From: Candidatus Vallotiella adelgis
GTDB taxonomy: Bacteria > Pseudomonadota > Gammaproteobacteria > Burkholderiales > Burkholderiaceae
NCBI RefSeq assembly: GCF_020541305.1
Contig: NZ_CP047396.1
Span: forward strand, 372,001-436,000
Direction of reading: 5' to 3'
Length of the DNA stretch: 64,000 nt
Shown: positions 1-64,000 of the stretch, piece by piece
Layout of the letters: the number at the start of each line of letters is the position of its first letter
Numbering within the stretch: the stretch's first letter is position 1
The notes under the pieces: generated by a model
The model's input: only the letters and a program-made list of their open reading frames with translations
Databases searched by the model: none
Told to the model about the DNA's origin: nothing
Made by a program: the position numbers and the translations under genes

Positions 1-11
1 TATGCACTGGG

Positions 12-785
12 TTAGTGTTCCGATGTCACGAGAGTAGCAAGCCACGCTTCATCGGTACGACTTAATATTTTATTACGCCGGGCTCTCTCGATCAGGTCTG
101 GTCGTTTGACCAGCGTATTACGCAGTGCCTCACGGCGTCTCCACTGCGTGATCTGCGCATGATGCCCACCGAGCAGCACATCTGGCACCCGTACGCCTTT
201 ATATTCTTCTGGGCGTGTGTAGTGCGGACAATCGAGAAGACCTTCAAAGAAGCTGTCCTGCGCAGCTGACTGCCCGTTATTCAATACACCTGGCAACTGC
301 CGAATTACTGCATCCATCAAGGCCATTGCAGGCAACTCACCACCAGACAACACAAAATCACCGAGACTCACCTCATCATCCACCTCACGGTCAATAAGCC
401 GCTGGTCAATCGCTTCATATCGGCCACACAATATAATTAATCCAGGAAGCGCCGCATATTCGATTATTTTAGTATGATCTAGAAGCCGACCTTGTGGTGA
501 CATCAGCACAATACGAGTACGTTGCACTAATGATTTGGTTTTGCCATCACACTGCAGCTCCCGGGCAGCGTCGCTCGCGTCGTTAAGTGGCTGAGCTAGC
601 ATCACCATACCCGGACCACCGCCGTACGGACGATCGTCGATCATCCGGTATTTGTTAGTCGTAAAGTCTCGAGGGTTCCACATGCGCAACGTATAACGTT
701 GTTGTTTAGCGGCCTTGCTGGTAACCCCCCAGTCTGTTAGGGCGCGAAACATTTCCGGAAATAGCGTGATAACATCGAATTGCAT
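12..785 (-). CDS. trmD: tRNA (guanine-37-N1)-methyltransferase TrmD
   Basis: Methylates N1 of G37 next to the anticodon in tRNAs reading CNN/CGG codons, using S-adenosylmethionine, which prevents +1 frameshifting. The sequence shows the SPOUT-family landmarks: [11 protein letters not shown] at about residues 51-61, CGRYEAID at about 120-127 and [11 protein letters not shown] at about 140-150, the trefoil-knot SAM pocket. I take the ATG at 785 ([13 protein letters not shown], 257 aa), which matches the family N-terminus; an upstream in-frame TTG at 800 would overlap the rimM stop and add five residues. Third gene of rpsP-rimM-trmD on the minus strand; rplS, the usual next gene, would lie beyond the left edge. 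Intact. Confidence 0.96.
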
Positions 786-796
786 CGCGCGTTCTA

Positions 797-1456
797 TCAA
801 TAGTCTACCCCCCAGTCAACTATAATACGTCGATCTGCTAAATCAACTTTTTTCACATAAGTGCCGACAAACGGAATTAGCCGCTCCGCTTTTGTAGTCA
901 GTTGATCTAATCTAGTTACGTTATATTCCACTCTCATAATTGAGTGCGCACTGTTATCTATCAGCCCTACTACCTGGCCTAGCACGTCACCGGACTCGTT
1001 AATAACTACCAAGCCAATCAGATCAACCCAGTAGTACTCATTGCGCAACAGTGTTGGAAAATCTACGCGTCGCAGATAGACCGTAGCACCACAGAGCGCG
1101 AGAGCCTGATCGCGATTTATGCACCCAGAAAGACGCACAACCACGGTAGCACTATGTACTTTTCTTAAAGTAGCTTGTTCTGCATAACATATTCCACTTT
1201 TGACTAGCCACCAGGATCTTGTACATAGCATCGCGCTGCTACTTAAACTGACGCTGGAATGCGGAACAATCTTTAGCTGACCCGTAAGACCGTACGCATT
1301 GACAACCACACCGACTTCAATCGCATCTTCTGGTAACGATGTTGCACTTTGAATGCTAGGCTTGGACGAAGCCGGATGCTGCTTATGCTTTACTGGATAG
1401 ACGACTGTAAGTCGGTCAAACGATAGAGGACGCTTCAATGACGTACAGATTGACAT
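797..1456 (-). CDS. rimM: Ribosome maturation factor RimM
   Basis: Assembly factor for the 30S head that binds uS19 and helps 16S processing. The conserved part begins at [18 protein letters not shown], followed by the PRC-barrel half with [11 protein letters not shown] and the end [14 protein letters not shown]...DWGVDY, closely resembling Burkholderia RimM. As in Burkholderia there is a poorly conserved N-terminal extension of about 50 residues. The open frame reaches a TTG at 1504, but the ATG at 1456 ([10 protein letters not shown]) fits the family better. It lies between rpsP and trmD. The middle (about residues 70-100) is more diverged than the rest, but no frameshift is visible. Confidence 0.93.
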
Positions 1457-1564
1457 CTGCTCACACTCAAATGCTTCTCTGATCGAAAATCCGTATGCTG
1501 ACAAATTTCGCGATATCTCACTCTATCTCACTCGACACATTATAAATAACCTACATTAAGCAAG

Positions 1565-1819
1565 CTATACAGTTGGATGTGCCGCTTGATCTTTTTTAAC
1601 TAAACGGGTCACGGTTGGCGAAAGCTGTGCACCAACACCTTTCCAGTAGGTTAGGCGGCCTTGCATGATACGCAACGATTCGCCCTTTGTAACGACTGGG
1701 TTGTAGAAACCAACACGCTCGATGAAACGGCCATCTCTTCTATTTCGCGAATCGGTTACAACAATATTATAAAATGGGCGTTTTTTCGAGCCCCCGCGGG
1801 CCAATCGGATAATAACCAT
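1565..1819 (-). CDS. rpsP: 30S ribosomal protein bS16
   Basis: Small-subunit ribosomal protein of 84 residues, the family's usual length. The N-terminus [20 protein letters not shown] and the motif [12 protein letters not shown] are diagnostic of bS16. It is the first gene of the rpsP-rimM-trmD operon and starts at an ATG about 70 bases downstream of a TATAAT hexamer. The spacer to rimM is only about 110 bases, so co-transcription is likely. Intact. Confidence 0.97.
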
Positions 1820-1888
1820 TATATTTTCTCATTTAGATATTTAGAATATTAAGTCTAAATACTGGGAATTTTAATATAAAAAAGTTAG

Positions 1889-1894
1889 ATTATA
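1889..1894 (-). promoter_or_regulatory. Candidate -10 box of the rpsP operon
   Basis: On the minus strand a perfect TATAAT lies about 70 bases before the rpsP ATG. The upstream sequence is A/T rich and has only a weak -35 (TAGAGT 16 bases or TTGTAG 19 bases upstream). Placed by pattern only. Confidence 0.4.
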
Positions 1895-2257
1895 ACTTAT
1901 AAAAATAGCAACTCTACAAATATCTATAGTGTGGATGTTGGTTTTCGTTACCTGCGATACGGGAGATAATCATTGCGTCAGTATCATAGACCGTGTCTCT
2001 GGAGGTATTCCGAGCCGATATTTATAACTTTAAACATAGGGGTAGTATAAGATAAGGGGTATATCATAGTATATGCCCCTATGATTGATTTTTTAACACG
2101 ATATTATCGTGTAATCTTTATTTATCTTCATGATAGAAGATCATGCGTTAAGTCTGGGCTAACAAGACTGGCCACGCGCGGTATCTCTCCAGCACACTTA
2201 CAGCCTTGCAGCAATAAGGTTCAACAGGCGTAGATGCCGAAACAGCTCATCTCAACT

Positions 2258-2297
2258 CAGGCATTGTTAGTCGTTTCCTAACGACTAACAATGCCTG
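2258..2297. repeat. Perfect inverted repeat, 18-bp arms, 4-nt loop
   Basis: The left arm caggcattgttagtcgtt at 2258-2275 and its exact reverse complement at 2280-2297 are separated by tcct. No T-run follows directly on either side, so it is not a standard intrinsic terminator. There is no gene within several hundred bases. Confidence 0.9.
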
Positions 2298-3579
2298 GTG
2301 TTGTTGTTCCTTGTATTACATCCCCGCTAAGAACATCTATCGCTTATAGCCAAATTAATTCTAGTTTAGGTGTTGTTATACTGTAATTCTATTGCTTTTA
2401 TCAAAACTAATACCGCTGATTTGCGTCATGCCAAATTAAAGACTGCTTCAACTCCCTACCCTACACTCCTTCACTCTTTATTCGCTTATTGATAAAGACA
2501 TGTATAGTTATGCTATCGCTTTTATCATACAGATATGACTCATGATAGAGGTGGATTAGCTAGGAAAAAGCGTATCCAGGCTATTACCTAAAGAGCGTCA
2601 CAATTTTTTTAATTGACTTTAATGTATAATGCATATTTGTACTATATTCGCGTGTAACCATCGAGTACTCTCCCTAACTTTAGTGAAGTGACGAGTACAG
2701 AATAAGTAATATAATACTATTCTCCATCAAAATATTCGTTAGTCAGCCACCTAGATTATGCGCAACCGACTTAGATCGGCATCACACGTTGTGTGTAGTG
2801 ACTCTAAGGTAGTGACTATCTTAACATTTAACTATTATTCACTATGAGTGGCTAATAAATGCAAGTATTGGCGATAACGCGTAGCATAATCAGCCTGAGC
2901 ATATAACATAGCGTAGCTAGTTTAGCGTAGAACAACTTGGGTATCTTGAATTGCGTAAAGATAGGATAAAGCTCCCTGAAATCTAGGCTAAGCAATAAAA
3001 CCTAAAGTTTCCATTATAGAATAATGCTCATGGCATAACCGCCATGTCGTCTCTATTTTCTTTATCAAAATCAAGCTTTTGGACTACACCTATATAGAAA
3101 TTAGAGTTAAATATTACCTGATTATTTTTAATAAATTGAACATTTTTCCGATGTGCACCTTCGCCTAATCGTTACTCTCACTAGAGATCAAGTCGCATAA
3201 CAAATATCTATTGGTAGCACGCTTTGTATCACTAGCTAACAATATGCTGTCAGTGATTGCGTGTTATCATCTGTGCGATGGCACTAGACAGGGTAGGGAT
3301 TCTTTTAAGATTTCGGTAAATCTGCTCAAATAATTCACTTACTGCAGAAGTCGGCAACACCACTAGTGCGTCGAATAGCTATACGAAATAAGACATACAA
3401 AATTTTTATTATTCAGTTAAATAACTAGATTTAGTTGCAGTAGCATAGTCCTAGTCATGAGTTTTAATACATCGCTATACGGTGCTTGTACTATTGGGAG
3501 ACACGTAAGGATGATAAAAGACACACGCAGCGCTTCTCTACTAAGCGCTATTGCACAAACAACGGAAGATTCTAGATTG

Positions 3580-4512
3580 TCATAGAGCGTTAATCAATTC
3601 CGGAATTAGTATAAACAGATCTCCTACCAGGCTATAATCGGCGATGTTGTAAATTGGCGCTTCTGGATCGTGGTTAATTGCCACTATGATCTTGCTATCT
3701 TTAATTCCAGCTAAGTGCTGGATTGCACCGGAAATTCCTATTGCGATATATAGCTGCGGCGCAACAATCTTGCCAGTTTGCCCTACCTGGTAATCATTAG
3801 ATACATACCCCGCATCGACTGCTGCGCGCGAAGCGCCTAGTGCAGCGCCGAGCTTGTCGGCTAATGGTCCAAGTATCTTCTCATAGTGTTCTCTACTACC
3901 TAGCCCTCGTCCACCTGATACGATGATTTTCGCGCTGGTCAGTTCCGGACGCTCTAGCTTAGTCAACTCGCGTTTTATGAAGCTCACGCTAGACAATGCC
4001 GGTGCTGCGTTGATCGTTTGCACTGGTGCGTTGCCGCCATCGGCAGCGACGGGATCGAATGCTGCGGCTCGTACTGTGATAACCTTGATGAGATCTGCTG
4101 ATTGCACTGTTGCAATAACATGACCACCGTATATTAGTCGATCAAAGGTATCTATGCTAACCACAGCTATAATTTCGCTTAGTTGAGCAACATCTAGCTT
4201 AGCTGCAATACGAGGAGCTATATTCCTGCCATATGCAGTTGCCGGCAACATAATATGTGTATATTTTTTTGCGACCAATAATACGGTTGCCTCAACGTTC
4301 TCCGCTAATCCTTTGCCGAGCTGAGGTGCATCAGCCAGTAGCACTTTTGCGATCCCGGCCACGTTAGCTGCCGTGTCGGCAACACTGCGTGCGTTATATC
4401 CTGCTACTAGCACATGGATTTCGCCGTCTAGTTTCTGCGCAGCGGATAGCGTATTCAGAGTTACTGCCTTGAGCGTTACATTGTCATGCTCTGCAATGAC
4501 CAGTATTGTCAT
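3580..4512 (-). CDS. etfA: Electron transfer flavoprotein, alpha subunit
   Basis: FAD-binding subunit of the soluble ETF heterodimer that carries electrons from acyl-CoA and related dehydrogenases to ETF-quinone oxidoreductase. The C-terminal FAD domain is clear: VSGGRGLGS at 198-206, then [20 protein letters not shown] and the stretch [15 protein letters not shown], which contact FAD. Length 310 aa is normal. It sits 22 bases after etfB, so the two are one operon. No dehydrogenase partner is encoded in this window, so its electron donor in this reduced genome is unknown. Confidence 0.96.
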
Positions 4513-4534
4513 ATCTGCCTTTTTTCGTCATGCA

Positions 4535-5284
4535 TTACAGCACCTTTGCTTCGCTTTTAAGCTTGTTAATCAATGTAGCAACATCTGGAACTCTCACACC
4601 TGCTCTACGACTCGCCGGTTCGGCTACCCTTAAAGTTTTGAGCCGCGGTACTACGTTTACGCCCAGAATTTTCGGCGTCAAAATTTCTAAAGATTTTTTT
4701 TTCGATTTTATAATGTTAGGCAACGTTATATAACGTGGCTCGTTCAGCCGTAGGTCAGTAGTTACTACTGCTGGTAGCATCAATGAGAGTATTTCGGTTC
4801 CTTCGTCTATTTCGCGTACCACGCTAGCATATTCACCCTCAATCGTTACCTTAGAGGCAAATGTAGCTTGCGACCAGCCAGCTAGTGCAGCTAGCATCTG
4901 CCCGGTCTGGTTTGATTCATCATCGATCGCTTGTTTACCCAAGATCACGAGTTTCGGCTGTTCCAGATTGACTAGCGCGTTGAGTAACTTAGCAACCTCC
5001 AGCGGCTGCAATTTTTCTTGGGTTTCGATCAGAATCGCTCGGTCTGCGCCGATTGCCAGCCCTGTACGCAGAATTTCTTGGCACTCAGGTACCCCTGCCG
5101 ATACGGCGATTACCTCTGTAGCCACACCCGCTTCTTTCAATCGTACCGCCTCTTCCATCGCGATCTCGTCGAACGGGTTCATTGACATCTTTACATTCGT
5201 CAAATCTACTCCCGTTCCATCCGACTTCACTCGGATTTTCGCATTGTAGTTGACTACCCTCTTGATTGGCACTACAACTTTCAT
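4535..5284 (-). CDS. etfB: Electron transfer flavoprotein, beta subunit
   Basis: Partner of EtfA that binds AMP structurally and docks the dehydrogenase. The N-terminus [19 protein letters not shown], the segment [19 protein letters not shown] and the motif [21 protein letters not shown]-type (ending ...LAALAGW) identify it; 249 aa is the usual length. It is the first gene of etfBA. Intact, with an ATG start. Confidence 0.96.
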
Positions 5285-6303
5285 TTTGTGCTCTACGGTT
5301 TCGTATATAACACACCCTACCGGTGTGCTATATTATAAATAGCACACCGTTGTTTTTTGAATAAAAAAGACCGATAAAAAACTACTAGACTAACTTAGGA
5401 CTCCTGCGCAGATACTGGATTGTGTACATAATATCAAATTGATATACAATGATAATTGTATCTGAGGAAATCGCAGTTTTAGGCTTAATCATAACTAAAA
5501 TTATAGTTGTCAGTGCATGAGACTCGGCTATTGCTGTCATAATAGACAGCATAAAGTCTATGTGCGCCACGCATGTGAGCTCGTGCATATCTCCGTATAA
5601 TATCTACCAACTATTCTACTGATCATAAACTATTGAAAAAACATAAAAATTTATCACCAGATCCGAGTTTAGTATAATACCCGAGCATCTACCTATATTC
5701 CATAAAACATTGCTGTAACAGTCTGCAATACTTGATGCCTGTTTAGCTGCTTTTAGCACACAGAAGGTTGGCTATCACAGGGATTTTTAACTATCTGCAG
5801 TGTTTGCTTAAGCATAATACAGTACAGAGTTATGCAAGCGCAGTTTATTCGCTAACAGCGAAATATCACTTTTGTTTACTCAGTGAATTCATTCCGTTGA
5901 CAATCTTAGCTGAAGCCTCACCTTACAGATCAGTATGCCGGGCTACTTCAGATACTACTGCCTTTATCTTATGTGGCCGACACTTCTGTATCAAGTCAGC
6001 ATGATACAGGTAGCGGATTACAACTAACTCGTCTATATCGTCTATAGAAAGCAACCCCCTATTGCCGTTCCACGTTACAGCATATGGCAACTCTTCGGTT
6101 GAATGTTTATTTTATTTTTAGATATAGTAAAATATTAAGCTAGTTTTAGTGTGCTGTCTTTTATCCGCGCATTTTCTGTGGAAAAATTAACGCACTGCCG
6201 CATTTATTTTCTGCTTTACCTGCTATGCCCTGCCATGACTGTTTTGTTTCGCTCACTGTCGTGCCACTATTGCCTTTCCTACAAATCAAGACTGAATCGA
6301 GTA
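5285..6303. other. 1.0 kb spacer without recognisable gene
   Basis: Separates divergent etfBA and mltB. It holds a terminator-like hairpin at 5321-5360 and otherwise A/T-rich sequence. Short open frames around 5768-6004 and 5385-5588 have no recognisable protein character. Confidence 0.65.
5321..5360 (+). terminator. Terminator-like hairpin with no gene to terminate
   Basis: An 11-bp arm cggtgtgctat at 5321-5331, a 7-nt loop, and the exact complement at 5339-5349, followed on the plus strand by a T-rich tract (ttgtttttt). This is the form of a rho-independent terminator reading rightward, yet the gene to its left (etfB) reads away from it. It may be the relic of a lost plus-strand gene or a chance T tract beside one of the many hairpins here. 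Confidence 0.5.
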
Positions 6304-7464
6304 ATGACTCGCTGGCTCAAAGCGTTACTATGCACGTTCGCTACTACACATATTGCGGTAGCGAGCGGCTCTTCCCCGAAGATCGTCGTCGTTCAAGCAC
6401 AATCCGAGTCATCGGTACTGCAAAGCCAGATGTTCGAGGAGGAAATCGTGCCGCAGTGCTATGCGGATAATTCACATGTCGATGCATTTATTAATGACAT
6501 GGTCTCCCGTCACAATTTTGATTCGAGAGCGCTGCATGCGCTGTTTAACCAAGCTGTATATTCAAAAACTGCGGCTAAGTTAGTATTGGGCGCTAAAACG
6601 CCAATACTCAAGAGTTGGCAAGCATACCAGGCACGCCTCATTGATGCAGTGCGTATCAACACAGGTGTAAGGTTCTGGCAACAGAATAAAGCAGTGCTAC
6701 AAAAAGCTAGCAAACAATTCGGCGTTCCGCCGGAGGTGATTGTTAGCATTATTGGCGTCGAAACATTATATGGTCAGTATATGGGTCACTTCCGCGTGCT
6801 CGACGCGCTGACCACCCTCACTTTTGATTATCCGGACACATCAAATCGCACACAACGCATGTCGCGGTTCCGCAAGGAGTTAGAGGACTTTTTAGTCTGG
6901 ACCCGAAGTGCTGGCATTAAGCCAACTACAGTACTGGGCTCGTATACAGGCGCAATTGGTATCCCACAGTTCCTGCCAAGTAGTATCGTCGAATACGCTA
7001 TCGATTACGAAGGTGATGACCATATTGATCTGAGAAACAGCTTTGCTGATGCAATCGGCAGCGTTGCTAATTATCTTAAGCAGCACGGTTGGGAAAGCGA
7101 CCGGCCGATTGTATGGCGTGTTCATATGGACACTGGTAGCATTGGAATTGCAAAAGCCGCTTTAGATAAGAAAGCCGAATCTCGTTGGGCACTTCAACAA
7201 TTATTACATGCCGGTATGCTACTCGATGAACGTACCGTCGATATAGCAAGCGAAGCTGAAACACCCGTATCCGTAGTTGAACTACTTACCTCAGGACAGC
7301 CCGCACAGTATATACTCGGATTAAAAAATTTCCATGTGCTCACCCGTTACAACCATAGCTTCTTTTATGCAGCAGCAGTATATGAACTAAGCGAACGGAT
7401 TAAGACAGAAATGCGAGCTCTGTCAGAGATGACAGCCCAGCCAGCTATATATCCGGTGCGATGA
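6304..7464 (+). CDS. mltB: Lytic murein transglycosylase B (MltB family)
   Basis: Cleaves the MurNAc-GlcNAc bond of peptidoglycan to form 1,6-anhydromuropeptides, in the periplasm. Family signature: GVPPEVIVSIIGVETLYGQY with the catalytic Glu in GVET (residue 153 from this start), then GSYTGAIGIPQFLPSS and a YEGDDHIDL/SVANYLKQHGW block. The ATG at 6304 gives an N-terminus MTRWLKALLCTFATTHIAVA typical of a signal peptide, so I prefer it to the frame's earlier in-frame ATGs (from 6151). Length 386 aa. No lipobox Cys is obvious at the cleavage region, so soluble periplasmic rather than lipoprotein is more likely. Stands alone between spacers. Confidence 0.93.
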   Translation: MTRWLKALLCTFATTHIAVASGSSPKIVVVQAQSESSVLQSQMFEEEIVPQCYADNSHVDAFINDMVSRHNFDSRALHALFNQAVYSKTAAKLVLGAKTPILKSWQAYQARLIDAVRINTGVRFWQQNKAVLQKASKQFGVPPEVIVSIIGVETLYGQYMGHFRVLDALTTLTFDYPDTSNRTQRMSRFRKELEDFLVWTRSAGIKPTTVLGSYTGAIGIPQFLPSSIVEYAIDYEGDDHIDLRNSFADAIGSVANYLKQHGWESDRPIVWRVHMDTGSIGIAKAALDKKAESRWALQQLLHAGMLLDERTVDIASEAETPVSVVELLTSGQPAQYILGLKNFHVLTRYNHSFFYAAAVYELSERIKTEMRALSEMTAQPAIYPVR

Positions 7465-7984
7465 GCGTACTGCCGTAACAGCTATGCAAATGAAGCATAA
7501 CGCTTCATCGATAGATAATTAGTCGGCCACTGGTTAGTGGCACAGCACAACATCGTAGAGTCCACTCGACGTAATTTTAAATCCGACGTCATTCTAAAAA
7601 AGAATGATGTTTCTGAAGTCCTATTCATCAGAGATGATGTGAGATAGTTTTTTTGTATATTCAACTCAATTTTTTCCGCAATTTTATAGTTACATTCCAG
7701 TAGATCGAAATTAAAAAATAAAGCCTTATTATAGCTACCAATACATCACTAACTTCGCACCTGAACACTAGATTACATCCTTCTATCTTCGCTAATGAGA
7801 CAGACCGTCTTTAGCATTTTATGCTGCTCTCGGCAGCCATTTTATTATCTCAGATCCAGGAACCGTTCCAGCTATCCCTAAGAAGCATAAACGTCGACTT
7901 TCCTTGGAAAGATCACTCTGTTCATTAGATGTTTCAGATATAAGATGTCGATCTACTAGGATCGCATGGTGGCTAGCACTAAAG
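7465..7984. other. 0.5 kb spacer between convergent mltB and hldD
   Basis: No gene seen. A 7-bp hairpin (atgaagc / gcttcat) lies about 25 bases after the mltB stop but lacks a T tract. A second small hairpin (cattct / agaatg) lies near 7590-7607. In Burkholderia a cysM gene usually follows hldD; nothing like it is visible here. Confidence 0.6.
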
Positions 7985-8971
7985 TTAGCTATTTAACCAA
8001 TGTACGTAGCGTGTTACGCCCTCCTCTACGCTCAAGAAAGGAACTTTGTAGCCTGCGGCACGCAGCTTAGTCAGGTCAGCTTGTGTAAAGCACTGGTACT
8101 TGCCTCGCAGGGTATCCGGAAATGCAATATATTGAATCATCCCCTCTTGAACCAGTTTTGAAAGCGGAAGCGCCGGCTTCCCATCGAGTGCACGCAATGT
8201 ATTTACAACGGTCATGGCAATATTATTGAATGATTGTGCACGACCAGTACCAAGGTTGAAAATTCCAGATTTACTTGGATTATCGAAGAAAAACAGGTTT
8301 ACCTTGACAACATCTTCGACAGAGACAAAATCCCGCGCCTGTTCGCCAGCAGCATAGTCATTATATGCACCAAATAGCTTCACGTGTCTTTTTGCACGGA
8401 ACTCGTTGAAGTGATGTAATACTATTGATGCCATATACCCCTTATGGGTCTCGCGAGGACCATATACATTAAAATAGCGGAATCCTACGATTTGGCTTAC
8501 TGCGTTGGGTAGTGTGCGCCGCAACACCTGATCAAACAAAAACTTCGAGTAGCCATAGACATTTAATGGACTTTCTGAACCGCGCTCTTCAATAAAGCTT
8601 GTTGAGCTGCCGTAGATTGCCGAGGATGACGCATATAAAAGCTGTGCGCGGTGCTTGATACAAGCTTCTAGCACTGTTCGGCTATACGTAAAATTATTTT
8701 CCATTATGTAGCGTCCATCTTCTTCCATTGTATTAGAAGAAGCACCCTCATGAAATACTGCACGCACCTTACCGAAGTCATGACGGCGCAAGCGCTCGAC
8801 AAACTCTCGCTTATCAATATAATCGTCGATTTCACAATCGACGAGATTGCGAAACTTATCTGCGCATGTTAGGTTATCAACAGCGATAATTCGGCGTTCG
8901 CCGCGCGCGTTTAATCCTTTAACAATGTTACTACCAATAAAGCCAGCCGCTCCGGTAACGATAATAGTCAT
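7985..8971 (-). CDS. hldD: ADP-L-glycero-D-manno-heptose-6-epimerase
   Basis: Last step in making the activated heptose of the LPS inner core: epimerises ADP-D,D-heptose to ADP-L,D-heptose. Extended short-chain dehydrogenase fold: NADP-binding [11 protein letters not shown] at residues 5-15, ASSSAIYG around 114-121, and the catalytic YxxxK pair Tyr139/Lys143 in [22 protein letters not shown] is also typical. Length 328 aa is normal. It closes the minus-strand run lapB-ugd-rfaE1-hldD, all serving the LPS. Confidence 0.96.
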
Positions 8972-9021
8972 AAATTACGTATCTGTTCAATGAGTCCAAG
9001 CATATACTTGGACTACTAAAA

Positions 9022-10056
9022 TTAGGATAATGTCAACAATTCAGGAAATAGTTCGTCGTAGCTTACGGTTGCAGTACCCAGCTTACTAACCACAATGCCA
9101 GCAGCGCACTTCGCATAACGAACCGCTTCGGCAAGCGGCACGCCAGCGCCGAGCATGGCTGCTAGCGTCGCAATGACAGTATCGCCCGCGCCAGACACAT
9201 CATATACTTCCCGTGCAAGTGCCGATTCGTGAAACACGCCAGAATCCGTAAACAGTGTCATACCTTCCTCTGAACAGGTTAGCAATAATGCGTAGAACTG
9301 CAGTGAGGCGCACAATTCCTCTACGCGAGCGCGCAGGTCTGTCTCAGATTTCCAGGGGCCGACAACCCTGATCAACTCCGCCCGGTTCGGCGTGATAAGC
9401 GTCGCACCGCGGTAGCGCTCCCAGTCATCCCCCTTTGGGTCGATTAATACCGGCTTACCAGCGGCTTGCGCGCTTTCGATCATCCGCCGCACGTACATCA
9501 GACTACCTTTTGCGTAGTCAGATAACAACAAAACATCATGATGAGGTAACAGCGTTTCGAACTGCGCTAGACCAGCTAGCAATGCTTCGTGTGCAGGCGT
9601 TTTTTCGAAATCAATTCGCAGCAATTGTTGCTGGCGCGACAAAATGCGTAGCTTGATCGTTGTCGGCAACGCTGGATCACGCTCTAGGTACGCGTTCACG
9701 CAGCTTTTGCTAAGCAGCTCAACGATACGCTCACCTGGCTCATCATATCCCACTACACAGAGCAGTCCAGCCTGAGCGCCAAGAGCCGATACGTTGCACG
9801 CAGCATTAGCAGCACCGCCAAGACGATCCTCGATATTCTGTACGTGCACAATAGGCACCGGCGCCTCTGGCGAAATTCTTGCGACATCTCCAAACCAATA
9901 GCGATCTAACATCACGTCGCCGACAACTAGTACACGCGAAGCAGCGAGCTGTAGCCGACGTACCGTCTGCACTTGTTTCGATGGCAAAGCCTCGTTAACA
10001 GTGTCTGTTTTGCTTACGGCATCTAGAGCTAAACGTGAAATTAGTGTGTCAGACAC
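9022..10056 (-). CDS. rfaE1: D-glycero-beta-D-manno-heptose-7-phosphate kinase
   Basis: Phosphorylates heptose 7-phosphate at C1 in ADP-heptose synthesis. Ribokinase/PfkB fold: VVGDVMLDRYWFGDV near 44-58, RLGGAANAACN near 78-88, and the C-terminal DVSGAGDT with catalytic Asp292. Only the kinase half of E. coli HldE is present, as in Burkholderia, where the adenylyltransferase (hldC) is a separate gene, not in this window. An N-terminal tail of about 38 residues precedes the fold. It begins two bases after the ugd stop, indicating an operon. Confidence 0.94.
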   Translation of the reverse strand: MSDTLISRLALDAVSKTDTVNEALPSKQVQTVRRLQLAASRVLVVGDVMLDRYWFGDVARISPEAPVPIVHVQNIEDRLGGAANAACNVSALGAQAGLLCVVGYDEPGERIVELLSKSCVNAYLERDPALPTTIKLRILSRQQQLLRIDFEKTPAHEALLAGLAQFETLLPHHDVLLLSDYAKGSLMYVRRMIESAQAAGKPVLIDPKGDDWERYRGATLITPNRAELIRVVGPWKSETDLRARVEELCASLQFYALLLTCSEEGMTLFTDSGVFHESALAREVYDVSGAGDTVIATLAAMLGAGVPLAEAVRYAKCAAGIVVSKLGTATVSYDELFPELLTLS

Positions 10057-10058
10057 GT

Positions 10059-11447
10059 CTATACCTCACTAGGTACCGAATAAGCCGGCACTGCGCCGCG
10101 GCCAATGGCATAGTATTCAATTCCAAACTCAGCCATTGTGTCAGGCTCATATAGATTGCGTCCGTCGAATACTAGCGGCACCTTCAGCGAGCGTTTCAGG
10201 ACATCGAGATCTGGGCTCTTAAACGTTTTCCACTCTGTCATGATTACTAGTGCATCCGCGCCATATAATGCTTCAGCTTGTGTGGAAACAAATGATAGTC
10301 GTGCCTGTGCTTGAGGTTCATCGCACAAATCTAACATTAATACCCGCTGCGCTCTCTGCATTGCCACTGGGTCATATGCACGAACCGTTGCTCCACGCCT
10401 GAGCAGGGCGACGATTAATGTTCGACTCGGCGCCTCGCGCATATCATTTGTATTCGGTTTAAACGATAAACCCCATACTGCTAGGGTTCTTCCGGTTAAG
10501 TATTGACCCAGCCGCGCTGTAATCTTGCTCACTAGAAGGCTTTTTTGTGCTTCGTTTACCGATTCGACCGCTTCCAGAATTTTTAGCGTTTGCCCATACT
10601 CATCTGCGGTATGCATTAACGCTTGCACGTCCTTTGGAAAGCAGGATCCGCCGTAGCCAGCTCCCGCATATAGAAAGCTATAACCGATACGTGGGTCTGA
10701 GCCGATTCCTCTGCGAACGGACTCGATATCTGCCCCTACCTGGTCTGCTAGATTTGCCATCTCGTTCATAAATGAGATCCGTGTAGCTAGCATGGCATTG
10801 GCCGCATACTTAGTAAACTCTGCCGATCGAACGTCCATGTACATTGTGCGCTCATGGCTGCGGTTAAATGGCTTATATAGCCTCCTCATCTGCTCGCGAG
10901 CGTACTTGCCAGCTTTATTATCGCTGCCAATTACAATACGATCGGGACGCATAAAATCCTCCACCGCTGCGCCTTCTTTCAAAAATTCTGGGTTCGATAC
11001 CACCGAGAAACCGTAGCTCATCTTGCGTCGAGCTAACTCTTCGGCCACTGTTGCACCTACCCGTTCAGCGGTACCTACTGGCACTGTCGATTTATCTACG
11101 ATCACCTTGAAGCCCCGCATGTATCGGCCAATATTGCGTGCTGCCGCTAGTACATACCGTAGATCTGCCGAGCCATCCTTATTTGGCGGTGTACCTACTG
11201 CGATAAACTGTACATCTCCGTGCGCTACGCTTGCTTCTATTTGTGTGGAGAACTGCAACCGTCCCGATGTGCGGGTTCGATCAATTAACTCTTGAAGTCC
11301 CGGTTCGTGGATCGGTAATTTCCCACTATTTAACATTTCAATTTTACGCGAATCTACGTCTAGGCAGAATACGTTATTACCTAGCTCTGCAAAACACGCG
11401 CCAGTGACTAGGCCAACATAGCCTGTACCGATGATTGTAATTTTCAT
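10059..11447 (-). CDS. ugd: UDP-glucose 6-dehydrogenase
   Basis: Oxidises UDP-glucose to UDP-glucuronate with two NAD+; in Burkholderia this feeds Ara4N on lipid A and core. N-terminal Rossmann motif [15 protein letters not shown] at about 7-21, the [10 protein letters not shown] loop, and the catalytic Cys269 in [14 protein letters not shown] are present, with [17 protein letters not shown] marking the C-terminal NAD/UDP domain. 462 aa, normal. Lies between lapB and rfaE1. Intact. Confidence 0.96.
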
Positions 11448-11522
11448 GCTTGTTTAAATGTATGAGGTATACGACTATTTTTTTAGGGGAGCTTGCTGTT
11501 CACAATTAGCGTTCTCTCACTG

Positions 11523-12698
11523 TTAGTTTGCTGATGTGATCGGCTCAACCCGCCATGGTGCATAGGTTTCCCAACCACTACAACCGGGGCACTGCCAGTA
11601 AAATAAGCGTGCCCGGAAGCCGCAGTTCTGACACGCATATCGCAACAGATTTTTCGTGCGCTGCTGTATCCACGCGCTCGTCAGCTCTAGTTCACCCTTA
11701 TGAGGCTCTTCTGCTACCGCAATCTGCGCATCAAGTAGCCGTGTCATGCCCGCTAAGTTAGGCGACCTATCCATTTGCGTACGCGCTAGTGCATGAGCAG
11801 CGTCTACTCCACGCAACTCGGCAATGTGCTTGTAGGCGTCGTCGAGCAGATCGTTCGAGGGATATGCTTGAATATAGCGCATCAATAATGCAGCGCCTTG
11901 CAGCGCTTGGCCGGTCTGCGCATATGCCTGCATTAACTTATGAGCAACTAGCGGCAAGTAGGCCGGATTCTGTTTTTCGACCTGTTGCCACCGCTTAAGT
12001 GCCTGTGTTGGCTTGTTACAAGCCATTTCAATATCGCCACTGAGAAGTGTCGCGCGCACATTTTGTGGGTTATACTTCAGCGCTTGTTGCAATGACTTAC
12101 GCGCATCGTCTATTTGATTATGCTGCAATGCTTCCTGTGCAAGCTCGCAGTGAAATTGCGAAATTTGTTTGACAAGCGATAGAACGCCCATTACCTCAAT
12201 CCGTTGCGCTACTTCAATAGCCTTGTACCAGTCCCTCTCAATCTCAAAGATAGCTAGCAGCGCCTGTAATGCGCCAAGCGTATAGTCTCCACTATGTAAA
12301 CGCTGAAAAGTCTCTTCCGCTCGATCGAGTAGCCCAGCCTTTAAGAAATCCTGACCAAGCTCATATAATGCATGGTCTAGCTCATTAGATGGCAAATCCT
12401 CGCGCGATAGCAGATTTTGATGAACTCGGATCGCACGATCCGTCTCACCGCGCCGGCGAAATAAAGTACCCAGAGCGAAATGAAGTTCAGTTGTTTCTGG
12501 ATCTAACTTTGCTACTTCTATAAACGCGTCGATTGCTTGATCTGGTTGCTCATTGAGCAAGAAATTCAAGCCCTGAAAGTAAGATCGCGGTAAATTTTTG
12601 CTCTCGGGTAACGGGTTTTTTGGATCATGGTGACCCATGCACCAGCCGAGTCCAAAAACTATCAGGGTAATGAGTAACCACCAAAGATCAAAAGCCAT
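11523..12698 (-). CDS. lapB: Lipopolysaccharide assembly protein B (YciM-type)
   Basis: Inner-membrane adaptor that controls LPS amount by promoting FtsH degradation of LpxC (known for E. coli LapB). The protein has one N-terminal membrane helix (DLWWLLITLIVFGLGW), a long run of TPR repeats, and a C-terminal rubredoxin-like zinc site CQNCG...CPGC at about residues 356-373. I use the ATG at 12698 (MAFDLWWLL), matching the family, rather than an in-frame ATG eight codons upstream. Its usual partner lapA should lie between it and ihfB but is absent. Confidence 0.92.
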   Translation of the reverse strand: MAFDLWWLLITLIVFGLGWCMGHHDPKNPLPESKNLPRSYFQGLNFLLNEQPDQAIDAFIEVAKLDPETTELHFALGTLFRRRGETDRAIRVHQNLLSREDLPSNELDHALYELGQDFLKAGLLDRAEETFQRLHSGDYTLGALQALLAIFEIERDWYKAIEVAQRIEVMGVLSLVKQISQFHCELAQEALQHNQIDDARKSLQQALKYNPQNVRATLLSGDIEMACNKPTQALKRWQQVEKQNPAYLPLVAHKLMQAYAQTGQALQGAALLMRYIQAYPSNDLLDDAYKHIAELRGVDAAHALARTQMDRSPNLAGMTRLLDAQIAVAEEPHKGELELTSAWIQQRTKNLLRYACQNCGFRARLFYWQCPGCSGWETYAPWRVEPITSAN

Positions 12699-13101
12699 GA
12701 ATGTGATTCGTTGAATATGCACGCTAGATGTTTCAGCCTGCTATTTTCTAGTTGCAGCCTAAAGACTGTAGAAGCGCCGACACTAGTCGAGCAAGTAGAC
12801 CGACCATGTAAAATACAAGTCTAATCACGATCAATAGCGCATTCCATGCATAGCTAACTAGGAAGTTAAGTGTCGTGCTTTATGCATTAGTAAGTGCAAC
12901 TAATGACACCTAAAGACAATGACATAGCTCAACCACGGCTAATCTTAATCATGGCAACGAAACAACGAATTAACAAAAAATTAAAAAACAACTTTCACCT
13001 ACCAATTTTGGTAGCTAGGAACAGAGAAGGTGCACCTTAAGAAGGTGCCCTTATATTGATGGAAGCACTCATAGCGAATGATTAGCATGTCCACGATATG
13101 C

Positions 13102-13143
13102 GTATCACACGCTGCGACAGAAATCTATCGCAGCGTGTGATAC
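13102..13143. repeat. Perfect inverted repeat, 16-bp arms, 10-nt loop
   Basis: Arm gtatcacacgctgcga at 13102-13117 and its exact complement at 13128-13143. It lies immediately downstream of the ihfB terminator on the minus strand, without its own T tract, so a second, backup hairpin or a mutational palindrome are both possible. Confidence 0.9.
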
Positions 13144-13147
13144 CAGT

Positions 13148-13174
13148 AAAAAAAGCGCCAAATGACGCTTTTTA
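13148..13174 (-). terminator. Intrinsic terminator of ihfB
   Basis: Read on the minus strand: AAAAAGCGTCATTTGGCGCT then a run of T, i.e. an A-tract/GCG stem with a short loop and a T7 tail, about 57 bases after the ihfB stop. Classic rho-independent form. Confidence 0.75.
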
Positions 13175-13230
13175 TAGTCTATGCAATAGCATTTTTTAGC
13201 GATTCTTATATATTGATGCTATCGACTGGC

Positions 13231-13527
13231 TTATATTGGTTGGTGAGTCTTGCCGTTGACCCGTTCGCGCAATCCCTTACCTGGCTTGAAGTGCGGAACC
13301 CATTTCTCGGGCACTTGGACTCGTTTACCAGACTTAGGATTACGCCCCACTCGAGCCGGACGACGATTCAGCGCAAAGCTGCCAAAACCACGTATCTCAA
13401 TGCGATTACCAGTAGAAAGCGCATTAGACATCGCATCGAGCATCGCCTTAACCGAAAAATCTACATCTTTGAGGGTAAGTTTCGGAAATCTCAGCGCTAG
13501 TTGAGCGACCAACTCGGATTTGGTCAT
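13231..13527 (-). CDS. ihfB: Integration host factor, beta subunit
   Basis: DNA-bending nucleoid protein that pairs with IhfA. The HU/IHF fold is evident from [43 protein letters not shown] (Pro at the intercalating tip of the beta arm) and [20 protein letters not shown]. 98 aa, slightly shorter at the C-terminus than Burkholderia IhfB as I recall it. It directly follows rpsA (6-base gap), a common arrangement, and ends at a clear terminator. Confidence 0.95.
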
Positions 13528-13533
13528 GCTACC

Positions 13534-15249
13534 CTATTGGTTCTGTTGACCATCCAGCTTTGCTTTAAGCAACGCACCGAGGTTAGTTGTGCCACTAGCG
13601 GCTGCGCTGCTATCAGCTTGCAGGCCACGCATCGTTTGCTGCTGCTCTGTGGAATCTTTCACTTTGATAGATAGCTGGATTCCGCGTGATTTTCGGTCAA
13701 TATTAATAACCATTGCATTAACTTTATCGCCCTCCTTTAGAGCGTTTCGTGCATCTTCAACACGATCTTGAGAAATTTCTGATGCCCGAAGATAACCTTC
13801 GGTCTCAGCATTTAACTGAATTACGGCCCCCTTCGAATCGACAGTTTTAACTGTACCATTGACAATTGAGCCTTTGTCGTTCATTGCTACGAAGTTATTA
13901 AATGGGTCACCCTCTAATTGCTTGATACCCAGTGAAATACGCTCTTTTTCAACATCGATGCCAAGCACTATGGTCTCAATCTCGTCACTTTTCTTATATT
14001 TGCGAACTGCTTCTTCGCCAGAGTCGTTCCACGATAGGTCTGATAAGTGGACAAGACCATCAATCCCACCCGGGAGGCCGATGAATACTCCAAAGTCAGT
14101 AATCGACTTGATTGCGCCGGTAATCTTATCCCCTTTCTTAAAGTTACGACTGAAGTCATCCCACGGGTTCGGCTGGCACTGCTTCATTCCTAGGCTGATA
14201 CGGCGCCGGTCTTCATCAATCTCAAGCACCATAACTTCTACTTCATCACTGAGTTGCACCATCTTACCCGGCGCGACGTTTTTATTAGTCCAATCCATTT
14301 CGGACACATGTACAAGGCCCTCGATGCCTGACTCTACTTCGACAAATGCACCGTAGTCAGTGATGTTTGTAACCTTGCCAAACAGCCGCATTCCTGATGG
14401 GTAGCGACGTGAAATACCCTCCCAAGGATCATCGCCGAGCTGCTTGATGCCAAGCGATACACGGTTCTTCTCTTGATCAAACTTCAGAATTTTGGCAATA
14501 ACTTCTTGGCCTACAGACAGCACTTCGCTTGGGTGACGCACGCGACGCCACGCGATGTCGGTGATGTGTAACAAGCCATCGATACCGCCGAGGTCAACAA
14601 ATGCACCATAGTCAGTAATATTCTTCACAATGCCATTGACGATTGCATCTTCCCTCAGCGTTTCGAGCAGCTTGGCGCGCTCTTCACCTTGCGTGGCCTC
14701 GATTACCGCGCGGCGGGATAGAACAACGTTGTTGCGTTTGCGATCTAATTTAATCACACGAAACTCAAGCGTTTTGCCTTCGTATGGTGTCGTGTCTTTT
14801 ACTGGACGAGTATCAACTAGTGAGCCGGGAAGGAATGCACGGATGCCATTAACCATTACGGTCATACCACCCTTAACTTTGCCAGTAATCGTGCCAGTCA
14901 CAAGCTCGTTGTTATCCAGCGCTTTTTCAAGTGAAAGCCATGAAGCAAGACGCTTAGCCTTATCGCGTGACAGAATTGTATCGCCGTAGCCGTTCTCGAG
15001 GGCGTCAATGGCGACCGATATAAAGTCGCCTGCTTGCACCTCAACTTCACCCTGATCACTTAGGAATTCTTCGATCGGAATGTAAGCTTCAGACTTCAGA
15101 CTCGCGTTGACAACCACGAAATTATGGTCAACGCGCACGACCTCAGCGGATATTACTTCACCTGCACGCATATCCTGGTGGGTCAGCGACTCTTCGAACA
15201 GAGCCGCAAAAGATTCGATATTCTGGTTAGAGGTTTGCAGGTCGGACAT
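13534..15249 (-). CDS. rpsA: 30S ribosomal protein S1
   Basis: mRNA-binding ribosomal protein with six S1 OB-fold repeats; repeats with [43 protein letters not shown] and [22 protein letters not shown] are easy to see. The ATG at 15249 ([10 protein letters not shown]) yields 571 aa, the family length; the frame runs 18 codons further upstream but that is not conserved. No Shine-Dalgarno sequence precedes the ATG (A/T-rich CTATTCTATTTTT), as is known for rpsA mRNAs under S1 autocontrol in E. coli. A small perfect hairpin (8-bp arms, 15325-15344) lies about 80 bases upstream. Confidence 0.96.
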
Positions 15250-15324
15250 AAAAATAGAATAGCGTACAGCGGGACTCGGCTTTGTGATAGCCGGCGACTG
15301 CATGCAGGATTAAGGTTAAAATAC

Positions 15325-15344
15325 ATCCCACGTTACCGTGGGAT
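15325..15344 (-). promoter_or_regulatory. Hairpin in the rpsA leader
   Basis: Arms atcccacg / cgtgggat with a ttac loop, 75-95 bases before the rpsA ATG in the cmk-rpsA gap. It could belong to the rpsA translational control region, since S1 binds structured leaders of its own mRNA. That is positional inference only. Confidence 0.35.
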
Positions 15345-15437
15345 ACTTACGGTATCACTATTAGGCACTATGCAGCTTGTGACTTAGTGCTAGATATATC
15401 ACGACACACCCGAAACACCCTCATACTTACGGATTTT

Positions 15438-16154
15438 TTAGCCGCAGCCTACATTTTTAGCGCTATAAGTCGGCTTGATTTTCCAGTACCAGGCTATAAC
15501 TTGGTTAACCGATTCACTGATTGACAGCGTCGATGTGTTAAGCGTGCGTACATTAGGCGCCGGTTTTAATGGTGCAGTTGCGCGCTTTAAGTCTCGCGTG
15601 TCACGCTCACGTAGCTCCCGCAAAACAGCATCAATTTTAACAGAAAACCCTTTCTGTATCAATTGCTTATAACGTCTCTGCGCACGGTCTTCTGCGCTTG
15701 CTGTCACAAATATCTTTAATACGGCATCGGTAAAAATCACTGTACCCATATCGCGGCCATCTGCAACTAGGCCAGGTGGTTTGCGAAATGCGCTTTGACA
15801 GGCTACAAGCGCACTGCGCACCGGCGCATGCATCGCAATCGCTGATGCCAGCTTGCCAACAGGCTCATGCCGAATTTCTGAAGAGACATCTACGCCATCC
15901 AATTGTGCATAGCCTTCGCAAAAACTAATATGGGAACCACCAATCAGCATTACAAGCGTAGCAATATCGTCCTTGTGCACTCTGTAGCGCTGTGCTGCTA
16001 AAGCTACTAGTCGGTATAAAGCACCGCTGTCTAGAACATGAAAACTTAGATGCTCTGCTACAAGTTGCGCAATCGTGCCTTTACCAGATGCTGTCGGCCC
16101 ATCGATCGCGATGACTGGAACAGATTTATGAAGCAGATGATTAGGCTTTATCAC
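15438..16154 (-). CDS. cmk: Cytidylate kinase
   Basis: Phosphorylates CMP/dCMP with ATP in pyrimidine salvage and CTP recycling. P-loop [33 protein letters not shown], and [10 protein letters not shown]...[15 protein letters not shown] identify it. The frame begins with TTG at 16172, but the GTG at 16154 (start of [18 protein letters not shown]) gives a length nearer the family, so I use it; the choice is uncertain. About 13 residues at the C-terminus after VIAWYW are not family-like. Sits between aroA and rpsA, the usual order. Confidence 0.93.
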
Positions 16155-16229
16155 TCTATCTGAAGATGGCAATATATTTCTAAGAACCGATGATGAACAC
16201 GCAAAGTGATCAACCTCTAGCGCACTGCA

Positions 16230-17546
16230 TTAAGGATGCGCAATTGTGGCAAATCTATTAAAATAATCTGGAAACGTCTTGCCAACGCAACCAGGATCGC
16301 GAATCCTCACTGGAATATTGCCCAAACTAACTAATGAGAAGCACATTGCCATACGATGATCATCGTATGTATTGATTACGGCATTAGGCGTCAACACGGT
16401 AGGTGGAACCACACAAAGGTAGTCTGTACCCTCCTTAACCTGTGCCCCTAATTTTCGGAGTTCGGTAGCCATTGCAAAAATCCGGTCTGTTTCCTTGACC
16501 CGCCAGCTGCCAATGTTACGCAGCTTTGTCATGCCGTTGGCAAATAACGCCGCAATTGCAATTGTCATGGCGGCATCCGGAATAAGATTACAATCTATAT
16601 CCAGGGGCCTCAGCTTGCCATTATCTGATTTAATACCGCGCACCTCGATCCAGTGATCATCGATGACTACATTCGCTCCCATGCGGACTAATGCATCGGT
16701 AAATCGCACATCACCTTGGATGCTAGCCCGTCCAACACCTTCAACGCGCACCGGCCCATGAGCAAATGCACCAGCTGCTAGAAAATAAGATGCTGACGAC
16801 GCGTCGCCTTCAACGGTAATATGGCCTGGTGAATGATAACATCCACGGCCGGCGGCCGGAACGATGAAGCGCTGCCAGCCATCACGCTCGACCTGCACGC
16901 CGAAGCGCTCCATCAAGCGGATCGTGATTTCAATATATGGCTTGGAGATAAGCTCACCCTCTACTTCGACCACTACCTCGCCGCACACCGTCTCTATCAT
17001 CGGTAGCGTGATCAATAGTGCGGTTAGAAACTGGCTTGATACACGGCCCCGCACACGAATCGGTGCGTCCGCGCATATCGACGCCGGATGAACAAGCAAT
17101 GGTAGGAAACCAGGATTGCCCTCATAGTCAATTCGTGCTGCGAGCTGCCTCAGACTATCGACTAGATCACCAATCGGGCGCTCGTGCATGCGAGACACGC
17201 CATATAGGCGGTACTCACCGCCCATGACTGCTAATGCCGCAGTTAGAGGCCGTACAGCAGTTCCAGCGTTGCCGAGAAACAATTCGGCTTTCTGAATTGG
17301 AAATACGCCTCTAGAGCCGGTTATGGTGCAACGCGACTGTGCAGCGTTATGCCGCAGCGCAACGCCCAGTTGTTCGAGTGCGGATAACATTATGTTGGTG
17401 TCATCTGAATCAAGCAGATTGTCGATCGTGGTAATGCCTTCAGCTAATGCCGCGAGTAATAGAACGCGGTTCGAAATACTCTTAGAACCCGGCAAACGTA
17501 CTGTGCCAGTCGCCTGCGTGTAGGGTCCGAGGTCGAGATATTTCAT
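16230..17546 (-). CDS. aroA: 3-phosphoshikimate 1-carboxyvinyltransferase (EPSP synthase)
   Basis: Sixth step of the shikimate pathway, joining shikimate 3-phosphate and PEP. Hallmarks: [17 protein letters not shown] near the N-terminus, [18 protein letters not shown] (PEP-binding loop), [16 protein letters not shown] and the C-terminal [12 protein letters not shown]. The ATG at 17546 (MKYLDLGPY, 438 aa) is preceded by a good AAAGGAG ribosome-binding site, which decides against the upstream in-frame GTG. With pheA 0.8 kb upstream it indicates aromatic amino acid synthesis is retained. Confidence 0.96.
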
Positions 17547-18338
17547 AGTAGTAGAAGCTCCTTTCAGCACTGCTTAGCCCGGTAATAGCCACATGAAACC
17601 ACGTACCGCGCGAATAGCTCTTCCAGCATTACGCCATTGCCTAAATGATTTCGGTGTGCACACTCGAGTACGCATTTATTGCATCCCATAGCACATTAAA
17701 GGCGAGTGCGCAGATTCGTGCCATATTTTTCTAGATTCTACGCTGTGTTCTACGTCGTGCGATCTATGTAGCGATTATACAATCTCCCCTTTCTCTAGTG
17801 AATAAAGACGCTAATTCTTCGTCCGAGTCGAGGGAGGTAGAATTATCTTAACCAGCATAAATGACAGCTTATTCGACCAGTTAGCTTATAGCCGCGAAAA
17901 CAGGACTATAATTCTGCATAATGCAGCTCATATAGTAAGTGTTCTTGCCTTTCACGTGCGGTCTAGTCGTTTTTTTAAGACACATGAGTTCTGCTACAGC
18001 GGAGACAATACCACCTTACACTCCATATATTAAGTCGGAGTACGCCACGACGTAATTTCACCAAAATTGCGGTCGGCAATTAGTAACTGCTATAAATAAT
18101 TGCTTAAAGTACGGGACAACAGCATTGTCCAGAACAGATCTGCACAGGTTTTACCGTAGCTAACGCGAGTAAGTTATTAGCTAGTATTAGTCTACTGTCT
18201 GCCTTTATTCGATCTTGAAAGGCATGCTGTGTTTATAAGAAGGCGCACATATATCATATGTTGTATATATGACTTGATACCAAGCTCAAAATAATTAATT
18301 ATGAGATAGATTTAACGTGCGTAGTTAATTACATATTA
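17547..18338. other. 0.8 kb spacer where tyrA and hisC are expected
   Basis: Burkholderia carries prephenate dehydrogenase (tyrA) and an aminotransferase (hisC) between pheA and aroA. Together they would need about 2 kb; here only about 0.8 kb of A/T-rich sequence with stops in all frames remains, and no fragment of either was recognised. Confidence 0.6.
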
Positions 18339-19436
18339 CTAATCGCCGCCTGGCATTATTCGCGGATAGGAACCGAGTATCTTGACATAGGTTGCGACAC
18401 GCTCTAGCTCTGCGAGCACCGACGTAACTGCGGCGTCGTGCTGATGGCCTGCGAAATCAATATAGAAAAAATATTCCCACGCACTGCTACGTGCCGGGCG
18501 TGACTCGAAACAACTCACTGATATCCCATACCTTGCTAGTGGCTCAAGCATTTGAAATACTGCACCCGGCTTATTTCTCACTACAAGGATAACAGATGTT
18601 TTATCATGGCCCGTTGCAGCGGGTGGCTCGCCGCCAATAATCAAAAAACGTGTCCGATTATGCGGATCGTCCTGAATCAACGCGCAGGCTATCTGCAAGC
18701 CGTATTGAGTGCTGGCGCGTTCGCTGGCGATTGCTGCTACGGCGTGATCTGCCGCCGCTATTCGGGCAGCTTCGGCATTGCTTGACACTTCCTGGCGCTC
18801 AAGAAGCGGTGCGTTAGTTGAAAGCCAGTTCTGGCACTGTGCAAGTGCCTGCGCATGTGCAAACACACGAGTAACTTCTTTCAGAGTGCCACTGTGTGTA
18901 AGCAGATAATGCTGGATCAGAAGCGATAGTTCACCACTAATCTGTAGTGGTGTCTCTCGGAATAAGTCTAGCGTACGCGATACCACGCCTTCGGTCGAAT
19001 TCTCAACAGGCACAACACCAAAATCAGCCGCTCCTGCTTCGACTGAGCGGAATACCTCGTCGATCGATACGCACGGCAAACCAATCATGGATTGGCCGAA
19101 ATAACTGAGCATTGCCTGCTCGCTATAGGTACCCTCTGGGCCTAAGTACGCAGCTTTCTGCGCTTTCTCAAGTTGACGGCTAGCAGCCATAATCTCCCGC
19201 CAGATTAACGCGATATGCCTATTACTAAGTAGGCCGGCGGCCGATAAGGCCTGCAGACGCGCGATCACTTGCCTCTCGCGCTCCGGCCGGAATACGGGCG
19301 CGTGATACATCTTCTTGATCTTGCCAACCTCGATAGCAACCTGCGCGCGTTGATTCAACAGCATAATTAATTGCTGGTCGATCTCATCGATGCGCGTGCG
19401 CAACGGCTTGAGTTGAAGATTTAGTTCTTCATTCAT
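18339..19436 (-). CDS. pheA: Bifunctional chorismate mutase / prephenate dehydratase
   Basis: Makes phenylpyruvate from chorismate. N-terminal AroQ mutase domain (LRTRIDEIDQQLIMLLNQRAQVAIEVGKIK, residues about 11-40), then the dehydratase domain from AYLGPEGTYSEQA, with NSTEGVVSRTLDLF and the catalytic TRF in NRTRFLIIG. The C-terminal ACT regulatory domain carries the ESRP motif (CFESRPARSSAWEYFF), so feedback by phenylalanine is probably kept. 365 aa, intact. Its usual neighbours tyrA, hisC and serC are missing on both sides. Confidence 0.96.
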   Translation of the reverse strand: MNEELNLQLKPLRTRIDEIDQQLIMLLNQRAQVAIEVGKIKKMYHAPVFRPERERQVIARLQALSAAGLLSNRHIALIWREIMAASRQLEKAQKAAYLGPEGTYSEQAMLSYFGQSMIGLPCVSIDEVFRSVEAGAADFGVVPVENSTEGVVSRTLDLFRETPLQISGELSLLIQHYLLTHSGTLKEVTRVFAHAQALAQCQNWLSTNAPLLERQEVSSNAEAARIAAADHAVAAIASERASTQYGLQIACALIQDDPHNRTRFLIIGGEPPAATGHDKTSVILVVRNKPGAVFQMLEPLARYGISVSCFESRPARSSAWEYFFYIDFAGHQHDAAVTSVLAELERVATYVKILGSYPRIMPGGD

Positions 19437-20491
19437 TAGAATATGAGCCTGAAAAGCGCGATATTACCTTTATGTATTCGACGGGTGTTTTGATGCCATT
19501 CACGTCACTATGCTATTAATCAATGCCCTCATGCTGCTAATAAACGTACGGTTTTTAGTTCTGATGACAGTACTTATCCTCGCTCTCGACACACGTCAAA
19601 CAATTTTTTGCTCCAGCTCGGCTTTTTCAATATGTGGTGCCTCGATTTTAGAAAGACCCCCTCCCTCCTCTGACCTGCTCTATCCATTAGAGTACTAGAT
19701 TGATATAGAAGAGATGTTAAATATAAGTGTGCAAAAATTGTCTTTTAGAAGAATGCTAACAAGAAAATCGGACATTCCGGCTCTTAGCAAAAGCACGTGG
19801 CTTACATACCATCATGCCGGTTAAGCTAGCAGTACTACTTTTATACGCCAGAAAATAATGCACTGTACTAGGATATGTTTATTGGAATCAATAAAATATT
19901 GTGAATATACTAGCTACTAGTAGAACTTTAACTAGTTTGAAGAAATCGAATATTTCGATGTATCAATCGTTTTATTCAAGAATGCATATACATAAAATGA
20001 TCGCAGAGCGTTTACTGTGATACTACTGATACTCAAGTAAATCCTTGCATCGGTCATACTCTATGCGGCGGCATGTACGCTACAATACGTTTCATGATAA
20101 CATTTTTATTAGCTGTTGGTCAGTCTAGTGCTAGATCAGAACTTAAGAAGGTTTATTCCGAATAAACGTTGTTCGCGCCCGGTTGTGCACTGTTCAGAAA
20201 CATGATGTAGTAGCTAATCAGCGCCACTAATATCCTTAGTAAGTCGAGCATACCTGCTGGTGCTGGACTGAACCACATTGATTTGTGAATTTGGTCAGCA
20301 TCTTATTTCGATATCTCTTCTTTAGAAAGAAGCGCGGGATCTCACCGAAGATTTAGGCGGCTTGTTCTAAAGAAAATAAAACCGAATTTTGTATTTTTAC
20401 AATAGCTGCTTAAGGTGCTAAAAACAAGCTGTTATAACACCACTTGGGCAGTATCGATAAATAAATACTAGCTAGTAATGCTCGACGTATA
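19437..20491. other. 1.05 kb spacer where serC is expected
   Basis: Phosphoserine aminotransferase (serC, about 1.1 kb) normally lies between pheA and the DUF2059 gene. The gap is about the right size, but I could not recognise serC motifs in it, so if it is a remnant it is strongly eroded. Confidence 0.5.
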
Positions 20492-21094
20492 TTACTTTAC
20501 TTTCAGTAAAGTCATTTCCTTGTCGGCCTGATTTCGAGTTGCTTTGATCGATTCTGGCATATATTTCTGCATCAAGCTACTAATCACATCATGCCCTACG
20601 TGATCTTGCACGTCGATGAACCTCCGGCCAGTCGGGCTCTTATAGAAGGCGGTCAGATCTTTAATTTCAAACACTGAATAGTATTTAGCATATGCTTCAT
20701 ACTGCGCCCGCATTGCATCTTGGCGGAATTGTTCGCTATTAAATATTGTTCCAGCGGACTCTACGAGCTTTGGCACAGTATTTTTTTGTAGTGACGACAC
20801 AATAGCTTGCTTCTGCTTATCCTTCAGCACCTTATTCTCGGTCAGTACATCGGATAAGATTGCTGGCACTAATTGCTTGGCTTGCATTTGGGCGCTACTA
20901 GAAATAGCGTTAACCAGCTTAAGCGCGTCAATAGCATCGAGCAGATCTTTAATAGCAGTCTGCTTAGCTGCTTCGATCGGCGAAGCAGAACTAAAAGTCG
21001 AAGTTGTGATAGCGTGGTCAGGTGATGACTGTGCTATAGCGAGCGTTGGTGTAAAAAAAGCTAATAATATCCACTGTTTGAATTGTTTTCGCAT
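20492..21094 (-). CDS. Exported DUF2059-family protein, function unknown
   Basis: 200 residues with an N-terminal signal peptide (MRKQFKQWILLAFFTPTLAIAQSS). The mature part is helical, with the DUF2059-like stretch YEAYAKYYSVFEIKDLTAFYKSPTGRRF and a Lys-rich tail. Family members are found beside gyrA in Burkholderia; no activity is established. A strong ribosome-binding site (GGGAGG) sits about 5 bases before the ATG, so it is probably well translated. It follows gyrA by 53 bases and may be co-transcribed. Retention in a shrinking genome hints at an envelope role; that is inference. Confidence 0.85.
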   Translation of the reverse strand: MRKQFKQWILLAFFTPTLAIAQSSPDHAITTSTFSSASPIEAAKQTAIKDLLDAIDALKLVNAISSSAQMQAKQLVPAILSDVLTENKVLKDKQKQAIVSSLQKNTVPKLVESAGTIFNSEQFRQDAMRAQYEAYAKYYSVFEIKDLTAFYKSPTGRRFIDVQDHVGHDVISSLMQKYMPESIKATRNQADKEMTLLKVK

Positions 21095-21147
21095 CGCGAC
21101 CTCCCATGAAAAGTTTCTCTTTCTCTATCAACTCGGAGCAAATTCAC

Positions 21148-23733
21148 TTAACTATTATTCGTTAGAGCTACCGCTAGTCGATCAGTTTCAGCAATCTGCT
21201 GCAAGCCCGATAGCTTAGTACCTTTGTCAAGGTTGATTAGTGTAACACCTTGGGTAACTCGGCCCATCTCGCGAATTTCAGCAACACGCGTACGAATTAG
21301 CACACCAGCGGTCGTGATTAGCATAATCTCACTATCTGGTTCGACTAGCGTAGCAGCCACCATCTTGCCATTTCGCTCCGAGGTTTGAGTCGCGATTATA
21401 CCCTTTGTTCCGCGTCCATGCCGTGTGTATTCTGCAATGGGCGTTCGCTTACCGTAGCCATTCTCAGTCGCAGTCAGTACTGATTGTAATTCACCGTCAG
21501 CTACCAGCAATGCAATGACCTGCTGACTACCCTCAAGCCGCATGCCGCGGACGCCGCGGGCCTCCCGCCCCATCGGGCGCACGTCGTTTTCAGCAAACCG
21601 AACTGCCTTTCCGGCATCGGAGAACAGCATTACATCATGCTGCCCGTCGGTAATCTGCGTACCGATTAGAAAATCTCCGTCATCGAGCGCCACTGCGATT
21701 ATACCCTTCCTTAGCGGCCGCGAGAATGCTTCAAGTGGTGTCTTCTTTACGGTGCCCAGCGATGTGGCAAGGAATACGAACTTTTTTGCTGAAAACTCTT
21801 TGACTGGTAGTACCACATTAATTTTTTCGCCTTCCTGCAGCGGGAACATATTCACGATTGGCCGGCCGCGTGAGTTGCGCGAGCCTTGCGGCACTTCATA
21901 GACCTTGAGCCAATACACGCGCCCTCGATTCGAGAAACACAGGATGTGATCATGCGTGTTCGCAATGAATAGTGTCTCAATCCAATCATCGTTTTTTGTA
22001 ACGATTGCTTGCTTGCCACGTCCACCACGTTTTTGTGCATAGTACTCGGATAGCGGCTGCGATTTAATGTAACCGGCGTGTGACATCGTGACAACCATAT
22101 CCTGCGGTGTAATTAGATCTTCGGTACCCAGCTCGATAGCGTTTAATTCAATCTGCGAGCGTCTGTGGTCAGCAAATTCCGCTTTAATCGCGACCAGCTC
22201 GTCGGTAACGATCGTGCAAATCCGCTCTGGTTTTGCTAAGATATCCAGTAGATCTACGATCCGTGCTATTACCTCGCGATATTCGGCTGTAATCTTATCT
22301 TGCTCTAGGCTAGTTAATCGCTGTAGACGCGTCTGTAAGATTTCCTGAGTCTGTGTGTCTGATAGCCTATACAGGCTATCAGACTGCGTACCAAAAATAT
22401 CCGCTAGCCCATCAGGACGAAAAGCATCTCGCCCGTCTGGAGTTTCTTTTTGCGCGTTTGACAGCATATCGCATACTAGAGCCGAGTTCCACGAGCGCAT
22501 CATCAGCTCTTGCTTTGCGATCGGTGGCGTTGAGGCCGACTTGATAATCGCAATAAACTGGTCAATGTTCGGCAGTGCCACTGCTAGCCCCTCAAGAACG
22601 TGACCACGTTCGCGTGCGCGGCGTAACTCATGGAGGGTGCGTCGCGTAACTACTTCACGCCGATGCGATAAGAAGCACTCTAGTAGATCACGCAGGTTTA
22701 GTAGCTTCGGCTGACCGTCAACCAACGCAACCATATTCATACCAAACGTATCTTGCAGCTGCGTATTTTTATATAGCTTGTTAAGAACAACTTCCGGTAC
22801 TTCATTGCGTTTAAGATCAAGCACCACACGCATTCCGCTTTTGTCAGACTCGTCACGGATATCGGAAATGCCTTCGATCTTCTTCTCATTAACTAGCTCA
22901 GCGATTCGCTCGAGTAGAGCGCGCTTATTAACCTGATACGGCAACTCATCAACAATAATCGCCATACGCTGGCTGCGGTCGATCTCCTCAAAATGAGTTT
23001 TAGCGCGCATTACAATACGCCCACGGCCGGTACGATAGCCATCGTGCACGCCTTGCACGCCGTAGATGATCCCAGCCGTCGGGAAATCAGGCGCTGGGAC
23101 GAGTTCGATTAGTTCGTCGATCGATGCCTGTGGGTAGTGCAGCAGATGCTGACACGCATTCGTAATTTCGCTTAAGTTATGAGGCGGGATATTTGTTGCC
23201 ATGCCAACTGCGATACCAGACGAGCCGTTGATTAATAGGTTTGGAATCCGAGATGGCAGTACTTGTGGCTGCGTTTCACTACCATCATAATTCAGCTCAA
23301 AGTTCACGGTCTCCTTATCGATATCGATAAGGAGACCGTGGCCAATCTTCGCGAGTCGGATCTCGGTGTAGCGCATCGCCGCGGCGTTGTCTCCGTCGAT
23401 TGAGCCGAAGTTGCCCTGCCCGTCTACCAGCATGTAGCGCAACGAGAAATCTTGCGCCATACGCACGATCGTTTCATAGACCGCACTGTCGCCATGCGGG
23501 TGATATTTACCAATCACATCGCCAACGATGCGCGCAGATTTTTTATACGCGCGATTCCAATCGTTTTTCAGCTCATGCATTGCATAGAGCACGCGTCGAT
23601 GCACTGGCTTAAGTCCGTCACGCGCATCAGGCAATGCTCGGCCTACGATTACGCTCATCGCGTAGTCTAGATAGGAACGACGCATTTCCTCTTCAAGAGA
23701 AATAGGCAAGGTCTCTTTGGCAAATTGATCCAT
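21148..23733 (-). CDS. gyrA: DNA gyrase subunit A
   Basis: ATP-dependent type II topoisomerase subunit that cleaves DNA and introduces negative supercoils with GyrB. Key parts: [17 protein letters not shown] start, the winged-helix region [17 protein letters not shown] (quinolone region; position 87 is Glu), active-site Tyr122 in AAMRYTE, and the GyrA-box QKRGGRGK in the C-terminal pinwheel domain. 861 aa, full length. Two perfect inverted repeats lie inside the coding sequence (23305-23340 and 22357-22384); residues 133-136 (GLLI) inside the first are unlike the family. No clear ribosome-binding site. Confidence 0.97.
22357..22384. repeat. Perfect hairpin in gyrA, 12-bp arms, 4-nt loop
   Basis: gtctgatagcct, loop atac, then the exact complement. 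It encodes gyrA residues about 450-459 (SDSLYRLSD); the YRLSD part is conserved in family members while the preceding SDSL is in a variable loop. Confidence 0.9.
23305..23340. repeat. 36-bp perfect palindrome inside gyrA
   Basis: Eighteen-bp arms with no loop, centred between 23322 and 23323. It encodes residues 132-143, [12 protein letters not shown]. The DIDKETV half is conserved in GyrA; the HGLLI half is not (E. coli has HELMA). Confidence 0.93.
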
Positions 23734-24684
23734 TTATTAGTATCTTTGACTAGCTTTGGCGTGCTGGTGTTCTAGGCCTCAACTCAAGCATCAACTCAAG
23801 TAAGCGAAAAGTGCATCACTGTACATGGGCGGCGTCGAACAACGCGCAGCCAGCGATATTAGCATGCGAGCTAGAGCATCCCCGATGAGTAGTACTTGCT
23901 AGAAGAATTAGCCACAACGCCCTCGCTCGAAAATATCGAGAAACGCTGGCCCGAGGTATTCCACTACTTTTCTGAAAAGCATTACGCACTTCTACCCACA
24001 GTGCCTATGACCAAGCTAGATAGTATTCTTCAGCGACTATTAAAAAACTGCAATTACCGAATTAAAACCCAGCGAAGGGGAGAAATTTATTGCCAGATAT
24101 TTATTGCCAGATAGTACTGACATAAGAATATGCCGTCGCACGCATTAGTTACTGATCTAAGGCACATATATCGGTTTTTACACTGCTTTAAAAGTGTAAT
24201 CTACTTAGTATCTGCTCTGTCTTTATCAATAAATTCACAGTCAAACGTCGGCAATCTCAATTACGAAAATACTAATCAGCTTCTAAAGCTTATGTATATG
24301 TTGTTGTCATATCTACATTAGAACAATTTGCTGCGAGCTTTAAAACAAGCCGATAACACTTACTAAGTAAGTAGCACCGACGAATACGTGTGGATGGATG
24401 GCATAAGCGGACATGTGAAATGCAAAGTTTGCTGTTGGCCCACCACTTCAACCGCCGATTCACACAGCTTTTCTAACTATTTGATTATACCGACTTCGGT
24501 CGCCACAAGTCCCAAAATCGCTAACAGATAAAATCTACTGTTTGACTTCGAATAGGCAATGCCGCCTGGCTAGGCAAAAGAATCTTAATAAGATTTCGCA
24601 AAAGATTAAAGCTTAGGGCTTTAAAATACTCTGCGCCGTACACAGGCTATACCGGTATCATCAGCTCGTAAAAGTATAAAGACC

Positions 24685-24711
24685 ACTTGTTTCTGCGTCG
24701 CAGAAACAAGT
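24685..24711. repeat. Perfect hairpin, 12-bp arms, 3-nt loop
   Basis: acttgtttctgc, loop gtc, then the exact complement. No T tract on either side and no nearby gene. Confidence 0.88.
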
Positions 24712-25770
24712 CAGGGCATATCCAGTCATAGTACCCCGAGCATCACCATTGATATGGTGGCTAAGGCAAGCTCAATCCGCTTCGTAATGGGCTGAAATTA
24801 AAAGAAATATCAGGGATAAATCGGATATCCGGCAGCAAGCTACCCTATAAACATTATAATCCGCAATACGTTGAGCTACCATCAGATATAGGCTAGCTAG
24901 TGTGATGCTGGATTGCTTCTATACGAGTTCAAAGGAATAGCCTAGTCTATCACCTGATTACTCGGCGCTTCGTGTTAACTGACAATATTCGAATCAACTA
25001 CATGCTGTCATGTCGACATTACTCCTGAATTTTAACCATATGCAAGATATTTTCTTGCCGGCCGCCTCAAGACCACGTTGCCGTATTTGTAAGTGCCAGC
25101 GCAGTCTTATGCGACTTGGATAATAAGATCGCTAATATTGCGCCGTATCTAGCAGCGTTAGTTAACAAAATTGCTACGTGGGCGACTTGCTGGAGATGTC
25201 CTCCTAGAGCGTGTTCGTTTACTTCAGCGTGCTGCGTACCACGTACGCCTGTTGTCTGTTTTGGTATTACATACTAGATCGCGCTATACAACCTTGATTT
25301 CAGCATGATGTAAGGAAGAACCTCTTTACCTATTATCAGGAATATTTTGATATCGACACCACCGCTGTTCAGATGGTAGCCACTCCTACTTGACAGAGTG
25401 TTCGTGTATAACATTTATTTTCAAGTACTATATAGAATATGGAGAAACCGTTAGGCTTAGTACCGCAAGTGTTATCGGCGAGTCAATACCACATTATATC
25501 AGAAGCCCTATTTTCGACTACTTTTGCAGTTGTATGTCAACGTAGCACCGCACCAGCTAGGGTAGTTTAAGTTGACAACGATCATTAGAGTCAAAATATA
25601 GTAAGTTATAGCTATGACAGCGACGCACCCCATCCGATTAAGATTCGGATCATCTGATCGGAACAACAACAGCAGTGCGATGATAAATTGAGATTAAAGC
25701 AGCATAATACAAACTTAGCATGCAAAATATCAAGATGATCGACCAACATCCGTAATCTGTGAGATACTGA

Positions 25771-25776
25771 TATAAT
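25771..25776 (+). promoter_or_regulatory. -10 box of ssrA
   Basis: A perfect TATAAT eight bases before the first base of tmRNA. No strong -35 hexamer is visible 16-18 bases upstream. Confidence 0.6.
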
Positions 25777-25784
25777 AGTTTTTT

Positions 25785-26143
25785 GGGGCCGACTTGGTTT
25801 CGACGTGGGTATCTGAGCAATGTAGGGCATACCGAGGACCCATCACCTCGTAAATCAATGGGGCTTAAGTAACTGCGAACGATACAACGTACGCACTAGC
25901 TGCTTAACACCAGCTAGCCTCGCACTAGCACGCTGACGGGCTAGAGTCGCAAGACTACACGAGGTCATTAACGCCAGCTAATCCCCGGTAAAGTCACGAC
26001 GTCGGGGCTAAAAATCTAGTGAATCGCCATAGCGAAGCGTGTTCGTCCGCGTCAATGTGGTTAAATTAAAAGACTGGACTAAGTATGTAGAACTAGTTGT
26101 AAAGCGCTTGCGGACGCGGGTTCGATTCCCGCCGGCTCCACCA
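25785..26143 (+). ncRNA. ssrA: tmRNA (transfer-messenger RNA)
   Basis: Rescues stalled ribosomes and tags the incomplete protein for proteolysis, with SmpB. One-piece form: 5' end GGGGCCGACTTGGTTTCGAC, 3' end GGTTCGATTCCCGCCGGCTC followed by encoded CCA, whose acceptor arms pair with the 5' end. The resume frame at 25875-25907 reads ANDTTYALAA then TAA, a normal proteobacterial degradation tag ending ALAA. Length about 359 nt. A weak hairpin (ctctct / agagag, around 26169-26190) followed by a T-rich stretch probably terminates it. Confidence 0.96.
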
Positions 26144-26667
26144 ATATTTATCTTTAGTCAAATGACACCTCTCTGGATAACTAGAGAGAGCATGTCTTAT
26201 TTTTATTTATTATAAAGAAGGTTAGATGTTAATTAATAAATTAATTTGCAGATTTATCTACCGAATTTTGGGTTATCTGCAAATATAGTCGATTAGCAAT
26301 TTAAGTAACCCGACGTATTAAAAATGATTTTTTCTATACCGAAGAGTATAGAAAACCCTATTTGCCAGTCGTAAAGACTGGTACCTTCACATCAAAAAGC
26401 AAGACCATGCTATCCTAAACAATCCGAAAATACCCAATACTAATCTAATTATGCTGCGATAGCATATAGTAGGGTAAGATCTAAAACCACAAGCTGTGTA
26501 CTTTCGATTAAGTCTAATAATGTTTTCTGCTAGTACTCGGTGTAATATGTTATTTAAATACAGTGTTGATCTTTGTTAGATTTATGCTATTTACTTTCTT
26601 ATTGCAGCTGATAGCAGAAACAGCTTAACGCCCCGGAAGAATCTCAAGGTATCTGAATAAATACGAA

Positions 26668-26715
26668 GCATTATATCCAATCATCTCCCGATCGGGAGAT
26701 GATTGGATATAATGC
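26668..26715. repeat. 48-bp perfect palindrome, no loop
   Basis: Twenty-four-bp arms centred on cccgatcggg (centre between 26691 and 26692), running from gcattatatcc to ggatataatgc. No T tract and no adjacent gene. Confidence 0.95.
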
Positions 26716-26992
26716 GCTATTGGTCACGTAACTGCGTGCCACATTTACGCTAAGTGTGACCCTATAAGTGCGGCGGAGTTGCGACGAGAAACGCCAGCTC
26801 AAGCAATAAAAAGTGCTCAGATCACGATCTGCATTCATGATCTAGCTACCTTTATCTAAGTTTCTAATCAGAATAGATGTATCTGCGTAAGTCGTCGGCC
26901 GACAATCTCACGCTAGCTAAAAAATTGAGTTAATAAAGCAATTGCCGGGAAAGCGTGGGTAAGAGGAGCGTTTAACGCCTTGCTATTGCACA

Positions 26993-27027
26993 GCACGAGA
27001 GGGGAGGTGCACGCCCCCCTCTCGTGC
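26993..27027. repeat. Perfect hairpin, 12-bp G/C-rich arms
   Basis: gcacgagagggg at 26993-27004, an 11-nt loop, and the exact complement at 27016-27027. Not followed by a T tract. Confidence 0.88.
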
Positions 27028-28007
27028 GAGATCATAAAAGATCTGCCAGTATCCGGTTAGGTACATGCTGAGTACTAATTGCATATTGTGCTCAGCTAGC
27101 AATATCTAAAGGTGCGCACCCATACTCTGGGTGCGCCACTAATAATATGAGTGGCAGTCTAATCTGAGTACGTTTAGGTTGCCTTTTCTCGTTCCTTACT
27201 ATCGGGCAGGTATGATGATGCGTATCGTTGAGCTTGTATCCCTATCATATATTGCCATCTAAACTTTCTAGTAACATCTAGCGTTGATAGTTCTAGAAAT
27301 AACAAGCGGGTACTTTAGGATAAACCTACCCCAAAAAAGTAGGCATGATCTCAGTTATCTACTTTAACATTTTCTACTAAAGAACACTACTCTATCTGCT
27401 GCAATGAATATCACTATATTTACTGTAGTTAACTAGTATTGCAAACAATATAGCAATAATAATCTTCGATGCGATGATATTTAAAGTGCTTGCCACCACG
27501 CCCAGTACGTTGCAATTACCCTCACTTATGCTCCGTCGTTGAGGTGATATGAAGCCGATTGATTTTGGAAAGCAGCACTAACCGCATAGTTAATGCATTG
27601 TCAGTCAGTGTAGGCCTGTATACGTTGCTCTATTTGGAGATAAAATGCCAATATAGGTAGCAACTCCAGTCGGTAATAATATGTGCATATTCGGTTCTTA
27701 GCATGGCGGAACTTGTACAGATTCCGCGCGATATAGCCCACTTATTTCAGGTATCATGAGATCGGTTGCTATACGACATCGTCTAGATTTTTGCTCAGCG
27801 GGTTAGCGAGCAGTGGGTCAATTAGAGGTTTCTTACCTAATGTGATATTACAGCGCAGCCTATATAGGCATATATGTAGCATATAGACAAAGAATTTTGG
27901 CACTTGACTTTGAGATGCATCGGCTAACGAAGAATCGAGTCCACCGAGTATATCGGATATACGACTACGCGAAAAACGCCTAACATAGGAGAATAGAGCT
28001 AAATCCA

Positions 28008-28083
28008 TGGTGCCGGAGAGAAGACTTGAACTTCCGACCTTCGCATTACGAATGCGCTGCTCTACCAACTGAGCTACACCGGC
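28008..28083 (-). tRNA. tRNA-Thr (anticodon CGT)
   Basis: Cloverleaf on the minus strand: GCCGGTG acceptor, D-arm AGCTCAGTTGGTAGAGC, anticodon loop TTCGTAA (CGT, reads ACG), T-arm around GGAAG TTCAAGT CTTCT, encoded CCA. The sixth acceptor pair is T opposite T (28078 with 28017), a mismatch the usual tRNA-Thr lacks. All other stems pair, so it is probably functional. Confidence 0.95.
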
Positions 28084-28241
28084 AAAAAGAAGTATTGTAA
28101 GAGCGTATAATGTAAGTTAGCAACCCCCCCTTATATGTTAGTAGGGATCATACTTAATATGACTGCTAACTAGTTTGGCATTTCAGATGCTGCTTCTAAG
28201 AAGCTGTACAGCATTAGAAATGTTTATATCTGATAGTGCCT

Positions 28242-29267
28242 TCAGCTCTTGAGATGGTATTGTGTGACACGGTCAACTTCATTTTTAGAGCCAAGGAACA
28301 CAGCGACACGCTCGTGCAGACTCTTTGGCTGGATATCTAGAATTCGCTCTTTGCCGTTAGTCGCATGACCGCCTGCTTGCTCGATGATAAATGCCATCGG
28401 ATTCGCTTCGTACATAAGTCGCAGCTTTCCGGGCTTGCTCGGTGTGCGTTTGTCAGCTGGATACATGAAGATTCCACCACCACGATGCAAGATACGGTTC
28501 ACGTCTGACACCATGGCTGCAACCCAGCGCATATTAAAGTTCATCTTTCTCGGGCCATCTACACCTTCTATTAGTTCGTTAACATAGCGCTGCACTGGTT
28601 CGTACCAGTAACGCTGGTTCGCGGCATTGATTGCATATTCGCAGCTGTCAACTAAAATACGCAGGGCACGATGCGTCAACACCCATGAGCCGAGATCTCG
28701 ATCAAGAGTAAAGCAGTTGACACCATAGCCTGTAGTAAGAACCAACATTGTTTGTGGGCCGTATACCGCATAACCGGCGACCACCTGACGTGAACCTTTT
28801 TGCAGAAATGATTTTTCCGTCGGGTTTTTGTCATCTAGGCAGCGCAAAATCGAGAAAATCGTGCCGATTGACATGTTCACATCGATATTGGAGGAACCAT
28901 CGAGCGGATCGAAGAGTAGTAAATACTTCCCTCTTGGGAAGAGAGCAGGAATCTGATGAATACTTGCCATTTCCTCTGATGCCATCGCAGCAAGATGACC
29001 GCCCCACTCGTTAGCCTCAAGTAAGATGTTATTTGACAGAATATCAAGCTTTTGCTGTACTTCGCCCTGAATATTCTCGTTTCCAGCACTTCCAAGTACT
29101 TCACCTAGTGCACCTCTGCTAACGTGATAACTAATCAGTTTACAGGCGTGAGACACGGTCTCAATCAGAAGCCGAAGATCAGAGGGAATATTGTTGTGTT
29201 CACGCTGTTGCTCGATTAGGTGCTGGGTGAGGGTCGTGCGGTGTGCGGTTGGTCGATTCGCTGTCAT
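28242..29267 (-). CDS. fbp: Fructose-1,6-bisphosphatase, class I
   Basis: Gluconeogenic hydrolysis of fructose 1,6-bisphosphate to fructose 6-phosphate. Metal- and phosphate-site motifs are intact: [36 protein letters not shown] and [20 protein letters not shown]. The ATG at 29267 ([17 protein letters not shown], 341 aa) fits the family length; the frame continues 13 codons upstream. One extra Gly in RGGGIFMYP relative to the Burkholderia protein as I recall it. Next to pepN, as in Burkholderia, but separated by 1.1 kb of empty spacer. Confidence 0.95.
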
Positions 29268-30438
29268 GATAAGTGTCGAAGAACGCCATTCAAGAAGTGC
29301 GATCACAGGGGTCTTCTGACACCTGCGCCAGTACTGCGCTGCAATCTATAGCACTTTAATTCTACATGGATGGTGTAACTCATTAGTACGTTATTATGCC
29401 TACGCCATAATAACTGAATGTTAGATGAGTTCCACAGATTAGTCTCGCGTATTGTCGGCATAAAACCGATAAATATAGCCGTGGGAAGGGTCGGCAGAGC
29501 GGACTGATCGCCGGGGCGTTAGTATCGCGCATAGAGTTGCCAAACATCAGCTCTTTCGGGGCTAATAATATAGCGCTGTCACAGTGCTATATGACCTACG
29601 ATTTTCCGATATACATTACTATGAAGTTTTGGCAATAAGAGGCGGAATCGCAGTACTATAAATGCTGCACTTCGGCTCAAAGCTAGTGTGGAGTAGTTAC
29701 ACTTTATAGTGCGTGCTATTAGATAGCGCAGAAATCCATGCAGAGTGCTAGATTTAGTCTTTTTATTATCCGTGCCCATATATAATATTATATATGGGCA
29801 CGGATTAATGCAATCTTACCTAAATAAATTAGACGATAGTATACTAACACGCGCTGGAAATATCGGTGGAATAACTATTGCCAATAGAATCTGCATACAA
29901 GTGGATGACTGCTGTTACAGCAAGTGCGCATTAATCTATAGCAACGACCGAGACGTGACTGTTAAGTCGGCACTATATATAGTATATAAGAGAAAATTCC
30001 ATTAATTACATGATAGTTTTCCTGCTGAAAATATTATATCAGCGCATGCCCGCGTAAAGATCGGAAGCACACAATAGCTATATTGTGTGTAGGTTCATAT
30101 GTTCTTATGACTATGAGAATTAAAATTATCTCAATCGACGAGCGGGTTTTCGATAAATTCTGGTGATGCTCCAAAATTCTACTAAGACTAACGCTTATTT
30201 AAACTAGGTAGTACGTTCATACTAGCGGCTTAGTAAACAGTACTCCGACCTATGTCGATCTAGGAAATACTCGTACGATTCAGTTGCACCCAGATTACAT
30301 AATGAGAGCCTAGCTCACTACATTGATAGTTTTGCTGTTTCTAAACGCAATCGCACCCGGAATCGGGTGTATGTATAGCGACCTCTACCCACAGTTGCTC
30401 GACTATCACGCCACCGCACATCTACATAACAGCAATAG
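29268..30438. other. 1.17 kb spacer between pepN and fbp
   Basis: No gene recognised. Contains the 38-bp perfect palindrome at 29768-29805 and a 9-bp hairpin (cacacaata / tattgtgtg) at 30068-30089. Confidence 0.65.
29768..29805. repeat. 38-bp perfect palindrome, no loop
   Basis: Nineteen-bp arms: atccgtgcccatatataat and its exact complement, centred between 29786 and 29787. It lies in an empty spacer, with no T tract. Confidence 0.94.
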
Positions 30439-33147
30439 CTACGCTAAGGCCTTGTCTAGGATTTCGCGCACGTCCTTCGAGTTTGCATTGTTAGCGACCT
30501 CTTCGAGTGCCGCACGCATTAGCGTGCGTAGTGCTGGTACAAACTTACGCCAGTGTTCCAACAATCGGGTCAGGCGGGCAGCAATTTGCGGATTGATAGA
30601 GTCGAGCATAATAACCTGTTCAACCCAGAATGCGTATCCAGAACCGTCCGGCAGATGAAATTGATTCGGATTGGCCAGACAAAAGCCAAAAATTAACGAC
30701 CGAACTCGGTTCGGATTCTTAAGATTAAAAGCCGGATGCTGTATCAGCTTACGCACTACATCGAGCGTGCGTTGACCTGTGCTGCTGTGTTGCTTGGCGA
30801 GCAGCGCGAACCACTTGTCGATCACTAGCGCGTTACCCTCGTAGTAATGATAGAATGTATCGAGCGCGGCCTTAGCTAAATCTTGCGCTTGGGTAGGGAT
30901 TCTTGAACATAACGCAAGTAGCGCGGCAAGCGCAGCAACACGATCGGTCATATTGTTTGCTTTATCGAACTGTGCCTGAGCAAGCGTCAATACTTCTGTC
31001 GGATTATTTAGCTCAGTAAGATACTGTAGCGCCAAATTCTTTAGTGCGCGCTTTCCAACATCAATTGAGTTTAGATCGTATGTACCTGGCGTACCGCATA
31101 CGCTATATGCAGCAAGCCAATCCCTATGTAACGTGTCTGCTAGCTTGCGCCGCATAAATTGCCGTGCCTGGTAGGCAGCGGCTGGATCGACCTCGTCCAT
31201 TTGTTCAGCTAAATAAGTCTCGGATGGTAGGGTCAGCACTTTTGCGCGGAATGCTGGCGACAGCGATTCGTCGCATAGTACAGCACTCAAAGAGGCCATG
31301 AACGCTGCCGGTAGCTCGAGTGGTAGGTTTTTCTGCGCCCGTATAGCTAGCAACAAAAATACGCGAGTAGATAGGCGCTGTCCAGCCTCCCAGCGGTTGA
31401 ATAAATCACTGTCATGCGCGAGTAGAAATGCTAATTCATCGGAGGTATAGTCATATTCTATGATTACCGGTGCGGAGAAATTACGCAATAGCGACGGCAG
31501 TGGTTTTTCAGCAACGTCGATAAACGTAAAAGACTGTTCTATTTGGATGAGCTCGAGTAAACGAGTAGTTGCCGAATGAGCTTTATCTGGCTCGCCTTGT
31601 AGGCGTAGTAATATATCATGTCCCTGTGCATCAATCAGGCCTAGCGAGAAAGGGATCGGGAGTGGCTTATTTTGCGTTTGCACGAGATGTGGAGGCAATC
31701 CACTATAATGCTGTGTCAGTGTCAAAGTAAAGGTGCGGGACACCATATTATAGGCGGTACGCACCGCTACGCGGGGCGTACCGCCTTGGCTGTACCAGCG
31801 TTCGAACTGAGCTAAATCTCGGTGGTTCGCGTCAGCCATTGCAGCACGAAAATCATCACAGGTCACTGCCTTTCCATCATGCCGTTCGAAATATAAGTCC
31901 ATGCCTCGACGCATACCGTCACGTCCGCACAACGTCTGGTACATCCGCACGATTTCCGCCCCTTTCTCGTAGATCGTGGACGTGTAGAAGTTATTAATTT
32001 CAACATAGCTTTCCGGCCGCACCGGATGCGCCATCGGGCCGGCATCCTCAGAAAATTGCATCTGCCGCAGTACATGTACGTCATTAATCCGTTTTACAGC
32101 ACTGGCTTCCGGATTATTGGAGCCACCCGCCATGTCAGCGGAGAACTCCTGATCACGGAAGACCGTAAGCCCTTCCTTAAGACTAAGCTGAAACCAGTCA
32201 CGGCCAGTCACGCGATTGCCAGTCCAGTTATGGAAATACTCATGCCCGATGACTGATTCGATGTTCGCGAAGTCGATATCGGTTGCAGTTTGCGCATTCG
32301 CGAGCACATACTGTGCATTAAAGATGTTGAGTCCTTTATTCTCCATTGCGCCCATATTCAAGTCTCTAACGGCAACAATCATAAATCGCTCTAGATCAAG
32401 AACTCGTCCGAAGCGATACTCGTCCCAGTAAATTGCGCGCACTAACGAATCGAGTGCGTAACTAGTTTTATCTAGATCATGTAGCTCAACCCATATTTGC
32501 AGTAGTTTTTCTTTTCCATAGCACGTTGTAATCCTCTGCTCGCGAGCAACGAACGTGCCTGCGACCAGTGCAAATAAGTAACTTGGCTTAGGGAACGGAT
32601 CCTCCCACTTCGCATAATGCCAGCCATGCGGTAGCGTGCCGCTATCCAGCAAATTTCCGTTAGACAACAATACCGGATAAGCAGATTGGTCGGCACGTAA
32701 TGTTACGCGGTAAGTTGCCATTACGTCTGGCCGGTCGAGAAAGTACGTGATGCGTCGAAAGCCCTCGGCTTCGCACTGGGTGAAAAAATGGCCGTTGGAG
32801 ATATAAAGACCAGACAACATTGTATTGTCAGCGGGATAGCACACGTTCTCGATTACTAATTCGAACTCCTTGGGCAAGTTTGATAGAATGAGGCCGTCAT
32901 CATGCACTGTAAGTGCATGATGCGTACAGGCATTGACAGTTAGTGACAGTAATTTCAATGCTTCGCCAGCTAATTTAAGGTCAGCAACAACGTCACTGGA
33001 CTGAGGATTACGTTGCACGTGTAGTGTGCTGCGCACTAGCGTGCGTTCCGGTACGAGATCGAATTCAAGCTCTACAGTGTGGATTAGAAACGTAGGTAAT
33101 GTGTAATCTTCACGGCGGATGACGGTAGCTTTAGTGAGCTTGGACAT
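30439..33147 (-). CDS. pepN: Aminopeptidase N (M1 family)
   Basis: Zinc metallopeptidase that trims N-terminal residues from peptides in the cytoplasm. GAMEN exopeptidase motif (NMGAMENKGLNIF, residues 266-270) and zinc site HEYFHNWTGNR (302-306) with the third ligand Glu at about 325 in SLKEGLTVF are intact. The ATG at 33147 (MSKLTKATVIRREDYTLP) gives 902 aa; E. coli PepN has 870. A perfect 11-bp hairpin (32898-32922) lies in the weakly conserved N-terminal domain. Confidence 0.96.
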   Translation of the reverse strand: MSKLTKATVIRREDYTLPTFLIHTVELEFDLVPERTLVRSTLHVQRNPQSSDVVADLKLAGEALKLLSLTVNACTHHALTVHDDGLILSNLPKEFELVIENVCYPADNTMLSGLYISNGHFFTQCEAEGFRRITYFLDRPDVMATYRVTLRADQSAYPVLLSNGNLLDSGTLPHGWHYAKWEDPFPKPSYLFALVAGTFVAREQRITTCYGKEKLLQIWVELHDLDKTSYALDSLVRAIYWDEYRFGRVLDLERFMIVAVRDLNMGAMENKGLNIFNAQYVLANAQTATDIDFANIESVIGHEYFHNWTGNRVTGRDWFQLSLKEGLTVFRDQEFSADMAGGSNNPEASAVKRINDVHVLRQMQFSEDAGPMAHPVRPESYVEINNFYTSTIYEKGAEIVRMYQTLCGRDGMRRGMDLYFERHDGKAVTCDDFRAAMADANHRDLAQFERWYSQGGTPRVAVRTAYNMVSRTFTLTLTQHYSGLPPHLVQTQNKPLPIPFSLGLIDAQGHDILLRLQGEPDKAHSATTRLLELIQIEQSFTFIDVAEKPLPSLLRNFSAPVIIEYDYTSDELAFLLAHDSDLFNRWEAGQRLSTRVFLLLAIRAQKNLPLELPAAFMASLSAVLCDESLSPAFRAKVLTLPSETYLAEQMDEVDPAAAYQARQFMRRKLADTLHRDWLAAYSVCGTPGTYDLNSIDVGKRALKNLALQYLTELNNPTEVLTLAQAQFDKANNMTDRVAALAALLALCSRIPTQAQDLAKAALDTFYHYYEGNALVIDKWFALLAKQHSSTGQRTLDVVRKLIQHPAFNLKNPNRVRSLIFGFCLANPNQFHLPDGSGYAFWVEQVIMLDSINPQIAARLTRLLEHWRKFVPALRTLMRAALEEVANNANSKDVREILDKALA
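32898..32922. repeat. Perfect hairpin in pepN, 11-bp arms, 3-nt loop
   Basis: catcatgcact, loop gta, then the exact complement, encoding the unusual segment HHALTVHDD at about residues 76-84 from the chosen start. Confidence 0.88.
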
Positions 33148-35088
33148 AGCATATCTGTCGAAAAGCAATGCAATGGAAATCAATTCAGATAGCGGGTGAA
33201 GCTGAGGGTATCATTGCATGCATACATAGAATAGTCTCATTGAGACGTATTCGTAATGTCGTATTCACGTGCACAGTTCGGCGGCAGAAGTGTATTGAAC
33301 AGTATGGCTTATAGGACATAGTTCGCTAGCCCACTTATCGCGTCACTCGTTCTACTAGGCTGGTAGCTAAGCTGATACGGCGACCCATACCAGATCACTG
33401 TAATGCTGCCGATTGCGTATCAGTCGTACCGCTGACTGTGCGAATATTTAATATTCGGCGTGCTATCCGGACTTCTCGCATAGAATAGTGCGGTTCGGCG
33501 GGTTCTACCTACCTGTCGCCAAATAGGCATGCTATCCCGGACTGTATTGTTGATGCACGAGTTGATATGCGATGAACACTCGGCTTTTAAGATGCCAGAC
33601 GCCATGTACTAAGTGCATGTAGTTCAACTAAGTAATGGGGGGGAGTTAGCGGGAGAGCGATACAGAACAGGGTCAAGTACGATGAATAAGACTACTTTTA
33701 CTCTATACTCCTCGGTAGTAAAATGCTCACCCAAGACAATTACTCATAGGCTCAAAATAATACATTGATGACTGCCAACTACCATCAGGTAAATCATAGA
33801 ACTGCTAGATAGTGCAACTATCGCAATCTATCTAACTTAAGAGAATCTATGCGCTTTACTAAAATAAATAGTAGTACGGAATAAGATTTCCTACTTCCAC
33901 ACAATACTCGTGCAGTGCTTGCAAATTCGGTAGATGGCTACTATGCAGTATCTAGCGTTCACAAGTTAATACCTGTAGTGGTTTATGCATTGTACTGGTT
34001 ACGCCCCTCTGCTCGGGTACGAGCATGATCGAAGTTTAAGAAGAATATCTCAAGAATAGGTGCGCGTTTAACCCGTAATCTACACTCGCCACCATAGCAA
34101 GGCAAGGCTCTAGATGCTGAGATGGACGAAATTCTTCAAGCGAAGCCGGTTTGATGGCTACCCACATAGCCGGTTTGATGGCTACCCACATAGCCGGTTT
34201 GATGGCTACCCACATATAAAGAAGTGTAATACTGTAGTCTTGATCGACGTCAGTTGCATATACATGAATAACCACTAAGGCGATTGTAGTCGCAGATCAC
34301 AAGAGTGGTTGTAGTTGATATAGCGCTTGAAGGCCTTCAGTGCTGGCTTGAAGGTGATTGTTATTCTAGAGAATGGTTCTCGATATTAGTAATACAGTTC
34401 TAGAGAACTGCTTATTCAATCGCTAGCCTTTTTTACTCCTTTATTAAACTAATTTAGCAGGGTCATATCGGCACCACTATAATAGTGTCGCTGAACAGCT
34501 AGGCTTTTAGTACTGACCAACGTGCAATTTATGATTTTGTTCAAAACAACAACCCGCTAACTCGTTTAGCGTTACTTAAAAGTTTTTAATACCTATTATA
34601 GCTCTCTTGAGCGAAGTCAGCTACCTCATAAACAAGCAATAGTGTATTAGTTCATCAAACGTGATAGCCGCTTACAGGTCTCCAAACAACGATATGATCG
34701 TGTGCCACACCCATCCTGCGGGGCCTCGGATAAACCGTTATCATACGATAAGCAGCAACTATAACCAATGGACTTCACTACCATCCCAAAGAGTACAGAA
34801 TAACTGCCTAGCATTCTATGCACCCATCAAAAGGTGTCTTCTAGAGAATTGTGGCTTTCTATTGTTATTCTCGGCTGTAGCAAGTCGTTCTTTGTTCTAA
34901 ATTATTGTCTTTCCTTCATAAATACCTTGTTTATTACGCGAATTCTGCTGTTATATATTCTGCTGTTATACAATTAGACAAATGCTTCATAGCGGACATA
35001 CGGCACCTACCATCACAAATATATAAAAAATCTTGCTAGGATATTTACCTCTTTAAAAAATATACTATACTATAGTAATAAGTTATAG
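33148..35088. other. 1.94 kb spacer between pepN and tRNA-Arg
   Basis: No gene recognised. Holds a threefold 24-bp tandem repeat (34144-34215) and a cluster of short palindromes around 34330-34410 (tgaaggccttca, attctagagaat, cagttctagagaactg). Confidence 0.65.
34144..34215. repeat. Tandem repeat, 3 perfect copies of 24 bp
   Basis: Unit agccggtttgatggctaccc followed by acat, at 34144-34167, 34168-34191 and 34192-34215, with no mismatch between copies. The unit length is a multiple of three, so a minus-strand frame reads through it as MWVAIKPA three times, but that frame has no other sign of being a gene. Confidence 0.95.
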
Positions 35089-35165
35089 GCGGCTGTAGCT
35101 CAGTTGGATAGAGCACTTGGCTACGAACCAAGAGGTCGTGGGTTCAAATCCTGCCAGCCGCGCCA
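35089..35165 (+). tRNA. tRNA-Arg (anticodon ACG)
   Basis: GCGGCTG acceptor, D-arm AGCTCAGTTGGATAGAGC, anticodon stem CTTGG / CCAAG with loop CTACGAA (ACG, reads CGN after inosine modification), T-arm GTGGGTTCAAATCCTGC, encoded CCA. All stems pair. Confidence 0.96.
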
Positions 35166-35326
35166 TTGCCTAAAAAAAATTTCTACTTAAAAAATTTTTT
35201 GTTTAATGCGGATAAGATACCCCCACCTCAATGGGTTGTTGTTCGGCAACTATGCACGGCATTAGAAAAATTGTCCTGCAAAGTCTCCCGAAAATGAACA
35301 GCCAATGTTGAGGATACTCTTACGCG

Positions 35327-37750
35327 TTAATAATCACTATGCTCATGTTGGTCGAATTTTTCATCGTTATTCCGATAGTCGTTTGCACGAGAAACTCGAT
35401 CACGATAAATCCAGATGATATCTAGATTTGTTCGAGTACATCGGATTACATTTGCTAAATGAGCTCGGTTACTAACCTGAATTAAGAAGCGCAGCGCTAT
35501 CGATTCTTTGGCTAAATCTTCATCCATCGCTACATGAACGATATTTGCATCACTAGCTGTGATATCAGCGGCTACGCGTGCAAAAACACCGCGTGTATTC
35601 TTCACTAGTACCTTGACTGCTACATCAAACAAACGTCCCGGATGTGGCGCCCATGAGACGTCGATCCAGCGGCTGGAGTCTCGCCGATAAATCCGCTGCG
35701 CGACACGACAATAAGTCACATGAATTGACATTCTAAGACCTATTCCAATGTAGCCCATAATCTCATCCCCAGGAATTGGTCGACAGCACGGTGATAGTTG
35801 TACTGCTACTCCCTCTGTCCCGGTGATTAATGCAGACGGCCCATCGCTCGTGTGCACCAGTACATCATGGCGAAAATTCTCATCGGAGACTCCGTCACGC
35901 CCGCTAAGCAATAACTCGATCCTCTTGGCAAGTACTGCTGCAATGCAACGCCCCAATCCGATATCGGCGAATACTTCTTGCTGAGACTTATTGCCAGTTG
36001 AGTGAGCGATCTTATCCCAGATTTCTGGCGTAACCTCGGTAAGTGATAGTCCATATGCTTTGAGTATTTCTTCTACAAGCCGCTCACCAAGTTGCACTGA
36101 CTCATTTAGGTGCATGGTCTTCAGATAGTGACGAATTGCTGAACGTGCTTTACCTGTCCGAACAAATCTGAGCCAAGTGGGGTTCGGCTTTGAGTACGGT
36201 GCTGTGATAATCTCGACGATGTCACCACTTTTAAGTGTAGTACGCAGCGGCAATAACTCGTGATTAATCTTGACAGCAATACATTTGTTACCGAGATCGC
36301 TATGTACTGAATACGCAAAATCTAGTGCAGTTGCACCACGCGGGAGCGCCATGATCTTCGATTTTGGTGTAAACACATAGACCGCGGCCGGAAACAGATC
36401 GATTTTTACATGCTCAAGGAATTCGCTGGAATCACCTGCTTCGCTCTGGATGTCAAGCAGCGACTTGAGCCACTGATGCGCCCGCTTTTGTACGTCGTTT
36501 AGATCAGTGCCACCATTTTTATACATCCAATGTGCCGCAACGCCTGCCTCGGCGATCTCATGCATCTTCAGTGTTCGAATTTGGAACTCGATGGGTGTTC
36601 CGAATGGATCGACTAGTGTAGTATGCAGTGACTGATATCCGTTGACTTTTGGAATTGCGATATAGTCTTTGAACTTGCCAAGCACCGGCTTATACAATGC
36701 ATGCAATACACTAACAGTCATATAGCATTCCATCGATGTGTCGACGACCACGCGAAAACCGTACACATCGAGCACCTGTGAGAACGACAATTTTTTGTCG
36801 CGCATTTTTCGATAAATACTGTAAATCGTTTTTTCTCGTCCAGTCACATCGGCATCAATCCTTGCTTCATATAGCGAATGCTGCACTGCCTCGAGAATCT
36901 TACCAATAACCTCCCGCCGGTTACCGCGGGTCGCTTTAACGGCTTTTTCGAGGGTTGCATACCGACGCGGATGGAAGTTCGAGAAACTCAGCTCCTGTAG
37001 CTCGCGATATGTGTTATTGAGGCCGAGACGATGTGCAATCGGGGCATAAATATGGATCGTCTCACGTGCTACCCGACGACGTTTTTCAGACGGAACAGCA
37101 TAAAGCGTGCGCATATTGTGCCGCCGGTCAGCGAGCTTGATAAGAATAACGCGAACGTCTCGTGCCATCGCAAGCAACATTTTTCGGAAGTTCTCTGCTT
37201 GTGCCTCCTCACGATTACGGAACTCTATCTTATCTAACTTAGATAGTCCGTCGACTAGTTCAGCTACCTTTGGCCCGAAACGCGCGGCTAATTCGGTCTT
37301 TGTGACACCCTGATCTTCCATAACGTCGTGTAACAGCGCAGCCATAATCGACTGCGAGTCTAGCTTCCAGTCAGCACAGATCTCGGCTACTGCCACTGGG
37401 TGAGTAATGTACGGCTCGCCGCTCTGACGATACTGACCTAAATGAGCTTCGTTGCTGAAGTGAAACGCGGTTTTAATCTCATGAATCTCGTCCAGCGTCA
37501 TGTATGAGCTTAGTTCTTCGGTCAGCTTCTCGATGGATATAGCTTCATGTTTGCACGGCTGCTTGGGTGTGACGGTTGGACCGAACAAGTGCCGATACGA
37601 TTGTTCGAGTACTGCATCGATGTACGCACGTGCAGATGACATAGTTACCTCTACACCAGCGTCATCTCCTGTAGTGTCCGTACTAACCGGCAACGTAGGC
37701 GGGCACTTCTCTACAGCTTCATTAGCTGCATACACTGCAGTAGACAGCAT
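35327..37750 (-). CDS. spoT: Bifunctional (p)ppGpp synthetase/hydrolase (SpoT/RSH)
   Basis: Makes and degrades the stringent-response alarmone. Order: N-terminal HD hydrolase (THPVAVAEI, HDVMED with His141-Asp142, KLADRRHNMRT at 205-215), synthetase (GREKTIYSIYRKMRDKK, DVYGFRVVV, NGYQSLHTTL), TGS domain (VYVFTPKSKIMALPRGATALDFAY), Zn-finger/helical part (SPCCRPIPGDEIMGYIG) and C-terminal ACT. 807 aa. Most RSH proteins have LADRLHN; here Leu is Arg (residue 210), an odd charge in the hydrolase core. Followed by rpoZ, gmk and yicC in the upstream order typical of proteobacteria. Confidence 0.95.
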   Translation of the reverse strand: MLSTAVYAANEAVEKCPPTLPVSTDTTGDDAGVEVTMSSARAYIDAVLEQSYRHLFGPTVTPKQPCKHEAISIEKLTEELSSYMTLDEIHEIKTAFHFSNEAHLGQYRQSGEPYITHPVAVAEICADWKLDSQSIMAALLHDVMEDQGVTKTELAARFGPKVAELVDGLSKLDKIEFRNREEAQAENFRKMLLAMARDVRVILIKLADRRHNMRTLYAVPSEKRRRVARETIHIYAPIAHRLGLNNTYRELQELSFSNFHPRRYATLEKAVKATRGNRREVIGKILEAVQHSLYEARIDADVTGREKTIYSIYRKMRDKKLSFSQVLDVYGFRVVVDTSMECYMTVSVLHALYKPVLGKFKDYIAIPKVNGYQSLHTTLVDPFGTPIEFQIRTLKMHEIAEAGVAAHWMYKNGGTDLNDVQKRAHQWLKSLLDIQSEAGDSSEFLEHVKIDLFPAAVYVFTPKSKIMALPRGATALDFAYSVHSDLGNKCIAVKINHELLPLRTTLKSGDIVEIITAPYSKPNPTWLRFVRTGKARSAIRHYLKTMHLNESVQLGERLVEEILKAYGLSLTEVTPEIWDKIAHSTGNKSQQEVFADIGLGRCIAAVLAKRIELLLSGRDGVSDENFRHDVLVHTSDGPSALITGTEGVAVQLSPCCRPIPGDEIMGYIGIGLRMSIHVTYCRVAQRIYRRDSSRWIDVSWAPHPGRLFDVAVKVLVKNTRGVFARVAADITASDANIVHVAMDEDLAKESIALRFLIQVSNRAHLANVIRCTRTNLDIIWIYRDRVSRANDYRNNDEKFDQHEHSDY

Positions 37751-37778
37751 GGGATATATCCGATAGGAAGTATGCTGA

Positions 37779-37982
37779 TCAGACTGGCACGTTCTTTAAC
37801 ATCTCAATGCCGATTTTTCCTTCGGCAATCTCGTGCAGCGCAAGTACTGTTGGCTTATCTTTGCTCTCGATCCTTGGTATGTGTCCCTGCGCTAATTGAC
37901 GCGCCCGGTACGTTGCTGCCAGTGCAAGCTCAAAGCGATTTGGGATATATCCAAGACAATCTTCGACTGTAATGCGAGCCAT
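37779..37982 (-). CDS. rpoZ: DNA-directed RNA polymerase, omega subunit
   Basis: Small subunit that wraps the beta-prime tail and helps polymerase assembly and ppGpp binding. [30 protein letters not shown] is diagnostic; 67 aa is the normal size. Lies between gmk and spoT (28-base gap to spoT), so ppGpp synthesis and one of its binding partners share an operon. Confidence 0.96.
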
Positions 37983-38040
37983 ACTGAAATTCCTTATTTC
38001 ATTGGATCTATTTTAACTTACTGAACAGTTCATTTGCTTC

Positions 38041-38691
38041 TCATGGGAGAACACCTAGCTCGACGAACAGCTTTTTGTAGCGCACACTCTGTGATGTAAA
38101 ACGCAGCCGTGTCGCAGAAACCACGGTCCGCATTTCCGTTAATGCACAATCAAAATTCTCGTTAATCAATACGTATTCAAATTCAGGAGCATGTAAAATC
38201 TCCTTGCCGGCGGCCAACAGCCGACGCGCAATCACGTTTGGTTCGTCTTGCCCGCGCTTATGTAGACGCTTCTCAAGAACATCTAGTGATGGTGGCAAAA
38301 TAAAAATACCCACAGTATTCCGAAACTGTTTTTGCACCTGTTGCACGCCTTGCCAATCGATCTCAAGCAGTACATCTACACCACTTTTCATCTGCTCAAC
38401 GACCCATGCGCGCGATGTACCATAGTAGTTGGCGTGTACCTCAGCACTTTCGAGGAATTCACCCTGAGCACGGCGATCAAGGAAGTTGGATACTGAGATA
38501 AAATGATACTGAACACCGTTCGTCTCATTCGCTCGCGGCGGCCGAGTAGTATAGGACACCGATAATCGGATCAACGGGTCGCATGTCAATAACGCATTGA
38601 CTAGTGTTGACTTACCCGCTCCTGACGGTGCGACTACTATAAATAGGTTACCGGGATATTCTTGTATGCATGGAATACGCTTGTGCGTCAT
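38041..38691 (-). CDS. gmk: Guanylate kinase
   Basis: Phosphorylates GMP/dGMP with ATP. P-loop [37 protein letters not shown] and EHALF-type region [16 protein letters not shown], then [14 protein letters not shown] are all as in the family. 216 aa, intact; 9 bases after yicC. Confidence 0.96.
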
Positions 38692-38700
38692 AGTGAAAAA

Positions 38701-39645
38701 CTATTCTAAGTTTTGAACCTGCTCGCGCATTTGCTCAATCAACAGCTTTAATCTTATAGATGCGTCAGCTAATTCTTTCGATGCGGCTTTAGATCCCAGT
38801 GTGTTTGCTTCCCGGTTTAGCTCCTGCATGATAAAATCAAGCTGCTTTCCAACCCGCCCCCCCTTGCCAATCAAATGGCGAATTTCGGCTAAATGCGCGC
38901 CCAGCCGAGACAGCTCTTCTGCAATATCGATACGGATGCCGTACATTATTACCTCTTGTCGGATCCGTTCGGCGATCTCCTGATACGAAATGAGTTGTGG
39001 CGAACCATCTAACACTGCTATATTGAGTGCCGCCTTCAATCGCTCAGCAATCTTGTGCTGATAACACGCGACTAGCTCAGGCATTAGTGGAGTAATGTGG
39101 CTAATAATTTCCTCCATCTCAGCTACGTTAGCGAGCAGTATAGTCACTAATTGCGACCCCTCTCGGCTACGCGCGTTGACCAGCTCATCTAAAGCCTGCT
39201 TACTGCAGGCCAATACTGGTTTATGCAGCAATGCGGCCGACAGACCGCTGTCGACGATCACACCGGGCCAACGCAGAATTTCACCCACATGCAGGCTACC
39301 TGCACTGGGAAATGCATTACGCACGAAGCGCTCTAATGTCGCTAGATTTAGCAGTGCATCGCGGTTGAGCGACCCCGCTAGAGTTACCTGCTCACTACTG
39401 CGTTGTACATTAATACGGATGTCAACTTTGCCTCGTGAGAGACGACTCACCAGCATTCTGCGCAACATTGGCTCGCATGTACGGACCTCTTCGGGCATGC
39501 GAAAATTAAGATCGAGAAACCTTGAATTCACGGTGCGTAGCTCAATTGATATGCTAGTCATATGAGTGCTGCCATCGATCTCAGATGCGCTGTCAATGAC
39601 TAGTTCTCGCGTCACGTTTGCATAGCCTGTCATGCTGAAGATCAT
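38701..39645 (-). CDS. yicC: YicC-family endoribonuclease
   Basis: YicC proteins are endoribonucleases; in E. coli YicC promotes decay of the small RNA RyhB. The N-terminal signature SMTGYANVTREL, the middle segment ELRTVNSRFLDLNFRMPEE and the C-terminal KGGRVGKQLDFIMQELNREANTLGSKA are diagnostic. The ATG at 39645 (MIFSMTGYA, 314 aa) fits best. Immediately before gmk on the minus strand, a conserved pairing. Confidence 0.92.
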   Translation of the reverse strand: MIFSMTGYANVTRELVIDSASEIDGSTHMTSISIELRTVNSRFLDLNFRMPEEVRTCEPMLRRMLVSRLSRGKVDIRINVQRSSEQVTLAGSLNRDALLNLATLERFVRNAFPSAGSLHVGEILRWPGVIVDSGLSAALLHKPVLACSKQALDELVNARSREGSQLVTILLANVAEMEEIISHITPLMPELVACYQHKIAERLKAALNIAVLDGSPQLISYQEIAERIRQEVIMYGIRIDIAEELSRLGAHLAEIRHLIGKGGRVGKQLDFIMQELNREANTLGSKAASKELADASIRLKLLIEQMREQVQNLE

Positions 39646-39833
39646 TATGCGTCTCACGAAAAGTTTTATGAAGACTGCGATTATCGTACTGAGTTCCTAC
39701 TTATCTCAGACAGCAGTATTGCGTATAGATAAAACGCACCTGACTAAATTAAAGTAACTAGATTTAGCGCTAAGATATAAGTTTAGCTTAGTTCAGCTGT
39801 CCCCCATACATCTACTGTTTAAGTATTGCAAAT

Positions 39834-40565
39834 ATGAAAGTCCAGACTCCACGGCCTAGTAATCGTGCCGCTAATGCATTAAGAGACGTGTGTATCACAC
39901 GTCACTATACGAAACATGCCGAAGGTTCCGTGTTGATCGAATGTGGTGACACAAAAGTGATCTGTGCCGCTAGCGTGCTGGAGAAAGTTCCCGAATTTTT
40001 ACGTGATCACGGGCACGGTTGGCTCACTGCAGAGTATGGCATGCTTCCCCGAGCAACGCATACGCGCAACGATCGGGAGGCGGCACGTGGCAAGCAAACC
40101 GGACGCACGCAAGAAATACAGCGACTCATAGGTCGTGCACTGCGCGCAGTGTTTGATTTGGAGAAACTCGGTCCACGTACGCTACATATTGACTGTGACG
40201 TGATTCAGGCTGACGGCGGTACACGTTGCGCAAGCATCACCGGCGCATTCATCGCTGCACACGATGCGGTGCATACGATGCTAGCACACGGCAGGCTTGC
40301 TGCAACGCCGATTCTAGACCACGTCGCGGCAGTATCCGTCGGCATACACGGCGCAACGCCAGTGCTTGATCTAGACTATGCCGAAGACTCGCGTTGCGAT
40401 ACCGATATGACTGTAGTGTTAACTGGGTCTGGCAGATTTGTTGAGGTACAGGGCACCGCTGAAGGGAAACCATTCAACCGCGGCGAGATGAACGCACTAC
40501 TAGATCTCGCTGGATGTGGTATTACGAAACTCATTGAGCTTCAACGAAAAGCACTGCAGTTATGA
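39834..40565 (+). CDS. rph: Ribonuclease PH
   Basis: Phosphorolytic 3'-5' exoribonuclease that trims tRNA 3' ends and helps degrade structured [39 protein letters not shown]-type start, [35 protein letters not shown] and [17 protein letters not shown] are family motifs. 243 aa. Divergent from yicC across 188 bases; first gene of rph-rdgB-hemW, overlapping rdgB by ATGA. Confidence 0.96.
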
Positions 40566-41182
40566 GCAGCCATCTTAGGTCTGCGCTAGCGCGCATCGTG
40601 CTAGCATCGAACAACCCTAGCAAGTTTCGCGAATTTTCTGCGCTACATTCGCTTGGTATCGATCTTGTACCGCAGAAAGAATTGCACGTAGGCGAAGCGC
40701 TCGAACCCCATTCGACGTTCATCGAAAACGCACTGGAAAAAGCACGGCACGCGGCACGCATTACTGGATTGCCCGCGCTTGCTGATGATTCGGGACTATG
40801 CGTGCATGTCCTGGGCGGTGCCCCAGGCGTTTATTCTGCTCGGTATGCGCAATTAAGTGGTGGTGAGAAATCCGATGCAGCTAACAACGCACACTTGCTT
40901 GATATGTTGAGTGCGCATACTGATCGGCGCGCTTATTATTATTGTGCACTGGTACTAATGCGTCACGCTAATGATTCCAATCCGCTAACCTCTAATGGTC
41001 GCTGGTACGGCGAAATCCTCACCAAAGTCCGTGGTAGAAATAATTTTGGCTACGACCCGCTATTCTATCTTCCCATGCTGAAACGCAGCGTTTCCCAATT
41101 GAAGCCAGAGGTGAAAAATGTCTATAGTCATCGCGCGCGAGCACTAGCAGACTTAATAAGTCAACTAAAAGACATGCCATGA
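40562..41182 (+). CDS. rdgB: dITP/XTP pyrophosphatase (RdgB/HAM1)
   Basis: House-cleaning nucleotidase that hydrolyses dITP, ITP and XTP to monophosphates, keeping deaminated purines out of [17 protein letters not shown] at the N-terminus, [25 protein letters not shown] and [14 protein letters not shown] are the nucleotide-binding motifs. 206 aa. Overlaps rph and hemW by four bases each, so the three are translationally coupled. Confidence 0.96.
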
Positions 41183-42465
41183 ATCATCCCGTCGCAGAAT
41201 GGATGCCCGAACACTCCCTGCTACCGATCACGCACACGAACGCGCCAGAATTAGGTGAAGCGATATGCAAGATTATAGCGCCAGAAGGCATTCAGCTTAC
41301 TACATTACCACCGCTGTCTCTATATGTGCATTTTCCATGGTGCTTGCGCAAGTGCCCGTATTGTGACTTTAATGCTTACGCATGCACACGCGACCTCCTC
41401 AATGAAGCTCAGTTTCCTGAAACCGAGTATCTGAATGCACTACGTTCTGACATAGAAGCAGCACTGCCCCTAATCTGTGGGCGACCGATTCATAATGTGT
41501 TCATTGGCGGTGGGACGCCTAGCTTGCTATCAGCACAAGCAATTGACCGCCTGTTTGCAGATATACACGCGATGCTGCCACTAGATGTAGGCGCAGAAAT
41601 CACACTTGAGGCGAATCCTGGCACGCTCGAAGCCGCTAAGTTCGCGAGCTTTCGCAGCAGCGGTATTAACCGACTCTCAATCGGCATTCAGAGCTTTAAC
41701 AATACTCACTTACGGGCACTGGGCCGTATTCATGATGCGGTACAGGCTAGTCGTGCAATAGAAGTCGCGCGCACAATCTTTGACAACTTTAATCTGGATT
41801 TAATGTTTGCTCTGCCAGAACAAACGCTATTGCAATGTCAGGTAGACGTAGAAACCGCGTTGTCTTTCGCGCCGCCTCACTTATCGCTATACCAGCTAAC
41901 ACTAGAGCCAAACACTTATTTCCGCAAGTATCCACCCGCACTGCCCGACGATGACACATCGGCCGATATGCAGGAATGGATACATGCACGAACGCGTGAA
42001 GCTGGTTACCACAACTATGAAGTATCGGCATACGCTAGAGAACATTGGCACAGCCAACACAACCTAAATTACTGGCAATTTGGTGACTATTTAGGAATCG
42101 GGGCAGGCGCGCACTCAAAACTATCTTTTCCGGACCGGATCGTGCGACAGATGCGTCATAAAAATCCGGATAGCTATCTAGCACAGGCTGCTTCGGGCGA
42201 ACCGATCCAGACATGGTATACAGCAGTTAGTGTACGTGACCTACCGTTCGAATTCATGCTGAATGCTCTGAGGCTCACCGAAGGTTTTCTAGTACATCAT
42301 TTTGTTGAGCGAACCGGGCTGACGATGACATCAATCGAGCCCGCCCTTGTAGAAGCTGAACACCGTGGTCTGATCCGTCGCGATCAAGTAAGTGTAGTAC
42401 CGACACCGCTCGGTCAGCGTTTCCTGAGCGACCTACAGATATTGTTTTTGAAAGGCAGCATCTAA
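41179..42465 (+). CDS. hemW: HemW heme chaperone (radical SAM, HemN-like)
   Basis: Radical-SAM protein related to coproporphyrinogen III oxidase HemN, but HemW proteins act as heme carriers. Iron-sulfur motif CLRKCPYC with Cys55, Cys59, Cys62 in SLYVHFPWCLRKCPYCDFN, then FIGGGTPSLLS, NRLSIGIQSF and the C-terminal winged domain. The CxxxCxxC without an extra nearby Cys (HemN has CxxxCxxCxC) supports HemW rather than HemN. 428 aa with about 45 residues before the core. Last gene of the operon. Confidence 0.92.
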   Translation: MNHPVAEWMPEHSLLPITHTNAPELGEAICKIIAPEGIQLTTLPPLSLYVHFPWCLRKCPYCDFNAYACTRDLLNEAQFPETEYLNALRSDIEAALPLICGRPIHNVFIGGGTPSLLSAQAIDRLFADIHAMLPLDVGAEITLEANPGTLEAAKFASFRSSGINRLSIGIQSFNNTHLRALGRIHDAVQASRAIEVARTIFDNFNLDLMFALPEQTLLQCQVDVETALSFAPPHLSLYQLTLEPNTYFRKYPPALPDDDTSADMQEWIHARTREAGYHNYEVSAYAREHWHSQHNLNYWQFGDYLGIGAGAHSKLSFPDRIVRQMRHKNPDSYLAQAASGEPIQTWYTAVSVRDLPFEFMLNALRLTEGFLVHHFVERTGLTMTSIEPALVEAEHRGLIRRDQVSVVPTPLGQRFLSDLQILFLKGSI

Positions 42466-42606
42466 AATAGCTAATCTACCCGGTCTTTGCTGCATAAAAT
42501 AGTATGAGCATTATCTTGTGAGGAGCTGATAGAGTATACGCAAGCAGAAAGTTACTTGGATGATTGTGTAGTATTCGACACAAATCAGCTACAATACTTC
42601 GCTCTG

Positions 42607-42695
42607 GGGAGCGTGGCCGAGTGGTTTAAGGCACTGGTCTTGAGAACCAGCGACGGCGCAACCGTCCGTGAGTTCGAATCTCACCGCTTCCGCCA
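42607..42695 (+). tRNA. tRNA-Ser (anticodon TGA)
   Basis: Class II tRNA with a long variable arm. Acceptor GGGAGCG pairs with CGCTTCC (one G-T), anticodon stem CTGGT / ACCAG with loop CTTGAGA (TGA), T-arm GAGTTCGAATCTC, encoded CCA. A TACAAT hexamer 12 bases upstream is a possible -10. Confidence 0.95.
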
Positions 42696-44280
42696 AAGTC
42701 TTTATTTATTTCTTCGTTTAAAAAATTAAAAATTAGTAACGCACTTATAAATTACCCTGGGTCAAAACAATGAATAGATTTAACTTAAGTTATCATAAAC
42801 ACTTTTGAATATGGTATGAAGTGCTAAGGTAGAAAATACTATTTTTTAGATCTGGAATAATAGTCAGACTGTTTATTAACATTGCAATACTCTTCACTAA
42901 ATTAATAATTCGACGGCAATTCTCTATTTATACAAATCAAATATATTTCAGAGCATTCTTATAAGTCATAAAACACGTGGCACAGCTAAAGGCATGTGGC
43001 CGGTAGCCATAATACGGTTTCTGACAAGAATAATTAAGCCTAGCAGAAATCGGATAAAGACCGCTGATCGCTTGAGCGCAGCGCGCAAAACAACTACTTA
43101 ACCACGCTCGGCAGGCACCTGACATAAGTTTTGAGTGATACCATGATCACAATACGTTCAACAATTCACGAAAAGATAAACTGGCATCGCGTGTTCGATA
43201 TAGTACAAGCGCTTGCTACAAAAAATACTTAGTCACTATCTAACAGCCACTTCCTCAAAGAGAGGGCATATAGAAGCTATTTTTATTCCGTTGTCGTAAC
43301 GCTCTAGTATTATGCGTTTTTCATCGTTTCAATAATAATAATTGAGAGAAATACCGATATAACCTCGAAAGAGGTGAATCCGACCCCTCCAGTTCCCTCA
43401 CTATCACACAAGGCTATACATTGTGGCTGGTCAACGAATGTTTTCGGATTTATTCTTAACAAGGCCTTGGCATGAAAAAAAGATGCATCACGCATCGATT
43501 AGCCAAGGACAACCCCATGAGAAAACTCATCTTCAAGAGATGCCACACCCATAAATCGCGGTGTTCTTTATAAACCGAGGTGCTCTAACGTAGTAAGTTA
43601 GAAGGAAATGCACTGGCACATCGTATTAACTGTAATAACAATATAGACTGTTACCCTTGGAGAGTATCGGCTATTTAAGGAAGCACTGCCATGTGGCTAG
43701 TTCGGCGCATAACTCATCTAGCTATCCCACGTAGCGATAACTCGATCCTACAGCCCCAGTTCTGTAATCTACCTGCTAAAGAGGTAGATAACTAATCTGA
43801 GCTTGTACCGCGTCCATCCAAAGTGCATCCTACAGTAGGATGAGTATTGAACTATTTGATCTCGTCGGGCGCAGTAGGTAAGCCCCTTATCTGCTGCGTT
43901 CAATATACTACTGACCAAAGTAGAGTTTCGATCGCAGAACTCATCGTAGATTCTAGCTGCAAGCTAGTTTGTTGTTTCTCGGCACATCGAGGCAGGCTCG
44001 ACTATCGCAGCGTTGTGGTTCCGCATCGGGAAGTCATGCGTTCGGCAGAGATAAGCTGTACGTACTTTACCTACTGCTAGGATAGCATCGACGATATCAG
44101 TTTATATCTACTCAGAATACCAGACGGTATATTTATGTCGACATCGTCAATGCATTAGTATTTGTGCGCACTCTGCGATACTTAGCACCGATGTCATCTC
44201 ACTGTGATAATCGCTATTGCGAGAATCATAAATGCACTTATGATCTTATTGGTAGCGACTACGTTAATTACAATACGCGA
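42696..44280. other. 1.59 kb spacer between tRNA-Ser and minE
   Basis: No gene recognised. Small hairpins occur at 43767-43789 (atctacct / aggtagat) and around 43826-43842 (catccta / taggatg). Confidence 0.65.
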
Positions 44281-44535
44281 TTATGGTTGCGGAATCTCAA
44301 TCTTGACTTCGAGCACCTCAAGGTCGTCCTGCTGCTCAAGATGCACCCTAATATCATCATGCGAGATCTTGATATATTTTGAGATCACCGCAACAAGCTC
44401 ACGCTGCAGTGCTGGAAAATAGTCGGCTTGTGCTCGTCCAGCTACACGCTCATGGGTGATAATCAGCTGCAATCGCTCCTTTGCAACTGATGCGGATTTA
44501 CGTTTTTCGCCAAGCAAAAAAGAAAGAGTCGACAT
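44281..44535 (-). CDS. minE: Cell division topological specificity factor MinE
   Basis: Stimulates MinD ATPase and drives pole-to-pole oscillation. [30 protein letters not shown] (MinD-binding helix) and the C-terminal dimerisation part [27 protein letters not shown] identify it. 84 aa from the ATG at 44535. The region before the ATG is a run of nine G, which acts as the ribosome-binding site and is a slippage-prone homopolymer. Confidence 0.95.
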
Positions 44536-44545
44536 TCCCCCCCCC

Positions 44546-45361
44546 TTACTTGCTACCGAACAGACGTTGTAATAAGCTCGGCTCTTGATAGTCAATATAT
44601 CGCAGTGGCTTCTGCTCTCCAAGGAAGCGTGCGATTACGTCTCTGTAAGATTCGGCCACATCGGTCCCGTCTAAATATACTGCCGGCACACCCTGGTTTG
44701 ATGCATGTAACACCGACTCAGATTCTGGAATTACACCAATTAATGGGATCCGAAGAACCTCCTGGATATCATCTAGCGATAGCATCTCGCCCTCACTGAC
44801 ACGCTTAGGATTATAGCGCGTAATTAGGAGGTGCTCCTTAATGGGTTCTGTACCCTCGATCGCGCGGCGCGTCTTAGACGCTAGGATCCCTAGGATCCGG
44901 TCTGAATCCCGGACTGATGATACTTCAGGGTTCGTAACAATTAATGCTTCATCTGCAAAGTGCATCGCCATCAACGCACCGGACTCAATACCGGCTGGTG
45001 AATCGCAAACGATGTACTCAAAGTCCATCTCAGTTAAGTCATGAATAACCTTCTCTACACACTTTAGCGTCAATGCATCCTTGTCGCGCGTTTGCGATGC
45101 GGGCAGGATATATAACTGTTCGCACTTCTTATCTTTGATTAGCGCTTGGTGAATGTTTGCTTCACCTTGAATTACATTAATCAGGTCATATACGACACGA
45201 CGCTCACAGCCCATAATAAGATCAAGATTACGGAGGCCAACATCGAAATCTATAACGGCCGTCTTGTGCCCGCGCAGTGCGAGTCCAGACGAAAAGCTTG
45301 CACTTGTCGTTGTCTTACCAACTCCGCCTTTACCCGAAGTCACCACAATAATTTTTTCCAT
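44546..45361 (-). CDS. minD: Septum site-determining protein MinD
   Basis: Membrane-associated ATPase that recruits MinC and MinE. Deviant Walker [22 protein letters not shown] (residues 9-18 core) with the signature Lys, [29 protein letters not shown], and a C-terminal amphipathic membrane anchor ending LLQRLFGSK. 271 aa. Sits between minC and minE, the usual order. Confidence 0.97.
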
Positions 45362-45396
45362 ACCGTTAACCTGTATTTATCAATATATAGATGCCG

Positions 45397-46164
45397 CTAT
45401 GTCAACCGAAGCGGCTCGATAATCAACTTCTCGTCCGCTAGTCGGATCTGTACCGACATGCCAAGTAAATCGGGACTAAGGGGCATCTCGGTGGTCCGGT
45501 AGATACCGGCAATCGAGATCAGTTCCGGCTCTAAGCACGTGCAAAAGATCCGTGCGCTGTAATTGCCATACACGCCTGCCAGTGCGCGTCCACGTAGCGG
45601 TGCATAGATATGGATGTTGCCCTCGGCAATAACTTCCGCTCCATGGCTGACCAGGCCTAATATCACGAGGTCGCCTTTTGCGTAGATCTGCTGCCCAGAA
45701 CGCAGTGGCTTGTCAATTACTAGTGTTGTAGTATTACTACTCTGCTCAGTTCTGTCTGCGGAGGCATTCTGTGGCTGCGCTATTATGTCGAACGATTGAG
45801 TCCACGGCGGTGCTACCGCCTCGGGCTCATCGCTGCGTAGCACAAGTCGTTCATGCAACTTAATAAACGGCAGTGCATTAAATTGTGCCCATGACCGTTG
45901 TTCCTCATTTGCAACAATACCAGCCGGATACATCTTAAATTCCCTCAGTATCTCGGCCATCTCTGCGATTAGAACGTGTTGGTTCGAGGAGAGCTGTCGC
46001 ACGTCGATTGCCACTACATCGTTAGAGAAAAACCCCGGTGTTGCATCGAAGCGTCGACTTAGTTCGGCGCGTATTTCAGCCAGATTAGTTGTCTTCACGA
46101 CAAACAGAAGCATATCTATCGTACCGCTACGCAGTTCGAAAAAAAGCGATTTCTTGGCCGACAT
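45397..46164 (-). CDS. minC: Septum site-determining protein MinC
   Basis: FtsZ polymerisation inhibitor delivered to the poles by MinD. N-terminal FtsZ-binding domain ([19 protein letters not shown]) and C-terminal beta-helix ([45 protein letters not shown], MinD-binding) are clear, with an acidic/Gln-rich linker between. 255 aa. First gene of the minCDE operon. Confidence 0.95.
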
Positions 46165-47324
46165 ATAGATTATAAAAATTTTGTGTTTTAGAGGCCCACT
46201 GAACTACGCTATGCAAGATTCTCCGTATTAATCTAAATAATGGCGTAACATCTGGTGGCTTCTCGCTTGCTATGAATAGAGGTTGCTACACAAAGACAAG
46301 CATCATTCTATGGGAGTGATCTCATGCATGTGAGAACTAAAGAATCCATAAAAGCGGTAGCAACAGCGCTCATCAGCGGGAAAGTTTTTGAAAAAAACTG
46401 AAGATGGAAACAGTAAGCACTTAGACGTGGTATATCGAACGTGCTGAATGCAAAGGGGAAGCGTAGCCGCCCGGGGTTGTGCCATTGAGAGGCAACCCAC
46501 ATAGACGCAACAACCAGCTGCCAGCTGGTTAGCATTTATAGTCACGGAAATCCTGTATAAACAGCAACTTCTGTATAAACCGCAACAGCAGATTCCTGCG
46601 GGACAGATATATACAATAAGAAAGCCGAAGATAATACGATAAATATTAGCGGACAAGCTATCTAGCTTAAGATGCTCGCCTAAAATATTTAGGAAAATAT
46701 ATCGTGGGTTATATTTCAAAATCCAGCACTGACGTCCACAAAAGTTTGTATCGGATTTAACGGCTAGGTCTGCAACGAGCTGCTGCTGTTTACCCTGCAT
46801 AACAGATGCGAACTCGCAGATCGGAGTGTTATTTCGCTGACTAAAGCACAGCGCTGGCCGATAGACAATTTCGCCGCGCTGACTAGAGCAGCAACGACCA
46901 GTGGCACAGTGCATATCAGACATCGGCCACACCTCAAACGACTTGTTAAAATCCGCTTGCACGCCAAAATAAGCTATAGAAGAAAGCGCAATTCGCGTAC
47001 ATAAGCGATACGTGCTTAATACCAAGACCAGCTCTTCGTCTTTTTGTTAGACAAGAGAAATAATATAAATAGAGACTAAGCGCAAGGCGTAGCTAGACAC
47101 AACAGAAAAAACTGATGAGATTGCGAGAAAGGTTATTAGCAAAACAGGCCACCAACTCAAGCGTAATTTACAGCAAGTGGCTGACAAGACGCAAGATAGT
47201 TAAGGGGGCAAGGCCAAAGGAGCATTCCAAAAAGAATACTTAACCTGTTAACGTAAAACCCTTTAGAGAACATTATTTCAAAAGTGGAATCTAGGCTGGA
47301 AAAGCCTCAAACAACTCACTGCTT
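46165..47324. other. 1.16 kb spacer between minC and tRNA-Ser
   Basis: No gene recognised. A 240-codon minus-strand open frame (46303-47025) spans most of it, but its product is Cys-rich with no recognisable motif. Also a 9-bp palindrome around 46512-46530 (aaccagctg / cagctggtt) and an imperfect direct repeat ctgtataaac at 46553 and 46571. Confidence 0.55.
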
Positions 47325-47415
47325 TGGCGGAAAAGGAGGGATTCGAACCCTCGATACGGGAAAACCGTATACCGGATTTCGAGTCCGGCGCATTCGACCA
47401 CTCTGCCACTTTTCC
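47325..47415 (-). tRNA. tRNA-Ser (anticodon CGA)
   Basis: Class II tRNA on the minus strand: acceptor GGAAAAG / CTTTTCC, anticodon stem CCGGA / TCCGG with loop CTCGAAA (CGA, reads UCG), long variable arm, T-arm GAGGGTTCGAATCCCTC, encoded CCA. It lies 50 bases from the 3' end of serS, the synthetase for it. Confidence 0.95.
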
Positions 47416-47464
47416 TAGGATTCTGATTGTTATTAATCAGGTTGGTACTCAGCGGAGTTGGATA

Positions 47465-48823
47465 TTATAAGTTATCTATCGAGCTGCCCCCAAGAGGATT
47501 TTTAATCAAGAGACTGTTTGAATTTATATCTTTATCCAATGCTACCTCCTCGCGATGCTGCCCCATGTATGGACGCAATGCAGATGGAATCGTGACGGAT
47601 CCATCTGCATTCTGGCCATTCTCCAAAATCGCTACCAGCGTGCGGCCGACTGCTAACCCAGAACCATTCAATGTATGAACTAATTCAGGTTTACCTTGTG
47701 CAGTTCGGAACCGCGCTCGCATGCGACGCGCTTGGAACGCCTCGGTGTTTGAGCACGACGAGACCTCTCGATAGGTGTTTTGGGCCGGCAACCATACCTC
47801 GAGATCATATGTCTTTGCCGCTGAGAACCCCATGTCTCCAGTACATAGTGCGATTACGCGATATGGTAACTCTAGCTGCTGCAAGATCGCTTCAGCATGT
47901 CCTACCATTTCCTCTAGTCTCTGGTATGAGCTATCTGGCGATGTAATTTGCACTAACTCAACCTTGTCAAACTGATGTTGACGCATTATACCGCGGGTAT
48001 CGCGCCCGTACGCGCCGGCCTCAGAGCGAAAGCATGGCGAATGTCCGGTTAATCGGATAGGTAATTGATCCGCGTTGATAATGCTGTCGCGAACTGTGTT
48101 GGTCAGCGGGATTTCTGACGTCGGGATTAAATATTGTGTCACTTTATTGTTACCGCCACCCTTCTCAACGCGAAACATGTCGTCAGCGAACTTAGGTAAC
48201 TGACCAGTGCCATATAAACTCCCAGAGTTTACAATATACGGAGTATAGCACTCGGTATAGCCATGTTTCTGCGTGTGTGTATCGAGCATAAATTGCGCGA
48301 GCGCACGATGCAAACGCGCCGCCTGGCCTCGCAGTAACGTGAAACGCGAACCGGCTAACTTTGCACCCGCTTCAAAATCAATTCCCAGTGGCACACCAAG
48401 ATCTACATGATCCTTAACTGAAAAATTAAATGTACGCGGCGTTCCCCAGCGACGCACTTCAACATTTCCTGTCTCGTCCAAACCGATTGGCACAGACTCG
48501 TGCGGTAGGTTTGGGATATCTAGTAAAAGCTCAGATAATTTTCTATGAACTTCATCTAGACAAATCGTCAGCGCCTTTATCTCATCACCTATACCTACAA
48601 CTTTCCCCATTATCTCGGAAGTATCTGCGCCCCGCTTCTTCATCGTACCGATTCTCTTAGAGAGGGTATTACGATCTGACTGCAGATCTTCTGTATGTGT
48701 TTGGAGTCGACGACGTTCGGATTCAAGTTCCCGAAATGCGGAGACGGCCAATGCATGGCCGCGATCGGTTAACCGGTGGGCAACCGCGTCAATGTCCTTA
48801 CGGAGCAGCGTGATGTCAAGCAT
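47465..48823 (-). CDS. serS: Seryl-tRNA synthetase
   Basis: Class II synthetase that charges tRNA-Ser. N-terminal coiled-coil arm (residues about 30-105), motif 2 [23 protein letters not shown] and motif 3 [16 protein letters not shown] are intact. 452 aa. After the last conserved element (RPYMG) there is a tail of about 34 residues ([19 protein letters not shown]) not seen in Burkholderia SerS as I recall it; a late frameshift extending the protein would explain it. Confidence 0.95.
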
Positions 48824-48971
48824 AAGAAGCTTCGCAATACGTTGGATAAATTCAGATTTACCGTATCGACAGATGGTACGGATTGTCGCAACCCAGAGAC
48901 TAATTAGCAGTTTACCTCGTGTTCTTTTTCCGCAAAGTTATATTTAGCTCTGGCGAGTATGCATATTTTGA

Positions 48972-50281
48972 CTATTCTCCATGCTTATGTGTGTTCCGCC
49001 ATGCTTGGTCGAGACTGCGCAGGTGCTCTAGCTTTTCGCTGATTCTTTGCTCTAACCCGCGTGGTACGGGTGTATACCAGCCAGGTTCTTGTATTCCATC
49101 TGGCAAATATTTTCCACTAGCCGCATAAGCATCGGGCTCATTATGCGCATAGCGGTATGCATGATTATAAGAACGCGACTTTATTAGATTAGTCAGCACG
49201 TTACGTAGATGTACTGGCACTTCCCGACACTTATCCCGCGAAACAAAGCTCTGTGCTGTATTATATGCGTTATAGTCAGCATTCGACTTCGGTGCGACGG
49301 CTAAATACAGCACTGCCTGGGCAAGAGCAAGCTTGTCTTCAGGACTACCCAGTCGCTCATACGTTTCCGATGCATCTAGTGCAATGCGTGCAGCGCGGGG
49401 ATCAGCTAGTCCGATATCCTCCCAGGCTATGCGAATAATACGGCGCGCGAGATAACGTAGATCACTTCTTCCCTCAAGGATTCGACATAGCCAGTACAGC
49501 GCACCGTCAGTGCTACTGCCTCGCACCGATTTGTGCAATGCACTAACTTGATCGTAGAACGCATCACTTGCTTTGTTCAGGCAGCCCATATTTTTTGTCA
49601 ACGCTAAGTTGAGTAGCGTATTGTCGATCGACATAGTTTTCACGTAGTGCGCGGTCTGTATAACAATTTCGATATTATTTAATAACTTACGCCCATCACC
49701 ATCGGCAGAGTGAATTAGCACATCTCGTGCGCTGTCTGTAATAGTTAGCTTGCCACCTAATTTGGCAAACACGCGACCAAGCAATTCACTCTGCTCACAA
49801 TCACTTAAACTATTCAGAGCATAAATCGCTACGCGGGACAGTAAGGCGCTATTAATCTCGAAGGATGGATTTTCTGGGCACCGACAAATATGAACAAACC
49901 AGACTCTACATGCGGCAGGAAGGCATCTTGTTGGCTCTTGTTGAAGAAGTGAACTTCCGTCGACAAACAACAATGTCTGTCGAGAGCGAGCGCGATGACT
50001 CTGAGCTATATCAATCGCTTTTCGGATATCTTTGACACCGGAAAGCACTGCCGGAATCTTAATGAATTCGGCATTAAATATATCGGCCATTAGGCGTGCT
50101 AAAGGCGTCTTACCTACTCCAGGCGGCCCCCATAGAATCATCGAATGAGGCTGGCCGGATTCAAACGCCACTGACAATGGTTTGTTTTTGCCAAGTAAGT
50201 GGCGCTGACCGTAATTTCAGTCAGCATCTTCGGGCGGAGTCGTGCCGCGAGTGGAATCTCCGTGCACGTATCTTCGTGCAT
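48972..50281 (-). pseudogene. rarA: Replication-associated recombination protein A, frameshifted
   Basis: RarA (MgsA) is an AAA+ ATPase acting at stalled replication forks. Reading the minus strand from an ATG at 50281, MHEDTCTEIPLAARLRPKMLTEI matches the family start, then a one-base loss at 50211-50216 shifts to the frame continuing GQRHLLGKNKPLSVAFESG. The Walker A is GPPGVGKTP (Thr to Pro after GKT). Between about 49957 and 49876 two further indels cancel each other: the shifted frame reads [20 protein letters not shown], the family Walker B region, but the open frame reads [15 protein letters not shown]. The C-terminal half is intact. Either a young pseudogene or several sequencing indels; three lesions favour the former. 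Confidence 0.85.
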
Positions 50282-50493
50282 CAAGTCACTGGAGTGCTGC
50301 ACAATATTATGCACACATGATGATTAATACTGATGCGCGGTCTATGTACCAGCTCTACTGCAAGCGGCCCCGCCGCGCGGATAGCAACAGCGCGAATAGC
50401 AATTGATACATGCATATGTTGGAGAACGACGTTTAACCCGCTTACATACAGCGGTATCGTGTCACGTACCGTCGCAAATCTACCAGACACTGG

Positions 50494-51171
50494 TTAGCCA
50501 TTAATTACGTTGGCACCCTTCGGCACTGCAAACTTGAATATATCGTCAGGCAGAATAGGATTCTTACGGATGTCTAAAAACGCGAGTAGCGTCAGATTGC
50601 CAAACACATCATACAGCTCCATTTCTTTGAGGTTGCCATCCTTTAGACCGATGCGGATACGGTCGAAATGCGTATCTTTCAGCTTCGGGATTAATTCGAG
50701 CCAGTCAAAACTTTGCTTGACGCCCGCTTCACGCAGCGAGAAATTCTTTCTTAGATTGTTACTGCCAAATAAGATGGAAGCCGGGCTGGCGCCTAACTCA
50801 CCGCCTAGTGCTCGCACCGTTACTTGATTCAGGTCTTCGTCCCAGGTGTAGAGCTTATCTCCATCACACTGCAACAACTGTTTATACGGTTTTTGATACA
50901 CCCATACGAACCTTCCACCAGGCCTTGAAAACTGGAACGATCCACTTGCCGTGACTATCGGCGTTTGGCCTGCGTGATCCTTCGCTTGAAATGCACGAAG
51001 GCTGTCAGCCTTAATATAGTGCTGCACAAATTTTCCATCGGCCGAATGAACTTTTTCCAAAAATGCTTTTAACTGTATTACACCGCTAGCATTCGCGAAC
51101 GACATGGAAGACAAAGCAATTAATATGCTTGTTACCAAACTTAATACAGCACGAACAAGAAACTTTATCAT
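50494..51171 (-). CDS. lolA: Outer membrane lipoprotein carrier protein LolA
   Basis: Periplasmic chaperone that ferries lipoproteins from LolCDE to LolB. Signal peptide (FLVRAVLSLVTSILIALSSMSFANA), then the half-barrel with SADGKFVQHY, ASGSFQFSRPGGRFVWVYQKPYKQLLQCDGDKLYTWDEDLNQV and a C-terminal KFAVPKGANVI. 225 aa. Normal place between ftsK and rarA. Confidence 0.94.
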   Translation of the reverse strand: MIKFLVRAVLSLVTSILIALSSMSFANASGVIQLKAFLEKVHSADGKFVQHYIKADSLRAFQAKDHAGQTPIVTASGSFQFSRPGGRFVWVYQKPYKQLLQCDGDKLYTWDEDLNQVTVRALGGELGASPASILFGSNNLRKNFSLREAGVKQSFDWLELIPKLKDTHFDRIRIGLKDGNLKEMELYDVFGNLTLLAFLDIRKNPILPDDIFKFAVPKGANVING

Positions 51172-51307
51172 GAAAATGTTTTATGTTTATTTCATGCCAG
51201 CGGCAAACTTAGCGCGCTTTGCAACTTTACGGAGTCGAGAGCACTGAAAATGTTTGACTTATCACACCACCCAAGATACTTGGTTCTTGCTACTACTTAC
51301 TAGCACT

Positions 51308-51503
51308 AAGTATTTCGCGATTTCTGTTATATAGCATCGGTAATATCTAGTCGAGTAACCGAACAGCGTGATTGTAGCTGATATGCAAATGACGCTGTAT
51401 CAGCAAAGTTGATACTCATCTCTGATATAACTCAACAACTTAGTCGTACATTGGGTCAAATTTGCCAGACCCCTTATGCCATCTACTTCGTCGCATGCGC
51501 TTA
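51308..51503 (-). pseudogene. ftsK: Eroded gamma domain of ftsK
   Basis: Downstream of the ftsK stop the minus strand still reads, with interruptions, FDPMYD then a stop and VVEL, next STLLIQRHLHISYNHAVRLLD then a stop, and finally NREIL. These match the FtsK gamma domain (…LVQRHLRIGYNRAARLLEQME…NREIL), which reads KOPS sequences and contacts XerD. At least three stop codons and a frameshift separate the pieces. Confidence 0.85.
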
Positions 51504-53552
51504 CTAGCCCCCCTCTTCTAGAATGCCATCGATATAGTTTGACCCACCCTGCTCTTTTACTTTTTTAACGACGCGGTGAACTTCGTCATCGGATACGAAT
51601 GCACCATGGATACGGACCGGTAAGCCAGTACCCGGCGTCAGGTACAACATATCACCTTGGCCAAGCAGCGACTCAGCACCTATCTGGTCTAGGATCGTGC
51701 GAGAATCAATTTTAGATGATACTTGAAATGCAATGCGCGCAGGTATGTTCGCTTTAATTAGACCGGTAATTATATCAACCGATGGCCGTTGCGTCGCAAG
51801 TATAAGATGGATGCCAGCTGCACGCGCTTTCTGTGCAATACGCGCGATTAGCTCTTCTACTTTTTTTCCGACAACCATCATTAAGTCAGCTAACTCATCG
51901 ATAATTACTACGATGTGTGGTAGCTTCTCGAGCGGCTCTGGTGCATCAGACATTATGCTGCACGGATTATAAATTTTTTCGTTACGCTGCACCGCGTCGT
52001 CAATCTTATTATTGTAGCTCGCTAAGTTACGCACACCCAGCTGGCTCATCAATTTATACCGCCGCTCCATCTCAGCGACGGCCCAGTTTAGCGTTTGAGC
52101 GGCTTGTTGCATATCGGTGATCACCGGACACAGCAGATGTGGAATACCCTGATAGACTGACAGCTCTAGCATTTTTGGGTCAATCATAATAAGGCGAACT
52201 TGCTCTGCGCTAGCTTTGTATAGAAGCGATAAAATCATCGCGTTGATGCCGACGGATTTACCAGAGCCAGTTGTACCGGCTACAAGCAGATGCGGCATTT
52301 TAGCTAGGTCCGCACATATCGGGCTACCACTAGTATCTTTTCCTAATCCTATTGTAATTAGCGAAGATGAATGCACATAAACTGCGGAGCCTAGGATTTC
52401 CGTCAGACGCACAGGCTGACGATGCCGATTTGGCACCTCTAAGCCCATGAAGTTCTTACTGGGAATCGTTTCAACCACGCGAATCGACGAAAGTGATAGG
52501 GCGCGAGAGAGATCCTTCGCAAGGTTGACGACCTGGCTGCCTTTAACTCCGACCGCCGGCTCTATTTCGTAGCGAGTAATCACCGGTCCGGGATAAGCTG
52601 CCACAACAGTGACTTCAACGCCGAAGTCCTTTAGCTTTTTTTCAATAAGTCGCGAAGTAAAGTCTAGCGCGTCAACCGACACGCTTTCCAGCATAGCTGG
52701 CGGCGGATCCAGCAGAATAATTGGTGGAAGCATGCTATTTCGAGGCAACTCTTGGAATAGCCCCACCTGTTTTTCCTGTTCTATGCACTCGGACCCAGTT
52801 GGTATTATGACTACTGCTGGCTCATGCTTCTTTGGCCGTCCTCGGCTGTATGCGATTTTACCTTCGTGCTTGACTTCTACTTCTTGGCTAGCCTTATGAT
52901 TATGCTTCTTGTTGTGCTGCAACCACGAGGTCATCACTGCACTGATTATCGTATCGCTAATCCATTTAACTGTCGCAAGCCACGAAAAGCGGAAAAATAA
53001 CGACAGACCTATCGCTAGCGCGAGCAGTAACGTTAACGTACCGCCGATAAACCCAAGCGCGTTTTTCACACCATAAGCTATTACATCTCCAATAATGCCG
53101 CCCGGAACCCGAAGTAACTGAGCCTTAAGAGAGGGTATCCATAACGCTTCTAAGCCGTTGCTAGCTAGGAGCACAAGCGCGAACGACAGTATATCAGTTA
53201 ACCAGCCGCCTTCGCGCAGTATAGTCGGTGTATCCTGCGCACCGCGCTGCGTGAAGCGCCAGTAATTATCCGCGATGCTTCTCCCTAACAGTACAATCCA
53301 CCAGTAAGTAGATAAGCCAAATAGTAGTAATAGGACATCGGCTACCCATGCACCAATACGACCACCCCAGTTTTTAATCTGATCTACCCGTACAGCATAC
53401 GTCCAGCCTGGGTCATATCGGCTATAGCTGACTAATGCCATCAGCAAAAACAAGCCGAGTGCGACCTGTAGTATCCAGCGCATCTCACTTAGTAAGCGAG
53501 ATAGACGATGTGGTAAAGCTTTTCCCTCGGTGGAATAAGTAGACTTCGCCAT
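51504..53552 (-). CDS. ftsK: DNA translocase FtsK, lacking the gamma domain
   Basis: Septal DNA pump. Four to five N-terminal membrane helices (about residues 26-42, 68-90, 118-132, 150-187), a short linker, then the RecA-like motor: Walker [13 protein letters not shown] at 425-435, Walker [13 protein letters not shown], and the conserved [29 protein letters not shown]. The frame ends ILEEGG, just where the linker to the gamma domain should begin; Burkholderia FtsK is about 770 residues, this is 682. The missing domain survives as a pseudogene next door. A 444-bp copy of residues about 303-450 lies downstream of trxB. Confidence 0.93.
52203..52646 (-). repeat. 444-bp exact direct repeat, copy 1 (inside ftsK)
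   Basis: Identical, base for base as far as I could compare, to 54967-55410 and in the same orientation. It encodes FtsK residues about 303-450, including Walker A. Flanking bases differ at both ends. Confidence 0.95.
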
Positions 53553-54813
<1,261 letters not shown>

Positions 54814-55594
54814 GATAGTTTTTCTCTATAAATGTTAAGCCGCATAACGATAGTCGAGTGTGTAATACGGCACGCTCAACTTTAATAAGTCCGTATAATA
54901 TAGAGACTATTCGGATGCGTGCGTTTGAGCGCACACCAATAAACCGCCGCTTTCTCTATCCTCACCCTCTGCGCTAGCTTTGTATAGAAGCGATAAAATC
55001 ATCGCGTTGATGCCGACGGATTTACCAGAGCCAGTTGTACCGGCTACAAGCAGATGCGGCATTTTAGCTAGGTCCGCACATATCGGGCTACCACTAGTAT
55101 CTTTTCCTAATCCTATTGTAATTAGCGAAGATGAATGCACATAAACTGCGGAGCCTAGGATTTCCGTCAGACGCACAGGCTGACGATGCCGATTTGGCAC
55201 CTCTAAGCCCATGAAGTTCTTACTGGGAATCGTTTCAACCACGCGAATCGACGAAAGTGATAGGGCGCGAGAGAGATCCTTCGCAAGGTTGACGACCTGG
55301 CTGCCTTTAACTCCGACCGCCGGCTCTATTTCGTAGCGAGTAATCACCGGTCCGGGATAAGCTGCCACAACAGTGACTTCAACGCCGAAGTCCTTTAGCT
55401 TTTTTTCAATTGACTACGTATCTTAGTTGGACTAAGAACTACGCTTTATTCAGCCTAAGTGTGCCTTGGTTTCAAGACTCTATCAAGACTTTTCTCGGTG
55501 ACAATGCTCGAGGTAAGTACAAAATGAATCTGATCACTCTTCACTATACTAAGCAGGCGAAGCAGTCACTAACGCACCTTTTGACTAGGTATAT
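54814..55594. other. trxB-nadE spacer holding the ftsK fragment
   Basis: Apart from the duplicated fragment at 54967-55410, the remaining pieces (54814-54966 and 55411-55594) show no gene. Confidence 0.6.
54967..55410 (-). repeat. 444-bp exact direct repeat, copy 2 (ftsK fragment)
   Basis: Second copy, 2,764 bases from the first. The frame through it can be read from an ATG at 55368 (154 codons to a stop at 54907), carrying Walker A but no Walker B, so no function is likely. No insertion-sequence ends or target duplications flank it. Confidence 0.95.
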
Positions 55595-57277
55595 TCAAGA
55601 TTTTTCACTAAAATGTGAAGTGATTGGATACCGCCAATCTCGACCAAATGCGCGGTGTGTAACACGGATTCCAATTGGTGCCTGGCGTCGTTTATATTCG
55701 TTGATCTTAATTAGCCGCGCAACCTGATGGACATCGTCGTGAGAATAGCCAGCTGAGATAATGTCAGTTAGCGACTGATCTTCTTCCATATACATCTGGA
55801 TAATCGCATCTAGCACTTCATATGCGGGCAAGCTATCTTGATCGGTCTGGTTTACACGCAGCTCAGCGGATGGCGGTCGAGTCAGGATTCTTTGTGGGAT
55901 AATGTCGTGCGTAGAAAATGTGGTTGCAGAATTCCGATAACAGCACAGATGATACACTAATGTCTTCGAAATATCCTTGATTACCGCAAATCCTCCGGCC
56001 ATGTCTCCGTATAACGTGCAGTAACCCACAGCCATTTCACTCTTATTGCTGGTGGTCAGCACAATCCAGCCGGATTTATTGGACAGCGCCATAAGTAATG
56101 TACCTCGAATGCGGGCCTGAATGTTTTCTTCAGTAGTATCTTCAGATGAGCCGTCAAACTCTACGGCTAGTGATCCGCGAAACGCATCGAACATTGGATT
56201 AATAGCAATTTCGTCGTAGCGCACACCCACGCGTCGAGTCATTTCCGCGGCATCGAGCATGGATATTCCTGCAGTATAGCGGGATGGCATCATAATCGCG
56301 CGCACACGCTCGGCACCAAATGCGTCGCACGCGACAGCTAGTACTAGTGCAGAATCGACACCACCGGACAATCCAATAATTGCCCCAGGAAATCCGTTCT
56401 TATTTACATAATCTTGAACACCAAGAACCAGTGCGGCATAGACTTGCGCCTCAATGCATTCACGCGGCGCGATTGCTCTATGTTGCGCCCGTTGTATACT
56501 GCTTAACTCGACAATTGCTATCTGTTCAACAAATTGTGGCAGGCGTGCTACTAGTTCGCCCTGCGTATTGAGCACAAACGAGCCCCCGTCGAATATTAGC
56601 TCATCTTGCGCACCTACTAGATTTACATAGACAACCGACATACCAGTTTCTCGAATGCGCTTGCGCAAGATATCGATTCGCACATCTTCCTTGTTTATAT
56701 GATACGGAGAGCCATTTAGTATCAGTAGTACTTGAGCGCCTACAGCCTTTGCTAATAAAGCGGCTGATGGATGCCACGCGTCCTCGCAGATAATGCTGCT
56801 AAACGTCACGCCACCAAGCTCAAATACTAAAGGCTTTGAATGCGAAGCAAAATACCGTTTTTCATCGAACACTGCGGTATTAGGCAATTCTTGTTTTAGA
56901 TATGTCCCTACAATTTTTCCGTCAACTAATAGTGATGCCGCGTTGAATGTGTCCAGTGGTGATGCGCTAAGCTTGACCGGTCTAGTTTGATGAACATCGC
57001 TTATCGGTGCGTTGCAAAGTGGATGACCGACCAATACGCGCAGTCCAGCAAAACATGCTAGCTGAGCGACTAACTCGCGAAGTGCTGCATAGCTTGCTGT
57101 AAAAAACGCCGGGCGTAGTAGCAAGTCTTCGGGTGGGTAGCCGGATAGAGCTAGTTCTGGTGCGATCATTAACAATGCGCCAGCATTATGAGCAACTTGC
57201 GCGGCTTCGACGATTTTCGCAATATTTCCGGAAAAATCACCGACGGTCACATTGATCTGGGCAAGAGCGATTTTCAT
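55595..57277 (-). CDS. nadE: Glutamine-dependent NAD+ synthetase
   Basis: Amidates nicotinic acid adenine dinucleotide to NAD+, taking ammonia from glutamine. N-terminal nitrilase-like glutaminase with the triad Glu41 (APELALSGYPPEDLL), Lys128 (YLKQELPN) and Cys164 (SIICEDAWH); C-terminal synthetase with the P-loop GLSGGVDSALVLA, TTSNKSEMAVGYCTLYGDMAGG and the end INEYKRRQAPIGIRVTHRAFG. 560 aa, full length. Its Burkholderia neighbour glnB (PII) was not seen. Confidence 0.96.
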   Translation of the reverse strand: MKIALAQINVTVGDFSGNIAKIVEAAQVAHNAGALLMIAPELALSGYPPEDLLLRPAFFTASYAALRELVAQLACFAGLRVLVGHPLCNAPISDVHQTRPVKLSASPLDTFNAASLLVDGKIVGTYLKQELPNTAVFDEKRYFASHSKPLVFELGGVTFSSIICEDAWHPSAALLAKAVGAQVLLILNGSPYHINKEDVRIDILRKRIRETGMSVVYVNLVGAQDELIFDGGSFVLNTQGELVARLPQFVEQIAIVELSSIQRAQHRAIAPRECIEAQVYAALVLGVQDYVNKNGFPGAIIGLSGGVDSALVLAVACDAFGAERVRAIMMPSRYTAGISMLDAAEMTRRVGVRYDEIAINPMFDAFRGSLAVEFDGSSEDTTEENIQARIRGTLLMALSNKSGWIVLTTSNKSEMAVGYCTLYGDMAGGFAVIKDISKTLVYHLCCYRNSATTFSTHDIIPQRILTRPPSAELRVNQTDQDSLPAYEVLDAIIQMYMEEDQSLTDIISAGYSHDDVHQVARLIKINEYKRRQAPIGIRVTHRAFGRDWRYPITSHFSEKS

Positions 57278-58835
57278 AGATAAACAATGAATAAATTAGC
57301 TGCACAGCGTATAAACAATTATCGTACGACGATTCTAAGCGAATTGGCCAAATGTGGATACATCACAATAGAACATGCTACTGCAGCCAGTGCAATCCAT
57401 GTGATCTTTTATAAAAAAATTCTCAATACGTTGCGAGCAGCGTATTGAGCGATTATGAAAACTAATTGATCCGTGCAGTTCATCAGCCTGTGGTCACATA
57501 TTTACGACCAAATATAACTAGATGCACGAAAAAGTACTTGCGGCAGAAGTAGCGGCGCTACTATACATCAGCTATATATCTACAGAAGTATTGATTGGGC
57601 CGGGGCATAACCTGGTACGGATTAGCGTCATGGGTTGTGCTACCACCAGCTACTATACGTAGTAACATCTTTTTAGCGTAAGCTAATGCACCGAATAGCT
57701 CGATTGCAACGCCTAGTATTATTACTAGGCCGATATGCTATCGCGGCGGTTCAGATATGCCACACATCATTGTGGCATATCTTTTATATAGACTAAATGA
57801 CAAGTATCGCCACCTTAATAACTCGTATTCTGCGCCCTTAGAAGGAAAGAGAAAGACAAGAACATTAAGCGCTGAACAACTCAAAATTCGTAATGCCTTT
57901 GCTTTTGTTATACTGCACTGCCCTACTAGGTCCAAATAATAACTAGACAAAAGAATGGATATTTTTCTCGCGGCTCTATTGTTCAGGAATATTGTGATCA
58001 TGACTAGATAGTCCGCCTGTACTTAGATTGCATCCGAATAGTTAGTGTAACTAAGCCAGCAACCTATCGCTCATGATTGTCTAGCAAACCGGCGCAGAGA
58101 GCTTAAGCTCACTACTCCTCTATTTATGCAGCGTATCTCTGTTGTAGGAACGGGTAAAAAGCATTTTTTATCGACGATTCTGAGGAGAAAAGAGCTTAAA
58201 TATGGGCTTTAGAACCTTATGTTTCAATAATGAAACTTACATCTCACGATAATGATGAGAAACTAATATAGTGAATCACCATTTTCTATATCTCTCTGCA
58301 TTTGTCACAGCACGACATCAGAAAAAAAATAAAAGAATAATGACTTGCACTATTTTTAAAAAACGTGTATATCCGGTCTAGAATGCTACAGTTGCAATAT
58401 TTCTGCCTCTTTCCAGAGAAAGACTACTAATCGTATTTATTTGAATTCATGAGCAAAGATACCATAGTGCCAGCACTAGATAGATAATATGCCGAGATAG
58501 CAGTGGAAAACAAACTACCTATGGTCTGGATTAATTTAGATAAAATATATTATTAAATGGTGCATTAATTTAATAAGGAAATCTCTTAGGATGCTCATCG
58601 TCGTTGACGACTTCTAGGAGAAAAACAGGACGGCTCACGTGTGCATTAATTAGCAAGCCCTCTAGTTCGCGTAGTGATTTTATGTATTCTGTCGAGCGTG
58701 ACGTAAGCCAACTTGCATAAAGTCGATGCAATGATTTTCGCTCATCTCATTCTGGAAGTACCTAAATCCAACTTTGACTGTTTAGTATCGGTGATGTGAG
58801 CACAAAACAACTTAGTGAGAGTGTCGACGTTTTGT
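57278..58835. other. 1.56 kb spacer between nadE and ppa
   Basis: No gene recognised. Hairpins at 57711-57730 (gcctagta / tactaggc) and 57753-57782 (12-bp arms), the latter followed on the plus strand by ttta, and at 58550-58576 (ttattaaat / atttaataa). Confidence 0.65.
57753..57782. repeat. Perfect hairpin, 12-bp arms, 6-nt loop
   Basis: agatatgccaca, loop catcat, and its exact complement. The plus-strand continuation ttta gives it a weak terminator look, but no plus-strand gene precedes it. Confidence 0.88.
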
Positions 58836-59366
58836 TTATAGATTGTTGAAGTTTGCAATGCCATCCATAATTTCTTTATGTGCGGCAGTAATATCTGCCC
58901 AGCCTTCGACTTTTACCCACTTGTTTGTCTCAAGGGCCTTATACTCTTGGAAAAAATGCCTGATCTGATCTTTTAGATAAGCTGGCACGTCATTGACCGA
59001 CTTTAAATATGAAGTCATTGGAGAGATCGTGTCGGCTGGTACTGCGATCAATTTTACATCCTGTCCAGATTCATCCGTCATATTCAACGCGCCTAATGCG
59101 CGACAACGGACAACTGAACCCGCCAGCAGCGGAAATGTCGTGATTACCAATACATCGACCGGATCTCCATCTCCGGAAAGCGTTTGTGGGATGAATCCGT
59201 AGTTGACTGGGTAGCGCATACCCGTTCCGATAAAACGATCGACAATGAGCATACCTAACTCCTTGTCGGCCTCGTACTTGACTGGGTCGCTTTGTGCTGG
59301 AATTTCAATAATAGCATTGAAATCGTGTGGAAGATTTTTGCCAGGTAGAACGTGATTAAAACTCAT
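58836..59366 (-). CDS. ppa: Inorganic pyrophosphatase (family I)
   Basis: Hydrolyses pyrophosphate, pulling biosynthetic reactions forward. NAIIEIPAQSDPVKYEADKE, YPVNYGFIPQTLSGDGDPVDVLVI and the metal-site Asps in DGDPVD are intact, followed by VKLIAVPAD and HFFQEYKALE. 176 aa, normal. Alone between two long spacers. Confidence 0.97.
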   Translation of the reverse strand: MSFNHVLPGKNLPHDFNAIIEIPAQSDPVKYEADKELGMLIVDRFIGTGMRYPVNYGFIPQTLSGDGDPVDVLVITTFPLLAGSVVRCRALGALNMTDESGQDVKLIAVPADTISPMTSYLKSVNDVPAYLKDQIRHFFQEYKALETNKWVKVEGWADITAAHKEIMDGIANFNNL

Positions 59367-60579
59367 GACAGATTTCCTCTTAACAATAGAATAAATAGTA
59401 CAAGTAAAAGCCCGGAATTAATTATAATAGCAACTCGCTGCCATCGAGTAAGGAGGCCAATAACCCAACCGTATTTCCTGAATTTTGATTACTATAGATT
59501 TAGTATAATAGTAGTCATCGTGTATCGAGCGAATAGAATAGACAACTGCACATGTAAATTCTTTCGACGAAATCGTGATCTACTTTTCTTTGATGATAAG
59601 GCGGTCAAGCAAGCCAGATGCCAGTGCACTAATGCCGTGGGTCGCTTAGTGATAGGACAGATCCCGGCCAGTGGCTGTGTGAGATAACCGCCGTGATTAT
59701 AGTCACGGCGGTTATCACGGCACTACGGGTACTCTGGGCGAATGCTATAGTTTTACGCTAATCATAACCGTGCATCTGAGCATAACCGTGGCCTCGCTAA
59801 AGCAATCAACTATATGCTAGCCGGCTAGGTGGTTTTGCTACTCCGCTTTGAGTAAGTGCCATGGCCATGGGTTGAGGCGCAAATGTATCTATATTAGAGG
59901 CACTATCAATCTCTTGAGATACACTCAAATCACTAGTAAATTCAGTCTTATACTTCAACTGGCAATCTGTGAATACACGATATCAGCACCCTCTAATCAA
60001 GTCATTGATCGCGACTAGTTGGCAATCTGATGCCAGTACCTCAATCTGCGAAATCACTTTTAGGTTGAACCGCTACGCTAGAAGAATGTAAGTATCACAG
60101 AGTATAACTGTGGTGTAGGGTTGTATAAAAGAGCCTAATTTTAATATATCGGTAATATAGTGTAAGCCTGTAGATAAGGTATACTCAAACCATACGTATA
60201 TAGAGTAAAAGCCTTTCCACCTTGATATCGATAATCTCTAGAATTATAGAGATCGTTTTACTACTTGAATATAATACTGTACTGCGGTAGGCCTATAAAC
60301 ATAGTAAAACGTGTTTGAACGAGAAAACTGCTAGCTCACAATAGATTGAATTATCTATCGTTCAAGCCTATTATTTGCTGCTAGATCACTTTCGTGTCAA
60401 TCTATCCAAAATAATGTGAGGCGATAGCAATGGTTGTACAACACAAACACTACACCAAGCAGATCTAGCCATCGCCATAGCAACTGCGCACAACACCAGC
60501 GTTCCATCCTGCGGCGATGCTAGAATGCTTATCTTTGCTGAATAGTGATGTAGCAAAAAGCACCCTCCACTCTTTCGTT
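59367..60579. other. 1.2 kb spacer between ppa and argH
   Basis: No gene recognised. Includes a 14-bp perfect hairpin at 59683-59716. The open frame of argH extends back to 60517, but that part is not conserved. Confidence 0.65.
59683..59716. repeat. Perfect hairpin, 14-bp arms, 6-nt loop
   Basis: gataaccgccgtga, loop ttatag, exact complement. No T tract on either side. Confidence 0.9.
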
Positions 60580-61992
60580 ATGACTTTCCAATTACACAAA
60601 AAGAAAGAAGCTTGGTCAGCGCGTTTTTCTGAGCCGATGTCCGAGCTTGTTAAGCGCTATACCTCATCCATATTTTTCGATAAACGGCTCGCACTTGTCG
60701 ATATCGAAGCTTCGCTTGCGCATGCAGAAATGCTCAATGTACAACGAATTATCAGCGACGACGATATCAAGGCGATCCGAAAAGGCATGGAGCAGATACA
60801 GGGTGAAATCAGGCGTGGCGAATTCAAATGGCGTCTAGATCTTGAAGACGTTCATCTAAATATCGAGGCCCGGCTAACCGCACTAATCGGAGACGCGGGT
60901 AAGCGGTTGCACACTGGGCGCTCGCGCAACGACCAGGTCGCTACTGATATTCGGCTCTGGCTGCGCGGCGAGATTGACCAGATTGGTTCGCTTCTTAAGA
61001 GTTTCCGAAGCGCGCTACTTGATCTTGCAGAACAGCATGCTGATACAATCTTACCAGGCCTCACGCACCTGCAAGTCGCTCAACCAGTTACCTTCGGTCA
61101 CCATCTGCTGGCATATATAGAAATGTTTACGCGAGATACCCAGCGGATGCTCGACTGCCGAAAACGAGTAAACTGGCTGCCGTTAGGTGCTGCAGCGCTT
61201 GCGGGTACCAGTTATCCGATCGACCGCGAGCAAGTTGCCCAAACTCTTGGTTTCGATAACATCTGCGCAAATTCACTCGATGCGGTTTCGGACCGAGACT
61301 TCGCAGTCGAATTCACCGCGTCCGCGGCGTTAATTATGACGCATGTGTCGCGGCTGTCTGAAGAGCTAGTACTGTGGATGAACCAGCAGATTGGCTTCAT
61401 CGACCTAGCAGATCGTTTTTGCACCGGCTCCTCGATCATGCCCCAGAAAAAAAACCCCGACGTTCCTGAGCTTGCACGCGGCAAAACCGGCCGCGTGAAT
61501 GGACACTTGATTGCATTACTTACGATCATGAAAGGCCAGCCACTTGCATACAATAAGGACAATCAGGAAGATAAAGAGCCGCTGATCGATACGGTTGATA
61601 CGGTATCCGATACACTGCGTATTTTCACTGAAATGGTTACCGGAATTATAGTTAAGCCGCATGCGATGCGAGCCGCAGCACTACAGGGATTTTCGACTGC
61701 GACTGATTTAGCTGATTACCTCGTCAAGCACGGCTTACCATTCCGAGACGCACACGAGGCGGTAGCACATGCAGTACGGGTCTGCGTGGACAAAGGTTGT
61801 AATCTAGCGAATCTGACACTCACTCAACTGCGTTCTGAACTGCCTGAAGTCGCGTCGTTGCTAGGTGACGACGTGTTCGACTATCTAACGCTGGAAGGCT
61901 CAATTTCTAGCCGAAATCATGTGGGTGGTACAGCGCCGCAGCAAGTGCGAAACGCCATCGCGGCCGCACGCGCTATATTATCTAGCCAATAG
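60580..61992 (+). CDS. argH: Argininosuccinate lyase
   Basis: Last step of arginine synthesis: argininosuccinate to arginine and fumarate. Fumarase/ASL superfamily motifs are intact: [25 protein letters not shown]-type [15 protein letters not shown], and the signature [15 protein letters not shown] with its catalytic Ser loop. The ATG at 60580 ([20 protein letters not shown], 470 aa) matches the family start. Convergent with the decarboxylase gene 14 bases away. Confidence 0.96.
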
Positions 61993-62006
61993 CGATGTTG
62001 CTCTGC

Positions 62007-64000
62007 TTAGGAGCGTACACAATCTACGAAGTATTCGATGTTTCCTCTGACTGATTCAGTGACTAATCCGTGGATATCAGTGTGAAAGCCTGGGAAATGT
62101 GCATTGAGATTTCGTGCAAACTTTAGGTAACGTACAATAGTTTTATTGAACCGCTCACCTGGGATCAACAAAGGAATACCTGGGGGGTATGGTGTGAGCA
62201 AGATGCTGGTAACACGACCTTCAAGATCGTCAATCGGCACCCGGTCAATTTCGCGGTGCGCAATTTTTGCGAATGCATCCGTTGGGCGCATTGCTGGCTC
62301 CATATTAGATAGGTACATCTCGGTTGTCAGTCGAGCAATGTCATTATTGCGGTACACGCTATGAATCTGCTCACACAGGTCTCGAAGCCCGGTGCGCTCG
62401 TACATTGAATGTTGTGCGACGAATTCCGGCAGCACATGCCATAGTGGCTTATTTCGATCATAGTCGTCCTTAAATTGCTGCAATTCGGTGACCATTGAGT
62501 TCCAGCGCCCCTTAGTAATGCCGATTGTAAACATAATGAAGAACGAGTATAGTCCGGTCTTTTCGACAATAATGCCATGTTCAGCTAGATAACGAGTAAC
62601 GATTGCTGCTGGAATACCTGCTTCACCAAACTCGCCGTCCATGTCAAGGCCAGGAGTAATGATCGTTGCTTTGATTGGGTCCAACATATTAAAGTCTTTG
62701 GCTAGGCTACCGAAGCCATGCCAGCGGGCGTTTGGTGGTAATATCCAATCCTCTCGAGAACCAATTCCCTCAGTAACCAGCTGATCTGGTCCCCATACCT
62801 TGAAGAACCAATCGTTGCCATATTCGGTATCGACCTTACGCATTGCCCGACGGAAATCAAGAGCTTCAGCAATCGATTCCTCGACTAGCGCAGTTCCACC
62901 TGGCGGCTCCATCATCGCTGCAGCTACATCGCACGATGCAATGATCGCATACTGCGGGCTGGTCGATGTGTGCATTAAGTATGCCTCGTTGAATCGATGT
63001 CGGTCAAAGCGCGGTAGCTGAGAATCCTGTACTAAGATCTGCGAGGCTTGCGATATGCCGGCTAGCAGCTTGTGTGTCGAATGAGTCGCGAATACTAGAG
63101 CATCGGTCCAGCGGGCATTCCGCCCGATCGCATGCATATCTTGGTAGAACGGATGGAACTCGGCGTGTGGCAGCCAAGCTTCATCAAAATGTAACGTATC
63201 GATCGTATTGCCCAATAAGTCTTTGATCATTTCGACATTGTAAAGAACACCGTCATAGGTACTTTGTGTAATTGTTAAAAGCCGCGGCTTAAGTTTCTGG
63301 TCTTTCGCGAGCGCTTCGCGCGCGAACGGATTCGCATCAATCTTACGGCGGATATTCTCCGGTTTAAACTCATCGCGCGGGATTGGCCCAATAATGCCAA
63401 AATGGTTGCGAGTAGGAGTCAAAAAAACGGGGATTGCGCCGGTCATTGTGATCGCGTGTAAGATCGATTTGTGACAGTTTCGGTCTACAACAACGATGTC
63501 ACCCGGTGCAACCGTAGCATGCCAGACAATTTTATTGGATGTAGACGTGCCGTTAGTTACGAAAAACAGATGGTCGGCACTAAAAATTCGGGCAGCATTG
63601 CGCTCAGACGCAGCTACCGGCCCCGTATGATCTAATAGCTGTCCAAGCTCCTCTACGGCGTTACACACATCCGCGCGTAGCATGTTCTCGCCAAAAAACT
63701 GATGAAACATCTGACCGAGCGGACTTTTAAGAAATGCGACACCTCCGGAGTGACCTGGACAATGCCACGAATATGAGCCTTCGTCGGCATACTTGACCAG
63801 TTCTTTGAAGAACGGGGGTGCTAACGAATCTAAGTATACTTTAGCCTCACGGATAATATGCCGTGCAACGAACTCAGGCGTATCCTCAAACATATGAATA
63901 AATCCGTGCAATTCGCGCAAAATATCGTTTGGAATATGGCGAGATGTTCGCGTCTCTCCGTATAGAAAGATTGGAATATCGGCATTGCGACGCCGTACCT
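62007..64000 (-). CDS. Orn/Lys/Arg decarboxylase, 5' end outside window
   Basis: PLP-dependent group III decarboxylase. The frame stays open to the right edge (ADIPIFLYGETRTSRHIPNDILRELHG is readable in pieces up to 64000), so the N-terminal wing is cut by the window, not truncated in the genome. CPGHSGGVAFLKS, FVTNGTSTSNKIVWHA, the DEAWLPHAEFHPFY region and the PLP-lysine motif ATHSTHKLLAGISQASQ are intact. Substrate cannot be settled from motifs; arginine, lysine or ornithine are possible. Located tail to tail with argH, so arginine to agmatine/polyamine use is an attractive but unproven idea. Confidence 0.92.
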   Translation of the reverse strand, partial: VRRRNADIPIFLYGETRTSRHIPNDILRELHGFIHMFEDTPEFVARHIIREAKVYLDSLAPPFFKELVKYADEGSYSWHCPGHSGGVAFLKSPLGQMFHQFFGENMLRADVCNAVEELGQLLDHTGPVAASERNAARIFSADHLFFVTNGTSTSNKIVWHATVAPGDIVVVDRNCHKSILHAITMTGAIPVFLTPTRNHFGIIGPIPRDEFKPENIRRKIDANPFAREALAKDQKLKPRLLTITQSTYDGVLYNVEMIKDLLGNTIDTLHFDEAWLPHAEFHPFYQDMHAIGRNARWTDALVFATHSTHKLLAGISQASQILVQDSQLPRFDRHRFNEAYLMHTSTSPQYAIIASCDVAAAMMEPPGGTALVEESIAEALDFRRAMRKVDTEYGNDWFFKVWGPDQLVTEGIGSREDWILPPNARWHGFGSLAKDFNMLDPIKATIITPGLDMDGEFGEAGIPAAIVTRYLAEHGIIVEKTGLYSFFIMFTIGITKGRWNSMVTELQQFKDDYDRNKPLWHVLPEFVAQHSMYERTGLRDLCEQIHSVYRNNDIARLTTEMYLSNMEPAMRPTDAFAKIAHREIDRVPIDDLEGRVTSILLTPYPPGIPLLIPGERFNKTIVRYLKFARNLNAHFPGFHTDIHGLVTESVRGNIEYFVDCVRS

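What the first reader, a model, noticed from the sequence alone, without database searches (positions are those of the whole stretch)
23305..23340. 36-bp perfect palindrome inside gyrA that appears to have rewritten protein sequence
Seen: 18-bp arms, zero loop, within an essential gene, coding for [12 protein letters not shown] (residues 132-143). Known: the DIDKETV side is conserved in GyrA (E. coli, from memory, HELMADLEKETV), whereas HGLLI is not; Glu, Met and Ala at positions 133, 134/135 and 136 are normally found. Inference: the non-conserved arm is an exact reverse-complement copy of the conserved arm, the mark of template-switch mutation at a quasipalindrome, changing several adjacent residues in one event. 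A gene under strong constraint makes chance very unlikely.
Basis: partly seen in the sequence, partly recalled or inferred. Interest (0 to 1): 0.78.

Follow-up and report, generated by a model that had tools for sequence, protein, structure and literature searches.

The report
Self-copied palindrome within symbiont gyrase gene
In an insect symbiont's essential DNA gyrase gene, one short stretch appears to have been overwritten by a reversed copy of the stretch next to it, a known kind of copying slip that changed two protein residues; perfect mirror sequences of this sort are unusually common in this symbiont group, mostly outside recognisable genes.

Summary
Window 23305-23340 is a perfect 36-bp palindrome (18-bp arms, no loop) inside an intact gyrA (21148-23733, - strand). 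Chance gives about 7e-6 zero-loop palindromes with arms of 18 or more in the 464 kb sampled; 5 were seen. The genome groups with Candidatus Vallotia (adelgid symbionts) and Mycetohabitans. So a quasipalindrome was corrected by template switching, probably in one event. Two corrections: relatives read HELLADIDKETV, so only two residues changed (E133G, A/T136I); and the site is not unique. Perfect near-loopless palindromes are enriched in Vallotia and in another reduced Burkholderiaceae genome, mostly outside recognisable genes. In coding DNA the rate does not differ significantly from Mycetohabitans, and pooled coding palindromes show no one-arm bias, so the gyrA case rests on its own alignment. 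Mechanism and endosymbiont enrichment of inverted repeats are both in print.

The parts
21148..23733 (-). gyrA, DNA gyrase subunit A, 861 aa, intact reading frame
   Evidence: ORF; 91% identity to Mycetohabitans orthologues; first 500 aa match solved gyrase A chains
23305..23340 (.). 36-bp perfect zero-loop palindrome; codes for GyrA residues 132-143
23305..23322 (-). donor (conserved) arm: codons 138-143 IDKETV; 1 of 18 bases differs from the nearest Mycetohabitans (L088)
23323..23340 (-). acceptor (rewritten) arm: codons 132-137 HGLLID; 7 of 18 bases differ from the nearest Mycetohabitans (L088), 8 of 18 from each of G002, G003 and G005; it is the exact reverse complement of the donor arm
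22357..22384. second palindrome in the same gyrA (12-bp arms, 4-nt loop), imperfect in the four relatives (5-8 of 12 pairs); both arms carry changes
26668..26715 (.). 48-bp perfect zero-loop palindrome, no ORF of 120 aa or more over it (same kind of feature)
29768..29805 (.). 38-bp perfect zero-loop palindrome, no ORF of 120 aa or more over it (same kind of feature)
2258..2297 (.). 18-bp arms, 4-nt loop, no ORF of 120 aa or more over it (same kind of feature, or terminator-like)

Best explanation
A DNA polymerase copying gyrA stalled at an ancestral imperfect palindrome. After copying the IDKETV arm, the growing strand folded back on itself (or switched to the other strand), used that arm as template for the next 18 bases, then returned to the normal template. 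This overwrote the HELL(A/T)D codons with the reverse complement of the neighbouring codons and gave a perfect palindrome. The growing strand would have been the window + strand, on which the donor arm is 5' and the acceptor arm 3'. The net effect was two amino-acid replacements (E133G, A/T136I) with no change of length, and the allele became fixed in a small-population, vertically inherited symbiont. Shown: the palindrome, the imperfect palindrome in relatives, the one-sided derivation, the preserved frame. Inferred: that the changes came in one event, the choice of strand, and fixation by drift.
For: Nearest Mycetohabitans (L088) pairs 12 of 18 at this site. Across 77 distinct orthologous 36-mers the number of pairs is 4 to 12, with 63 of 77 at 8 to 11, against 4.5 expected at random, so the codons are inherently quasi-palindromic. 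Acceptor arm 7 differences, donor arm 1; in G002, G003 and G005 8 against 2 or 3. Six of the seven acceptor differences fall at pairs unmatched in L088; the seventh matches the donor's own substitution. That substitution (GAC to GAT, codon 139) is shared by G002, G003 and G005, which fits a copy made after it. Independent substitution from 12/18 to 18/18 has probability about 1.4e-8 per site at the gene's 17.5% divergence; 244 sites of at least 12/18 pairing exist in the 464 kb sample. Other one-sided candidates, both in G002: release factor 2 gene, arms 6 and 0 differences against G000 (3 and 0 against G007, 5 and 4 against G016); NAD synthase gene, 6 and 0 against G000.
Against: Pooled over 33 Vallotia coding palindromes (arms of 10 or more, loops up to 4), the one-arm asymmetry is no greater than random (sum 62 against 55, P 0.23; for the 15 with arms of 12 or more P 0.35) and the arms are only slightly more diverged than flanks (220 against 193 expected). 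The two longest comparable coding palindromes, in leuC of G002 and a fumarate hydratase gene of G003, have changes in both arms (4 and 7; 5 and 5, against G007). Seven differences in an 18-nt window is itself not rare in this gene: 25 of 645 windows have 7 or more. No relative is close enough to show the event as a single step, and no reads were available.
Confidence: 0.85

Rival explanations
1. Independent point substitutions, mostly synonymous, happened to complete the palindrome.
For: Only two residues changed; the gene is 17.5% diverged and 25 of 645 windows of 18 nt carry at least 7 differences.
Against: All six pairs unmatched in the nearest relative became matched, with the changes on one side; probability of a perfect palindrome about 1.4e-8 per site. 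Synonymous-codon shuffles of 280 kb of this genome's genes give 0.0 palindromes with arms of 14 or more and loops of 0-2 per run (10 runs), against 3 observed.
Confidence: 0.03
2. The palindrome is selected for, as a protein-binding site, RNA hairpin or regulatory element within gyrA.
For: It folds strongly (z -8.3).
Against: It is not perfect in any of 109 other gyrA loci (best 12 of 18 pairs). Perfect palindromes of unrelated sequence lie in unrelated genes and outside genes.
Confidence: 0.05
3. Sequencing or assembly artefact (for instance a hairpin-derived read error).
For: Palindromes cause sequencing trouble; reads not seen.
Against: The change is in frame, of exactly unchanged length, and leaves an 861-codon ORF.
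Confidence: 0.04
4. The copying was a gene-conversion-like repair of one arm by the other (cruciform with mismatch correction) rather than a polymerase template switch.
For: The end product is the same.
Against: MutS is decayed in all four Vallotia-type genomes, which makes correction driven by mismatch repair less likely today. No test separates the two here.
Confidence: 0.1

Closest known systems
Quasipalindrome-associated template-switch mutation in E. coli (thyA hotspot, lacZ reporters; Ripley 1982 model), as described in PMC7202029 (abstract and passages seen)
   Same: An imperfect inverted repeat becomes a more perfect one by using the nascent strand as template.
   Different: Here it is a natural, fixed change of seven bases in an essential gene with 18-bp arms (the paper's reporters rest on an 18-bp quasipalindrome and a 4-bp frameshift); no genetic test of strand or enzymes here.
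Template-switch arm homogenisation in Saccharomyces cerevisiae genes (UTP5, REG2; PMC8604942, abstract and passages seen)
   Same: UTP5: a 4-bp arm became 11 bp with six substitutions and two residue replacements, almost the same anatomy; REG2: arm 5 to 16 bp with seven point mutations.
   Different: Bacterial symbiont, 18-bp arms, zero spacer; divergence from the nearest relative is far greater, so single-step origin is inferred.
Coding palindromes in Nematomorpha mitochondria (PMC6649704, abstract and passages seen)
   Same: Perfect inverted repeats inside conserved protein genes of a small genome; template switching proposed as one possible mechanism.
   Different: Those repeats are longer (mean 43 bp, arms to 142 bp) and lie on average 37 bp apart.
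Excess of inverted repeats in prokaryotic genomes, with sequence-directed mutagenesis among the proposed causes (PMC4060949, passages seen), and high inverted-repeat frequency in endosymbionts (PMC10434271, abstract and passages seen)
   Same: Genome-wide over-representation of inverted repeats; endosymbionts are over-represented among genomes with the highest frequency.
   Different: The second survey counts repeats from 6 bp up with a mismatch allowed; the passages seen do not polarise individual events.

Membership tests
Quasipalindrome-associated template-switch mutation | Ancestral imperfect inverted repeat at the same site | tested here: met
   12 of 18 pairs in L088; 77 distinct orthologous 36-mers have 4-12 pairs, random 4.5
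Quasipalindrome-associated template-switch mutation | Derived allele is a perfect or more perfect repeat | tested here: met
   18 of 18, zero loop
Quasipalindrome-associated template-switch mutation | Changes confined to one arm and each predicted by the other arm | tested here: met
   7 acceptor differences from L088, all complementary to the donor; donor 1 difference, shared by G002, G003 and G005. Holds for gyrA; not for the pooled set
Quasipalindrome-associated template-switch mutation | Changes arose together in one event | tested here: inconclusive
   No sufficiently close relative; nearest gyrA is 17.5% diverged in DNA
Quasipalindrome-associated template-switch mutation | Dependence on replication strand and on exonucleases | not testable with these tools
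   SbcD and ExoI models find nothing in the 4 Vallotia-type and 4 Mycetohabitans genomes; XseA and RecJ present in those 8; replication direction not established
Intrinsic transcription terminator | G+C-rich stem with short loop followed by a T run, at a gene end | tested here: not met
   Zero loop, inside the coding sequence, no run of four or more T directly after either arm
Insertion element or transposition footprint | Added sequence or target duplication | tested here: not met
   No gap over codons 132-143 in any of 109 aligned gyrA loci

The most novel reading that the evidence does not exclude
Genome reduction in bacterial symbionts opens a distinct mode of protein change: template-switch palindromisation, in which blocks of adjacent residues in essential genes are overwritten by neighbouring codons, fixed by drift and never cleaned up, so that reduced genomes carry a dense, readable record of replication-fork switching.
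Probability: 0.25. Interest if true: 0.6.

Novelty: new member of a known kind. Interest (0 to 1): 0.4.

Why it matters
It is a long and unusually clear natural example of quasipalindrome correction in an essential bacterial gene, and it shows that several adjacent changes in a conserved protein need not be read as positive selection or as many events. The excess of perfect palindromes in Vallotia and in a second reduced Burkholderiaceae genome makes such symbionts a convenient natural system for asking whether drift, repair-gene loss, or a raised switching rate leaves these marks.

Tried and rejected
Repair-gene loss as a single cause. SbcD gave no match in the 4 Vallotia-type and 4 Mycetohabitans genomes (3 of 12 genomes, all other Burkholderiaceae, had weak matches; none of 12 over cut-off), and ExoI gave none in 12 of 12, so their absence is not specific to Vallotia. 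XseA is present in 12 of 12 and RecJ in 11 of 12, with no match in G016. MutS is decayed in all 4 Vallotia-type genomes and over cut-off in the other 8 of 12, G016 included, but G016 has a similar palindrome excess, so MutS loss is not needed. RecG is decayed in G000, G003 and G005 and intact in G002, and G002 has the fewest palindromes of the three sampled; suggestive only.

Pooled test for one-arm conversion: negative in Vallotia (n 33, P 0.23) and in G016 (n 11, P 0.27). Coding enrichment against Mycetohabitans: not significant.

Replication polarity was not pursued beyond base skew. Sampled stretches show negative GC skew from 120 kb on and positive skew only near the contig start, and the origin was not located.

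Naming G000 through its plasmid-like contig: a 20-kb piece matched 16 plasmid records, the best five shown being Mycetohabitans rhizoxinica and V. tarda at 77-81% over 9% of the query, so the species was not identified.

Full report
WHAT IS THERE. Window positions 23305-23340 form a perfect 36-bp palindrome with 18-bp arms and no loop, inside an intact 861-codon gyrA on the - strand, 21148-23733. It encodes residues 132-143, [12 protein letters not shown]. On the + strand the arm 23305-23322 corresponds to codons 138-143 and 23323-23340 to codons 132-137.

WHERE IT COMES FROM. The window is 372001-436000 of contig 1 of a 1.24-Mb, two-contig genome. That G002 and G005 (1.1-1.2 Mb) are further Vallotia, and the other two large ones Mycetohabitans, is inferred from size and similarity. 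Vallotia are adelgid symbionts, and GTDB lists them as Mycetohabitans (PMC12696581, passages). I infer that the window is from a Vallotia-type symbiont; the species was not identified.

IS IT CHANCE. In 464 kb sampled from this genome (20 stretches plus the window), zero-loop palindromes with arms of 18 or more number 5 against 6.8e-6 expected. With arms of 12 or more and loops of 0-2 there are 20 against 0.1 expected from order-2 Markov sequences.

WHICH ARM CHANGED. Against the nearest Mycetohabitans (L088), the acceptor arm differs at 7 of 18 bases and the donor arm at 1 of 18. Against G002, G003 and G005 the counts are 8 and 2-3. Six of the seven fall at pairs unmatched in L088; the seventh matches the donor's own difference (GAC to GAT). 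That difference is shared with G002, G003 and G005, which fits a copy made after that substitution. Among 109 aligned gyrA loci other than the window's (some are the same species held twice), residue 133 is E in 106, Q in 2 and D in 1. Residue 136 is A in 87, H in 9, T in 4 and others in 9, never I; the four T are the Vallotia-type loci, V. tarda counted twice. Position 135 is L in 109 of 109. Only E133G and A/T136I are therefore real replacements; the remaining changes are synonymous.

WAS THE ANCESTOR A QUASIPALINDROME. Yes, on the evidence of relatives. The 77 distinct orthologous 36-mers have 4 to 12 complementary pairs of 18, 63 of the 77 having 8-11, where random sequence gives 4.5. The codons for H-E-L-L-A-D-I-D-K-E-T-V are naturally near-palindromic. 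Independent substitution from 12/18 to 18/18 has a probability of about 1.4e-8 at 17.5% divergence, by a simple calculation.

MECHANISM. The pattern is that of template switching at a quasipalindrome: the polymerase copies one arm, then uses that new arm, or the other strand, as template for the second. The mechanism is described for E. coli and yeast (PMC7202029 and PMC8604942, abstracts and passages). The growing strand would have been the window + strand. The yeast UTP5 event (arm 4 to 11 bp, six substitutions, two replacements) is nearly the same in anatomy.

IS IT ALONE. No. The same gyrA has a second, smaller palindrome (22357-22384) that is imperfect in the relatives compared; there both arms have changed. 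Coding palindromes in sister genomes include 18-bp zero-loop arms in leuC of G002 and 25-bp zero-loop arms in a fumarate hydratase gene of G003; in these too both arms differ from G007 (4 and 7; 5 and 5). Clear one-sided cases besides gyrA are in G002: the release factor 2 gene (6 and 0 differences against G000; 3 and 0 against G007; 5 and 4 against G016) and the NAD synthase gene (6 and 0 against G000, the only orthologue held).

HOW WIDESPREAD. Arms of 12 or more, loops 0-2, in the evenly spaced samples: G000 20 in 464 kb (window included); G002 7 in 400 kb; G003 15 in 400 kb; Mycetohabitans G007 1 in 400 kb, expected 0.4; G016, a 1.2-Mb Burkholderiaceae genome of another genus, 15 in 400 kb. 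With all stretches held, the three Vallotia-type genomes have 49 in 1,496 kb and G007 has 3 in 641 kb, P 2e-5. The difference lies outside homology-supported genes (36 in 632 kb against 1 in 420 kb, P 2e-7). In homology-supported coding DNA it is 13 in 864 kb against 2 in 221 kb, P 0.38. The extra stretches of G002 and G007 were chosen by synteny with the G000 samples, not evenly. DNA outside homology-supported genes may still hold genes, since homology was sought only among the sampled stretches. Seventy-nine non-Vallotia gyrA loci (514 kb, GC 61%, redundant in phylogeny) gave 4 against 0.2 expected, three of them terminator-like, so a smaller excess exists there too. Base composition differs between these sets; the Markov expectation allows for that only in part.

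RESULTS AGAINST A STRONGER CLAIM. For 33 of the 35 coding palindromes counted in the three Vallotia-type genomes (arms 10 or more, loops 0-4), an ungapped orthologue at least 55% identical was held. In these the division of substitutions between arms is no more unequal than random (P 0.23) and arm divergence only slightly exceeds the flanks (220 against 193). At such divergence (flanks 12-43%) old events are blurred, but the set as a whole does not prove one-arm copying. The gyrA inference rests on its own alignment.

CAUSE OF THE CLADE PATTERN. MutS is reduced to fragments with stops in all four Vallotia-type genomes and is over cut-off in the other eight searched; RecG is decayed in three of four. 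Szabo et al. report mutS, mutL, recG and recQ pseudogenes in their Vallotia (PMC8692619, passages). But G016 has the excess with MutS and RecG intact and no RecJ match. The simplest common factor is relaxed selection in reduced, drifting genomes with much decayed DNA; a raised switching rate is possible and untested. A survey already notes that genomes with high inverted-repeat frequency are more often endosymbiotic (28 of the top 200 against 1% of the bottom 200; PMC10434271, abstract and passages).

LITERATURE. Searches (searches showed only the top of longer lists) listed no paper on palindromes in Vallotia, and the term 'palindrom' does not occur in the main text of the three Vallotia or Mycetohabitans genome papers searched. 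The library lacks most subscription papers; Ripley 1982, Dutra and Lovett 2006 and Ladoukakis and Eyre-Walker were seen only as cited in the papers above.

VERDICT. Real, well explained, an instance of a known mutation type, with a clade-level pattern worth a proper study.

Noticed in passing
26668-26715 and 29768-29805: Two longer perfect zero-loop palindromes (24- and 19-bp arms) at higher coordinates than gyrA; the region 23734-28241 has no ORF of 100 aa or more and looks decayed.
   Followed up: partly
L170:4739-4788 (V. tarda, G003): 50-bp perfect palindrome inside a class I fumarate hydratase-like gene; the Mycetohabitans orthologue already has 18 of 25 pairs there.
   Followed up: partly
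L164:16360-16419 (G003) and L125:19019-19067 (G000): Terminator-like cores extended into very long perfect palindromes (30-bp arms with no loop; 22-bp arms with a 5-nt loop), as if terminator hairpins seed further arm copying.
   Followed up: no
L117:6042-6077 and L120:18898-18933 (G000): The same 36-bp inverted repeat (15-bp arms, 6-nt spacer) occurs at two distant places in opposite orientation, possibly a dispersed repeat family.
   Followed up: no
G000 contig 1, sampled stretches: GC skew is negative in all sampled stretches from 120 kb on and positive only in the two near the contig start; G000 is also rearranged relative to G002 and G003 near 400 kb and 884 kb.
   Followed up: no
L064: A record titled 'Mycobacteriaceae bacterium' carries a Burkholderiales-type gyrA (78% identical to the window's); probably a mislabelled or mixed assembly.
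   Followed up: no
G016 (unnamed, 1.2 Mb): A second reduced Burkholderiaceae genome shows a similar palindrome excess, 9 of its 15 having a 2-nt loop, and has no RecJ match.
   Followed up: partly

Follow-up and report, generated by a model that had tools for sequence, protein, structure and literature searches.

A 48-bp loopless palindrome in an eroded spacer of an adelgid symbiont genome is probably a scar of replication template switching

Template switching has been described as a route by which quasipalindromes are turned into perfect inverted repeats in E. coli, according to the account given in PMC7202029, which cites Ripley 1982 and Dutra and Lovett 2006. The same process leaves footprints in rRNA genes (PMC8794818), and it is one possible mechanism behind the many perfect inverted repeats of nematomorph mitochondria, some of which lie in conserved coding sequence (PMC6649704). 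Among bacteria whose genomes are rich in inverted repeats, endosymbionts are over-represented (PMC10434271).

The palindromes reported here, from Vallotia-type symbionts, resemble the E. coli quasipalindrome mutation (PMC7202029) in that an imperfect repeat, in gyrA and in three further genes, appears to have been made perfect by the rewriting of one arm. Unlike the E. coli case, the changes in Vallotia are fixed in evolution genome-wide, fall mostly in spacers, and include loopless palindromes with arms of up to 30 bp. They are also numerous and perfect, as in nematomorph mitochondria (PMC6649704), but the nematomorph palindromes have arms of up to 142 bp and are coding, whereas those of Vallotia are shorter and mainly noncoding. 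Furthermore, the survey of PMC10434271 covered all predicted inverted repeats, mostly short ones, while the Vallotia excess concerns long perfect repeats of a kind that shuffled sequences do not give. If read correctly, these palindromes would show template-switch mutations becoming fixed over the evolution of a bacterial genome in decay, and gyrA, an essential gene, would provide a legible example.

The window analysed is a stretch of 64,000 nucleotides (NZ_CP047396.1, the larger contig, positions 372,001 to 436,000, forward strand) from the genome of Candidatus Vallotiella adelgis, a Candidatus Vallotia-type adelgid symbiont with 1,240,189 bp in two contigs (G000). Together with three sister reduced genomes (G002, G003 and G005) it forms a set of four Vallotia-type genomes, and G003 we take to be Candidatus Vallotia tarda, symbiont of larch adelgids. 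Same-genus genomes of 3.3–3.8 Mb, presumably Mycetohabitans since the closest named match is a Mycetohabitans endofungorum locus, served as large-genome relatives, and genomes were compared by spaced sampled stretches.

An inverted-repeat search of the window returned, as its longest palindrome, a left arm at 26668–26691 and a right arm at 26692–26715 (+ strand), each of 24 nt, 100% complementary and with 0 nt between them, which is the perfect inverted repeat with short or no spacer that a template switch would produce. The palindrome is a real feature and lies far beyond chance: base composition predicts about 5e-9 such palindromes in 1.24 Mb, and first-order Markov shuffles of the sampled DNA of G000 contained no arms of at least 13 bp. 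It sits in a noncoding, eroded spacer (26144–28007), 525 nt downstream of ssrA (tmRNA; 25785–26143, + strand) and approximately 1.3 kb from tRNA-Thr(CGT) (28008–28083, − strand). In the large-genome relative G007, approximately 26 kb separates ssrA from fbp at the syntenic position. No recognisable gene or pseudogene was found from ssrA to tRNA-Thr, a search for gene remnants against the open frames of the ssrA–fbp interval of G007 (~ 26 kb, as far as two sampled stretches covered it) gave nothing credible, and an Rfam scan placed only the tmRNA and the tRNA above threshold. The preliminary description had reported a 48-bp loopless perfect palindrome, far beyond chance and in an empty spacer, and all of this was borne out, down to the exact coordinates.

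The scan also produced microRNA matches on the palindrome, which were far below threshold and merely reflect the hairpin. The same spacer holds a second hairpin at 26993–27027 (12-bp perfect arms, 11-nt loop) and another at 27114–27136. In V. tarda, the corresponding ssrA spacer contains a 44-bp loopless perfect palindrome (L054:8177–8220) of unrelated sequence, possibly a coincidence or else a hotspot.

Palindromes of this kind recur in the window and across the lineage. Within the window, the inverted-repeat search found a 38-bp loopless perfect palindrome upstream of fbp (29768–29805), a 36-bp one within gyrA (23305–23340, − strand), and, in a spacer at 2258–2297, a hairpin whose perfect 18-bp arms enclose a 4-nt loop; three sister genomes had no hairpin in the corresponding syntenic spacer. 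Counting perfect arms of at least 14 bp with loops of 0–40, we obtained 31 hairpins in 464 kb of G000, 8 of them loopless and with loop 0 as the most frequent loop length, and 7, 13 and 16 hairpins in 195, 195 and 170 kb of the three sister genomes respectively. Three large-genome relatives had 0, 2 and 1 in 252, 250 and 60 kb, none loopless, in a comparison that is confounded by the differing GC content and coding density of reduced and large genomes. The lineage-wide excess is one of perfect palindromes in particular. When stem windows with 16-bp arms and loops of 0–8 were counted with overlapping centres, approximately 1.02 Mb of Vallotia DNA gave 87, 91, 142, 258 and 972 windows with 0, 1, 2, 3 and 4 mismatches, against 1, 8, 28, 127 and 683 in approximately 0.56 Mb from large genomes, so that the excess is steepest for perfect and near-perfect stems and drops with each added mismatch. 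Within coding sequence the enrichment of Vallotia over the large genomes is modest, and 23 of the 29 palindromes with arms of at least 14 bp and loops of at most 10 lie outside long open frames. The longest palindrome among the sampled DNA is a 60-bp loopless perfect one in V. tarda (L055:14360–14419).

Most of the palindromes are lineage-specific. Across syntenic spacers of sister genomes, any hairpin at all was present in 11 of 43 comparisons, mostly with unrelated sequence. A G000 hairpin in two copies (L029 and L035) with a counterpart in G005 departs most clearly from this pattern, and it probably sits at the ends of rRNA operons, going by an inferred rRNA assignment. Lineage-specific occurrence in spacers that do not align is the pattern expected of a by-product of mutation, and not of an element that is maintained.

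Where palindromes fall in genes, orthologues can be aligned, and one-arm overwriting is seen at several of these sites. At the gyrA palindrome (23305–23340), comparison with G007 found 17/18 bases identical in the low arm and 11/18 in the high arm, between flanks of 30/40 and 39/40, and all six pairs that are mismatched in G007 have been resolved by a change in the same, high-coordinate arm. The protein reads HGLLID at this point, where all six aligned orthologues have HELLAD or HELLTD; the putative template-switch event thus lies in an otherwise conserved stretch and may have brought a functional change to an essential enzyme. Three other sites behave similarly, with 6/6 pairs resolved in one direction at L027:3363, 7/7 at L170:8772 of G003 and 8/9 at L060:8429 of G005, and directions are mixed at several coding palindromes, e.g., L041:17552 and L167:10900 of G002. 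In such genes, one arm appears to be ancestral and the other overwritten by its reverse complement, and the mostly one-way changes would be the signature of template switching. One of these events can be dated within the group, as an inverted repeat occupies the same gene site in G003 (L170:8772–8811) and G005 (L173:1344–1383) and none is present in G002.

In a refined pooled test of 19 gap-free sites, each set against its nearest gap-free orthologue, 69 of 89 resolved pairs followed the majority direction of their site (expected 60.8 ± 2.8, p = 0.0044). This version was chosen after two earlier ones, neither of which was significant, i.e., a pooled comparison of arm asymmetry (p = 0.31) and a test of direction in which a base was taken as ancestral if it occurred in any orthologue (p = 0.37). 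The pooled support for overwriting is therefore moderate, and the single cases outweigh it. In the orthologues of coding palindromes approximately 63% of pairs are complementary, which fits the perfecting of quasipalindromes, but a similar picture would result if the palindromes were older and had lost their perfection in the relative.

We consider it probable that the palindrome at 26668–26715 is a mutational scar, left when replication switched template at an inverted repeat that was short and imperfect, and no function need be invoked for it. At this position we infer the event from the sister cases, because no orthologue in the sister and related genomes compared can be aligned with the spacer. 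A replication polymerase would stall at such a repeat, the strand being made would fold back or pair with the other new strand, and one arm would be copied before return to the template, leaving as second arm a reverse-complement copy that matches the first exactly. Such events may be expected to pile up in the long functionless spacers of symbionts, because there is no selection against palindromes there. More speculatively, the formation or persistence of palindromes may be favoured by the loss of mismatch repair and RecG, in combination with an SbcCD deficiency that is ancestral.

A competing idea is that the palindrome serves as a functional terminator or as an RNA-stabilising hairpin between the convergent ssrA and tRNA-Thr/fbp transcripts. 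Its predicted RNA fold is very stable on either strand (22-bp stem, 4-nt loop, −38.5 kcal/mol), a lenient scan accepts the − strand with a weak T-rich tail, TTCGTATTTA, and V. tarda carries its unrelated 44-bp palindrome in the same spacer. However, an intrinsic terminator is a stem-loop with a T tract just past a gene end, and at 26668–26715 the nearest gene ends are 525 nt and approximately 1.3 kb away and the + strand has no T tract. Furthermore, the ssrA spacers of G002 and G005 contain no such palindrome, and most palindromes of this type are neither conserved nor followed by a T tail (a T-rich tail is present in 4 of 45 with arms of at least 12 bp). A terminator or stabilising role is therefore unlikely, and the earlier view that this is no obvious terminator holds for a hairpin at least 525 nt from gene ends; its statement that there is no T tract is right for the + strand and has to be amended for the − strand, given the weak tail there. 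Operators typically show palindromic symmetry, but 48 bp of perfect symmetry goes beyond that of usual operators. A search of the whole genome for a second copy found the segment to be single-copy, unlike a dispersed REP or MITE, and the longest palindromes of G000 and its sisters have no obvious common sequence; we accordingly regard an operator bound by a protein, or what is left of a mobile element (REP, MITE or IS end), as very improbable. We give equally little credence to an assembly or library fold-back artefact, since the same kind of palindrome occurs in several genomes, V. tarda having been published by a different group than other Vallotia genomes, since the open frame is preserved through the gyrA palindrome, and since fold-back artefacts are usually far longer than 24 bp. 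The palindrome is probably not a functional element, and template switching is a known kind of mutation.

It had also been proposed that the palindrome survives because SbcCD activity is absent or weak. The absence itself is well matched by the searches: the TIGR00619 profile, positive in 13 of 14 control genomes, detected no SbcD in G000, SbcC had no real match there and, across the genus, at most weak and partial ones, and every palindrome-rich genome sampled is without detectable SbcD. However, none of the eight genomes of the genus, whether reduced or large, has a detectable SbcD, nor do most of the sampled Burkholderiales, and the large genomes of the genus have almost no long palindromes in their samples. 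Long palindromes are thus not general where SbcCD is absent, its absence is not a sufficient cause, and survival cannot be taken as a readout of SbcCD as the preliminary description had done. In addition, a length of 48 bp is short for SbcCD, which in E. coli matters for far longer palindromes. PMC4245961 dealt with a chromosomal one of 460 bp. That lack of SbcCD is the main cause of persistence therefore seems improbable, and the palindrome is better read as a mutational product than as a survivor of missing surveillance, which is a warning against treating it as a direct report on SbcCD.

As for other repair genes, Exonuclease I is absent from the six genus genomes tested, all six of which have intact ExoVII (xseA) and recJ. 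Both large genomes tested keep an intact MutS, and each of the four Vallotia genomes retains mutS only as short, stop-interrupted pieces, which come from differing portions of the gene. This agrees with an earlier report of Vallotia pseudogenes for mutS, mutL and recG (PMC8692619). Of the four, G002 alone has an intact RecG, the gene having decayed in G000, G003 and G005. Loss of MutS as a necessary cause was also considered and is weakened by G205, a reduced relative of 1.2 Mb without SbcD, which has loopless palindromes with 16- and 13-bp arms and an intact MutS, so that the loss is not required. The simplest factor common to the palindrome-rich genomes is DNA free of selection.

A broader reading, which we regard as possible though rather doubtful, is that the rate of template switching is raised throughout the Vallotia genome by the ancestral lack of SbcCD and Exonuclease I together with the newer loss of MutS and, mostly, of RecG, and that it would be a noticeable force in genome decay, altering even essential proteins such as GyrA. 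Four sister genomes that differ in their losses of repair genes could serve as a natural experiment on the brakes for template-switch mutation. Of the two contigs of G000, the second measures 66 kb, with approximately 41% GC over its first 40 kb, and resembles the plasmid of Vallotia lariciata (67 kb, 41.8% GC; PMC8857208).
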